Below are positions 1-40,241 of a DNA stretch of 40,241 nt, one piece after another. The position numbers and the translations under genes are program-made. This DNA comes from Sulfurimonas sp. (lineage in GTDB: Bacteria > Campylobacterota > Campylobacteria > Campylobacterales > Sulfurimonadaceae), in contig JAMORO010000017.1 in the NCBI GenBank assembly GCA_027063505.1, positions 1 to 40,241 of the forward strand. Reading direction: 5' to 3'. Position 1 is the first letter of the stretch, and every line of letters starts with the position of its first letter. The notes beneath the pieces are model-generated. The model made no database searches. It was not told the origin of the DNA and saw nothing but the letters and a program-made list of their open reading frames with translations.

Positions 1-84
1 CTCAAACATTCTCTTAACTCTTCAACTCGAAAAGTTCGTAACCTGTTTTAAACAAGGTGTCTCTGTTTGTGGATGGGAATTATA
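1..84 (-). promoter_or_regulatory. Leftward promoter and leader running off the left edge
   Basis: On the minus strand a perfect TATAAT lies at 84-79, followed by a C-rich start region (TCCCATCCAC) and about 70 bases with no open frame worth calling. The upstream side repeats TTTAAGC twice. A perfect -10 with a long untranslated leader would suit a stable-RNA operon or another highly expressed gene to the left, but that gene is outside the window. The rest of 85-307 is AT-rich and holds the upstream region of the BI-1 gene; I see no gene in it. Confidence 0.35.
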
Positions 85-307
85 GGGTTGTATTGCTTAA
101 ATATCGCTTAAATCATGAAAAGAGTTTAAAGCTTCTCTTATTGTTACTATCGTGCATAAAATATTTTATTATATTTTTATGACAATAAAACATATATTAT
201 CAATTCTATTATATGTAAGCTTATTTATGTTGCTGTTGATTAACTCTTTACCTATAAAATTCTATACATAAACAAATATCTTATATAGATATAATAAAGG
301 AATTAAA

Positions 308-1006
308 ATGGGATTATATGATCGTGATTATGCAAGAGGTAACTCTTATGCATATGAAAGTAGTAGTCGTAGTGAAACTCAAATAGTTTCTTTTGTAAAA
401 GAGACTTATAAACTTTTTGCTGCTTCTATGATGGCAGGTGCTGTTGGTGCTTATGTTGGTGTTCCTTTAGCTGGAACTATTGCTGTAAATTTCTGGCCTC
501 TCTTTTTCTTAGAGATTGGACTTCTAATAGGACTTCAATTTGTAAAGAACAAACCAGGAATCAATTTAATGGTAATGTTTGGTTTTGTTTTTATGACGGG
601 ACTTATGCTTGCACCTCTTTTAGCTAGAACACTTGGGATGAGTGGAGGAGCTTCTATCATAGGAAATGCTTTTGCTATGACTTCTGTAGTTTTTGGTGCG
701 ATGAGCTTCTATGCTATTAAAACAACGAAAGACTTTACAAGTTATGGAAAACCTCTTATGATTGCACTCGTTGTAATCATTGGTTTTTCTATTCTAAATA
801 TCTTTCTTGGTAACCCTTTAATACATGTTATCCTTTCAGGAGCTATTGTTATTTTATTTAGTATCTTAGTTATTTTTGATACTCAAAATATTATGTGTGG
901 AGCTTATGAAACACCAATTGATGGAGCTATCGCTCTTTACTTAGACTTTTTAAATATCTTTACTGCACTATTACAACTTTTTGGAATCTTCGGTAACGAT
1001 GACTAA
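308..1006 (+). CDS. Bax inhibitor-1 / YccA family membrane protein
   Basis: 232 residues, mostly hydrophobic, with about seven predicted membrane segments after a polar N-terminus of about 30 residues rich in Ser and Tyr. The C-terminal end carries the BI-1 family pattern: an Asp-containing segment (IFDTQN) followed by GAIALYLDFLNIFTALLQLFG. Bacterial members such as YccA and YbhL are inner-membrane proteins; YccA interacts with the FtsH protease and others act as Ca2+ leak channels, but the role of this copy cannot be read from sequence. The start is well supported by AAAGGA at 296-301. A TATAAT at 290-295 seems too close to the ATG to be its promoter unless the leader is very short. The stop overlaps the next gene by 8 bases, so the two are probably cotranscribed. 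Confidence 0.85.
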   Translation: MGLYDRDYARGNSYAYESSSRSETQIVSFVKETYKLFAASMMAGAVGAYVGVPLAGTIAVNFWPLFFLEIGLLIGLQFVKNKPGINLMVMFGFVFMTGLMLAPLLARTLGMSGGASIIGNAFAMTSVVFGAMSFYAIKTTKDFTSYGKPLMIALVVIIGFSILNIFLGNPLIHVILSGAIVILFSILVIFDTQNIMCGAYETPIDGAIALYLDFLNIFTALLQLFGIFGNDD

Positions 1007-1412
1007 GAACGAACTCTCACCCGAACTCTATCGGGTGATTGATGCAAATATAAACCGCTTAAAAGAGGGTATCCGTGTCATAGAAGACATTATGCGTTAC
1101 CGAGACAATAACAAAACACTCTCCAGACAACTCAAAGACCTCAGACATAAAGCTCGTGTAAATGAGACTCGAGAACTCCTTAAGTATCGCGATAGCATAA
1201 ATGATGTACTCAGAGCCTCTTCAAAGAGTGAACTCAACCGTACAGATATTCAGAGTATACTGAGTGCTAACTTTAAACGAGGGCAAGAGTCTGCTAGAGT
1301 TTTAGAAGAGCTTTATAAACTAGAGAATATTGAATATAGTGAAAACTTTAAGTTCATAAGATATGAACTTTATAACCTAGAAAAAGAGATTATACTTTCT
1401 GAGATAAATTAG
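999..1412 (+). CDS. thiD2: Stand-alone ThiD2-type hydroxymethylpyrimidine phosphate kinase
   Basis: About 137 residues, all helical in appearance. It carries the two conserved blocks I associate with the ThiD2 family: LYRVIDANINRLKEGIRVIED near the start and ANFKRGQESARVLEELYKL in the second half, joined by a LRHKAR and RDSINDV region. ThiD2 is known as a small domain of about 130 residues, often fused to the N-terminus of ThiE, that phosphorylates HMP-phosphate but not free HMP in thiamin synthesis. Here it stands alone with no ThiE domain after it. I prefer the ATG at 999, which overlaps the BI-1 stop, over the in-frame TTG at 981. Its end overlaps the convergent bioC-like gene by 4 bases. 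Automated annotation may label it thiamine-phosphate pyrophosphorylase, which would be misleading because no TMP synthase barrel is present. Confidence 0.75.
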   Translation: MTKNELSPELYRVIDANINRLKEGIRVIEDIMRYRDNNKTLSRQLKDLRHKARVNETRELLKYRDSINDVLRASSKSELNRTDIQSILSANFKRGQESARVLEELYKLENIEYSENFKFIRYELYNLEKEIILSEIN

Positions 1413-2095
1413 TCATTATAGATAAAAGCCACTTCAAACTCTAAGTAGTTTAAAGGGTACTCTTTCATTAATCGTTTCATATCTTTAAAACTTAGTAAGT
1501 TTCTTGAACCACTAACACCACTTCCTTTTATATAACGAAACATCTCTCTTACACTCTCAAACTCTAACTTATAACTTACAACCTCATATTTTGCATCAAA
1601 ATATAGCTCTGAGAGCCTCTGTATCTCCTCTTTATTACGAAGGAGAGGTTTAAGTCCTGCTGTCTCATTTAACGTTTTAAAGGTACCTGCTGTAAAGATT
1701 GCCAAAGAGACAGGAGTATTTAAAAGAGCTATACTTTTAAATACTCCCTCTAAACTCTCCGCCCACTGTAGTGCTGAAGCTGAAAAGATATGATCAAAAT
1801 CATATGTTTGTAAGGTATCAAAAAGTGTCGCATCATTAAAGTCTCCATAGATAGCCTCTACTTTTTTAGACTTTGGATGCAACTCAAGCATACCTGGTGC
1901 AAAATCCACTCCAGTAAAGTGTCTATACTTCCACTCTATAGCCTGAACAACTGCCCCACTTCCACATCCAAGATCTAAGATCTGCTGTGGCTCTGACACC
2001 ACATCATTCAAGAGTTTTTTAATCACACTGTTTTGTATTACATTATACGAGTTATACTCTAGTGCATGATTAGAGAACTCTGTACTAATTTTCAT
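1409..2095 (-). CDS. bioC: BioC-like malonyl-ACP O-methyltransferase
   Basis: 228-residue class I SAM methyltransferase. Motif I is ILDLGCGSGAVV (around residues 40-50), followed by an acidic strand end (TGVDFAPGML) and the post-II segment FSASALQWAESL, which resembles the SNLAVQWC region of E. coli BioC. The C-terminal part (VREMFRYIKGSGVSGSRN, then YPLNYLEFEVAFI) also matches the BioC pattern. BioC methylates malonyl-ACP to start pimelate synthesis for biotin. The start codon overlaps the znuB stop as ATGA and has no good Shine-Dalgarno sequence, so translation is probably coupled to znuB. No other biotin gene is in the window. An unassigned small-molecule methyltransferase is the alternative. 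Confidence 0.7.
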   Translation of the reverse strand: MKISTEFSNHALEYNSYNVIQNSVIKKLLNDVVSEPQQILDLGCGSGAVVQAIEWKYRHFTGVDFAPGMLELHPKSKKVEAIYGDFNDATLFDTLQTYDFDHIFSASALQWAESLEGVFKSIALLNTPVSLAIFTAGTFKTLNETAGLKPLLRNKEEIQRLSELYFDAKYEVVSYKLEFESVREMFRYIKGSGVSGSRNLLSFKDMKRLMKEYPLNYLEFEVAFIYND

Positions 2096-2889
2096 TTTTT
2101 ATTTACAACTAACGAAATAACAAAAAAAGCTATTACACTTAGAACTATTGTTGCACCAGAGGGAAGGGAAAAGTAATATGAAAGTGTCATTCCAAAAATC
2201 ACACTAGAGAGCGCAAAAAAGAGAGAAATTAGCATAGTATTTCTAAAGCCTACTCTATACTGTAATGCTGCTGCAGTAGGAATCACCATCAAAGCTCCAA
2301 TTAACAGACTTCCTACCACTCTTATTGAGAGTGCAATAATGATAGCTACTACGGTTACTAATAAAAAATTAAGTAGTTTCACTCTTATACCACTTGTCTG
2401 TGCTACCTCTTCATCATAGGCTATAAAATAAAGCTCTTTACTAAACATAAGTAAAAGGGCTAAAGCTAAACTACCAAAGATGACTATAGTAATAACATCT
2501 TCATCTGTTACAGAGAGAATAGAACCGAAGAGATAAGAGAACAGGGAGTTATTAAATGCTCCCCCTAAAGAGACAATAATAACAGCTAATGCTAGAGAGC
2601 CTGATAAAATTATCGAGAGGATAGCATCCGAGTAGAGAGAGAAAGAACTTCTGAGATACTCAATAAGCCATGCAGAGAGGATAGCAACCACTACCGCTAC
2701 CCATAAAGGATTGTATCCTGCGACTAAACCTACTGCAACCCCTACAAGTGCAGAATGTGCTAATGTTTCACTCATAAGTGAGTAGCGTTTTAGAACTATA
2801 AATGTTCCACTAATAGAAGCAAGAACAGCGATAAATAACCCTGCAACAAAAGCACGCTGCATAAAGTCATATTCAAACATTTCAAACAT
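2092..2889 (-). CDS. znuB: Zinc/manganese ABC transporter permease (ZnuB type)
   Basis: 265 residues with about eight membrane helices, of the ABC-3 permease family that serves zinc or manganese uptake. The early segment SGTFIVLKRYSLMSETLAHSALVGVAVG is typical: family members carry LR(R)xSLxGDALSHAxLPG at this place. The helix with RVVGSLLIGALMVIPTAAA is the other family hallmark. It forms the transmembrane channel for the ZnuA-delivered ion, energised by the ZnuC ATPase encoded 10 bases upstream. Gene order is znuA-znuC-znuB-bioC on the minus strand, all tightly packed. Confidence 0.9.
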   Translation of the reverse strand: MFEMFEYDFMQRAFVAGLFIAVLASISGTFIVLKRYSLMSETLAHSALVGVAVGLVAGYNPLWVAVVVAILSAWLIEYLRSSFSLYSDAILSIILSGSLALAVIIVSLGGAFNNSLFSYLFGSILSVTDEDVITIVIFGSLALALLLMFSKELYFIAYDEEVAQTSGIRVKLLNFLLVTVVAIIIALSIRVVGSLLIGALMVIPTAAALQYRVGFRNTMLISLFFALSSVIFGMTLSYYFSLPSGATIVLSVIAFFVISLVVNKK

Positions 2890-2899
2890 TCATCTACTC

Positions 2900-3670
2900 C
2901 TAATGCTCATGTTTATGGTTGTGAAGCAGATGTGCTTCTATGCCATAAAGTTCTGTCATATCTTCACAGGAAAGTGCTTCTTTTGGATTGTTACAGATCG
3001 TGGCTTTTTGGTTTATAGTAAAAAGTCTCCCTATATCATCTGCAATTACCCCAACATCATGAGTAATAAAAACGATAGTGATATTCTCCTCTTTATTTAA
3101 CTTTGAGAGAAGTTTATAAAAACGCTGTTGTGAGACAGCATCTACACCAGTATTTGGCTCATCTAAGATAAGAATTTCAGGGGAAGATGCTAAGGCTCTA
3201 GCTATCATTGTACGCTGACGCTGTCCACCAGAAAGAGTCCCCACCATTTTATCTTTAAGCTGAACTATATCCATTTTCTTCATTGCATCGTGTACCATCT
3301 GTGAGTCCTCTTTTGAAAACCCTGTAAAGACACCCCGTTTAGCAACTCTCCCCATGTTTACAATATCCTCTACTGTTGCAGGAAAATTTGCATCTACATG
3401 AGAAGCACGTTGCGGTACAAAGCCTATTTTATGCCACTCGTTAAAGTTTTTTAGTTTTTTTCCAAAAAGTCGTACTTCCCCACTAGTTGGTTTTTCTAAG
3501 CCTAAAAGCATTCTAATCAGTGTTGTTTTTCCTCCACCATTTGGACCTATAATAGCAACATACTCACCATTATATATCTCTAATGATATTTTTGAAAGGA
3601 TATCTTGACCTCGTACACTAAAGCTCAAGTTTTTCACATCAAAGATAGGAACTTTAAACTTTAGTTGCAC
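2900..3670 (-). CDS. znuC: Zinc/manganese ABC transporter ATP-binding protein (ZnuC type)
   Basis: 256-residue ABC ATPase. Walker A is GPNGGGKTT, the signature LSGGQRQR, Walker B EILILDEPNTG and the switch histidine is in FITHDVG. It ends in a His-containing tail (HLLHNHKHEH), which is common in zinc transporter ATPases and could bind zinc. The ATG overlaps the znuA stop by 10 bases, so the gene is translated from the same message. It drives import by the ZnuB permease. Confidence 0.9.
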   Translation of the reverse strand: MQLKFKVPIFDVKNLSFSVRGQDILSKISLEIYNGEYVAIIGPNGGGKTTLIRMLLGLEKPTSGEVRLFGKKLKNFNEWHKIGFVPQRASHVDANFPATVEDIVNMGRVAKRGVFTGFSKEDSQMVHDAMKKMDIVQLKDKMVGTLSGGQRQRTMIARALASSPEILILDEPNTGVDAVSQQRFYKLLSKLNKEENITIVFITHDVGVIADDIGRLFTINQKATICNNPKEALSCEDMTELYGIEAHLLHNHKHEH

Positions 3671-4587
3671 TGCATAGCCTTAGAGAGTTTCAGTAAGTTC
3701 TCTTGCATAAGTTCTTTATATGTAACACTTTTAGCTGCTTGATCTGCTGTAATATTTCCAAGTGTTTGAAGTACATCAACTTTTACCTCTGCATCTTTTG
3801 CGATAGAGTCAATCACTTTAGCATTTACAAAATTCTCATAAAAAATTGTATCTACACCATCTTTTTCAATTTCTAAAAGAATTCTTTTAATATCATTTGG
3901 AGAGGGAACTGCCTCAGGAGAGAGTCCACTTAAAGATTCTGAGTGAAAATTATATTTACCTGCAAGATAACCTATAGAATTATGGTTTAAAATTACATTT
4001 TTCACTTTACAAGAGAGGAGTACTCTTTTATACTGATTATCTAACTCTTTTAACATTGAGAAATATCTATCTTTTTTTTCTACATACTGTTTTTCATTTT
4101 CAGGAGATAGGAGTATCAGCTCTTCTGTTATTTTAGTTGCAATTTTTTGCATGTTTTCAAAATCTAACCAGTAGTGTGGGTCTAAACCTCCATGAGAAGC
4201 ATGATGTTCATGGTGATGTTCATCATCTTCTTCTATCTTTCTCAGTGAAACATATTGACTCATATCAACTGTTTTTGCTTTAAAATGGATCTTTTCTATC
4301 CACGGTTCTAGTCCTGCTCCACTATAGAAGACTAAAGTACTTTTCTCAATCCCTGCCATTATTTTTGGTGTTAGCTCAAAACTATGCGGATCTGTACCAA
4401 AAGGAAGAATATTCTTTACAAAGACACTCTCTCCTGCTATATATTTTGTCACATCATAAAGAGCAAATGTACTCACAGTTACTATAGGTTTTTCATTCTC
4501 TATTTTTGGAGATGAATCTAAAACAAATACTTCCAAGGATACAAAGATCACAATAAGTAAAATTGCTATTATTTTAAAATTTTTCAT
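3661..4587 (-). CDS. znuA: Periplasmic zinc-binding protein (ZnuA type)
   Basis: 308 residues with an N-terminal hydrophobic segment (residues 5-22) that looks like a signal anchor or signal peptide. The cluster A-I substrate-binding fold is shown by FGTDPHSFELTP, GLDPHYWLD, VILNHNSIGYLAG and IFYENFVNAKV, each containing expected metal ligands or their surroundings. A His/Asp/Glu-rich loop (EEDDEHHHEHHASHGG) precedes the second ligand motif; such loops are typical of zinc rather than manganese binding proteins. It is the first gene of the operon and probably zinc-regulated through the palindrome at 4602-4620 that overlaps its promoter. Confidence 0.9.
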   Translation of the reverse strand: MKNFKIIAILLIVIFVSLEVFVLDSSPKIENEKPIVTVSTFALYDVTKYIAGESVFVKNILPFGTDPHSFELTPKIMAGIEKSTLVFYSGAGLEPWIEKIHFKAKTVDMSQYVSLRKIEEDDEHHHEHHASHGGLDPHYWLDFENMQKIATKITEELILLSPENEKQYVEKKDRYFSMLKELDNQYKRVLLSCKVKNVILNHNSIGYLAGKYNFHSESLSGLSPEAVPSPNDIKRILLEIEKDGVDTIFYENFVNAKVIDSIAKDAEVKVDVLQTLGNITADQAAKSVTYKELMQENLLKLSKAMQCN

Positions 4588-4601
4588 ACTTCACCATTCA
4601 A

Positions 4602-4620
4602 TATAATTTATGAAATTATA
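4602..4620 (-). promoter_or_regulatory. 19-base palindrome on the znuA promoter, candidate Zur/Fur-family operator
   Basis: TATAATTT-ATG-AAATTATA is a perfect inverted repeat with 8-base arms. Its right arm read on the minus strand is a TATAAT -10 element (4620-4615), about 28 bases before the znuA ATG. A repressor bound here would block the promoter. Zinc uptake operons are usually controlled by Zur; AT-rich arms around a short centre suit a Fur-family dimer. The assignment to Zur is inference. Confidence 0.5.
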
Positions 4621-4694
4621 CCCTTTTTTTCTTCTTACTATAATGAGATTATTTTATTTAAGTTAAGTTAATAGCGATATAAAGTTTTTTTAGA

Positions 4695-4700
4695 TATAAT
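4695..4700 (+). promoter_or_regulatory. secG promoter -10 element
   Basis: Perfect TATAAT preceded by a T-run (TTTTTTAGA), the usual look of a sigma-70 promoter in Campylobacterota. The expected start near 4707 leaves a leader of about 23 bases with a weak ribosome site (ATAGGAA) before the secG ATG. Confidence 0.6.
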
Positions 4701-4729
4701 TCGCCACTTTAAAATATAGGAATCTATAT

Positions 4730-5068
4730 ATGACAACTAGTCTTTTACTTATTGTACAAATTGTTTTAGTGATTATTTTAGTAATCGCTGTTTTATTACA
4801 AAAAAGCTCAAGCATTGGTCTTGGTGCATACAGTGGCTCAAATGAGTCTGTATTTGGAGCAAAAGGTCCTGCTAGTTTTTTAACAAAGGCTACTTTTACT
4901 ATAGGATTTTTATTTGTAGTGAATACTATCACTTTAGGTTATATGTACTCTCAAGCAGCACAAGCATCTGTAATTGATGATATGATTGAAGATACAAATG
5001 TTGTTGCACCAGTTGCAGTAACACTTCCTACTTCTACAACTTCCGTAGAAACAAACACAACAAAATAG
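4730..5068 (+). CDS. secG: Preprotein translocase subunit SecG
   Basis: 112 residues with two membrane helices (about residues 5-20 and 50-70) separated by the SecG loop LLQKSSSIGLGAYSGSNESVFGAKGPASFLTK, of which the GSNE/FGAKGPA stretch is diagnostic. The tail after the second helix is Thr/Val-rich and poorly conserved. SecG stimulates the SecYEG channel. It has its own promoter and is followed by an imperfect hairpin before frr. Confidence 0.9.
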   Translation: MTTSLLLIVQIVLVIILVIAVLLQKSSSIGLGAYSGSNESVFGAKGPASFLTKATFTIGFLFVVNTITLGYMYSQAAQASVIDDMIEDTNVVAPVAVTLPTSTTSVETNTTK

Positions 5069-5093
5069 TTTGTCGGCTTAAACGCCACAAACT
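5067..5093 (+). terminator. Hairpin just after secG
   Basis: AGTTTGT(C)GGC pairs with GCCACAAACT around a TTAAAC loop: ten pairs and one bulged C, starting inside the secG stop codon. It is followed by a pyrimidine-rich but not T-pure tract. It could be a weak terminator or an mRNA 3' end; frr lies 75 bases further on. Confidence 0.35.
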
Positions 5094-5168
5094 CCTCTCT
5101 CTTTACTCAATCTTAAAATAGATTCGATACAATTACATCATTAAATTTTCATACCCTAAGGAAAAAAT

Positions 5169-5726
5169 ATGTTAAACGAAATTTTTGACAACTGTAACAC
5201 TAAAATGCAAGGTAGCGTTGACCATATGCACCGCGATTTCAAAACACTACGAACTGGAAAAGTTCTTATAAGTGTTTTAGATAATGTAAAAATTGACTAC
5301 TATGGAACACCCACACCTCTTGATCAAGTTGGTTCAGTTATAGCCACTGATGCAACAACAATAGTTGTAAATCCTTGGGAAAAAAATCTTTTACAAGATA
5401 TTGAATCTGCTATTGCAGCTGCAAATATTGGTGTAAACCCAAATAATGATGGAGATCAAATCAAACTTTTCTTCCCACCTATGACAGTAGAACAACGTAA
5501 AGAGTCTGTAAAACAGATGAAAACGATGGGTGAAAATGCAAAAGTATCTATCCGTAATGATAGACGTGATTCAAATGATAAAATCAAAAAACTTGAAAAA
5601 GAGAAAGAGATTACAGCAGATGAGTCTAAAGCTGCACAAGATACGATTCAAAAGACTACAGATAAGTTTATCGCAACAATCGAGTCTACTTTAAAAGAGA
5701 AAGAACAAGAGATTTTAAAGGTTTAA
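5169..5726 (+). CDS. frr: Ribosome recycling factor
   Basis: 185 residues, the normal family length. Typical blocks are [34 protein letters not shown] near the N-terminus, INPW-like [10 protein letters not shown] and the C-terminal [23 protein letters not shown] region. RRF splits the post-termination ribosome together with EF-G. The ATG has AAGGA upstream at 5158-5162. The stop codon shares a base with the pyrE start. Confidence 0.95.
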
Positions 5727-6337
5727 TGATGGATGTTAAAAAAATATACATGGATGCAGATGCTCTTTTAGAGGGGCACTTTAAATTAAGCTCAGGGAAT
5801 CACTCTCAGTTTTATCTACAATCTGCAAAGGTTTTAGAAGATCCAAAAACTGCAAAAGTTTTGGCTCAGGCTTTAGCTATTCAAATTAAAGAAAGTGGCC
5901 TAGAGATAGATACAGTTTGTGCTCCTGCACTTGGTGGTCTTATTGCTGGTTTTGCATTAGCAACTGCTCTTGATGTACGTTTTATCTTTGCTGAGCGTGT
6001 TGATGGTGTTATGACTATCAGACGTGGTTTTGAAGTTGCTAAAGATGAAAAAGTTCTTATGTGTGAAGATATCATTACAACAGGTGGGTCTGCTATGGAA
6101 GCTGCTCGTGCTGTTGAGGCACTTGGTGGAAAGATAGTTGGTGCAGCAGCACTGGCTAACCGTGGTTTTTGTAAACATGAGAACTCTGACATCGAGACAA
6201 AACCTAATTGTAAACTTCCAACTGATATTCCATTTTTTGCTTTAGCTGATTTTACATTTGAGATGTATGCACCAGATGCCTGTCCTCTATGTAAAGATGG
6301 TAGTGAAGCTATAAAACCTGGAAGTCGTGGAAACTAA
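5726..6337 (+). CDS. pyrE: Orotate phosphoribosyltransferase
   Basis: 203 residues. The PRPP-binding motif is [17 protein letters not shown], and the N-terminal part [19 protein letters not shown] is the usual PyrE orotate-side signature. It makes orotidine 5'-phosphate in pyrimidine synthesis. The C-terminal CPLCKDG segment, with two close cysteines, is seen in the crenarchaeal/epsilonproteobacterial-type PyrE. The ATG at 5726 overlaps the frr stop by one base; a second ATG follows directly at 5729. It ends 6 bases before the convergent EAL gene, leaving no room for a separate terminator. Confidence 0.95.
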
Positions 6338-6343
6338 ACACTT

Positions 6344-8302
6344 CTAAAGCTCACACGGTTTACCAAAGTAATACCCTTGTGAGTAATCTACTCCAAGCGA
6401 TTTTAAAAGATTAAAAATCGCTTCATTCTCAACATACTCTGCTATTACTTGAATATTTTGCTCCTTTGCAAAACCTACCATTGTTTTAACTATAGAGAGA
6501 GAAAACTTATTTGTAAGAATATCTTTAATTAAACTACCATCAAGTTTTAAGATATCAGGTTGATACTCTAACAGTCTTTCAAAACTAGAATACCCTGATC
6601 CAAAATCATCTATAGCTATACGAACACCCATACTTTTCACTTTAACAATAAACTCTTTAATAAGATCAAAATCTTTTACTTCTTCATCCTCTAGAAGTTC
6701 TAAAACTACTCTATGTGCATGTTCCTTATGCTCCTCAAGAAGAGATAGTATCTTCTCTTTTGTGACTGATTTTTCAATATCTAAGGCAGAAATATTCATA
6801 GAGATATCTACATCAGTCTTTAAAAGTGCGGCAAAAGAGTTATCTAACACCATGGATGTTATCTGATTGTAATACTTTCCTTTTTTTGCTATATTTAAAA
6901 AAACAAAAGGTGATATTACATTGTCTTCCTCATCAACTAATCTCACTAAGGACTCATACTTTACAATTTTTTGTGTAGCATTCTCTACTATAGGTTGAAA
7001 ATAAGAGATAATTTTTCTATTTATAATTGCTGTTTTAACCATTTTTAAAACTTTAAGATTTTGTTCTGCCTCTTTGTGTTCATTTTGTGCAAAATTATTT
7101 GCTAAGATATAGTTATGTTTTGTCACTATTAAGTTTTGTAAGCCATATCGTGCATTCTCAAGAACCTCTTCCCCATAAGAGATACTAATTAAAATAGAAA
7201 CATCATAATCTAAATCTCCTATACTCATATGAGCCTCTTCTACATTAGCTTGAAAGAGCTTAAGGCTTTTTTCAAGCTCTTTATCATCTAAATGACAATT
7301 TTTCTTATCTTTTGCAAAGGCATACTCTCCATGATTTAAGCGAAAAATACTTTTAAAAGACAACTCTTCAGGCATAAGTTTTAAAAGTTTATTTGAAAAT
7401 ACTTCCTCTATTTCATGAAGTACTTTTTCAGGATAAAAATTCTCTATATCATCAAAGTTCTCTATTCTTATCAAAACAACAATGGGATTTAATGCACTAT
7501 CAATAAGGTCTTCTAATCGCTTCATAGGACTCATAATAGCTGTTACATCATGTCTTAGTGCTATATACTCGAGTATGTTATCTCTCTCGTCTAATATAGG
7601 TTTAATTGTGCTATCTAGATAGTAAGCTTTTCCAGTTTTTGTAATATTTTTTATAATACCTTTCCAAACTTTTTTATCTATTTTAAGAGTTTTATTTATT
7701 TCATCTCTTATTTTTCTATCCTGCTCAAGAAGCATCATTTTATGATAATCACTTCCTATAAGTTCCTCTTTTGCATACTCTGATATCTCACAATATGCGC
7801 TATTTACATAGGTAAGTACATCATTAGTATCAATTATAGAGAGTATAGAACTTTGATCTGCAATATCTTTATACTGATCAAGAAAAAGTTTATTCTTAGC
7901 CGCTTCAATATTTTCTACAGCTTTTGTAATAACACCGATAAACTGCTCAAAGTTAATTGGTTTTATAAGGTAGCCCTCTATCCCGATCTTTATACTCTCT
8001 ATAAAGTAAGTTGATTCAGTATATGCTGAAAAGATCAGACTTACAACGGTAGGATCTATCTTTTTAACTTCTTTAAGCATCTCTAAGCCATCTAATTTTG
8101 GCATATTTATATCTGTGATGATGAGATCTATATCACCCTCTTTAAACTTTTCTAAGCCATCAACCCCATCAACACCAACAACAATCCGATCAAAAAACTG
8201 TTCAAGAATACCTAAGGTAGAGAGTCTTGCATTCTCATTATCTTCGACATAAAGTAGTTTTAGTTTTTTTGTTATTTTTACTATCTCTTTTAAATTTTGC
8301 AA
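6344..8302 (-). CDS. REC-PAS-GGDEF(degenerate)-EAL response regulator, probable c-di-GMP phosphodiesterase
   Basis: Soluble protein of about 652 residues. A receiver domain comes first (LLYVEDNEN, phosphoacceptor Asp in LIITDINMP, Lys in YLIKPI), then a PAS domain ending at about residue 260, a diverged GGDEF-like domain in which the signature reads LNHGEYAF, and a C-terminal EAL domain. The EAL motif is ESL, but the catalytic set appears intact: Asn in SMNISALD, Glu in LELLEDEE, the DDFGSGYSSF pair, Lys in LKLDGSLI, Glu in VIAEYVEN and QGYYFGKP. So it should hydrolyse c-di-GMP rather than make it. I favour the TTG at 8302, which has AGGGAG 6 bases upstream; an upstream TTG at 8326 would overlap the kinase gene. 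It is the last gene of the leftward operon and the likely partner of the kinase just upstream. Confidence 0.85.
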   Translation of the reverse strand: MQNLKEIVKITKKLKLLYVEDNENARLSTLGILEQFFDRIVVGVDGVDGLEKFKEGDIDLIITDINMPKLDGLEMLKEVKKIDPTVVSLIFSAYTESTYFIESIKIGIEGYLIKPINFEQFIGVITKAVENIEAAKNKLFLDQYKDIADQSSILSIIDTNDVLTYVNSAYCEISEYAKEELIGSDYHKMMLLEQDRKIRDEINKTLKIDKKVWKGIIKNITKTGKAYYLDSTIKPILDERDNILEYIALRHDVTAIMSPMKRLEDLIDSALNPIVVLIRIENFDDIENFYPEKVLHEIEEVFSNKLLKLMPEELSFKSIFRLNHGEYAFAKDKKNCHLDDKELEKSLKLFQANVEEAHMSIGDLDYDVSILISISYGEEVLENARYGLQNLIVTKHNYILANNFAQNEHKEAEQNLKVLKMVKTAIINRKIISYFQPIVENATQKIVKYESLVRLVDEEDNVISPFVFLNIAKKGKYYNQITSMVLDNSFAALLKTDVDISMNISALDIEKSVTKEKILSLLEEHKEHAHRVVLELLEDEEVKDFDLIKEFIVKVKSMGVRIAIDDFGSGYSSFERLLEYQPDILKLDGSLIKDILTNKFSLSIVKTMVGFAKEQNIQVIAEYVENEAIFNLLKSLGVDYSQGYYFGKPCEL

Positions 8303-8312
8303 AACGATCTCC

Positions 8313-9971
8313 CTAAGCAGTCCCAAGTTCTATACAAAACATGGCTCCTTCCTCAGTATTTTCAACACTTAAAACACCATTACAGTGATCTTCAACGATA
8401 ACTTTACTCATATATAACCCTAAACCTGTTCCATCTTTTTTCTTTTTTGTAGAGAAGTAGGGATCAAAAATTTTATCTATAATTGAAGAGTCAATACCAC
8501 CACCATTATCTTTAATTTCCAAGAATCTTCTTCCTTTATCTGTATATGTATGTATAATAATATATGGATTTTCTATCTCTCTTTCAATCAAAATATCTTC
8601 AGCATTCTTAATAAGGTTAAGGAGTACCTGCTTTAATTCATTAGCATAAGAGAGAGTCTCCTCCTTTGAGTGTAACTCTTGTATAAGTTTTATATTATGT
8701 TTTTTGAGAGAAATTTTTATAATACTATAGACAGATTCAAAAAGAGTATCTAAACTAATCTCTATCTTTTCCTTATTTGGCTTATAAAAGTTTCTAAAAT
8801 CATTTATAGTTTCACTTAGGTGTGTTGCATATCCAGAGATATTATTTGACATCTCCTCTACATACTCATTATCTATTGTACCTAATTTTGTTCGAAGTAT
8901 CATAGCAGTACTCGTTGCACTAATTGCACTCAGCGGTTGACGCCACTGATGTGCTATCATACTTATCATCTCACCCATCTGGGCTAAACGAGACTGCTGT
9001 TGCAATAATTTTTCTTTCTCTTTTAAATCACTTAAATCCATCATCGTTGTCATTCTAATTCTTTGAGAATCTATCAGTACATATTTCGCACTAATAAGTG
9101 TTGGGAACTCTGTTCCATCTTTCTTTTTCATAATAAGTTCGTAGGGTTCGGATGACTCATGTTTCAGAGCTTCTTGTACAATAGGAATAGATTTTTCAGG
9201 AATAAAGTTAAGCATACTTATCCCAACTATCTCCGCTTTAGAATCATACCCAAAACGATCAAGGGCAGCTTGATTCATATCTGTCATAATGCCTTGCTCA
9301 TCTTGAAATGCCACCATAATCATCGATGTTCCTAACATATCCTCTATAATTGTAGTAGACTCTTTAACCCTCTGCTCTAGTGTCTCTTTTAGCATAATAT
9401 TCTCAACAAGAGCACTGTACATAACATACCCATTTCTTAACATTACAAACATATATACAAAAACAGCTAAAGAAAAGGAGTAAAAAATTTCACCTCCCTT
9501 GTAAAGGAATAAACCCCAAATAGGAAGAAGATTACTAATCACATAAATTGCAAAAGCATGATAAATACTTCCCAAGGTTGCAATTGAACCAGAGACAAGA
9601 GAGATGGTGATAACAGCGATAAAGAGTAACTGTAAATCTGAGACATATAAAGAACTATAGATAAGTGCTACAGCATGTAAGAGGGAACTTATAAATATAA
9701 GCCAAAAAGTATAAGATAAACATCTATTGACACTCTTATCTCTTAACTTATTGGCCTCTTTTGTTTTATGTATAAGAGAGACTCTAAGTATAAATATTAT
9801 AACATTTACACTAATCCAAAAAAGTAAATATTTATGCTCTATGATATCAATAAGAATAGCACTAAGAAGTACAGGAGTAAGTATATTAACTGCTAAACTA
9901 CCAACAACAGTTGCCTTTAGAAGCATTTCTATTAAAATATGATGATAATTAATACTTATATATTCTTTCAT
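8313..9971 (-). CDS. Membrane PAS sensor histidine kinase
   Basis: 552 residues. About six hydrophobic segments fill the first 190 residues, followed by a short coiled coil, a PAS domain (about 205-320) and a histidine kinase core. The H-box is MISMIAHQWRQPLSAIS with the phosphorylated His at about 341; N-box LLNLIKNAEDI, G1 DNGGGID and G2 GTGLGLYMSK are all intact. The AHQWRQPL H-box is a type very common in sulfur-oxidising Campylobacterota. The membrane part has no recognised sensory fold, so the stimulus is unknown. It sits 35 bases after the antiporter gene and 10 bases before the REC-EAL gene, suggesting a kinase and regulator pair that adjusts c-di-GMP. Confidence 0.85.
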   Translation of the reverse strand: MKEYISINYHHILIEMLLKATVVGSLAVNILTPVLLSAILIDIIEHKYLLFWISVNVIIFILRVSLIHKTKEANKLRDKSVNRCLSYTFWLIFISSLLHAVALIYSSLYVSDLQLLFIAVITISLVSGSIATLGSIYHAFAIYVISNLLPIWGLFLYKGGEIFYSFSLAVFVYMFVMLRNGYVMYSALVENIMLKETLEQRVKESTTIIEDMLGTSMIMVAFQDEQGIMTDMNQAALDRFGYDSKAEIVGISMLNFIPEKSIPIVQEALKHESSEPYELIMKKKDGTEFPTLISAKYVLIDSQRIRMTTMMDLSDLKEKEKLLQQQSRLAQMGEMISMIAHQWRQPLSAISATSTAMILRTKLGTIDNEYVEEMSNNISGYATHLSETINDFRNFYKPNKEKIEISLDTLFESVYSIIKISLKKHNIKLIQELHSKEETLSYANELKQVLLNLIKNAEDILIEREIENPYIIIHTYTDKGRRFLEIKDNGGGIDSSIIDKIFDPYFSTKKKKDGTGLGLYMSKVIVEDHCNGVLSVENTEEGAMFCIELGTA

Positions 9972-10006
9972 ACACCAAGTATATCTTTAAAATGATAAAT
10001 GTTTAT

Positions 10007-11629
10007 TTAAGTGTATTTAAGTTGACAAGTTATCATTCTCTCAACAAGTACTCTAGCAACCTCAACTTTGCCATCAACAACGACTGTTATGTTAAGATCT
10101 TCTAGCTTTTTTTTCTCTTCTAAAGAGACAACTTTGACAATAAGATTTGCATTATATGAGTGTTTCAAAATTGCTTCACAGATTAATCTTTTTTTATCTA
10201 TATTATCGAGTGTTACAATAATTGATGATGCTTTTTCAATATTAAGTGCATTTAAAATAGAACTTTTTGAGGCATCTCCCAAATAAGCTTCTATATCTTC
10301 ATTTAGAGCCTCTTTTACATGCTTGTTTGAGTTGTCTACAACTATAAAAGGAGCATCTAACTCCTCTAAGTGCTTTGTGACGAACTTTCCAACTACACTA
10401 TAACCACATACTATAACATGGTCCTGTCTCGATGCGAGAGAGGTCATATCTGTTACAATATCTTTACTCTTTATAATCTTCTCTACAAAATCATTAATCC
10501 GTGTAATAAAAAATGGGGTTACTATCATAGAGAAAATAACTACCAACACTAAAAGACTCACTAAATCTTTATCAAGAATATTTCCAGCAGAGGCAACGGC
10601 GAAAATAACAAACGAGAACTCTCCAACTTGAGAGAGAGAAAGTGCACTTTTAAGCGATGTTGCACTATTTGATGATAAACGTAATAAAAGGAAGATAATT
10701 AATGTTTTAAAGATAAGTATAAGTGTAAAAAGACCTACTATAAGAGCGATATTTGATACAAACATATCTATATCTATCTTCATTCCAACTGTTACAAAAA
10801 ATGTTCCAAGTAAAATATCTTTAAAAGGTGCTATCTCTGACTCAACTTTATGATGATACTTGGTCTCAGCTATAATCATTCCTGCTACAAAAGCACCAAG
10901 AGAGTAAGTGAACCCCATGGATGAAGCAAAAAGTGAAGCACCAACAACAATAAAAAGAACAGAACCCATAAAGAGTTCATCGAGTTCAGATGAAGCCGAG
11001 AAGTGAAGTAGCCAGGTTACAAGTCTTTTCCCAACTACAAAGAGAAGTCCAACAACTATTATGGCAGAGACGATTGTATGCATTAAAATAGTTGCTACAC
11101 TCTCATCTCCCTCATTTGTTAAAAATCCAATAAGAATTAAAATTGGGATAACTGCAATATCCTGAAAGATAAGAATTCCAGTAGAATTTTGACCATATGG
11201 GGTATAAATCTCTTTAGAACTTTTAAGATAACTTAACACTACGGCTGTAGAGGAGAGAGAAAAGGCTAAAGAGATAATAATAGAGGAAATAGAATCAAGC
11301 ATAAAAATATAGTGAGCTGCAATATAAACGACTACAGTTGTAAAACCAACTTGCATTAAACCATTACCAAAGATCTCTTTTTTCATCGTTCCCATCTTTG
11401 CCAAAGATATCTCAAGTCCTATAGTAAACATCAAAAAGACTATACCAAACTCGCCTACCATCTCAAGTTCATGAGAGTGTCCTGCTTCACGAAGATCAAA
11501 GGCATATACTATAATTGTTCCAGTAATAATATAACCAATAATCTGCGAAATACCTATCTTTTTAAGAAAAATATTTACTACTATAGAGATTCCTAGTGCG
11601 ACAATAATATAAAGAAGTGTACTTTCCAT
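10007..11629 (-). CDS. CPA2 cation:proton antiporter with RCK/TrkA-N domain (KefB-like)
   Basis: 540 residues. The first 380 residues hold about twelve membrane helices with CPA2 features: GYIITGTIIV, FGIVFLMFTIGLEISL, LSSTAVVLSYL and a VGEFSFVIF segment near the end. A Rossmann RCK_N domain follows (HVIVCGYSVVGKFVTKHLEE with GxGxxG-like spacing, then VVDNSN and LGDASKSSIL). Family members exchange K+ or Na+ for H+, and the RCK domain gates them by nucleotide binding. There is no glutathione-pocket evidence to call it KefB or KefC proper. The ATG shares one base with the stop of the small secreted protein upstream. Confidence 0.85.
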   Translation of the reverse strand: MESTLLYIIVALGISIVVNIFLKKIGISQIIGYIITGTIIVYAFDLREAGHSHELEMVGEFGIVFLMFTIGLEISLAKMGTMKKEIFGNGLMQVGFTTVVVYIAAHYIFMLDSISSIIISLAFSLSSTAVVLSYLKSSKEIYTPYGQNSTGILIFQDIAVIPILILIGFLTNEGDESVATILMHTIVSAIIVVGLLFVVGKRLVTWLLHFSASSELDELFMGSVLFIVVGASLFASSMGFTYSLGAFVAGMIIAETKYHHKVESEIAPFKDILLGTFFVTVGMKIDIDMFVSNIALIVGLFTLILIFKTLIIFLLLRLSSNSATSLKSALSLSQVGEFSFVIFAVASAGNILDKDLVSLLVLVVIFSMIVTPFFITRINDFVEKIIKSKDIVTDMTSLASRQDHVIVCGYSVVGKFVTKHLEELDAPFIVVDNSNKHVKEALNEDIEAYLGDASKSSILNALNIEKASSIIVTLDNIDKKRLICEAILKHSYNANLIVKVVSLEEKKKLEDLNITVVVDGKVEVARVLVERMITCQLKYT

Positions 11630-12012
11630 TAGCGAGGGTGTGGCCCTTTTTTTGATTCTTTATAAAGCTTTATCAGTGTCTCTCGCTCTTCCTCTGAAAG
11701 AAGAGTTCTCTGTGCTGCATTTTGTAAACGCATTACACCCTCTGGAGTTTGAGAAACTCTTTGTGGTGTTCTATAAATTTTTCCATTTTTTACATCTATT
11801 TCGGCTTTGTAAAAGTATCTATCTGTTGGATTAAATAGGATTACACCAGAATCATTTTCTATCCAGTGAAAAGAGGCATCCCCTTTTAAGTAGGCTTGAA
11901 AAGTTGACCCATCAGGCTGTGTATATGTATGAAGACCACCTCTTGCAGGTGCTGCACTAAGAGTAGCACTAAATACCACCATAACTACTAAATAATATAA
12001 AAACTGTTTCAT
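11629..12012 (-). CDS. Small secreted protein resembling the N-terminal propeptide of M6 metalloproteases
   Basis: 127 residues with a clear signal peptide (cleavage expected near SAAPA, residues 19-22). The mature part, GLHTYTQPDGSTFQAYLKGDASFHW then FNPTDRYFYKAEID, looks like the domain that precedes the catalytic domain in M6-family proteases, where TQPDGT...LHGDEFFHW...GY is typical. Its C-terminal third is basic and helical (LLSEEERETLIKLYKESKK). The gene begins 11 bases after an M6-like protease that lacks such a domain, with AGGAG ahead of its ATG. It may act in trans as a chaperone or inhibitor of that protease. The resemblance is seen by eye; the role is inference. Confidence 0.6.
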   Translation of the reverse strand: MKQFLYYLVVMVVFSATLSAAPARGGLHTYTQPDGSTFQAYLKGDASFHWIENDSGVILFNPTDRYFYKAEIDVKNGKIYRTPQRVSQTPEGVMRLQNAAQRTLLSEEERETLIKLYKESKKGPHPR

Positions 12013-12023
12013 CTCTTTTTCTC

Positions 12024-13442
12024 CTATATCTGTATGCTAAAAGTCATTGTTCTAGCCTCTGTATCTTCACTCACAACTTTAACTATATAACCGGAGTTAC
12101 TTCCTGTATAAAGCTTAGTATGTGTTGTATCCATCGTTGAACCTACAGTAAAAACATCTTCAAAGTTTGCTCGTAAACCAGGCTGTGTAGCCATTGTAGT
12201 TTTATAGCTTTTTTGTACTATCGCTACTTTATAATGGTTTCCTAGTGTCTGATTCCCACCCTCTGAATTATTCTCTTTATTACTATCTACATGATACAAA
12301 ATACTAAAGAGTCTATCTGTTGTAAATGTAGTATCAGCACTCATAAAACCAGCATCGGAAATAGATCTTTGTGTATCTCGACACCCAATTAAGAAATACT
12401 CATTTGGTAGTGTTGTTGTAAGCTTTAGTAGTTCAGTATCACTACACTTTAAAGTAACAGATGAGGGATTATCAACAACTGTTGTAACACGACTAGGCAT
12501 CACTTCAAATTTTGAATATACTCCAAACTGTGTAGGAGAGTCTCCATCATAAGAGTCAGCATCCCCTTTTGCCCATGTACCACCACCCATAATATCAAAA
12601 TAGCCAATACCAGCACCTGTATATGAAGTATCGTAGAGATCAATTAGATTTAGCATTGAATGCCCCACTTCATGTGCAATTATCCCAATACTTGCTTCAT
12701 GCTTACTAGCCGTACCATTTCCATGAATAGAGCCAAATGCACCATAACTTCCCGATGTATTCGCATCTCCGGTAGCATACATTAATTTTACACCATTAAT
12801 TAGAGGTGCATTTACTGTAGCATTTTCATAATTCCAAGAGTGTGCCCATAATGCATCTTTAGTATCGCCATAAGACATCTCACCACCAGCTACAATAAAA
12901 ATTATCTGTAATTCTGAGTAATCGATAATGCCATTACTATCTTTATCAAAAAGAGAAAAGTCAACATTTGATGTAACAGTATTACTCGTTATAGCATCTG
13001 TTATATCTGTACTAACAAATGAAACAAAATCATAATCTCTTCCATCTGCTGTTATCCGGTCAGGCCTATTTTTTCCCATAGGGACACTTATCACACCATC
13101 ATTTGATGTACCTTGATTTTCATTTATTGGAGAGAGTTGTATTTTAGAGTGTGTACTGTCTGCATACCAACGATTTACAGAAGCTTGTGAAGCATCAAAG
13201 ATTTTATCATGCCACACATTTGCATCATCCTCAGAGTAATCATTCCAATTCATCAAAACAACAAGAGTTGGTACTGTTATTTGAGTATCTCCAGCAACCA
13301 CTTTATATACCTCTACCTGACCTGTTCCTCCTAAAGAGTCTCCTACATCTGTGCCTGTATCTTCAAGTCCACTACCACAAGAAGAGAGTAAAATAATTAG
13401 TGCAAACACCAAAAATGCTTTTTGTATTTTATATTGATTCAT
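12024..13442 (-). CDS. M6-family zinc metalloprotease, predicted lipoprotein
   Basis: 472 residues. A lipobox (LLSSC, Cys 22) follows a hydrophobic signal, so the protein is probably anchored to a membrane on the outer side of the cytoplasmic membrane. After a Gly/Asp-rich linker the catalytic domain starts near residue 55 (VPTLVVLMNWNDYS). The zinc site is HEVGHSMLNLIDLYD (His 257, Glu 258, His 261, Asp 268), the M6/immune-inhibitor-A type. An EF-hand-like loop, DKDSNGIIDYSE at about 167-178, could bind calcium. The usual M6 propeptide is absent from this chain but a similar domain is encoded by the next gene. It is the first gene of the leftward run that includes the antiporter and two signalling proteins. 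Confidence 0.8.
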   Translation of the reverse strand: MNQYKIQKAFLVFALIILLSSCGSGLEDTGTDVGDSLGGTGQVEVYKVVAGDTQITVPTLVVLMNWNDYSEDDANVWHDKIFDASQASVNRWYADSTHSKIQLSPINENQGTSNDGVISVPMGKNRPDRITADGRDYDFVSFVSTDITDAITSNTVTSNVDFSLFDKDSNGIIDYSELQIIFIVAGGEMSYGDTKDALWAHSWNYENATVNAPLINGVKLMYATGDANTSGSYGAFGSIHGNGTASKHEASIGIIAHEVGHSMLNLIDLYDTSYTGAGIGYFDIMGGGTWAKGDADSYDGDSPTQFGVYSKFEVMPSRVTTVVDNPSSVTLKCSDTELLKLTTTLPNEYFLIGCRDTQRSISDAGFMSADTTFTTDRLFSILYHVDSNKENNSEGGNQTLGNHYKVAIVQKSYKTTMATQPGLRANFEDVFTVGSTMDTTHTKLYTGSNSGYIVKVVSEDTEARTMTFSIQI

Positions 13443-13520
13443 ATTTTTTCACTTATATAAGTATTTTATATATCATATCGAATTATTCCTTATGTCATAA
13501 GAAATTAAACTACTTTATTA

Positions 13521-13526
13521 TATAAT
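13521..13526 (+). promoter_or_regulatory. pyrG promoter -10 element
   Basis: TATAAT at 13521 follows an AT-rich tract; a second TATAAT lies at 13533-13538. The first would give a start near 13533 and a leader of about 29 bases holding the GGAG site at 13551. Between here and the divergent protease gene are two short palindromes (ACTTATATAAGT at 13451 and CTTATG-T-CATAAG at 13489) that may bind regulators. Confidence 0.5.
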
Positions 13527-13561
13527 CGCGTTTATAATTAATGCATATATGGAGCAACTAC

Positions 13562-15181
13562 ATGACTAAATACATTTTCGTAACCGGTGGGGTTTTATCT
13601 TCTCTTGGAAAAGGGATTACAGCGGCTAGTGTTGGTACACTACTAAAACACTCTGGTTTTGATGTAGGTATGCTAAAAATCGATCCATATATAAATGTTG
13701 ACCCAGGGACTATGTCTCCGCTGGAGCATGGTGAAGTTTTTGTTACTAAAGATGGTGCTGAGACTGACCTTGACATCGGAAATTATGAACGTTTTTTAGA
13801 TGTTTCATTTTTAAAATCAGCTAACTTTACAACAGGACAAGTTTACTCTTCTGTTATTGAAAGAGAGCGTGCTGGTGGTTACTTAGGTCAAACAATTCAA
13901 GTAATTCCTCATATTGTTGGTGAGATTGTAAATCGTATCAAAAAAGCTGGAGAGGGTCATGATATTCTCGTGGTTGAGCTTGGTGGAACAGTTGGAGACA
14001 TAGAAGGACTTCCATTTATGGAAGCTATTCGTCAGATGAAACATGATGATGAAGTAGCAGGAACATTTTTTATCCATGTAACACTTATCCCATACATCAA
14101 AGCAGCTGGTGAGTTAAAGTCTAAACCAACACAACACTCAGTTCAAGAGCTTCGTCGTATAGGTATCACTCCTCAGATGATTATCGCTAGAAGTGAAAAT
14201 GGTCTTCCAAAAACATTTAAGAAAAAACTTGCAATGAGCTGTGATGTTCATCCTGATAGTGTTATAGAAGCACTTGATGCGAAGACTATTTATGATATCC
14301 CTGTAACTTTCCTACGTCAACATATTCTAAAACCAATTTCAAAAGAGTTAGAACTTGGAGACCTTGATCCTGATATGGAAAAATGGGATACTCTTGTTAA
14401 GAAGATAGTACAACCCAAGAACAAAACAGTAGTTGGTTTTGTAGGAAAATATCTTGAACTTAAAGAAGCATATAAATCACTTACTGAGTCACTAATTCAC
14501 TGTGGTGCACATTTAGATACTCGTGTAGAGATAGCATGGGTAGATAGTGAAGAGATAGAAGAGAAAGGGGCCGAGGTACTCTTAGCTGATTGTGATAGCG
14601 TTTTAGTTGCAGGTGGTTTTGGTTCTCGTGGTGTTGAGGGTAAAATTCAAGCTATTAAGTATGCTCGTGTAAACAAAGTGCCTTACCTTGGTATCTGTCT
14701 GGGAATGCAACTTACACTTGTTGAGTATGCTAGAAATGTACTTGGTCTTGAGGGTGCTAACTCAATTGAGTTTGATGAAAATACACCACATCCTATGGTT
14801 TACCTCATAGACAACTTTTTAGATCAAAATGGTGGTGCACAACTTCGTACACATGAGTCTCCAATGGGAGGAACTCTTCGTTTAGGTGAGTACCCATGTG
14901 ATACTAAAGATGGTTCACTTATCCAAAAAGCATATAGTGGTGAAAAAACTATATATGAACGCCATCGTCACCGTTACGAAGCAAACCCTGCATACCGTGA
15001 ACAACTAGAGAAAGCGGGAATGATAGTAACTGGAGAGTCTAATGGTCTTATAGAGACAGTAGAGATAGAGGGTCATCCTTGGTTTCTTGGTGTTCAGTTT
15101 CACCCAGAGTTTACATCACGCTTACAAACGCCAAATGCTTCTATACTCGCATTTGTTGAGGCATCTTTAAAGGCTGAGTAA
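13562..15181 (+). CDS. pyrG: CTP synthase
   Basis: 539 residues, normal length. The synthetase domain opens with [21 protein letters not shown] and carries [15 protein letters not shown]; the C-terminal glutaminase has the nucleophile Cys in GICLGMQLT and the GVQFHPEF block. It aminates UTP to CTP using glutamine. I chose the ATG at 13562 because GGAG lies 7 bases upstream and the family begins at TKYIFVTGG; the in-frame ATG at 13541 would add a non-conserved MHIWSNY. A strong terminator follows. Confidence 0.95.
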
Positions 15182-15192
15182 ATTCTCTCTCT

Positions 15193-15219
15193 AAATATAT
15201 GACATATCGTCATATATTT
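15193..15219 (+). terminator. Rho-independent terminator of pyrG
   Basis: A perfect 11-base stem, AAATATATGAC with GTCATATATTT, and a 5-base loop (ATATC), followed directly by a T/C-rich tract. It starts 11 bases after the pyrG stop and separates pyrG from recJ. Confidence 0.7.
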
Positions 15220-15254
15220 TCCCTTTCTTCTCTTTTTACTCTATAATCCTTTTT

Positions 15255-16841
15255 ATGAAACCTATTCCAACTTTAAACAAACAAGAACTCTTTGCCCTAC
15301 TCTCACAGCGTTTTAGTGATGAAGAGAAAAAACTCTCTCAGATTCCTAACCCTGCTCTACTTCTTCATGCTCCCCAAGCTGCAAAGAAGATTGCTGAAGC
15401 TATTCGTACAAACAAAAAAATAACGTTAGTGGGTGACTATGATGTTGATGGAGTGAGTTCCACGGCTATCATGGTCGACTTTTTCAGACAGATACCCTAC
15501 CCTCTTGAAGCCATTATCCCTAACCGTTTTAGAGATGGTTATGGGGTCAGTCCTACAGTTTTAGAGAGAGTGGATGCAGACTTAATAATAACTGTTGACA
15601 ATGGTATATCAGCCATAGAAGCAGCTAAAATCTGTAAAGAGAGAGGTATTGAACTTATCATTACCGATCATCATACTCCCTCAAAGATTTTACCTGATGC
15701 TCTTTTTATAGTTGACCCTAAACTTGATGATTGTGACTACCCTTTTAAAGAGATATGTGGAGCACAAGTAGCTTGGCTACTACTAGCACTTGTAAAAAAA
15801 GAGTTAGCTCTCGCTATAGATATGCGACAGTTTTTAGATATTTTAGCCATAGCAATTATTGCAGATATTATGCCACTTATAGATATAAATAGAACACTTG
15901 TTAAAGAGGGACTAAAACTTATAAGTAACTCTTCTCGCCCCTCCTCTATAATTATCAGAGACTTTTTAAATAAATCTACTATAACAAGTGAAGATATAGC
16001 GTTTCAGATAGCACCCCGTATAAACTCAGCAGGACGTCTTGAAGATGCAAGTATAGCATTAGAGTTTTTCACAGCACAAGATACAAACAGTGCATATAAA
16101 CAGTTTGAGCTTCTCGGAAAACTCAACGATCTACGTAAAGAGACAGAGGCTGAAACTACAAAAAAAGCAGTGCTTGAAGTGAATGAAGATGATCTAGTTA
16201 CTGTTGTGAGTGGTGAAGGGTGGCATGAGGGTGTTGTAGGCATCATTGCTTCGCGTTTAGTTGATAAGTTTGGTAGACCGGCTATCGTTTTAAGTGTTGA
16301 AAATGGTGTCGCTAAGGGGAGTGCGAGAAGTATTGGAGATGTCAGTATTTACGAGCTTATCAAAGAAAATGAACACTTATTAACTAAGTTTGGTGGTCAC
16401 AAAATGGCTGCTGGACTTGGACTCAAAGCAGAAAACATTACAGCGTTTAGAGAAGCTATAAATAAGTCTGCAAAAAGAGTAGATCCCAAAGACTTTATAC
16501 CAAAAGAATCCGTAAGTGGAATCCTCAATGCTGAAGATATTGATTATGAACTTTTAAGTTTATTAGAGAGTTTTGAGCCCTATGGAGAAGCAAATCTTCG
16601 CCCCTCTTTTTTACTTGAAAATGCAGAAGTTGTAAATATCAAACTTATGGGAGCGGATAAATCTCACTCTCGAATCGAAGTACGACAGTTTTCACATCAA
16701 AGAAAAACTCTCGAGATTATCGCCTTTCGAACAGTTTTTGAGATGCCCGAAGATAGAAAAATAACTTGCTCATATAAAGTTGCCAAAAATGAATTTAATG
16801 GAAAAGTAAGTGTTCAACTTCTATGTGATAAGATTTACTAA
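15255..16841 (+). CDS. recJ: Single-stranded-DNA-specific exonuclease RecJ
   Basis: 528 residues, at the short end for RecJ. The DHH phosphoesterase motifs are in order: VGDYDVDGVSSTAI (residues 59-72), VDNGISA, IITDHHTP and LAIAIIADIMPL; the DHHA1 part has GWHEGVVGIIASRL and the GGHKMAAGLGL motif, followed by an OB-fold-like tail. RecJ degrades ssDNA 5' to 3' in recombination and mismatch repair. A TATAAT lies at 15242-15247, only 7 bases before the ATG, and there is no Shine-Dalgarno sequence, so the mRNA may be nearly leaderless. Confidence 0.93.
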   Translation: MKPIPTLNKQELFALLSQRFSDEEKKLSQIPNPALLLHAPQAAKKIAEAIRTNKKITLVGDYDVDGVSSTAIMVDFFRQIPYPLEAIIPNRFRDGYGVSPTVLERVDADLIITVDNGISAIEAAKICKERGIELIITDHHTPSKILPDALFIVDPKLDDCDYPFKEICGAQVAWLLLALVKKELALAIDMRQFLDILAIAIIADIMPLIDINRTLVKEGLKLISNSSRPSSIIIRDFLNKSTITSEDIAFQIAPRINSAGRLEDASIALEFFTAQDTNSAYKQFELLGKLNDLRKETEAETTKKAVLEVNEDDLVTVVSGEGWHEGVVGIIASRLVDKFGRPAIVLSVENGVAKGSARSIGDVSIYELIKENEHLLTKFGGHKMAAGLGLKAENITAFREAINKSAKRVDPKDFIPKESVSGILNAEDIDYELLSLLESFEPYGEANLRPSFLLENAEVVNIKLMGADKSHSRIEVRQFSHQRKTLEIIAFRTVFEMPEDRKITCSYKVAKNEFNGKVSVQLLCDKIY

Positions 16842-16903
16842 TACGACAAGCACCCTTAAGCAAGAATAGAGTAGAATATTTTACTAGATAAAAAAGGGTT
16901 CTA

Positions 16904-18319
16904 TTGGATAAAAAAGATATTTTAAGAATCACACAAAAAGAGAATAATCTCTCCCGTCGTGATGCAATCAAACTCATGGGAATCTCTCCCATTGCAGCCG
17001 GAGTCTTAGCTTCTACAACTGGAAGTTCTATTTCTCAAGCGAGTACAGATGTCATAGGAAAAGTACTTATAGTTGGGGGTGGAGCAGGTGCTATTATGGC
17101 ACTTTCACGTCTAAAAAGAGCTATATCAAACCCTGACATTACTATCATTGCACCCAATGAAACACATCTTTACCAACCAGGTCAGGTATTTGTTGGTGCA
17201 GGTGTAATGGAGTTTGAAGATCTTTTATTAAATAATAATAACTATATAAATCAAGATGAGATAACATGGATTAAAGATGAAGTAAAAACTTTTGATGCTG
17301 ATAATAACTGTGTTATTACCCGTGCAGGTAAAGAAGTAAAATATGATGTCTTAGTTGTAGCAGTAGGAGTTCAGTATCACTACGAGGCCATTAAAGGTCT
17401 GAGCAAAGAGGATATCGGTAAAAATGGAATCACAAGTGTTTATCTAAGTGATCTTGAAAAAGGAACTGCAGTAGGTGCAACCGCAACTTGGGAGTGGTTT
17501 AAGGAGCTCAAAGAGGCAGCTAAAACAGGGAAGCCAAAAGTTATCTATACACAGCCAAACACCCCTATTAAGTGTGGTGGAGCACCTCAAAAAATGTTAC
17601 ACCTTAGTGCTGACTATCTAAGAAAAGATGGACTAAGTGCTGAGTATCAATTTGTAACAAGTAATGCAAAACTCTTCTCTCTTCCTGCCATTGATAAAGC
17701 GCTTCATGAAGTTCAAGCAACTTATGACACTATCACAAACAAATTTCAGCACCATCTACAGTCCATTGATGTTCAAGCAAAAAAAGCTACATTTATTCAT
17801 GCTTACGATGTCCAAGAGATTGATGAAGATTTTGGGACAAAAGAGATGGTAAGTAAAACAGATACCGTTGTGCTAGATTATGACTTTATTCATGTTGTAC
17901 CCCCAATGAGCCCAGTTGATGCAGTTATGGAGTCAACACTTGTAGGAAAAAGTGGATGGTTAGATGTAGATAAACATACACTCCAGCACAAAAAGTATAA
18001 AAATGTATTTGGGATTGGTGATGTTTGTGGTATTCCTATGGGGAAAACAGGAGGATCTGCTCGTCATCATGGTCCAGTCATAACACAAAATATTATTGAC
18101 TTTATGGCTAAAAAAGAGCTCAGTGCTACCTTTGATGGATATACTGTTTGTCCCATTAAAACAGAGTATGGTAAAATTATCATGGCTGAGTTTAACTATA
18201 AAGGTCCCGCACCAACTATGCCTTTAGCTTTTGATAAGCCTCGATGGTTATGGTGGGCATTTGATCTTTATATGCTCAAACCAATGTATCAGTATCTTAT
18301 GCTAACGGGTAAATTTTAG
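16904..18319 (+). CDS. Tat-exported sulfide:quinone oxidoreductase-like flavoprotein
   Basis: 471 residues starting at a TTG with AAAAGGG just upstream. A twin-arginine signal (NNLSRRDAIKLMG, Arg 18-19) precedes a FAD-binding Rossmann motif, VLIVGGGAGAI. Cys 224 in TPIKCGGAPQKM matches the first redox cysteine of type II-like sulfide:quinone reductases (human SQOR has VKCAGAPQK). The second expected cysteine is Cys 375 in GIGDVCGIPMGKTGG, one place later than in GDCTNLPTSKTA. The C-terminal YTVCPIKTEYGKIIMAEFNY also fits SQOR. Such enzymes oxidise sulfide and reduce quinone at the membrane; export places this one on the periplasmic side. An imperfect palindrome, AGTAGAATATTTTACT at 16870, overlaps a possible -10. 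A flavocytochrome-c sulfide dehydrogenase-like protein is the alternative. Confidence 0.8.
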   Translation: MDKKDILRITQKENNLSRRDAIKLMGISPIAAGVLASTTGSSISQASTDVIGKVLIVGGGAGAIMALSRLKRAISNPDITIIAPNETHLYQPGQVFVGAGVMEFEDLLLNNNNYINQDEITWIKDEVKTFDADNNCVITRAGKEVKYDVLVVAVGVQYHYEAIKGLSKEDIGKNGITSVYLSDLEKGTAVGATATWEWFKELKEAAKTGKPKVIYTQPNTPIKCGGAPQKMLHLSADYLRKDGLSAEYQFVTSNAKLFSLPAIDKALHEVQATYDTITNKFQHHLQSIDVQAKKATFIHAYDVQEIDEDFGTKEMVSKTDTVVLDYDFIHVVPPMSPVDAVMESTLVGKSGWLDVDKHTLQHKKYKNVFGIGDVCGIPMGKTGGSARHHGPVITQNIIDFMAKKELSATFDGYTVCPIKTEYGKIIMAEFNYKGPAPTMPLAFDKPRWLWWAFDLYMLKPMYQYLMLTGKF

Positions 18320-18329
18320 GAGTTTCTCA

Positions 18330-20456
18330 GTGCTAGTTTCTCAGGAGTGTTATAGAACACGATCAGATATAACAACATTTACTCTTTTACAAGAAGACAC
18401 TCTAGCCTTTAGTACTAAAGTACATGGATTAAAACTCTTCTCCACACTAGAGTGCAGTGTAACTAAAAACATTTCACTAGACCTCCTTGGACATAAAACA
18501 ACAGCAGTAGCTTTTAGTAAAACAGAGACCCTTATGGCCTTTGCAAATAGCAATACAATCTATATAGTTAACACACAGAACAAACTACTTATCCAAACAA
18601 TACGAACTTTTGAAGGTGAAATAGAAAAAATAATTTTTATTCCTAACACAAAATATCTTATCGCAGGAACAAGTCATGGCAGGGTAATGCAATATCGTTA
18701 TGATGGTCGTTCAGGACTTTCACGACTTTTTTCATTTACTAAAAATAGTTTACAAAAAAGTGAATATAAAGAGAGCTATATAAGTGCATTAAGCTTTTCT
18801 GATGGTATTTTAGCAATAAGCGGAAATGATGGTAGCATTGTGATACTTCGCCTCAACACTTATAGAAATCGACATATTTTTGACAACTTAAAAGCTAGGA
18901 TAAGTGCACTCTGTTTTTTAGATAACTCAACTGTAGTCAGTGCTACTATAAATGGACTTATAACTATCCATTCACATAAAAAATATGAGATGAAAAAGAG
19001 TATTGACACTTCGCTACGAAATATTCACTCTATAGTTATAATGCCAAATCCAAACTTTATCATGCTAAGTGGTGCATCACACAAACTACTCCTTATTGAC
19101 ATTAAAAAAGCAAAAGTTGTTACAACCAGTTATCTCTCCTTTGATCAAAATATTTCACATCTAGATCTCACAAAAGATAATCAACTCCTTATAGTACTCC
19201 AATCACGTAGAATAATAAAAGTAAAACTTCCTACAGCCCAAGATATTAAAGAGTTTCTACTTCATAATGAGCTAGATAAAGCATATAAAATCATTGATAA
19301 AGATCCTATGTTGCAAGGAACACGAGAGCATAAAAGAGTGGAAGTAATGTATGAGAAGCTCTACGAACAAGCTGTTAGTGCACTTATAGACTCAAATACA
19401 AAAGAGGCTAAAAAATTAATGCTAATGTTCAGTAATATTGCTAGTAAAAAAGATGAGATAAGCTCTATTTTTCGTGCCTTTGAGTACTATCCTCGCTTTA
19501 TTACCCTCTATCTTGAGAAAAAGCATGCACTAGCCTATGCAATGGCTGAAAAGTATCCTACACTCAAACGAACACAGCAGTATAAAAAAATGGAAGAAAA
19601 ATTTAAAGAGACCTATACTTTTGCACAAAAACAGATACTTCTAGGGAGAGAGGATATTGCAAAAGAGATACTCTCCGTTTATGCTACAGTCCTTTCAAAA
19701 AGAGCTCTCTTAAATCTTGTACTCAAACAAAATAGAGATTTTATCGCCTTTTTAAAAGCAGTTAATGAAAAAGATTTTGCTACAGTAGATGCGTTAGTAA
19801 AAAAGAATGAAGCTTTTATGCAGATTCCAAGTTTTACAGCGCTACAACATGAGATAGATAACTCTTTAAAAAAGGTCCAAACTCTTATTAATAAAGGGGA
19901 CACAGAGGAAGCTATTTTAGTGATTAAAAAGTATCTTAATACTCCAAGTATCAAAGCTGAGCTACAGCGACTCTATAGTGACTCAAAACTAGTAAAAAAA
20001 CTCCAACAGAACTATGAAGCAGATAATTTTATAAACTGTTATGAAATTCTTGATAGTAGTGAAACTATCCACAATTTAAATCTTTCCAAAATGCTTGAAA
20101 AACACTGGACAAAAATTATTAACGAAGCAGAAGAGTTTGCTCTTAAAGGAGATTTAAAAGGAATTAAGAGAGTTTTTGGTGAATTGATAAAAGTAAAAAC
20201 AAGAACTGATAAGATAGGAGATCTACTTCGTCTAAGTTTCACTGTAAAAATCAGATCACTGATTGCAAACAAGAGTTATAAAAATGCACAATCTATTATC
20301 TACTCATATATAGATATATTTGGACTAGATAGCGAGATGCGACTACTTATGCGAAGTTTTGAGAGAGTTATTGGAAAAAAACTTGCAATTATTCAAAATA
20401 AAGATCAAGTTGTTCCACGAGATAACTGGCTAAACTCTTCTCTTATTATGAACTAG
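18330..20456 (+). CDS. Large beta-propeller plus helical-repeat protein of unknown function
   Basis: 708 residues, no signal peptide and no clear membrane helix. Residues 1 to about 310 look like WD40/beta-propeller repeats (ALSFSDGILAISGNDGSIVILRL, FIPNTKYLIAGTSHGRVMQYR, LSGASHKLLLIDI). From about 320 to the end it is helical with TPR-like character, rich in Lys, Glu and Leu. The start is a GTG with AGGAG 7 bases upstream; that Shine-Dalgarno sequence overlaps the stop of the SQR-like gene, 10 bases away, so the two are probably cotranscribed. I do not recognise a function. A scaffold or assembly role is possible. Its last 4 bases overlap the convergent fliI. Confidence 0.7.
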   Translation: MLVSQECYRTRSDITTFTLLQEDTLAFSTKVHGLKLFSTLECSVTKNISLDLLGHKTTAVAFSKTETLMAFANSNTIYIVNTQNKLLIQTIRTFEGEIEKIIFIPNTKYLIAGTSHGRVMQYRYDGRSGLSRLFSFTKNSLQKSEYKESYISALSFSDGILAISGNDGSIVILRLNTYRNRHIFDNLKARISALCFLDNSTVVSATINGLITIHSHKKYEMKKSIDTSLRNIHSIVIMPNPNFIMLSGASHKLLLIDIKKAKVVTTSYLSFDQNISHLDLTKDNQLLIVLQSRRIIKVKLPTAQDIKEFLLHNELDKAYKIIDKDPMLQGTREHKRVEVMYEKLYEQAVSALIDSNTKEAKKLMLMFSNIASKKDEISSIFRAFEYYPRFITLYLEKKHALAYAMAEKYPTLKRTQQYKKMEEKFKETYTFAQKQILLGREDIAKEILSVYATVLSKRALLNLVLKQNRDFIAFLKAVNEKDFATVDALVKKNEAFMQIPSFTALQHEIDNSLKKVQTLINKGDTEEAILVIKKYLNTPSIKAELQRLYSDSKLVKKLQQNYEADNFINCYEILDSSETIHNLNLSKMLEKHWTKIINEAEEFALKGDLKGIKRVFGELIKVKTRTDKIGDLLRLSFTVKIRSLIANKSYKNAQSIIYSYIDIFGLDSEMRLLMRSFERVIGKKLAIIQNKDQVVPRDNWLNSSLIMN

Positions 20457-21763
20457 CCAGCGTCCATTAGCTCTATCAAAACGCTACTACTACTCTCGAA
20501 GCTCTCTTTATACATAGAGCCTTGAGAGATAAACTTCTGCATAACCTCTTTTTTATCTATAGCTTCATCAAGTTCTGCATCTGTTCCTTTTGTATAGGCA
20601 CCAATACGGATAAGTGTCTCATTCTCTTTAAGAAGTGTGTAGAGCCTTCGAAACTTCATAACAGCTCTAAAGTGCTCAGGAGTGATAATATCATTCATAA
20701 CACGTGATGCGGAGTTTAAAATATGTACAGGAGGGTAGATACCAAAGTCTGTCATCTCACGAGAGAGAACAATATGCCCATCTAAGATAGAACGTGATTG
20801 ATCGGCGATAGGATCACTCATATCATCTCCCTCTATAAGCACTGTGAAAAACGCTGTGATACTCCCTTTACCTTCCTCTTTTCCTGCACGCTCCATAAGT
20901 TGTGGTAAGAGAGTTAAAGAGGAGGGTGGATACCCTTTTGAAGTTGGTGGTTCACCAAGAGCAAGGCCTATCTCACGCTGTGCCATCGCAAAACGAGTGA
21001 CCGAATCCATAATGAAAAGAACATCTAGTCCCTTATCTTTAAAAAACTCTGCTACACTCATTGCGGCAAAAGCACCATACTTACGCATTAAAGGGGAGTC
21101 ATCTGAAGTAGCTACAATGATAACTGTATTTGTAAGATCACCCCCAAGATTTTTCTCTATAAACTCAGGTATCTCACGACCACGCTCACCAATAAGTGCT
21201 ACAACTTTTATGGGAGCTTCAGCCCCACGAACAATCATCCCCATAAGTGTTGATTTTCCAACTCCTGAGCCTGCAAATATACCAAGTTTTTGACCCTTTC
21301 CACAAGTCAGTAGTCCATCAATACTCTTGACTCCAACACTAAAAACTTCATCGATCATACCACGCTTCATAGCAGAGATAGGTGCTTTTATAATAGGTGA
21401 GAGTTTCGATGATGATATAGGTCCTTTATCATCAATAGGTCTCATAAAAGGGTCAACAACACGCCCTAAAAGAGAATCACCTATGGGGATATTCATCCCT
21501 GTAGAGTCTAAAAATACTTTATCACCTGAGCGAAAACCATCTACAAAACTAAAAGGTGTTATAAAAAAAGTAGGACCATCTATCTCAGTAACCATTCCTA
21601 CAGTCTCTTGATTTGTCTCATTGGAGATGATTTTAACCATATCACTAATGCTTACACTAAGACCACGAGCAGTAATTACTGTAGCATTTATCTTTACTAC
21701 TTCACCAAAAGATACAGAGTAGTTTTTAGAAGCTAACTTCTCTTTGAGTGAGGAGAATGGCAT
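20453..21763 (-). CDS. fliI: Flagellum-specific ATPase FliI
   Basis: 436 residues, F1-beta-like. Walker A is AGSGVGKSTLMGM (about residues 164-176), with KGQKLGIFAG before it; LDVLFIMDSVTRFAMAQREIGLALGEPPTSKGYPPS is the FliI/secretion-ATPase family block. It energises export of flagellar proteins through the type III apparatus. Three bases separate it from folE upstream on the same strand. The next flagellar gene in the window is fliW, 14 kb away. Confidence 0.95.
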   Translation of the reverse strand: MPFSSLKEKLASKNYSVSFGEVVKINATVITARGLSVSISDMVKIISNETNQETVGMVTEIDGPTFFITPFSFVDGFRSGDKVFLDSTGMNIPIGDSLLGRVVDPFMRPIDDKGPISSSKLSPIIKAPISAMKRGMIDEVFSVGVKSIDGLLTCGKGQKLGIFAGSGVGKSTLMGMIVRGAEAPIKVVALIGERGREIPEFIEKNLGGDLTNTVIIVATSDDSPLMRKYGAFAAMSVAEFFKDKGLDVLFIMDSVTRFAMAQREIGLALGEPPTSKGYPPSSLTLLPQLMERAGKEEGKGSITAFFTVLIEGDDMSDPIADQSRSILDGHIVLSREMTDFGIYPPVHILNSASRVMNDIITPEHFRAVMKFRRLYTLLKENETLIRIGAYTKGTDAELDEAIDKKEVMQKFISQGSMYKESFESSSSVLIELMDAG

Positions 21764-21766
21764 ACT

Positions 21767-22351
21767 TTAGTATCTAGTTCCCGTTGGAGAGTTTATAAGG
21801 GAGAAGAATTCTGCGCGAGTCTTTTCATCTTTTTTAAAGAGTCCTCTTAGTGCTGAAGAGGTTGTAGTTGAGTTTATCTTTTCAACACCACGCATCTCCA
21901 TACACATATGACGGGCCTGAATGACAACCGCTACACCTTTTGGCCCAATAGCCTCCATAATAGCATCAGCAATCTGCTCTGTAAGTTGCTCTTGAATCTG
22001 CATACGACGAGCAAAAACATTTACCACACGAGGAATCTTTGAGAGACCGACTACTTTACCATCTGGTATATAAGCTACATGAACACGTCCAATAATAGGA
22101 AGCAAGTGATGCTCACAAGTGGAGTAAAACTCGATATCTCTTACAAGTACCATCTCATCATTAGAGCTTGTAAAAAGTGCTTTAGAGAGTATCTCTGTTG
22201 GATTTTCTTTATAACCACCATAGATAAACTCATAGGCCTTTCGTACACGTTTAGGTGTCTCTATAAGACCCTCTCTAGATGGGTCTTCACCAACATGAAG
22301 CATCATAGATTTTACTGCATTTTCAAATTCAATATTTTTAGTTTCTGACAA
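21767..22351 (-). CDS. folE: GTP cyclohydrolase I, type IA
   Basis: 194 residues. Zinc ligands are visible as STCEHHLLP and [32 protein letters not shown] is the family signature. It converts GTP to dihydroneopterin triphosphate for folate. The ATG has AAGGGC upstream. It lies 3 bases before fliI and probably shares its message. Confidence 0.95.
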
Positions 22352-22404
22352 TTTTTTGCCCTTGGAAATTTTTCACAATTATATCATAGTAAATAGAGTA
22401 TCTA

Positions 22405-22579
22405 TTGAATGAAGCCTTAAATAAACAGACAAAAATTGCCCTTCTTGTACTCTTTGCTATGGGGATGATGTCCGGTGTTGACAGTTAGTAAACGCTATCG
22501 TAGCATAAGAGTACATGCGATAGGACTACTAAAATCGAGCTTCTACTTTGGTCAGTTTCTCTCTTCACTAAGAAGGTGA
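22405..22579 (+). pseudogene. Short degraded remnant, possibly of an MFS transporter
   Basis: Between folE and RNase J two adjoining frames read as pieces of a membrane transporter. From a TTG at 22405 the first frame gives LNKQTKIALLVLFAMGMMSG and stops at 22486; the +1 frame from 22475 gives IRVHAIGLLKSSFYFGQFLSS before a stop at 22577. The second piece resembles the GLLxSxFxxGQFLSP helix near the C-terminal end of major facilitator proteins, and the first resembles an N-terminal first helix. Together they suggest a gene reduced by internal deletion and frameshift. The pieces are short, so chance resemblance is possible. Confidence 0.4.
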
Positions 22580-22586
22580 TAAGAAG

Positions 22587-22612
22587 GTTCTACTCTCAAA
22601 GGAGAGTAGAGC
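22587..22612 (-). terminator. Hairpin downstream of RNase J gene
   Basis: An 11-pair stem (core CTACTCTC with GAGAGTAG, one G-T pair) with a 4-base loop AAAG, 8 bases past the RNase J stop on the minus strand. No T-run follows on the minus strand, so it may act as an mRNA 3' stabiliser or a weak terminator. Confidence 0.4.
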
Positions 22613-22619
22613 AGGAGTC

Positions 22620-24644
22620 TTAGTGAACCAACATATGTGGAACAATAAGTGGATACTTTTTCATCTTTCTGAAGATGTGCTTACGAACAACTTGACGAAC
22701 ATCATTTTCTAAAGCACGAGAATTCTCGATAAGCCCTGGTTTGATATTTGTTAAGAAGATTTCTAGTACATCTTCTATCTCTTTAGCAAATGCTTTATCG
22801 AGTCTATCTGGAACGATACCAAAAGTTGTAACTTTTGGCTTGCTTAGCATTTTAGAGTTTTGCTCACTTACTTCAGCAACAATCATTACAACACCATCAG
22901 ATGCTAGTTTTTGACGATCAAGAATGATATCATCATCAATTTTATGATTGTTTTGGTTATCTATGTAAGTTTTACCAGTTTTCACTGTTTTCACTTTTCT
23001 CATATACTTCGGTGCAACTTCTATCTGCTCACCATCAGTCATAAGAAGAATGTTTCTCTCTGGAACACCACACATCATGCCTGTTTCACGGTGTTTCATA
23101 ACATGGTTATACTCACCATGAACTGGTAAGAAAAATTTAGGATTAACTAAACGTAGCATAAGTTTTTGCTCTTCCATAGAGGCATGACCTGATACATGAA
23201 TATCTTTACTCATCTCTATCTTCGCACCAGCACGTTGGAGGTGGTTAAGCATACCAGAGATACTTCCCTCATTACCAGGAATAGCACGAGATGAAAGAAC
23301 TATTAAATCTGTTGGTTTAATCTTAATATGTCTATGCTCACCAATACTCATTCTGAAAAGTGCAGAGTTAGCCTCACCTTGAGAACCAGTAGTAACGATA
23401 AGAACTTCTTTGTCATTAAGGTGTGCAACTTCATCTGCATCAACAAAAATATTTTTAGGAAAACGTACATAATCATACTGCAGTGCCATCTCAATATTTC
23501 GCTCCATAGAACGACCGATAACACAAACCTTACGACCATACTTGATACCGTACTGAATAGCTTGTTGCACACGGTGGATGTTTGAACTAAAAGTAGAGAG
23601 AAGAATACGACCTTCTGCTTTGCTAAAAATTCTATCAAGTGCTGGAGCAACGTTTAACTCAGAACCAGTTGCAATAGGGTTATGTGAGTTTGTTGAGTCA
23701 GAAAGAAGACAAAGAACACCTTTATCTCCATAGTATGCTAAACGATGTAAGTCAGCAGTATATCCATCAACAGGTGTATAATCTATCTTGAAGTCACCTG
23801 TGTGAATGATAGTACCCGCATCAGTAGTAATCGCTAAAGATGAAGAGTCGATGATAGAGTGAGTCATATGCATCCACTCTATTTTGAAATCATTTCCTAT
23901 CTCATATATTTCACGTTTAACAATAGGGTTAAAGAATTTTCTATGCTCTTTAATATGATGCTCATCAAACTTGTTCCCAATCATAGCTAAAGGAAGTGGC
24001 GTACCATATATAGGGAATTGCATCTCTTTATAAAGGTAAGGCATAGCTCCAATATGATCTTCATGAGCATGAGTAATGATAACACCAACGATCTTATCTT
24101 TGATTTCACGAAGATAAGAGAAGTCAGGAATTAAGATATCAACACCGTGCATAGTTTCATCCGGGAAACTCATACCAACATCAATTAAAATCGCTTCTTT
24201 TTCAGTTTCAAAAACACAAATATTTCCACCAATCTCACCGAGACCACCAAGTGGAGTAATACGTACTTTTGCTTTAGAGTTTAAGTCAAGTTTATAGTGA
24301 GGGTTAAGTCTCTGCTTATGTGCCTCTTGATTTTTAACAACAAAAGATTTAAGGTTTTCATCAACTGGGGTAGGTGCTCTACGATGACGATTTTTATTTT
24401 TATTTCTGTTATTATTTGATTTACTACCTGCTGGTTTATCGCCATTACCGTTAGTATTTCTATTTTGGTTATTGTTAGGTTTACGGTTGTTATTGTTTCT
24501 TCTATTGTTATTGTTTCTATTTTGTGTCGGTTTTGCATCTATTGATGCTTTTACCTGTGTTGACGCTTTTACTTGTGTTGTTGGTGCTGCTTGGGTTGTA
24601 GGTGCTGCGACTGTTTCGCTTGACCCTTTATTCTCTTCTGCCAT
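22620..24644 (-). CDS. rnj: Ribonuclease J
   Basis: 674 residues. The first 125 or so form a low-complexity extension rich in Asn, Lys, Arg, Gln and Thr, including a tandem TQVKAS repeat at about residues 23-34. The metallo-beta-lactamase/beta-CASP core starts at KVRITPLGGLGEIGGN; the metal motif is THAHEDHIGAMPY, with HTGDFKIDYTP, SDSTN, VSGHASMEE and LVNPKFFLPVHGEYNHV following. RNase J degrades and matures RNA, with 5'-exo and endo activity; in Helicobacter pylori a similar N-terminal extension is present and the enzyme works with the helicase RhpA. It is 18 bases downstream of rsmA on the same strand. Confidence 0.93.
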   Translation of the reverse strand: MAEENKGSSETVAAPTTQAAPTTQVKASTQVKASIDAKPTQNRNNNNRRNNNNRKPNNNQNRNTNGNGDKPAGSKSNNNRNKNKNRHRRAPTPVDENLKSFVVKNQEAHKQRLNPHYKLDLNSKAKVRITPLGGLGEIGGNICVFETEKEAILIDVGMSFPDETMHGVDILIPDFSYLREIKDKIVGVIITHAHEDHIGAMPYLYKEMQFPIYGTPLPLAMIGNKFDEHHIKEHRKFFNPIVKREIYEIGNDFKIEWMHMTHSIIDSSSLAITTDAGTIIHTGDFKIDYTPVDGYTADLHRLAYYGDKGVLCLLSDSTNSHNPIATGSELNVAPALDRIFSKAEGRILLSTFSSNIHRVQQAIQYGIKYGRKVCVIGRSMERNIEMALQYDYVRFPKNIFVDADEVAHLNDKEVLIVTTGSQGEANSALFRMSIGEHRHIKIKPTDLIVLSSRAIPGNEGSISGMLNHLQRAGAKIEMSKDIHVSGHASMEEQKLMLRLVNPKFFLPVHGEYNHVMKHRETGMMCGVPERNILLMTDGEQIEVAPKYMRKVKTVKTGKTYIDNQNNHKIDDDIILDRQKLASDGVVMIVAEVSEQNSKMLSKPKVTTFGIVPDRLDKAFAKEIEDVLEIFLTNIKPGLIENSRALENDVRQVVRKHIFRKMKKYPLIVPHMLVH

Positions 24645-24662
24645 CCAAACTCCTTTGTATAT

Positions 24663-25436
24663 TTATATTATTTTATAGAGTTGGTGATAGTCCTGAGTGC
24701 TAACTTGATGAGGGCGAATCGTATGTATTAGTTCAAGCTTATCAAAAGCTTCTTGAAGTTGGGGTTTATCATACTTTTGCGAAAGATTTTTCATAAGAGT
24801 TTTACGAGGTTGCGTAAATGCAACTCTAAGCATATCCTCAAACTCTTTGTCTGATCTATCAGCATTTTTTTGTATAAGAAAAACAGCGGAGTCTACTTTT
24901 GGCTGTGGATCAAATGCAGTTGGAGGAACTTTTACAACAATCTCTGCTGTTCCTACAGTTTGAGCAATAATACCCAAACTTCCAAATACTTTTTCACCCG
25001 CAGTCGCACAAAACTTCTCTGCAACTTCTAACTGTACCATTACTAAAATATTCTTACACATTGGATCTGCGAGTGCTTTAAGTATGATGTTCGTAGCTAT
25101 GTAATAGGGCAAGTTTGCCACTAAGTCATACGGTTCATCCACCAAAGCAGTCTGCCAAGCTTGTAAAACATCCCCACAGTTTATGTGGAGTCGCTTGGTA
25201 GCGATCTCTTTTTCGAAGGTATTTTGTAACAGTTTACACAAGTCGGTATCTACCTCAAAAGCTTCTACACTTCTGACATCAACTAAAAATTTAGTTAAAT
25301 CACCTAAGCCAGGCCCAATCTCCACGAGTTTATTCTCATTCTTGGGCATCGCTTCGACGATTTTTCTTAAAACTGATTGGTCTTTGAGAAAATTCTGTCC
25401 AAATTTCTTCTTAGCCACAATATTTTGTGTATTCAT
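24663..25436 (-). CDS. rsmA: 16S rRNA dimethyladenosine transferase RsmA (KsgA)
   Basis: 257 residues. It opens with AKKKFGQNFLKDQSV; the SAM site is VEIGPGLGDLTKFL and the catalytic motif is NLPYYIAT, followed by VMVQLEVAEKFCA. It dimethylates two adjacent adenines near the 3' end of 16S rRNA. I chose the ATG at 25436; the in-frame TTG at 25478 would add MLPLYKVTYNRLTV, not part of the family, and would lie inside the upstream palindrome. RNase J follows 18 bases later. Confidence 0.93.
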   Translation of the reverse strand: MNTQNIVAKKKFGQNFLKDQSVLRKIVEAMPKNENKLVEIGPGLGDLTKFLVDVRSVEAFEVDTDLCKLLQNTFEKEIATKRLHINCGDVLQAWQTALVDEPYDLVANLPYYIATNIILKALADPMCKNILVMVQLEVAEKFCATAGEKVFGSLGIIAQTVGTAEIVVKVPPTAFDPQPKVDSAVFLIQKNADRSDKEFEDMLRVAFTQPRKTLMKNLSQKYDKPQLQEAFDKLELIHTIRPHQVSTQDYHQLYKII

Positions 25437-25448
25437 AACTGTTAGTCT

Positions 25449-25476
25449 ATTATAAGTTACCTTATATAAAGGTAAC
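25449..25476 (-). promoter_or_regulatory. rsmA promoter -10 abutting a 21-base palindrome
   Basis: On the minus strand TATAAT lies at 25454-25449, 12 bases before the rsmA ATG. Directly upstream (25456-25476) is a perfect inverted repeat, GTTACCTT-ATATA-AAGGTAAC, covering where the -35 region would be. This is either an operator for a repressor or activator, or a hairpin ending the transcript of the CZB gene, which stops at 25499. Confidence 0.45.
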
Positions 25477-25498
25477 AAGTATCAAGAATAGTCATATT

Positions 25499-25966
25499 TT
25501 AGATTAAAGCCTCAATCTTTTCATCACTTACAGCTAATAACCTTCTCTCTAGTCTATTTATCTCGTCAACTAATGTTTTAGATATATTTTCAATCTCATC
25601 ATAGTAACCCTTAGCAAGTGTATGTTCTGCATCACTAATCTTTTTTTTATTAAAGCCAAAGAGTTTAGCAAAAAATCCACTTTTCTCTTCTGAAAAATAG
25701 ACATTAAATATTTTCAAATAAGTATCATGAAGATCAAAATGTAGTTTTTCTATACTCTGCATACACTCTAAAGGATTATTTGAAAGTGCATTTAAAATCT
25801 GTCCATCACTATAAAACCACTTACCAAAATTACACTCTGTAGCATCAATAGGAATCGAACTTTTTTTTATATCGACACCATTAATCAATAGCTTCGCTTT
25901 TTGAACCCATTTTATATGGGCAGATTTTGCAGCTCTTAAATGATTTAAAACATCTTCTTTTTTCAT
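25499..25966 (-). CDS. CZB-domain (chemoreceptor zinc-binding) protein
   Basis: 155 residues, soluble, nearly all helical. The CZB zinc ligands are visible in order: His 17 in SAHIKWV, Cys 45 in ECNFGKWFYSDG, and the pair in LHFDLH (about 75 and 79). CZB domains bind zinc tightly and pass the signal to a linked domain, for example in the diguanylate cyclase DgcZ and in chemoreceptors. Here no effector domain is fused; after a short basic stretch (SGFFAKLFGFNKKK) a C-terminal helix (about 120-150) probably makes a coiled coil with a partner. It has its own promoter (TATAAT at 26004-25999, minus strand). Confidence 0.8.
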   Translation of the reverse strand: MKKEDVLNHLRAAKSAHIKWVQKAKLLINGVDIKKSSIPIDATECNFGKWFYSDGQILNALSNNPLECMQSIEKLHFDLHDTYLKIFNVYFSEEKSGFFAKLFGFNKKKISDAEHTLAKGYYDEIENISKTLVDEINRLERRLLAVSDEKIEALI

Positions 25967-25998
25967 TCCAGGATTTCCCTTTGTTAATATTAGTAATT

Positions 25999-26004
25999 AT
26001 TATA
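25999..26004 (-). promoter_or_regulatory. -10 element of the CZB gene
   Basis: TATAAT on the minus strand about 33 bases before the ATG at 25966, within an AT-rich run. Confidence 0.4.
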
Positions 26005-26046
26005 GTATATTTTGCTTCACATTTTCTTTAAACAATAAATTGAGTT

Positions 26047-26062
26047 TGTTTCACGTGAAACA
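26047..26062. other. parS site (ParB-binding centromere element), intergenic
   Basis: TGTTTCACGTGAAACA is a perfect 16-base palindrome identical to the widely conserved bacterial parS consensus bound by ParB/Spo0J. It lies between the divergent CZB and hisF genes. A second identical copy is at 29661. Confidence 0.9.
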
Positions 26063-26117
26063 TTTTACTTATTTTTCCATATCAACTATTAAGCCTAAAT
26101 ATGTATAATTCTATCTA

Positions 26118-26123
26118 TATAAT
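26118..26123 (+). promoter_or_regulatory. hisF operon promoter -10 element
   Basis: TATAAT about 65 bases before the hisF ATG, with another TATAAT at 26104-26109. It would drive hisF, the phosphorylase-like gene and rlmN, which are packed without gaps. Confidence 0.4.
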
Positions 26124-26188
26124 ATAAGGGATATTTCTATAAAGTTAATAGTAACTAGAATTAGAACTCCCCATAAGGTACTTAAAGT

Positions 26189-26950
26189 ATGAACTATTTC
26201 GCAAAAAGAATTATTCCTTGTCTTGATGTAAAAGATGGACGTGTTGTTAAAGGTGTTAACTTTGTTGGACTTAAAGATGCAGGTGATCCGGTTGAAGTTG
26301 CACGAAGATATAATGAAGAGGGAGCAGATGAACTCACATTTTTAGATATCACCGCTTCATCTGATAACCGAGATACTATCGTGGACATAGTAGCCCAAGT
26401 TGCACGAGAAATATTTATACCTTTAACAGTTGGTGGAGGAATCCGTAAACTAGAAGATATCTACGGACTACTCAATGTTGGTTGCGATAAAGTGAGTGTA
26501 AACTCAGCAGCTATTAAACGTCCAGAACTTATAAATGAAGGTTCTAAACGTTTTGGCTCTCAATGTATAGTAACTGCTATTGATGTCAAAAGAACAGAGA
26601 GTGGAAAGTATCATGTATTTCTTAATGGTGGTCGAGTAGATACAGGCCTTGATGCAGTAGAGTGGGCAAAAGAAGTAGTCGATAGAGGGGCAGGGGAGAT
26701 ACTCCTAACTTCTATGGATGCTGATGGAACAAAAGCTGGTTTTGAGCTTAATATTACAGAACAAATATCTAGAGCTGTAAATGTACCAGTTATTGCAAGT
26801 GGTGGAGCAGGGACTATGGAACACATAAAAGAAGCATTTGAGTGTGGAGCTGATGCTGCACTTGCTGCTTCTATCTTTCACTACAAAGAGATTGATATAA
26901 TGGATCTTAAACACTATCTTCATAATGAAAATATTCCGGTGCGTTTATAG
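26189..26950 (+). CDS. hisF: Imidazole glycerol phosphate synthase subunit HisF
   Basis: 253 residues, a complete (beta/alpha)8 barrel. The start [23 protein letters not shown] holds the catalytic Asp in CLDVKDG; the second is in VTAIDVKR. Phosphate-binding segments are [12 protein letters not shown] and [13 protein letters not shown]. HisF uses ammonia from HisH to form the imidazole ring of histidine. HisH is not in the window. The stop is directly followed by the next ATG. Confidence 0.96.
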
Positions 26951-27493
26951 ATGATAATCTGCGCAGGAAATAACGAAACATTTGATTTCGCACAACCAAT
27001 GGGTGTTGGTCTTATAGAGACAGCTATGAACCTCACGCGCCTCTGCCTTTTTGACAAACCAGAGTTTATCCTCTTTGTTGGAAGTGCAGGAAGCTATGGA
27101 GATGCAAAACTCTTCGATATAGTAGAGAGTAAAACAGCTGCTAACATTGAGTTAGCTTTTTTGAGTAATGATGCTTATACACCTCTAGATAATGTTGTTA
27201 CAACTAACGAAACTAACATTAAAGATATCGTAGTGAACTCTTCTAACTATATAAGCACTAACGAAACACTCACAAAAAACTTTTTAAAGTTTGGAGTTGG
27301 AATAGAAAATATGGAGTTTTTTGCAGTCCTTCAAGTCGCAAAAGAGTTTGATATTCCAGCCGGTGGTGTTTTTTGTATAACAAACTTTACTAACAAAAAT
27401 GCCCATGAGGACTTTATGAAAAACCATGATAAAGCAAAAGAACTCCTCACACAACATGTAAAAAAACGTATCAAGGAGCTAACTTCTAAATGA
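26951..27493 (+). CDS. Short purine-nucleoside phosphorylase / MTA nucleosidase-like protein
   Basis: 180 residues, shorter than the usual 230 or more for the PNP/UDP phosphorylase family. Family-like segments are FILFVGSAGSYGDAKLFDIV (compare the GxAGG...GDVV block) and GVGIENMEFFAVLQVAKEFDIPAGGVFCITNF, where the Glu of ENMEFF corresponds to the ribose-binding MES/MEG region. The N-terminal phosphate or substrate region appears trimmed. The substrate cannot be told; cleavage of a purine nucleoside such as methylthioadenosine or adenosine is plausible. It starts on the base after the hisF stop and overlaps rlmN by 4 bases (ATGA). No frame damage is seen, so the short length is likely native. 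Confidence 0.65.
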   Translation: MIICAGNNETFDFAQPMGVGLIETAMNLTRLCLFDKPEFILFVGSAGSYGDAKLFDIVESKTAANIELAFLSNDAYTPLDNVVTTNETNIKDIVVNSSNYISTNETLTKNFLKFGVGIENMEFFAVLQVAKEFDIPAGGVFCITNFTNKNAHEDFMKNHDKAKELLTQHVKKRIKELTSK

Positions 27494-28566
27494 ATGAACT
27501 AAAACCATCACTAATGGACTATACACAAAAAGAACTTCTAGAGTTTATCAAACCATCATTTCGAGCAAAACAACTGTTTGGTTGGATGTATCATCAGTAT
27601 GCTTCAAACTATGATGAGATGAAAAACATTCCTAAATCTATGAAAGAGGAGTTAGCAAAAAAATACTTAGTTAATCCCCTAAAAATAGTAAATAAAGAGG
27701 AGTCTACAGATGGAACTATCAAGTATCTCTTAGAACTTCAAGATGGCAAAACGATGGAAGCAGTCTGGCTCAAGATGAAAGATGAGCAAAAAGATGAATC
27801 AGGAAATGTTTTTCAAGAAGCAAAATATACTATCTGTGTCTCTACTCAAGTAGGGTGTAAAGTGGGATGTACTTTTTGTCTAACTGCAAAAGGTGGTTTT
27901 ACAAGAGACCTCACAGCAGGAGAGATAGTTGCACAAGTTGTAACACTCAAAAAAGATAACAACCACAAACACAACCGTAAGATAAACATCGTTTATATGG
28001 GTATGGGTGAGCCACTCGATAACCTAACAAACCTCACAAAAGCGATAGAGATCTTTAAAGAAGAGGAAGGCCTCTGTATTGGTGGTAAACGCCAAACTGT
28101 TAGTACTAGTGGTTTAAGTTCTAAAATAGATAGACTTGGAGAGATGGACTTAGGTGTTCATATAGCTATCTCTCTACATGCTGTTGATGATAAACTACGC
28201 TCTGAACTTATTCCAATGAATAAAGCACATAATATACAGTCAATTATAGATGCGGTTAAACGCTTTCCTATAGATACTCGTAAACGTGTTATGTTTGAGT
28301 ACCTTGTTATTAAAGGTAAAAATGATGATATTGGAAGTGCTAAAAAACTTGTAAAACTTCTTACAGACATTAAAGCGAAAGTAAACCTTATCTACTTTAA
28401 TCCATATCCGGGAACAGACTATGACAGACCAACTCGTGCTGATATGGTTGCCTTTCAAGAGTATTTAGTAAACCACGGTCTTCTCTGCACTATACGTGAC
28501 TCAAAGGGAATTGACATTAGTGCTGCTTGTGGTCAGCTAAAAGAAAAAACAGAAACACTTAACTAA
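27490..28566 (+). CDS. rlmN: 23S rRNA (adenine-C2)-methyltransferase RlmN
   Basis: 358 residues, radical SAM. The cluster cysteines are Cys 123, 127 and 130 in VGCKVGCTFC; the methyl-carrying cysteines are Cys 116 in ICVSTQ and Cys 347 in ISAACGQL. GGFTRDLTAGEIV and VYMGMGEPLDN are further family blocks. RlmN makes m2A in 23S rRNA (A2503) and in some tRNAs. Translation is probably coupled to the gene upstream. A terminator-like hairpin follows. Confidence 0.96.
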   Translation: MNELKPSLMDYTQKELLEFIKPSFRAKQLFGWMYHQYASNYDEMKNIPKSMKEELAKKYLVNPLKIVNKEESTDGTIKYLLELQDGKTMEAVWLKMKDEQKDESGNVFQEAKYTICVSTQVGCKVGCTFCLTAKGGFTRDLTAGEIVAQVVTLKKDNNHKHNRKINIVYMGMGEPLDNLTNLTKAIEIFKEEEGLCIGGKRQTVSTSGLSSKIDRLGEMDLGVHIAISLHAVDDKLRSELIPMNKAHNIQSIIDAVKRFPIDTRKRVMFEYLVIKGKNDDIGSAKKLVKLLTDIKAKVNLIYFNPYPGTDYDRPTRADMVAFQEYLVNHGLLCTIRDSKGIDISAACGQLKEKTETLN

Positions 28567-28569
28567 CAA

Positions 28570-28608
28570 CTCTAGGAGTATAATTTCAAGTATGAAGTTA
28601 TACTAGAG
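28570..28608 (+). terminator. Terminator hairpin after rlmN
   Basis: CTCTA/TAGAG and GTATAA/TTATAC stack as an 11-pair stem with a GGA bulge, topped by TTCA-AGTA-TGAA. CTCTTTT follows. It starts 3 bases after the rlmN stop. Confidence 0.6.
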
Positions 28609-28631
28609 CTCTTTTACTCTACAAAGAGAGT

Positions 28632-28637
28632 TATAAT
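28632..28637 (+). promoter_or_regulatory. Promoter -10 of the 31-residue microprotein gene
   Basis: TATAAT 31 bases before the ATG at 28668 and downstream of the rlmN terminator, giving a leader of about 24 bases with AAAGGA at 28657-28662. Confidence 0.5.
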
Positions 28638-28667
28638 ATACTTCTTCAATAAAATCAAAGGAATCAA

Positions 28668-28763
28668 ATGAGTGGTGTTGACATAGCAGAAATCATTCTA
28701 TTAGTTGTTGTCTTTGCAGTGGGAGTAGGTGGTTTCATCTATGCTGCTACTAAAGAAGATTAG
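28668..28763 (+). CDS. 31-residue single-pass membrane microprotein
   Basis: The frame reads MSGVDIAEIILLVVVFAVGVG then GFIYAATKED and stops. It has one helix of about 20 hydrophobic residues (7-26), an acidic N-terminal cap and a charged tail. A strong Shine-Dalgarno sequence (AAAGGA), a TATAAT promoter and flanking hairpins on both sides support a real gene. No function is recognisable; small single-helix proteins often modulate membrane complexes. It is too short for most gene finders. Confidence 0.65.
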   Translation: MSGVDIAEIILLVVVFAVGVGGFIYAATKED

Positions 28764-28765
28764 TC

Positions 28766-28787
28766 TTTTACCTAATTTATGGTAAAA
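28766..28787 (+). terminator. Hairpin after the microprotein gene
   Basis: TTTTACC pairs with GGTAAAA around TAATTTAT, 2 bases after the stop. The right arm is followed by TAATTT. It may be a weak terminator; the same AT-rich bases could carry the promoter of the next gene. Confidence 0.35.
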
Positions 28788-28815
28788 TAATTTAAAATCA
28801 AAAAAGGAATGACAA

Positions 28816-29052
28816 ATGGCAGAAAAAACTGATGCAGACAGAATAAAAGAAGTATATAAACTATGTAAAGGTCACTTTGGTGATGTTCAATTTGTAGGTA
28901 TTAAATACCACAATAAAATTGGTTGGATGGCAAAAGCACAACTTGGTGAAGATTTTGAGAATCTTTCGGCAGATGGAAAAACTAGTTCTGACGCTCTAAG
29001 AAATTTACGTGGTCGTGTGAAAAAAATCATTAAAAGATATAACGGCGTTTAA
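28816..29052 (+). CDS. 78-residue conserved-looking protein of unknown function
   Basis: A small basic soluble protein with AAAAAGGA ahead of its ATG. It starts with a charged helix (DADRIKEVYKLCKGHFGD), then beta-like segments (VQFVGIKYHNKIGWMAKAQLG) and ends in a helix with SDALRNLRGRVKKIIKRY. One Cys is present (residue 17). No family recognised. The basic C-terminal helix could bind nucleic acid, but this is a guess. Confidence 0.7.
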   Translation: MAEKTDADRIKEVYKLCKGHFGDVQFVGIKYHNKIGWMAKAQLGEDFENLSADGKTSSDALRNLRGRVKKIIKRYNGV

Positions 29053-29434
29053 TAACCAAATGTAAGTAAACGACCAACACACCAGGGAGGTCGTTTATGA
29101 GTGTAATAATACCCTACTAATCTTATAAATACCTAACAAATAATCTTCAAAGTTAAAACTTACATTTCAAAATCTTACTTTTAAAACAAACTCTAAAGAA
29201 AAATAAATCTACTATTCTTCTCTATCTGTCTATTATTCACATATTGTTGTAAAGTGTGAATAGCATAAACCTTTAGTAGAAATAAATTTGAAAATTCTTA
29301 TAGATTTTAAGAATTTATTTATATAAAAATTTGCTGAATCAGAATCTTTACTCTTACTTAAACTCCCTAGTATAGGGATTTATTGACTAGTGAGAAAGAA
29401 GTGGGATTATAAATCAATTCTATTTTTAGTTCTT
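29053..29434. other. 382-base non-coding stretch with several hairpins
   Basis: No gene is seen on either strand. The left end has TAAACGACC/GGTCGTTTA (29067-29097, 13-base loop). TATTCACA/TGTGAATA lies at 29234-29262, AAATTCTT/AAGAATTT at 29292-29316, and TCCCTA-GTA-TAGGGA at 29364-29378. The first could end transcription of the 78-residue gene and the last that of the leftward pseudouridine synthase. The middle two remain unexplained; a small RNA is possible. Confidence 0.5.
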
Positions 29435-30376
29435 TTAAAAGTTATTCACATCCATTGATTCAAAACAGACATTTTTAAAATCAACACTACTTCTAATCTT
29501 ATAAACCTCCGAGTAAAGTTCAAACTCTAATTCACAAGCATGAAGAAGTAAACGCGATGCTCCTCCATTTTTAATTCTATCGAGTGGAGACAACTCTTTA
29601 TCTAAAAACTTTACAAGATTAGCATCATCTTGACCATAAACTGGGTCACCAACTATTGTATGTTTCACGTGAAACAAATGCACCCGTATCTGATGTTGTC
29701 TTCCTGTGTGAGGAGAACACTCTACAAGAGTCATATCTTTCTCGGGGAAATACTCTAATGGCTTAAAAGTAGTCTTAGAAGCTTTACCATCTTCATGAAC
29801 TTTAACTATCATTCTAACCATTGCGGAACTTTGATCTTGTGAACGCAGAAGAGGAGCTTCAACTACAAGCTCCTCTTTCATCTCACCATGAACCATTGCA
29901 AGATACTTCTTCTTCATATCTCGCTCTTGGAACATCATCTTTATTTCTCGTTCACTTACCTTGTTTTTGGCACAGAGAACTAATCCACTTGTCTCTTGGT
30001 CTATACGATGAGCGATGTTAGCATCGCGACCAAACTGAAACTTAAGTTCATCTATAAGAGAGTAGGGTGTGCGTTTTGTCTGAGGATGCACTAGCACACC
30101 ACTTGGCTTATCAAAAACAACAAACTCCTCCTCTTCAAAAGTAGCTTTTAGTCCTTTTGTAATTGGCTCAAAGTGAATGAACTCTATCTCACCCTCTATC
30201 TCACCTGCAGTACGAACCATCTTCTCTCCATCTACTAAAACTCTTCCTTTAGATATGAAACGCTGTGCTTCTCTCTGTGTGTATCCAAGTTCGTTTACTA
30301 TATAAAAAACAGCTCTCTGTCTTTTCTCTACAAAATATTTATTCTTTACAAATGGCAAGGGAAGTCCTTCTGGCAT
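29435..30376 (-). CDS. RluA/RluD-family 23S rRNA pseudouridine synthase
   Basis: 313 residues. An S4-type RNA-binding domain is at the start (GYTQREAQRFISKGRVLVDGE), followed by the RluA catalytic domain: FDKPSGVLVHP, the active Asp 126 in AHRIDQETSGLVL, and HTGRQHQIRVHLFHVKHTIVGDPVYG. It isomerises uridines in rRNA, or in tRNA for some relatives; the exact target cannot be read. A perfect parS site lies inside the gene at 29661-29676 and encodes part of FHVKH. It is convergent with the 78-residue gene and divergent from purB. Confidence 0.88.
   Translation of the reverse strand: MPEGLPLPFVKNKYFVEKRQRAVFYIVNELGYTQREAQRFISKGRVLVDGEKMVRTAGEIEGEIEFIHFEPITKGLKATFEEEEFVVFDKPSGVLVHPQTKRTPYSLIDELKFQFGRDANIAHRIDQETSGLVLCAKNKVSEREIKMMFQERDMKKKYLAMVHGEMKEELVVEAPLLRSQDQSSAMVRMIVKVHEDGKASKTTFKPLEYFPEKDMTLVECSPHTGRQHQIRVHLFHVKHTIVGDPVYGQDDANLVKFLDKELSPLDRIKNGGASRLLLHACELEFELYSEVYKIRSSVDFKNVCFESMDVNNF
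29661..29676. other. parS site inside the pseudouridine synthase gene
   Basis: A second perfect TGTTTCACGTGAAACA, 3,614 bases from the first. Being a palindrome it reads the same on both strands. Confidence 0.9.
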
Positions 30377-30468
30377 TTAATTGGTTTATTATGATTATTT
30401 TAGTAAAATGTCATACTTAAATCAACACGAATTTTAGCACAATAAATTTCATAATATAAAGGCTTATA

Positions 30469-31797
30469 ATGGTAGAAAGATATTCACGTCCAGAGATGGC
30501 AGAAAAATGGACTCAACATGCACGTTATGCAGCATGGCTTGAAGTAGAAAAAGCGGCTGTAAAAGCTTGGGCAAAACTTGGAAAGATTCCTCAAGATGAT
30601 GCAGATAAGATTGTAAAAAATGCTACATTCTCTGTAGAACGTATAGAAGAGATAGAAGCAGTTACTAAACATGACCTTATCGCGTTTAATACAAGTGTAT
30701 CTGAAAGCCTTGGTGATGAATCAAGATGGTTCCACTATGGTATGACTTCTTCTGATGCAGTTGATACTGGTGTTGCTATTCAAATGAGAGACTCTTTAAA
30801 CATTATCATCGCTGATGTGAAGATGATGATGGAGTCTATCAAGGTAAGGGCAGAAGAGCATAAGATGACTCTTATGGTTGGACGTTCTCATGGTATCCAC
30901 GGTGAGCCTATCACTTTTGGTTTGACTCTTGCTGTATGGTATGACGAAATGGCTCGTCATCTTTTAAACCTTGAGCAGACTATGGAAGTAATCGCTGTTG
31001 GTCAAATCTCTGGAGCTATGGGTAACTTTGCACATGCACCTTTAGAACTTGAAGAGTATGCGATGGCAGAACTAGGTCTTAAACCAGAACCAGTTTCCAA
31101 CCAAGTTGTTCACCGTGATCGTTATGCAAGACTTGCATCTACACTAGCACTTATCGCTTCAAGTGTAGAAAAGTTTGCTGTTCAAGTAAGACACCTACAA
31201 CGAACAGAAGTATATGAAGCGGAAGAGTTCTTTGCAAAAGGTCAAAAAGGTTCTTCTGCAATGCCACACAAACGTAATCCTATTCTTACAGAAAACATTA
31301 CGGGTCTTGCAAGAACTATACGTGCTTACGCTGCACCTGCTATGGAAAATGTAGCACTATGGCACGAGCGTGATATCTCTCACTCATCAAATGAGCGTTT
31401 CTGGTTACCTGATGCTTTTATCACTATGGACTTTATGCTTCACCGTATGAATAACGTTATAGCAAACCTTACTGTCTTTCCTAAAAACATGATGAAGAAC
31501 CTAAACCTCACTGGTGGACTAGTTTTCTCTCAACGTGTTTTATTAGAGCTTCCACTTCAAGGTGTTTCACGTGAAGATGCTTACCGTATTGTTCAGAGAA
31601 ATGCTATGAAAGTATGGGAAGAGATTCAAGGTGGTCGCCCAACTACAAATGAAGCAGGTGAGTCACTTTATCTTAACCACTTGTTAGCAGATGAAGAGTT
31701 ACGTAACTCACTGAGTGAAGAGCAGATTCGTGAGTGTTTTAACTACGACTATTACACTAAAAATGTTGATAACATTTTCAAACGTGTGTTTAAATAA
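30469..31797 (+). CDS. purB: Adenylosuccinate lyase
   Basis: 442 residues. The fumarase/aspartase-superfamily signature is GQKGSSAMPHKRNP; other blocks are FHYGMTSSDAVDTG, GRSHGIHGEPITFG and ALWHERDISHSSNER. It acts twice in purine synthesis, splitting SAICAR and adenylosuccinate. The ATG has AAAGG about 7 bases upstream. A hairpin follows the stop. Confidence 0.96.
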   Translation: MVERYSRPEMAEKWTQHARYAAWLEVEKAAVKAWAKLGKIPQDDADKIVKNATFSVERIEEIEAVTKHDLIAFNTSVSESLGDESRWFHYGMTSSDAVDTGVAIQMRDSLNIIIADVKMMMESIKVRAEEHKMTLMVGRSHGIHGEPITFGLTLAVWYDEMARHLLNLEQTMEVIAVGQISGAMGNFAHAPLELEEYAMAELGLKPEPVSNQVVHRDRYARLASTLALIASSVEKFAVQVRHLQRTEVYEAEEFFAKGQKGSSAMPHKRNPILTENITGLARTIRAYAAPAMENVALWHERDISHSSNERFWLPDAFITMDFMLHRMNNVIANLTVFPKNMMKNLNLTGGLVFSQRVLLELPLQGVSREDAYRIVQRNAMKVWEEIQGGRPTTNEAGESLYLNHLLADEELRNSLSEEQIRECFNYDYYTKNVDNIFKRVFK

Positions 31798-31814
31798 ACT
31801 CACTAAAATATCAC

Positions 31815-31839
31815 TAGTATAACCTCTTTGGTTATGCTA
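31815..31839 (+). terminator. Hairpin after purB
   Basis: TAGTATAACC pairs with GGTTATGCTA (one G-T pair) around TCTTT. No T-run follows immediately. The 170 bases between it and nrdA are AT-rich without a gene. Confidence 0.45.
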
Positions 31840-32011
31840 ATTATTACTCCCATTTATCCTCTAAATTTCTTTATATTTTTTGCTTCATTTCAGAATTCCA
31901 TTACTATTGTTTAGATAAAATCAACTTTCATAAAGTCTAGTTTTTACTGAAAAATTCCACCGATATTTAAGTAAAAACTATATTTATAGATAGCCACTAG
32001 GAAACATATTT

Positions 32012-34378
32012 ATGATTACAATTTTAAAACGAAACGGACGAACAGAACCATTAGATATCTCAAAAATCCAGAAGTACACATCAGCCGCTGTAAAAGGTTT
32101 AGGAAATGTAAGTCAGAGTGAACTTGAGGTAGATGCACAGATTCACTTTCGTGATGGTATCACTTCTAAAGAGATTCAAGAGACACTTATAAAAACTGCT
32201 GTTGATAAGATAGACATCGATGCACCTAACTGGACTTTTGTCGCTTCTCGTCTTTTCATCTTTAACCTTTATCACCAAGTAAATGGTTTTACAGGATATG
32301 GTTCTCTAAAAGAGTACTTCTTAAAAGGCGAGAAAGAGGGACGTATACTTCTTGGGCTTAAAGAGATGTATGATCTTGATGAGTTAGAAACACACTTAGT
32401 CCCTGAAAGAGATTTTCAGTTTAACTATCTCGGTGTAAAAACGCTCTATGACAGATACCTTATAAAAGATAGTAACGGAAACCCTATAGAGTTACCACAA
32501 CATATGTTTATGGCTATCTCAATGTTCCTAGCACAAAGAGAAGAGAACCGTACAGAGTGGGCTGTAAAATTTTACAACATGATAAGTCAGTTTGAGGTTA
32601 TGCTTGCAACACCAACACTCTCAAACGCAAGAACAACACGTCACCAACTAAGCTCTTGTTACATCGGTTCAACTCCAGATAACATCGAAGGTATTTTCGA
32701 TGCTTATCAAGAGATGGCTATGCTCTCTAAGTTTGGTGGAGGAATCGGTTGGGACTGGACACAAGTTCGTTCTATGGGAAGTTTTATTGATGGTCATAAA
32801 AATGCAGCAGGTGGAACAGTACCATTTCTTAAAATAACAAATGACATTGCTATTGCAGTTGATCAACTTGGAACTCGTAAAGGTGCGATTGCTGTTTACC
32901 TTGAGCCTTGGCATATAGATATAAATGACTTTTTAGATCTGAAGAAAAACTCTGGTGAAGAGCGTAGACGTGCACATGATCTTTTCCCTTCACTTTGGTT
33001 AAACGATATATTTATGCAGCGTGTTCAAGAGGATGGTATATGGACACTATTTGACCCTTATGATGTTCGTGAACTTTCAACTATGTATGGCGATGAGTTT
33101 AATAAACGCTATCTAGAGTTAGAGCAAGATGAGAGCATCGTAAAAGAGAAACTTAAAGCAAAAGATTTATGGAAAAAGATCCTTACTTCTTACTTTGAGA
33201 CGGGCTCTCCATTTCTCTGTTTTAAAGATAACGCTAACCGTGCAAATCCAAATGACCATTATGGTGTTATACGTAGCTCAAACCTCTGTACAGAGATTTT
33301 TCAAAACACTAACCCTAACCACTATAAAATCAAGTTTATATTTGAGAATGGTGATAGTGTTAGTTATGAAGAGGAAGAGATTGTTAAAGTTGATAGTGGC
33401 ATAGAGAAACCTGCTAAAAAAGTAACAGCATTAGACTCGCTAGGTGGTCTTCCAATCTTCGTAGTAGAGAAAGAGAAAGTAAATGGTGACACTGCAGTTT
33501 GTAACCTTGCATCTATAAACCTCTCACGAATAAATACTAAAGAGGACATAAACCGCATAGTTCCAACAGCTGTGAGATGTTTAGATAATGTTATAGATCT
33601 AAACTTCTACCCGGTAGAGAAAGTAAAACGTACTAACATGAGAAGCCGATCTATAGGTCTTGGTGTTATGGGTGAAGCACAGATGTTAGCTGAAGCAGCT
33701 ATCACATGGGGAACACAAGAGCACTTTGATAAGATAGATGAAATCATGGAAGCTGTTTGTTATAACACTATTTCTGCTTCATCTGATTTAGCAGTAGAAA
33801 AAGGTTCATACCCTGAGTTTGATGGAAGTAAATGGAGTCGTGGTATTTTTCCTCAAGACCATGCAAATGCAGAAGTACTTAACCTTGTAGATCGTGGTGG
33901 ACTTTTTGCATCAGCTTATGAGTGGGATGAGCTACGTTCACGTGTTCAAAAACAGGGTATGCGTAATGGTTACTTAATGGCGGTTGCGCCTACAAGCTCT
34001 ATCTCAATCCTAACAGGAACAACTCAAGCTATTGAACCAGTATTTAAACGTAAATGGTTTGAAGAGAACTTATCTGGACTTATCCCTGTTGTTGTTCCTA
34101 AACTCTCACCAGATACTTGGAGCTACTACACACCAGCCTATGATCTCAATCAAACACTTCTTATAAAAGCAGCAGCCATTCGTCAAAAATGGATAGATCA
34201 AGGGCAGTCTCTTAATATCTTTATAACACTTGATAAAGCGAGTGGCCGTTACTTAAATGAGATCTATATGCTAGCATGGAAACTTGGTCTTAAATCTACT
34301 TACTATCTCCGTTCTCAGTCACCAGAAGTGGCAAATGATGTAGAAGATAGAAGCATGGAGTGTGTTGGTTGTCAGTAG
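32012..34378 (+). CDS. nrdA: Ribonucleoside-diphosphate reductase class I alpha subunit
   Basis: 788 residues. An ATP-cone comes first (ITILKRNGRTEPLDISKIQKYTSAAV), then the catalytic barrel with ATPTLSNARTTRHQLSSCYIGS, NLCTEIFQNT and the second redox Cys in AVCNLASINLSR, and MAVAPTSSISILTGTTQAIEP. The C-terminal pair CVGC passes electrons from thioredoxin or glutaredoxin. It reduces ribonucleotides to deoxyribonucleotides with an NrdB radical subunit, which is not in this window. About 210 bases of AT-rich DNA precede it; I see no clear NrdR box pair. The next gene overlaps its end. Confidence 0.94.
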   Translation: MITILKRNGRTEPLDISKIQKYTSAAVKGLGNVSQSELEVDAQIHFRDGITSKEIQETLIKTAVDKIDIDAPNWTFVASRLFIFNLYHQVNGFTGYGSLKEYFLKGEKEGRILLGLKEMYDLDELETHLVPERDFQFNYLGVKTLYDRYLIKDSNGNPIELPQHMFMAISMFLAQREENRTEWAVKFYNMISQFEVMLATPTLSNARTTRHQLSSCYIGSTPDNIEGIFDAYQEMAMLSKFGGGIGWDWTQVRSMGSFIDGHKNAAGGTVPFLKITNDIAIAVDQLGTRKGAIAVYLEPWHIDINDFLDLKKNSGEERRRAHDLFPSLWLNDIFMQRVQEDGIWTLFDPYDVRELSTMYGDEFNKRYLELEQDESIVKEKLKAKDLWKKILTSYFETGSPFLCFKDNANRANPNDHYGVIRSSNLCTEIFQNTNPNHYKIKFIFENGDSVSYEEEEIVKVDSGIEKPAKKVTALDSLGGLPIFVVEKEKVNGDTAVCNLASINLSRINTKEDINRIVPTAVRCLDNVIDLNFYPVEKVKRTNMRSRSIGLGVMGEAQMLAEAAITWGTQEHFDKIDEIMEAVCYNTISASSDLAVEKGSYPEFDGSKWSRGIFPQDHANAEVLNLVDRGGLFASAYEWDELRSRVQKQGMRNGYLMAVAPTSSISILTGTTQAIEPVFKRKWFEENLSGLIPVVVPKLSPDTWSYYTPAYDLNQTLLIKAAAIRQKWIDQGQSLNIFITLDKASGRYLNEIYMLAWKLGLKSTYYLRSQSPEVANDVEDRSMECVGCQ

Positions 34379-34716
34379 GCATCGACTTAGAACGTTTCGA
34401 ACACTTTAAAGATGCGGAGTGGCGTTTACTTGAGATAGAATCTCCTACTCAAATGAAAGCTGTCTTTGCCGTACAAGATAAAGCACGTGCCTATGACTGG
34501 ATAACAATAGCGTTTACTTTTACCGGAGTAAGTGATGCAAGACTACTTGATGGTAACAGAATTAGTCATGTAGATATGAGTGAAGGAATAAATATAATCA
34601 AAGATGAAAATTTGTTTGCATTTGGAATTGGAGAGTGCTATAATGTAGACACTGTAAAAAACTCTTCATGTTATATTATCGCTTCTGGTATAAAGTATGA
34701 AGAGGGACAATTTTAA
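34369..34716 (+). CDS. Small protein of unknown function between nrdA and fliW
   Basis: About 115 residues from a TTG at 34369 (GGAG lies 8 bases upstream, inside nrdA); a GTG at 34360 is the other option. It overlaps the nrdA end by 10 bases and ends 10 bases before the fliW ATG. Composition is that of a small globular alpha/beta protein (LLEIESPTQMKAVFAVQDKARAYDWITIAFTF...), with Cys in GIGECYNVD and SSCYIIASG. No signal peptide or membrane helix is seen. I do not recognise the family. Its position suggests translational coupling to nrdA. Confidence 0.7.
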   Translation: MSVGIDLERFEHFKDAEWRLLEIESPTQMKAVFAVQDKARAYDWITIAFTFTGVSDARLLDGNRISHVDMSEGINIIKDENLFAFGIGECYNVDTVKNSSCYIIASGIKYEEGQF

Positions 34717-34726
34717 AGGATTGAAT

Positions 34727-35110
34727 ATGAGTTATGATGTACGAAGTGAACTGCTAGGATTTCCAGATACACACAATGTTGCCTTAACGGAGATAGATTC
34801 TCTCTTCTCTACACTAAGAGATTTAGATGATGAAAATATCTCTTTCACGATTGTAAACCCTTATGCCTTAAGAGAGTACTCATTTGATATTCCTTTATCC
34901 ATTAAAGTACTTCTTGATATAAAAGAGGATTCTAAAATCAGTGTTTACAATATTCTTGTAATTCAAAAACCTTTGGAAAAATCAGTTATTAACTTTCTGG
35001 CACCTATAATTATAAACCATGATAACAATAAACTTGCACAGTTTATTTTAGATCCAGCGAAAAATCCTAACTTTGGAATGGCTGAGACTATAGAGTCATT
35101 TAAAGAGTAA
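34727..35110 (+). CDS. fliW: Flagellar assembly factor FliW
   Basis: 127 residues, normal for FliW. Recognisable segments are the start (YDVRSELLGFPDTHNV), FTIVNPYALREYSFDIP in the middle and VYNILVIQKPLEKSVINFLAPIIIN. FliW binds the translational repressor CsrA and flagellin, and so links filament assembly to flagellin synthesis. The ATG at 34727 has AAAGGA upstream; an in-frame ATG at 34697 would add a tail inside the previous gene. CsrA is not in the window. The receiver gene starts 3 bases later. Confidence 0.88.
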   Translation: MSYDVRSELLGFPDTHNVALTEIDSLFSTLRDLDDENISFTIVNPYALREYSFDIPLSIKVLLDIKEDSKISVYNILVIQKPLEKSVINFLAPIIINHDNNKLAQFILDPAKNPNFGMAETIESFKE

Positions 35111-35113
35111 AAG

Positions 35114-35467
35114 ATGATATATCTTGTAGTTGATGACTCTAAACTCGCCAGACTAAGCTTAATAAAATCTCTTAAAGCACACGTAGGAGACTCGGAAATA
35201 TTTCAAGCTACAAATGGAGAGGAAGCACTCTCTCTTATGGATGAGAAGTATGCTAATATAGTATTTTTAGATTTAACTATGCCTGTCATGGATGGATATA
35301 CAGCACTTCCTAAACTCTTAGAGATAAATCCAAAAGCTAAAGTTGTTGTTGTATCCGCTGATATACAGACAAAAGCACAAGAAAAAGTAATCTCTCTTGG
35401 TGCAACTATGCATATTCAGAAACCTATTAATATAGACAAAATGAAAGAACTACTGGATCTAATATAG
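35114..35467 (+). CDS. Single-domain response regulator (CheY-like)
   Basis: 117 residues, one receiver domain and nothing else. The acidic pair is VVDDSK (Asp 7-8), the phosphoacceptor Asp 53 in IVFLDLTMP, the Ser/Thr switch in VVSAD and Lys 103 in HIQKPI. It is followed without a gap by the CheC-like gene, so it could be that phosphatase's substrate, and by a kinase that lacks its own receiver domain. Confidence 0.88.
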   Translation: MIYLVVDDSKLARLSLIKSLKAHVGDSEIFQATNGEEALSLMDEKYANIVFLDLTMPVMDGYTALPKLLEINPKAKVVVVSADIQTKAQEKVISLGATMHIQKPINIDKMKELLDLI

Positions 35468-36067
35468 ATGAGTAACTTTGAGCTTACTGAAGATGAAAGG
35501 GATGTTCTTCAAGAACTTATGAATGTAGCCTATGGAAATGCTACTGCAGTTGTAGCAGATATGCTCGATGCTTTTGCTTCTTTAAGTATCCCAAATATTA
35601 AAGTAATGAAGATTAATGAACTACTTGAAACTTTTTCAGAATTAAAATCGACAAGCTATTTTTTCTCTACACAAGCTTTTAATGGTGAATTTGATGGAGA
35701 GAGTGCTTTTTTCATTAACCAAGAGAGTGCAAATAACTTAGCAAAACACCTTGAACTTGAGAGTGAAGAAGATCTTGATGATGCTATTTTAGAGCTAACA
35801 AATGTTCTTACATCTTCACTCACGACAAAACTAGCACAAGAGATGGATACAGAGGTGAGTTTTTCACTTCCTAGTATAAGTAAAGTACCTCTCCAAGAGA
35901 TAGGATCTGTAGAAACATTTCAAAACTATTCACAAGTCATAGTTATTGATACAGATCTAAACTTTGAAGATCAAAAAATAAATGGCAAAATATTTATCTT
36001 AACAAAAGACGAATCAATCCAATGGCTCAAAATAAAACTCAACTCGATTTTAGAACTCTTAATATAA
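35468..36067 (+). CDS. CheC-like CheY-P phosphatase
   Basis: 199 residues, close to the usual CheC length. Two copies of the phosphatase motif ExxN are visible: Glu 16/Asn 19 in LQELMNVAYGNATAVVADML, and Glu 109/Asn 112 in DAILELTNVLTSSLTTKLA. Having both sites intact is CheC-like rather than FliY- or CheX-like. It should remove phosphate from a CheY-type receiver, most likely the one encoded immediately upstream. The kinase gene begins 46 bases before its stop. Confidence 0.8.
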   Translation: MSNFELTEDERDVLQELMNVAYGNATAVVADMLDAFASLSIPNIKVMKINELLETFSELKSTSYFFSTQAFNGEFDGESAFFINQESANNLAKHLELESEEDLDDAILELTNVLTSSLTTKLAQEMDTEVSFSLPSISKVPLQEIGSVETFQNYSQVIVIDTDLNFEDQKINGKIFILTKDESIQWLKIKLNSILELLI

Positions 36068-37578
36068 ATAAAGCTATTATCGAAAATATCGATAATGGAC
36101 TTATTGTTTTAGATAAAGAACTCAATATCTACCATTTTAATCGATGGATAGAGCTCAATACAAAACTCAAAGAGAAAGAGATTTTAGGAGAGAAACTTTA
36201 CGAAGTTTTCCCAAATATAAATATTAAAACACTTCAACGTAAGGTCAAAACAGCACTTAGACTTAAGACACCCACATTTTATGCTGCAACAACATCACAA
36301 TACTTAATTCCTATCAAAATAAATCAACTCAATCAGCACTTTGAGTATATGCAACAAGATGTAAGTATAATACCACTCAATGAGAGTAAAGATTTAGTAG
36401 CCTTGATTCTTACAGACCAAACAAATATGGCGACAACAAATGCCCTACTAGAACAAAACATACAAAAAGTAAAAGAGCTTAATGCACAGCTCCTCAAAGA
36501 GAAAGAGACTATTAATAAAAAAGTTTTACTTTTCAAAATAAGTACTGACTCTAGTATTATAGATGTTTCTCAAGCACTTTTACAACTACTAAACTATCAA
36601 AAAAGTGATCTCATAGGCCTTAACTTTTTTAGTTTTGAAAAATCATATATTGATAAGAAACAAAAAGAAGAGATGCTCACAAGTATGCAAGCATTAAAAG
36701 TATATGAGTTTGAACATCAGACACTTACATCAGATAACAAAGAGCTCTGGTTTAAGGCCTCCGTAGTTCCTGAGTATAACTCAATAGGCAAACATTTAGG
36801 TTTTATAATCTTTAGAGAGAATATTACTGCTAGTAAAAACCTTATACTTAACCATGAAAAACTACTTGCTAACTCTCGTAGTGCAGCTATGGGTGAAATG
36901 GTTGGGATGATAGCACACCAGTGGAGACAGCCTCTCTCACTCCTTAATACTATTATTGCCACTATAAAAATACGCCAAGAGCTTAACACTCTTGATGAAA
37001 AAGATATGGGCATTGCATTTGACAAAATAGAGACAACTACGCGGTTTTTATCTGATACAATTGATGGATTTAGAGAATATTTCAAACCAAATAAAAAAGT
37101 CAGTGAGGTAAATATTTATGATATTTTTAATAAGTCTATCTACTTCTTAACTGATGAAATGTTACAATTAGATATACATTACAAAACAAAGATTGATAAA
37201 AAGATTACAATATATACCTATAAAAATGAGCTCATTCAAAGTATACTAAATATTATTAAGAACTCTGTTGATGCATTTAAAGAACAAGGGGAACTTAAAC
37301 AACAAAAATCCATTAGTATTAGTGCTACACAAGAGAAAACAGATCTGAGTATACTTATAAAAGATAATGCAGGAGGGATACCAAAAGAGATTCTCTCTAA
37401 GGTATTTGAACCCTATTTTTCAACAAAAAACAAAAACGGCACAGGACTCGGTCTCTATATGTGCCATACAATTATAACAAAGCACCTTAAAGGTGATATA
37501 ACAATCACAAGTAGTGCTAACAACACTTCTGTTATCATAAAGATTCCATATAAAATAAACCCCAAGGAGAACCCATGA
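36022..37578 (+). CDS. Soluble PAS histidine kinase
   Basis: 518 residues with no membrane helix. Two PAS-like domains (about 15-130 and 165-275) flank a coiled-coil stretch (140-167). The kinase core has H-box MGEMVGMIAHQWRQPLSLL (His 299), N-box LNIIKNSVDAF, G1 DNAGGIP and G2 GTGLGLYMCH. The ATG at 36022 overlaps the CheC-like gene by 46 bases and has no clear Shine-Dalgarno, so translation is likely coupled. As a cytoplasmic sensor it may read a redox or metabolic signal. It overlaps trxC by 4 bases. Confidence 0.85.
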   Translation: MAQNKTQLDFRTLNINKAIIENIDNGLIVLDKELNIYHFNRWIELNTKLKEKEILGEKLYEVFPNINIKTLQRKVKTALRLKTPTFYAATTSQYLIPIKINQLNQHFEYMQQDVSIIPLNESKDLVALILTDQTNMATTNALLEQNIQKVKELNAQLLKEKETINKKVLLFKISTDSSIIDVSQALLQLLNYQKSDLIGLNFFSFEKSYIDKKQKEEMLTSMQALKVYEFEHQTLTSDNKELWFKASVVPEYNSIGKHLGFIIFRENITASKNLILNHEKLLANSRSAAMGEMVGMIAHQWRQPLSLLNTIIATIKIRQELNTLDEKDMGIAFDKIETTTRFLSDTIDGFREYFKPNKKVSEVNIYDIFNKSIYFLTDEMLQLDIHYKTKIDKKITIYTYKNELIQSILNIIKNSVDAFKEQGELKQQKSISISATQEKTDLSILIKDNAGGIPKEILSKVFEPYFSTKNKNGTGLGLYMCHTIITKHLKGDITITSSANNTSVIIKIPYKINPKENP

Positions 37579-38000
37579 AAATCGTATGTCCACACTGTTT
37601 TAGTGTAAATAATGTTCCAAAGAAAGAGAGCTATAAAAAAGCAAATTGCGGTAAGTGTAAAAAGTCACTACTTGATACAAAACCGATAGAACTCACAGAC
37701 AGTAACTTTGATGAAGTTGTTGTAAATAGTGATATCCCTGTCTTAGTTGACTTCTGGGCACCTTGGTGTGGCCCTTGTAAAATGTTCGGTCCAACTTTTG
37801 AAAAAGTAGCTCAGGATTTTCCACTCAAAGCACTTTTTGTAAAAGTAAATACAGAAACAGAACAAAATCTTGGTGCTCGTTTTTCAATACGTAGTATTCC
37901 TACTCTTATAGTCTTTAAGGATGGTAAGGAAATTCACAGAGCAAGTGGTGCACTTGATGCTTCTACTCTTAATACTTTGACAAAACAACTAACAAACTAA
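37575..38000 (+). CDS. trxC: Thioredoxin with zinc-ribbon N-terminus (thioredoxin 2 / TrxC)
   Basis: 141 residues. The N-terminus has two CxxC pairs (Cys 5/8 and 25/28), the zinc-binding part typical of TrxC. The thioredoxin domain has WCGPC at residues 64-68 and the cis-Pro in RSIPTLIVF. It reduces disulfides. In E. coli TrxC is induced by oxidative stress. Its ATG overlaps the kinase stop by 4 bases, an unusual pairing that suggests a redox link to that sensor. Confidence 0.93.
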   Translation: MKIVCPHCFSVNNVPKKESYKKANCGKCKKSLLDTKPIELTDSNFDEVVVNSDIPVLVDFWAPWCGPCKMFGPTFEKVAQDFPLKALFVKVNTETEQNLGARFSIRSIPTLIVFKDGKEIHRASGALDASTLNTLTKQLTN

Positions 38001-38069
38001 TATAGAATTTGTGAAGTTTAAGTTATAATTTTATAAAATAAATAAAAGTGCTTCTCTAAAAGGGTCAAA

Positions 38070-39515
38070 ATGCAAAAGTATTCAGTATTAGCAGTAGATG
38101 ATGAACCATTTAACCTTGACCTGATTGAAGCGGCTTTTCACAGTTATAATAACATTCAACTCACCTATGCTAAGAGTGGTCAAGAGACTCTTGAGGCATT
38201 AAAACATTCTAATTTTAATGTTATTCTCCTCGATATTAGTATGCCAGGCATGAGTGGTATTGAAGTGCTACAAAAAATTCGTGCAGATAAAAAGCTTGAA
38301 GGACTCCCCGTTCTTATGGTAACAGCAAATACCGAAAAAGAGAAAGAGTGTTTAGAAATTGGGGCAAGTGATTTTATCTCTAAACCTTATGATATTGATA
38401 TATTATGCTCGAGAACTATCAACTATGCCAAATTAAACTACTTTACAAGAGAGATACAAAATCAAAAAAATATCTTAGAAGAACAGGTTCAAGAGAGAAC
38501 CAAAGAGCTACAAAAAGCACTCACTCTCTCTAAAGAGACAGAGTATGAAATCTCTATTCGACTAGGAAGAGCAAGTGAATCCCGTGACCCTGAAACAGGT
38601 GGCCATATTAAAAGAATGAGTGCTTACTCTTATCTTCTTGCACAACTTTGTGGTCTTGATGCAGAAGAAGCAAGACTTGTTCTCTATGCTGCACCTCTTC
38701 ATGACATAGGTAAGATAGGTATCCCTGATTCTATTCTTCTCAAACCAGGTCGTTTTGAGAAAGAGGAATTTGAAATTATGAAGACACACTCAGAACTTGG
38801 AGCAAGCATGCTTTCTGGTGCAGAACAGTATCCAGTTTTAGCTGCAGGAAAAATCATTGCAATGCAGCAGCATGAAAAATATAATGGAACAGGGTATCCA
38901 AATGGATTGAAAGGAGAAGAGATACATCTCTATGCTCGCATTGTTACTATTGCAGATGTTTTTGACGCCCTAAACTCTAAACGCTGTTATAAAAAATCTA
39001 TGTCTCTTGAAAAAGTATTAGAGATAATGAAACAGGATGCTGGTATACATTTTGATCCGAAACTTATTGATATATTTTTTAAAAATTTAGATAAGTTTTT
39101 AGAGATTAAAGAGCGATACAGTGATGAAAAGACTATTGGTTTTACACAGATATTAAATCAAACAGAGAAAAAACAGAAAATTCTTTTTGTTGATGATAAT
39201 GAACTCAATAGAATTGTGCTCAAAGAGATGCTTCTTTTGATATTTCCAGGTTTAGAGATAGAAACATTTGCAACTGTAGAAGAGACATCAACTATTTCAA
39301 TGAATCAATATGATGTTATATTAACTGGAATTAATATGCCTACTACAACTGGATATGAGTTTTACGATAGTTTAAAAAATAGATTACACTTTAGTAAACC
39401 TATTATTGCTGTTTCAGGAGAGAAAGAGAAGGTTCTAGACTATGGCTTTAATGATTTTATCTCTCAACCTATTGATATACAAAATGTTGAAGAAGTTCTT
39501 AAAAAATTTCTTTAA
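38070..39515 (+). CDS. REC-HD-GYP-pseudoREC protein, probable c-di-GMP phosphodiesterase
   Basis: 481 residues. An N-terminal receiver (phosphoacceptor Asp 55 in ILLDISMP, Lys in ISKPY) is joined by a coiled coil (about 125-165) to an HD-GYP domain: GGHIKRMSAY, HDIGKIGIP (His 211, Asp 212) and HEKYNGTGYPNGL (268-277). A second receiver-like domain closes the protein (370-481). It keeps VDDNELN but has Gly 420 where the phosphoacceptor Asp should be (VILTGINMP) and Gln 466 in place of the conserved Lys (ISQPI), so it cannot be phosphorylated in the normal way. A 69-base gap follows trxC. Confidence 0.88.
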   Translation: MQKYSVLAVDDEPFNLDLIEAAFHSYNNIQLTYAKSGQETLEALKHSNFNVILLDISMPGMSGIEVLQKIRADKKLEGLPVLMVTANTEKEKECLEIGASDFISKPYDIDILCSRTINYAKLNYFTREIQNQKNILEEQVQERTKELQKALTLSKETEYEISIRLGRASESRDPETGGHIKRMSAYSYLLAQLCGLDAEEARLVLYAAPLHDIGKIGIPDSILLKPGRFEKEEFEIMKTHSELGASMLSGAEQYPVLAAGKIIAMQQHEKYNGTGYPNGLKGEEIHLYARIVTIADVFDALNSKRCYKKSMSLEKVLEIMKQDAGIHFDPKLIDIFFKNLDKFLEIKERYSDEKTIGFTQILNQTEKKQKILFVDDNELNRIVLKEMLLLIFPGLEIETFATVEETSTISMNQYDVILTGINMPTTTGYEFYDSLKNRLHFSKPIIAVSGEKEKVLDYGFNDFISQPIDIQNVEEVLKKFL

Positions 39516-39567
39516 ACTATATAGATACTACTTATAACTTTACAAAAAGCGAGGTTTCTTTAAAAAT

Positions 39568-40241
39568 ATGAAACACTTATCATTTATATATAGCGACAAA
39601 GCGATTAAAAAAGCACAAAAAAAAGCTACTAAGAAAAAATACAAAACACAACTTATTCAACTCTTTACTGCACTTACTGATACAAAAAAAATTGCAACTA
39701 TCTTAAAAAAGTTATCTAAAAAATTTCCAAAAGCGATTATTATTGGAACAACAACTGCAGGGGAGATTTCTCAAGCTAAAATGTATGAAATGTCGACAGT
39801 GGTTAGTCTATCTCTCTTTAAATCTACAAAACTTTCAGCTACATATATTAAAGATATTGATGCTAAATCTGGTCAAATACTATCAAACAAAATATGCTCA
39901 GCCAATACCAAGGCAGCCATTGTAATAAGTGAAGGTTTAAATGGTCGTGATTATGAAGGATTTATTAAAGGCATAAAAAAGCAGAATCCTAATCTTATTA
40001 TCGCTGGTGGATTAGCAGGAGATAACTTTCAACTCAAAAAAACATTTATCTTTTTAGAAAATAAAATTTATACAACTGGTGCTGTAGCTGTCTCCTTTTC
40101 TGGAGAAAAACTCTTTGCAAATAATGAATACAATCTCAACTGGACACCTATTGGTAAAGAGTTTACTATTACTCAAGTTGATGGAAATATTGTCTCAAAA
40201 ATAAATGATGAAGATGCTGTTACTCTCTTCAAACATTATTT
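39568..40241 (+). CDS. FIST-domain sensory protein, cut by the window end
   Basis: The first 224 residues are in the window with no stop. After a Lys-rich start (AIKKAQKKATKKKYK) the FIST N-domain pattern is clear: AIIIGTTTAGEIS, NLIIAGGLAGDNF, the GAVAVSFSGEKLFANN strand and LNWTPIGKEFTITQVDG. FIST domains bind small molecules; some, called NosP, bind haem and sense nitric oxide and control neighbouring histidine kinases and c-di-GMP enzymes. The missing C-terminal part would show whether a kinase, cyclase or receptor domain is fused. Confidence 0.8.
   Translation, partial: MKHLSFIYSDKAIKKAQKKATKKKYKTQLIQLFTALTDTKKIATILKKLSKKFPKAIIIGTTTAGEISQAKMYEMSTVVSLSLFKSTKLSATYIKDIDAKSGQILSNKICSANTKAAIVISEGLNGRDYEGFIKGIKKQNPNLIIAGGLAGDNFQLKKTFIFLENKIYTTGAVAVSFSGEKLFANNEYNLNWTPIGKEFTITQVDGNIVSKINDEDAVTLFKHY

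Follow-up and report, generated by a model that had tools for sequence, protein, structure and literature searches.

The window, that is the whole 40,241-nucleotide stretch of Sulfurimonas sp. DNA analysed here (contig JAMORO010000017.1), contains on its minus strand a gene for a metalloprotease of the M6 family, followed by a gene for a small exported protein and a gene for an antiporter. The features of this locus, in the direction of transcription, are as follows.

12024–13442, minus strand: M6-family metalloprotease, a predicted lipoprotein of 472 amino acids (TIGR03296, E 7.9e-29)
13377–13388, minus strand: lipobox LSSC, residues 19–22; across the family the corresponding Cys hardly varies
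12912–12947, minus strand: EF-hand-like DKDSNGIIDYSE loop inside the M6 domain (weak EF-hand matches, E 0.0015), found in relatives too
12630–12674, minus strand: zinc-binding motif HEVGHSMLNLIDLYD; in alignment A2, HExGH and D vary little or not at all
12573–12605, minus strand: Met-turn GYFDIMGGGTW, including the Met that is invariant in alignment A2
12013–12023, minus strand: 11-bp intergenic stretch, at the junction TAGGAGAAAAAGAGATG; the M6 stop codon TAG is part of the Shine-Dalgarno sequence TAGGAG of the small gene
11629–12012, minus strand: small exported protein of 127 amino acids, by profile matches a stand-alone copy of an M6 N-terminal domain
11944–12012, minus strand: signal peptide with a signal-peptidase-I-like A-P-A site (Ala23 invariant in profile A1; APA also in fused proteins)
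11755–11943, minus strand: core domain containing the motifs QPDGSTF and KGDASFHWIE; the model of a relative has six strands here
11632–11697, minus strand: C-terminal amphipathic helix (497–518 in the model of a relative) and basic tail ending GPHPR
10007–11629, minus strand: cation:proton antiporter (Na_H_Exchanger and TrkA_N), whose start codon overlaps the stop codon of the small gene (TAATG)

The product of 12024–13442 (minus strand) matches TIGR03296 over residues 63–355 with 101.4 bits, below the curated cut-off of 110.8, and relatives carrying the same pair of genes score up to 154 bits. It has the hallmarks of the family, namely HExxH (HEVGHSMLNLID), a candidate Asp ligand downstream and the DIMGG Met-turn. 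As an assessment of the fold, the model of a relative (L068), which is 28% identical to the M6 protein of the window, was compared with InhA2 (4yu5), giving Z 26.7 over 346 residues at 2.8 Å. We conclude that the catalytic domain belongs with M6, though it scores slightly under the TIGR03296 cut-off. The DKDSNGIIDYSE loop is probably a Ca site, as judged from its sequence. The spacing from HExxH to Asp (12630–12674) is one residue longer than in the HExxHxxGxxD of Bacillota relatives, and this longer spacing is common in the M6 branch of the window protease.

In the window protease the lipidated Cys22 and the catalytic domain lie only about 33 residues apart, and the N-terminal domain is therefore absent. 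This bears out the preliminary description, which had seen here a lipoprotein M6 protease without its usual N-terminal domain and had proposed that the exported 127-residue protein of the next gene looks like just that domain. To examine this second proposal, named bacterial genomes were scanned with an M6 alignment, which gave 75 loci, and all ORFs of these loci were then searched with a profile, A1, built from 17 stand-alone Campylobacterota small proteins only. Besides small ORFs adjoining M6, profile A1 matched the segment just after the signal peptide in 17 long, fused M6 ORFs with E below 1e-3, the best matches being in Geobacter (3.8e-17), Alkalihalobacillus (7.2e-17), Cohnella (1.5e-15) and Bacteroidales (1e-10). 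In the reverse direction, a profile of the 17 fused domains found the small protein of the window with E 4.4e-18, the best of 1900 shuffles reaching 0.027, and hhalign gave a probability of 99.6%. Stand-alone and fused domains share A-P-A, QPDG[ST]xF, G-D-x-x-x-[HN]-W-x-E and later positions. AlphaFold placed six strands in the same order in a paired chain (L068, residues 421–477; pLDDT 92.8) and in a natural fusion (L096, residues 34–89; pLDDT 87.2); the models were compared by strand order only, and in L068 the M6 stop codon was read through purely as a modelling device. The C-terminal helix and tail segment of the small protein in turn matched the linker of a Geobacter fused M6 in a profile search. 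These sequence matches and models identify the small protein as homologous to the domain at the N-terminus of fused M6 proteases, and the resemblance asserted in the preliminary description thus stands.

The domain has so far escaped naming. Scans of the small protein with Pfam, NCBIfam and PADLOC gave no credible family, and no Pfam or NCBIfam model covers the fused N-terminal domain in any of the five proteins scanned. A PDB sequence search with the small-protein profile returned chance matches to TraI only (E 0.34) and no match to the propeptide of 4yu5 or 4yu6; fold searches, which barely probe this part of the models, gave weak Tudor/SH3-like matches and paired the small domain with no solved propeptide. 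A plasmid search with the small protein, a phage search with the M6 protein and scans of viral contigs found no match. InhA2, the only solved M6 protease found, was solved as a zymogen (4yu5, 4yu6) and shares the catalytic fold of the relative of the window protease; its alignment to the model starts at InhA2 residue 159 and covers the catalytic part only. As far as tested, the lack of likeness that would have refuted the earlier proposal was not seen, the domain being shared with fused M6 proteases; an equivalence with the propeptide of InhA2, which aligned only over its catalytic part, is no more than possible.

Because the M6 stop codon overlaps the small gene's Shine-Dalgarno sequence, the small gene is, on the evidence of the junction, translationally coupled to the upstream M6 gene; junctions in relatives are similar (TAAGGAAA-ATG). 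The association of the two genes was surveyed in 228 genomes of the bacterial family. The small gene was present in 62 and M6 in 64, and both were present in 62 (Fisher p 4e-54, a value that ignores genome relatedness), so that every genome with the small gene also has M6; the co-occurrence that the preliminary description had proposed to check was found, and a small gene widespread without the protease, which would have spoken against the pair, was not seen in the genomes tested. The small gene lay directly downstream of M6 on the same strand in 62 of the 66 matches, and upstream in none. The other four comprise an assembly break (G460), one false positive and two members of a divergent, unlinked subfamily (G375 and G370), whose genomes both retain sister unlinked M6 genes. 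The two genomes with M6 only are accounted for by a contig end and by a divergent M6. A second M6 and small gene pair lies in the genome of the window itself (contig C50, L040:2595–6565), with an M6 chain of 1195 amino acids that has roughly 750 extra residues resembling, by eye, cadherin-type repeats. Seen in dozens of genomes and twice in that of the window, the pairing is not due to chance.

Several M6 genes have no adjoining small gene. Stand-alone proteins with a long extension at the C-terminus form an unlinked subfamily (L194:3156–3686 and L195:3228–3722), in whose genomes there are sister M6 genes that no small gene adjoins, and at L205 (3760–8089) a single small gene follows two M6 genes in a tandem M6-M6-small arrangement.

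The split arrangement extends beyond one lineage, being found in SAR324, in a Bathymodiolus thiotrophic symbiont and, as a case apart, in a Geobacter MAG. The stand-alone form was present in 13 of 41 SAR324 genomes, next to M6 in 12 of the 13, and the split form predominates in SAR324 too, whereas Desulfuromonadales, Bacillota and Bacteroidota mostly have fused forms. The Geobacter MAG (G514, L133:2181–3437) has three tandem stand-alone copies upstream of an M6 without the domain, the M6 frame stopping early near the contig end; in the order to which it belongs the domain is almost always fused, and its gene arrangement looks like a separate split event. In the M6 tree, two changes suffice to separate paired and fused forms. 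The distances among M6 and among small proteins correlate (Mantel r 0.80, 36 pairs), a correlation that shared ancestry alone can produce. Two further loci show other states: in Pleionea sediminis (L141:6516–7016) the domain fused to M6 is a weak match, and a predicted lipoprotein encoded separately downstream carries the domain as well; one SAR324 pair (G692:C2:232019–233658) lies in several frames with an in-frame stop, as if the pair were decaying or the assembly were in error.

The TIGR03296-type fused M6 proteins of Geobacter (L115) and Alkalihalobacillus (L096) have the same two domains as the window pair, with the same signature (APA, QPDG-F, GD-HW-E) and strand order. In these proteins, however, a single polypeptide carries the domain first and no lipobox was present in the examples read, whereas the window has two genes in the inverted order and a catalytic chain that is a lipoprotein. 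In the window, as in each of the 66 family matches, the domain is encoded by a gene of its own. The order of the genes is the reverse of the order of the domains in the fused protein, and the arrangement is therefore not a simple split by a stop codon: all 62 adjacent small genes lie downstream of M6, and the fused domain is N-terminal. A read-through fusion is not supported either, as every small ORF begins at a start codon of its own and encodes a signal peptide; the M6 and small frames are in phase at some loci only.

These results, taken together, give good support to the notion that a zymogen-like protease has been split into two polypeptides. As to the function of the small protein, we infer, and consider reasonably probable, that it binds M6 and acts as a prodomain in trans. 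The catalytic chain would be exported as a lipoprotein and held by its lipid anchor, and the former N-terminal domain would be exported from the next, translationally coupled gene as a separate, soluble periplasmic protein; the small protein is taken as soluble and the enzyme as anchored because the former keeps the APA cleavage site and the latter has a lipobox. The small protein would then bind M6 non-covalently in the periplasm and help it to fold, hold it inactive until it arrives at the surface or the small protein is degraded, or both. That the genes are separate, neighbouring and co-translated suggests that the small protein controls the enzyme, or aids its folding, from outside. A bolder version is possible, and we put it forward tentatively: in two phyla M6 would no longer have a covalent prodomain, having lost it, and a prodomain exported separately and free to diffuse would reversibly control a lipid-anchored surface protease, one small protein possibly serving several M6 paralogues per cell.

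In the structure prediction proposed in the preliminary description the strand order agrees with that of the fused domain, and AlphaFold gave no confident docking. The two AlphaFold chains reached pTM 0.77 and 0.74 with no docking predicted; by our estimate these are about the values that the catalytic part alone would give, and the chains were rejected as docking evidence because the pTM is too low. As a mechanism of latency, a conserved cysteine switch was ruled out, as no Cys is conserved, and a strict aspartate switch is unlikely, as Asp45 is replaced by Asn in 11 of 47. Our literature search found no published evidence that this M6 N-terminal domain is a propeptide.

Precedents for a propeptide-like protein acting in trans exist in other protease classes. 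The C10 cysteine protease SpeB keeps its own propeptide. Its gene stands, as does that of the window protease, beside a co-transcribed small gene for a propeptide-like protein, Spi, a propeptide-analogue inhibitor (cited in PMC2873492). SUB1-ProM of Plasmodium is likewise a stand-alone, subtilisin propeptide-like protein, encoded at a locus adjacent to protease genes and shown to inhibit (PMC6993865). The small gene of the window is likewise adjacent to, and coupled with, a protease gene. The window pair differs from SpeB-Spi in its unrelated protease class and in that its catalytic chain has lost its own domain; it differs from SUB1-ProM in that SUB1 is a serine protease of a eukaryote and has its own propeptide (PMC6993865).

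These precedents bear on the rather unlikely alternative that the small protein is purely an inhibitor that guards the periplasm from escaped protease, as Spi would for SpeB, with M6 folding unaided. Its downstream operon position and soluble export resemble those of the known adjacent inhibitors (PMC2873492, PMC6993865), and an M6 without an adjacent copy has a copy elsewhere in the genome, save in incomplete or divergent cases. Against this, the homology to a cis domain that is fused in most relatives suggests an ancestral role in folding or latency, which is compatible with inhibition. In a further reading, which we regard as improbable, the small protein would be a permanent subunit without a regulatory role, the fused N-terminal domain serving to bind substrate or to target the enzyme and the pair forming a stable complex. 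The fused N-terminal domain is not known to be removed, and the weak Tudor/SH3-like fold matches are to a common binding-domain type; however, the fused domain comes right after the signal peptide and is followed by a linker modelled as disordered (residues 109–132, pLDDT 32–33), and such a position is the usual place of a removable prodomain. Finally, co-occurrence does not demonstrate contact, and the genes could be neighbours by descent only, the small protein acting elsewhere or being a substrate, which is very improbable given the co-occurrence in 62 of 62 genomes, the homology to an M6-fused domain and the unlinked copies still found with M6.

If a prodomain in trans is correct, nature provides in this pair a split zymogen for a family of metalloproteases, and the functions of folding and latency would be separable and titratable in it. 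The searches also define an unnamed domain family, which in several phyla is joined to the M6 catalytic domain and which lies outside the Pfam and NCBIfam models, and name a likely partner for many proteins now annotated as hypothetical. The literature searched, which covered few subscription journals, contained no prior description of the split M6 arrangement.

The tail of the small protein (window 11632–11646) has a His near its end in 12 of 17 same-genus small proteins, as counted by eye; a contact of this His-containing tail with the metal or the active site is possible on sequence grounds. The KefB-like antiporter gene (10007–11629) overlaps the stop codon of the small gene by one base and is, by its position, probably an operon neighbour outside the pair. 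Several genomes of the same genus (L041, L037, L042, L044 and L045) likewise have the genes in the order M6, small gene, antiporter.
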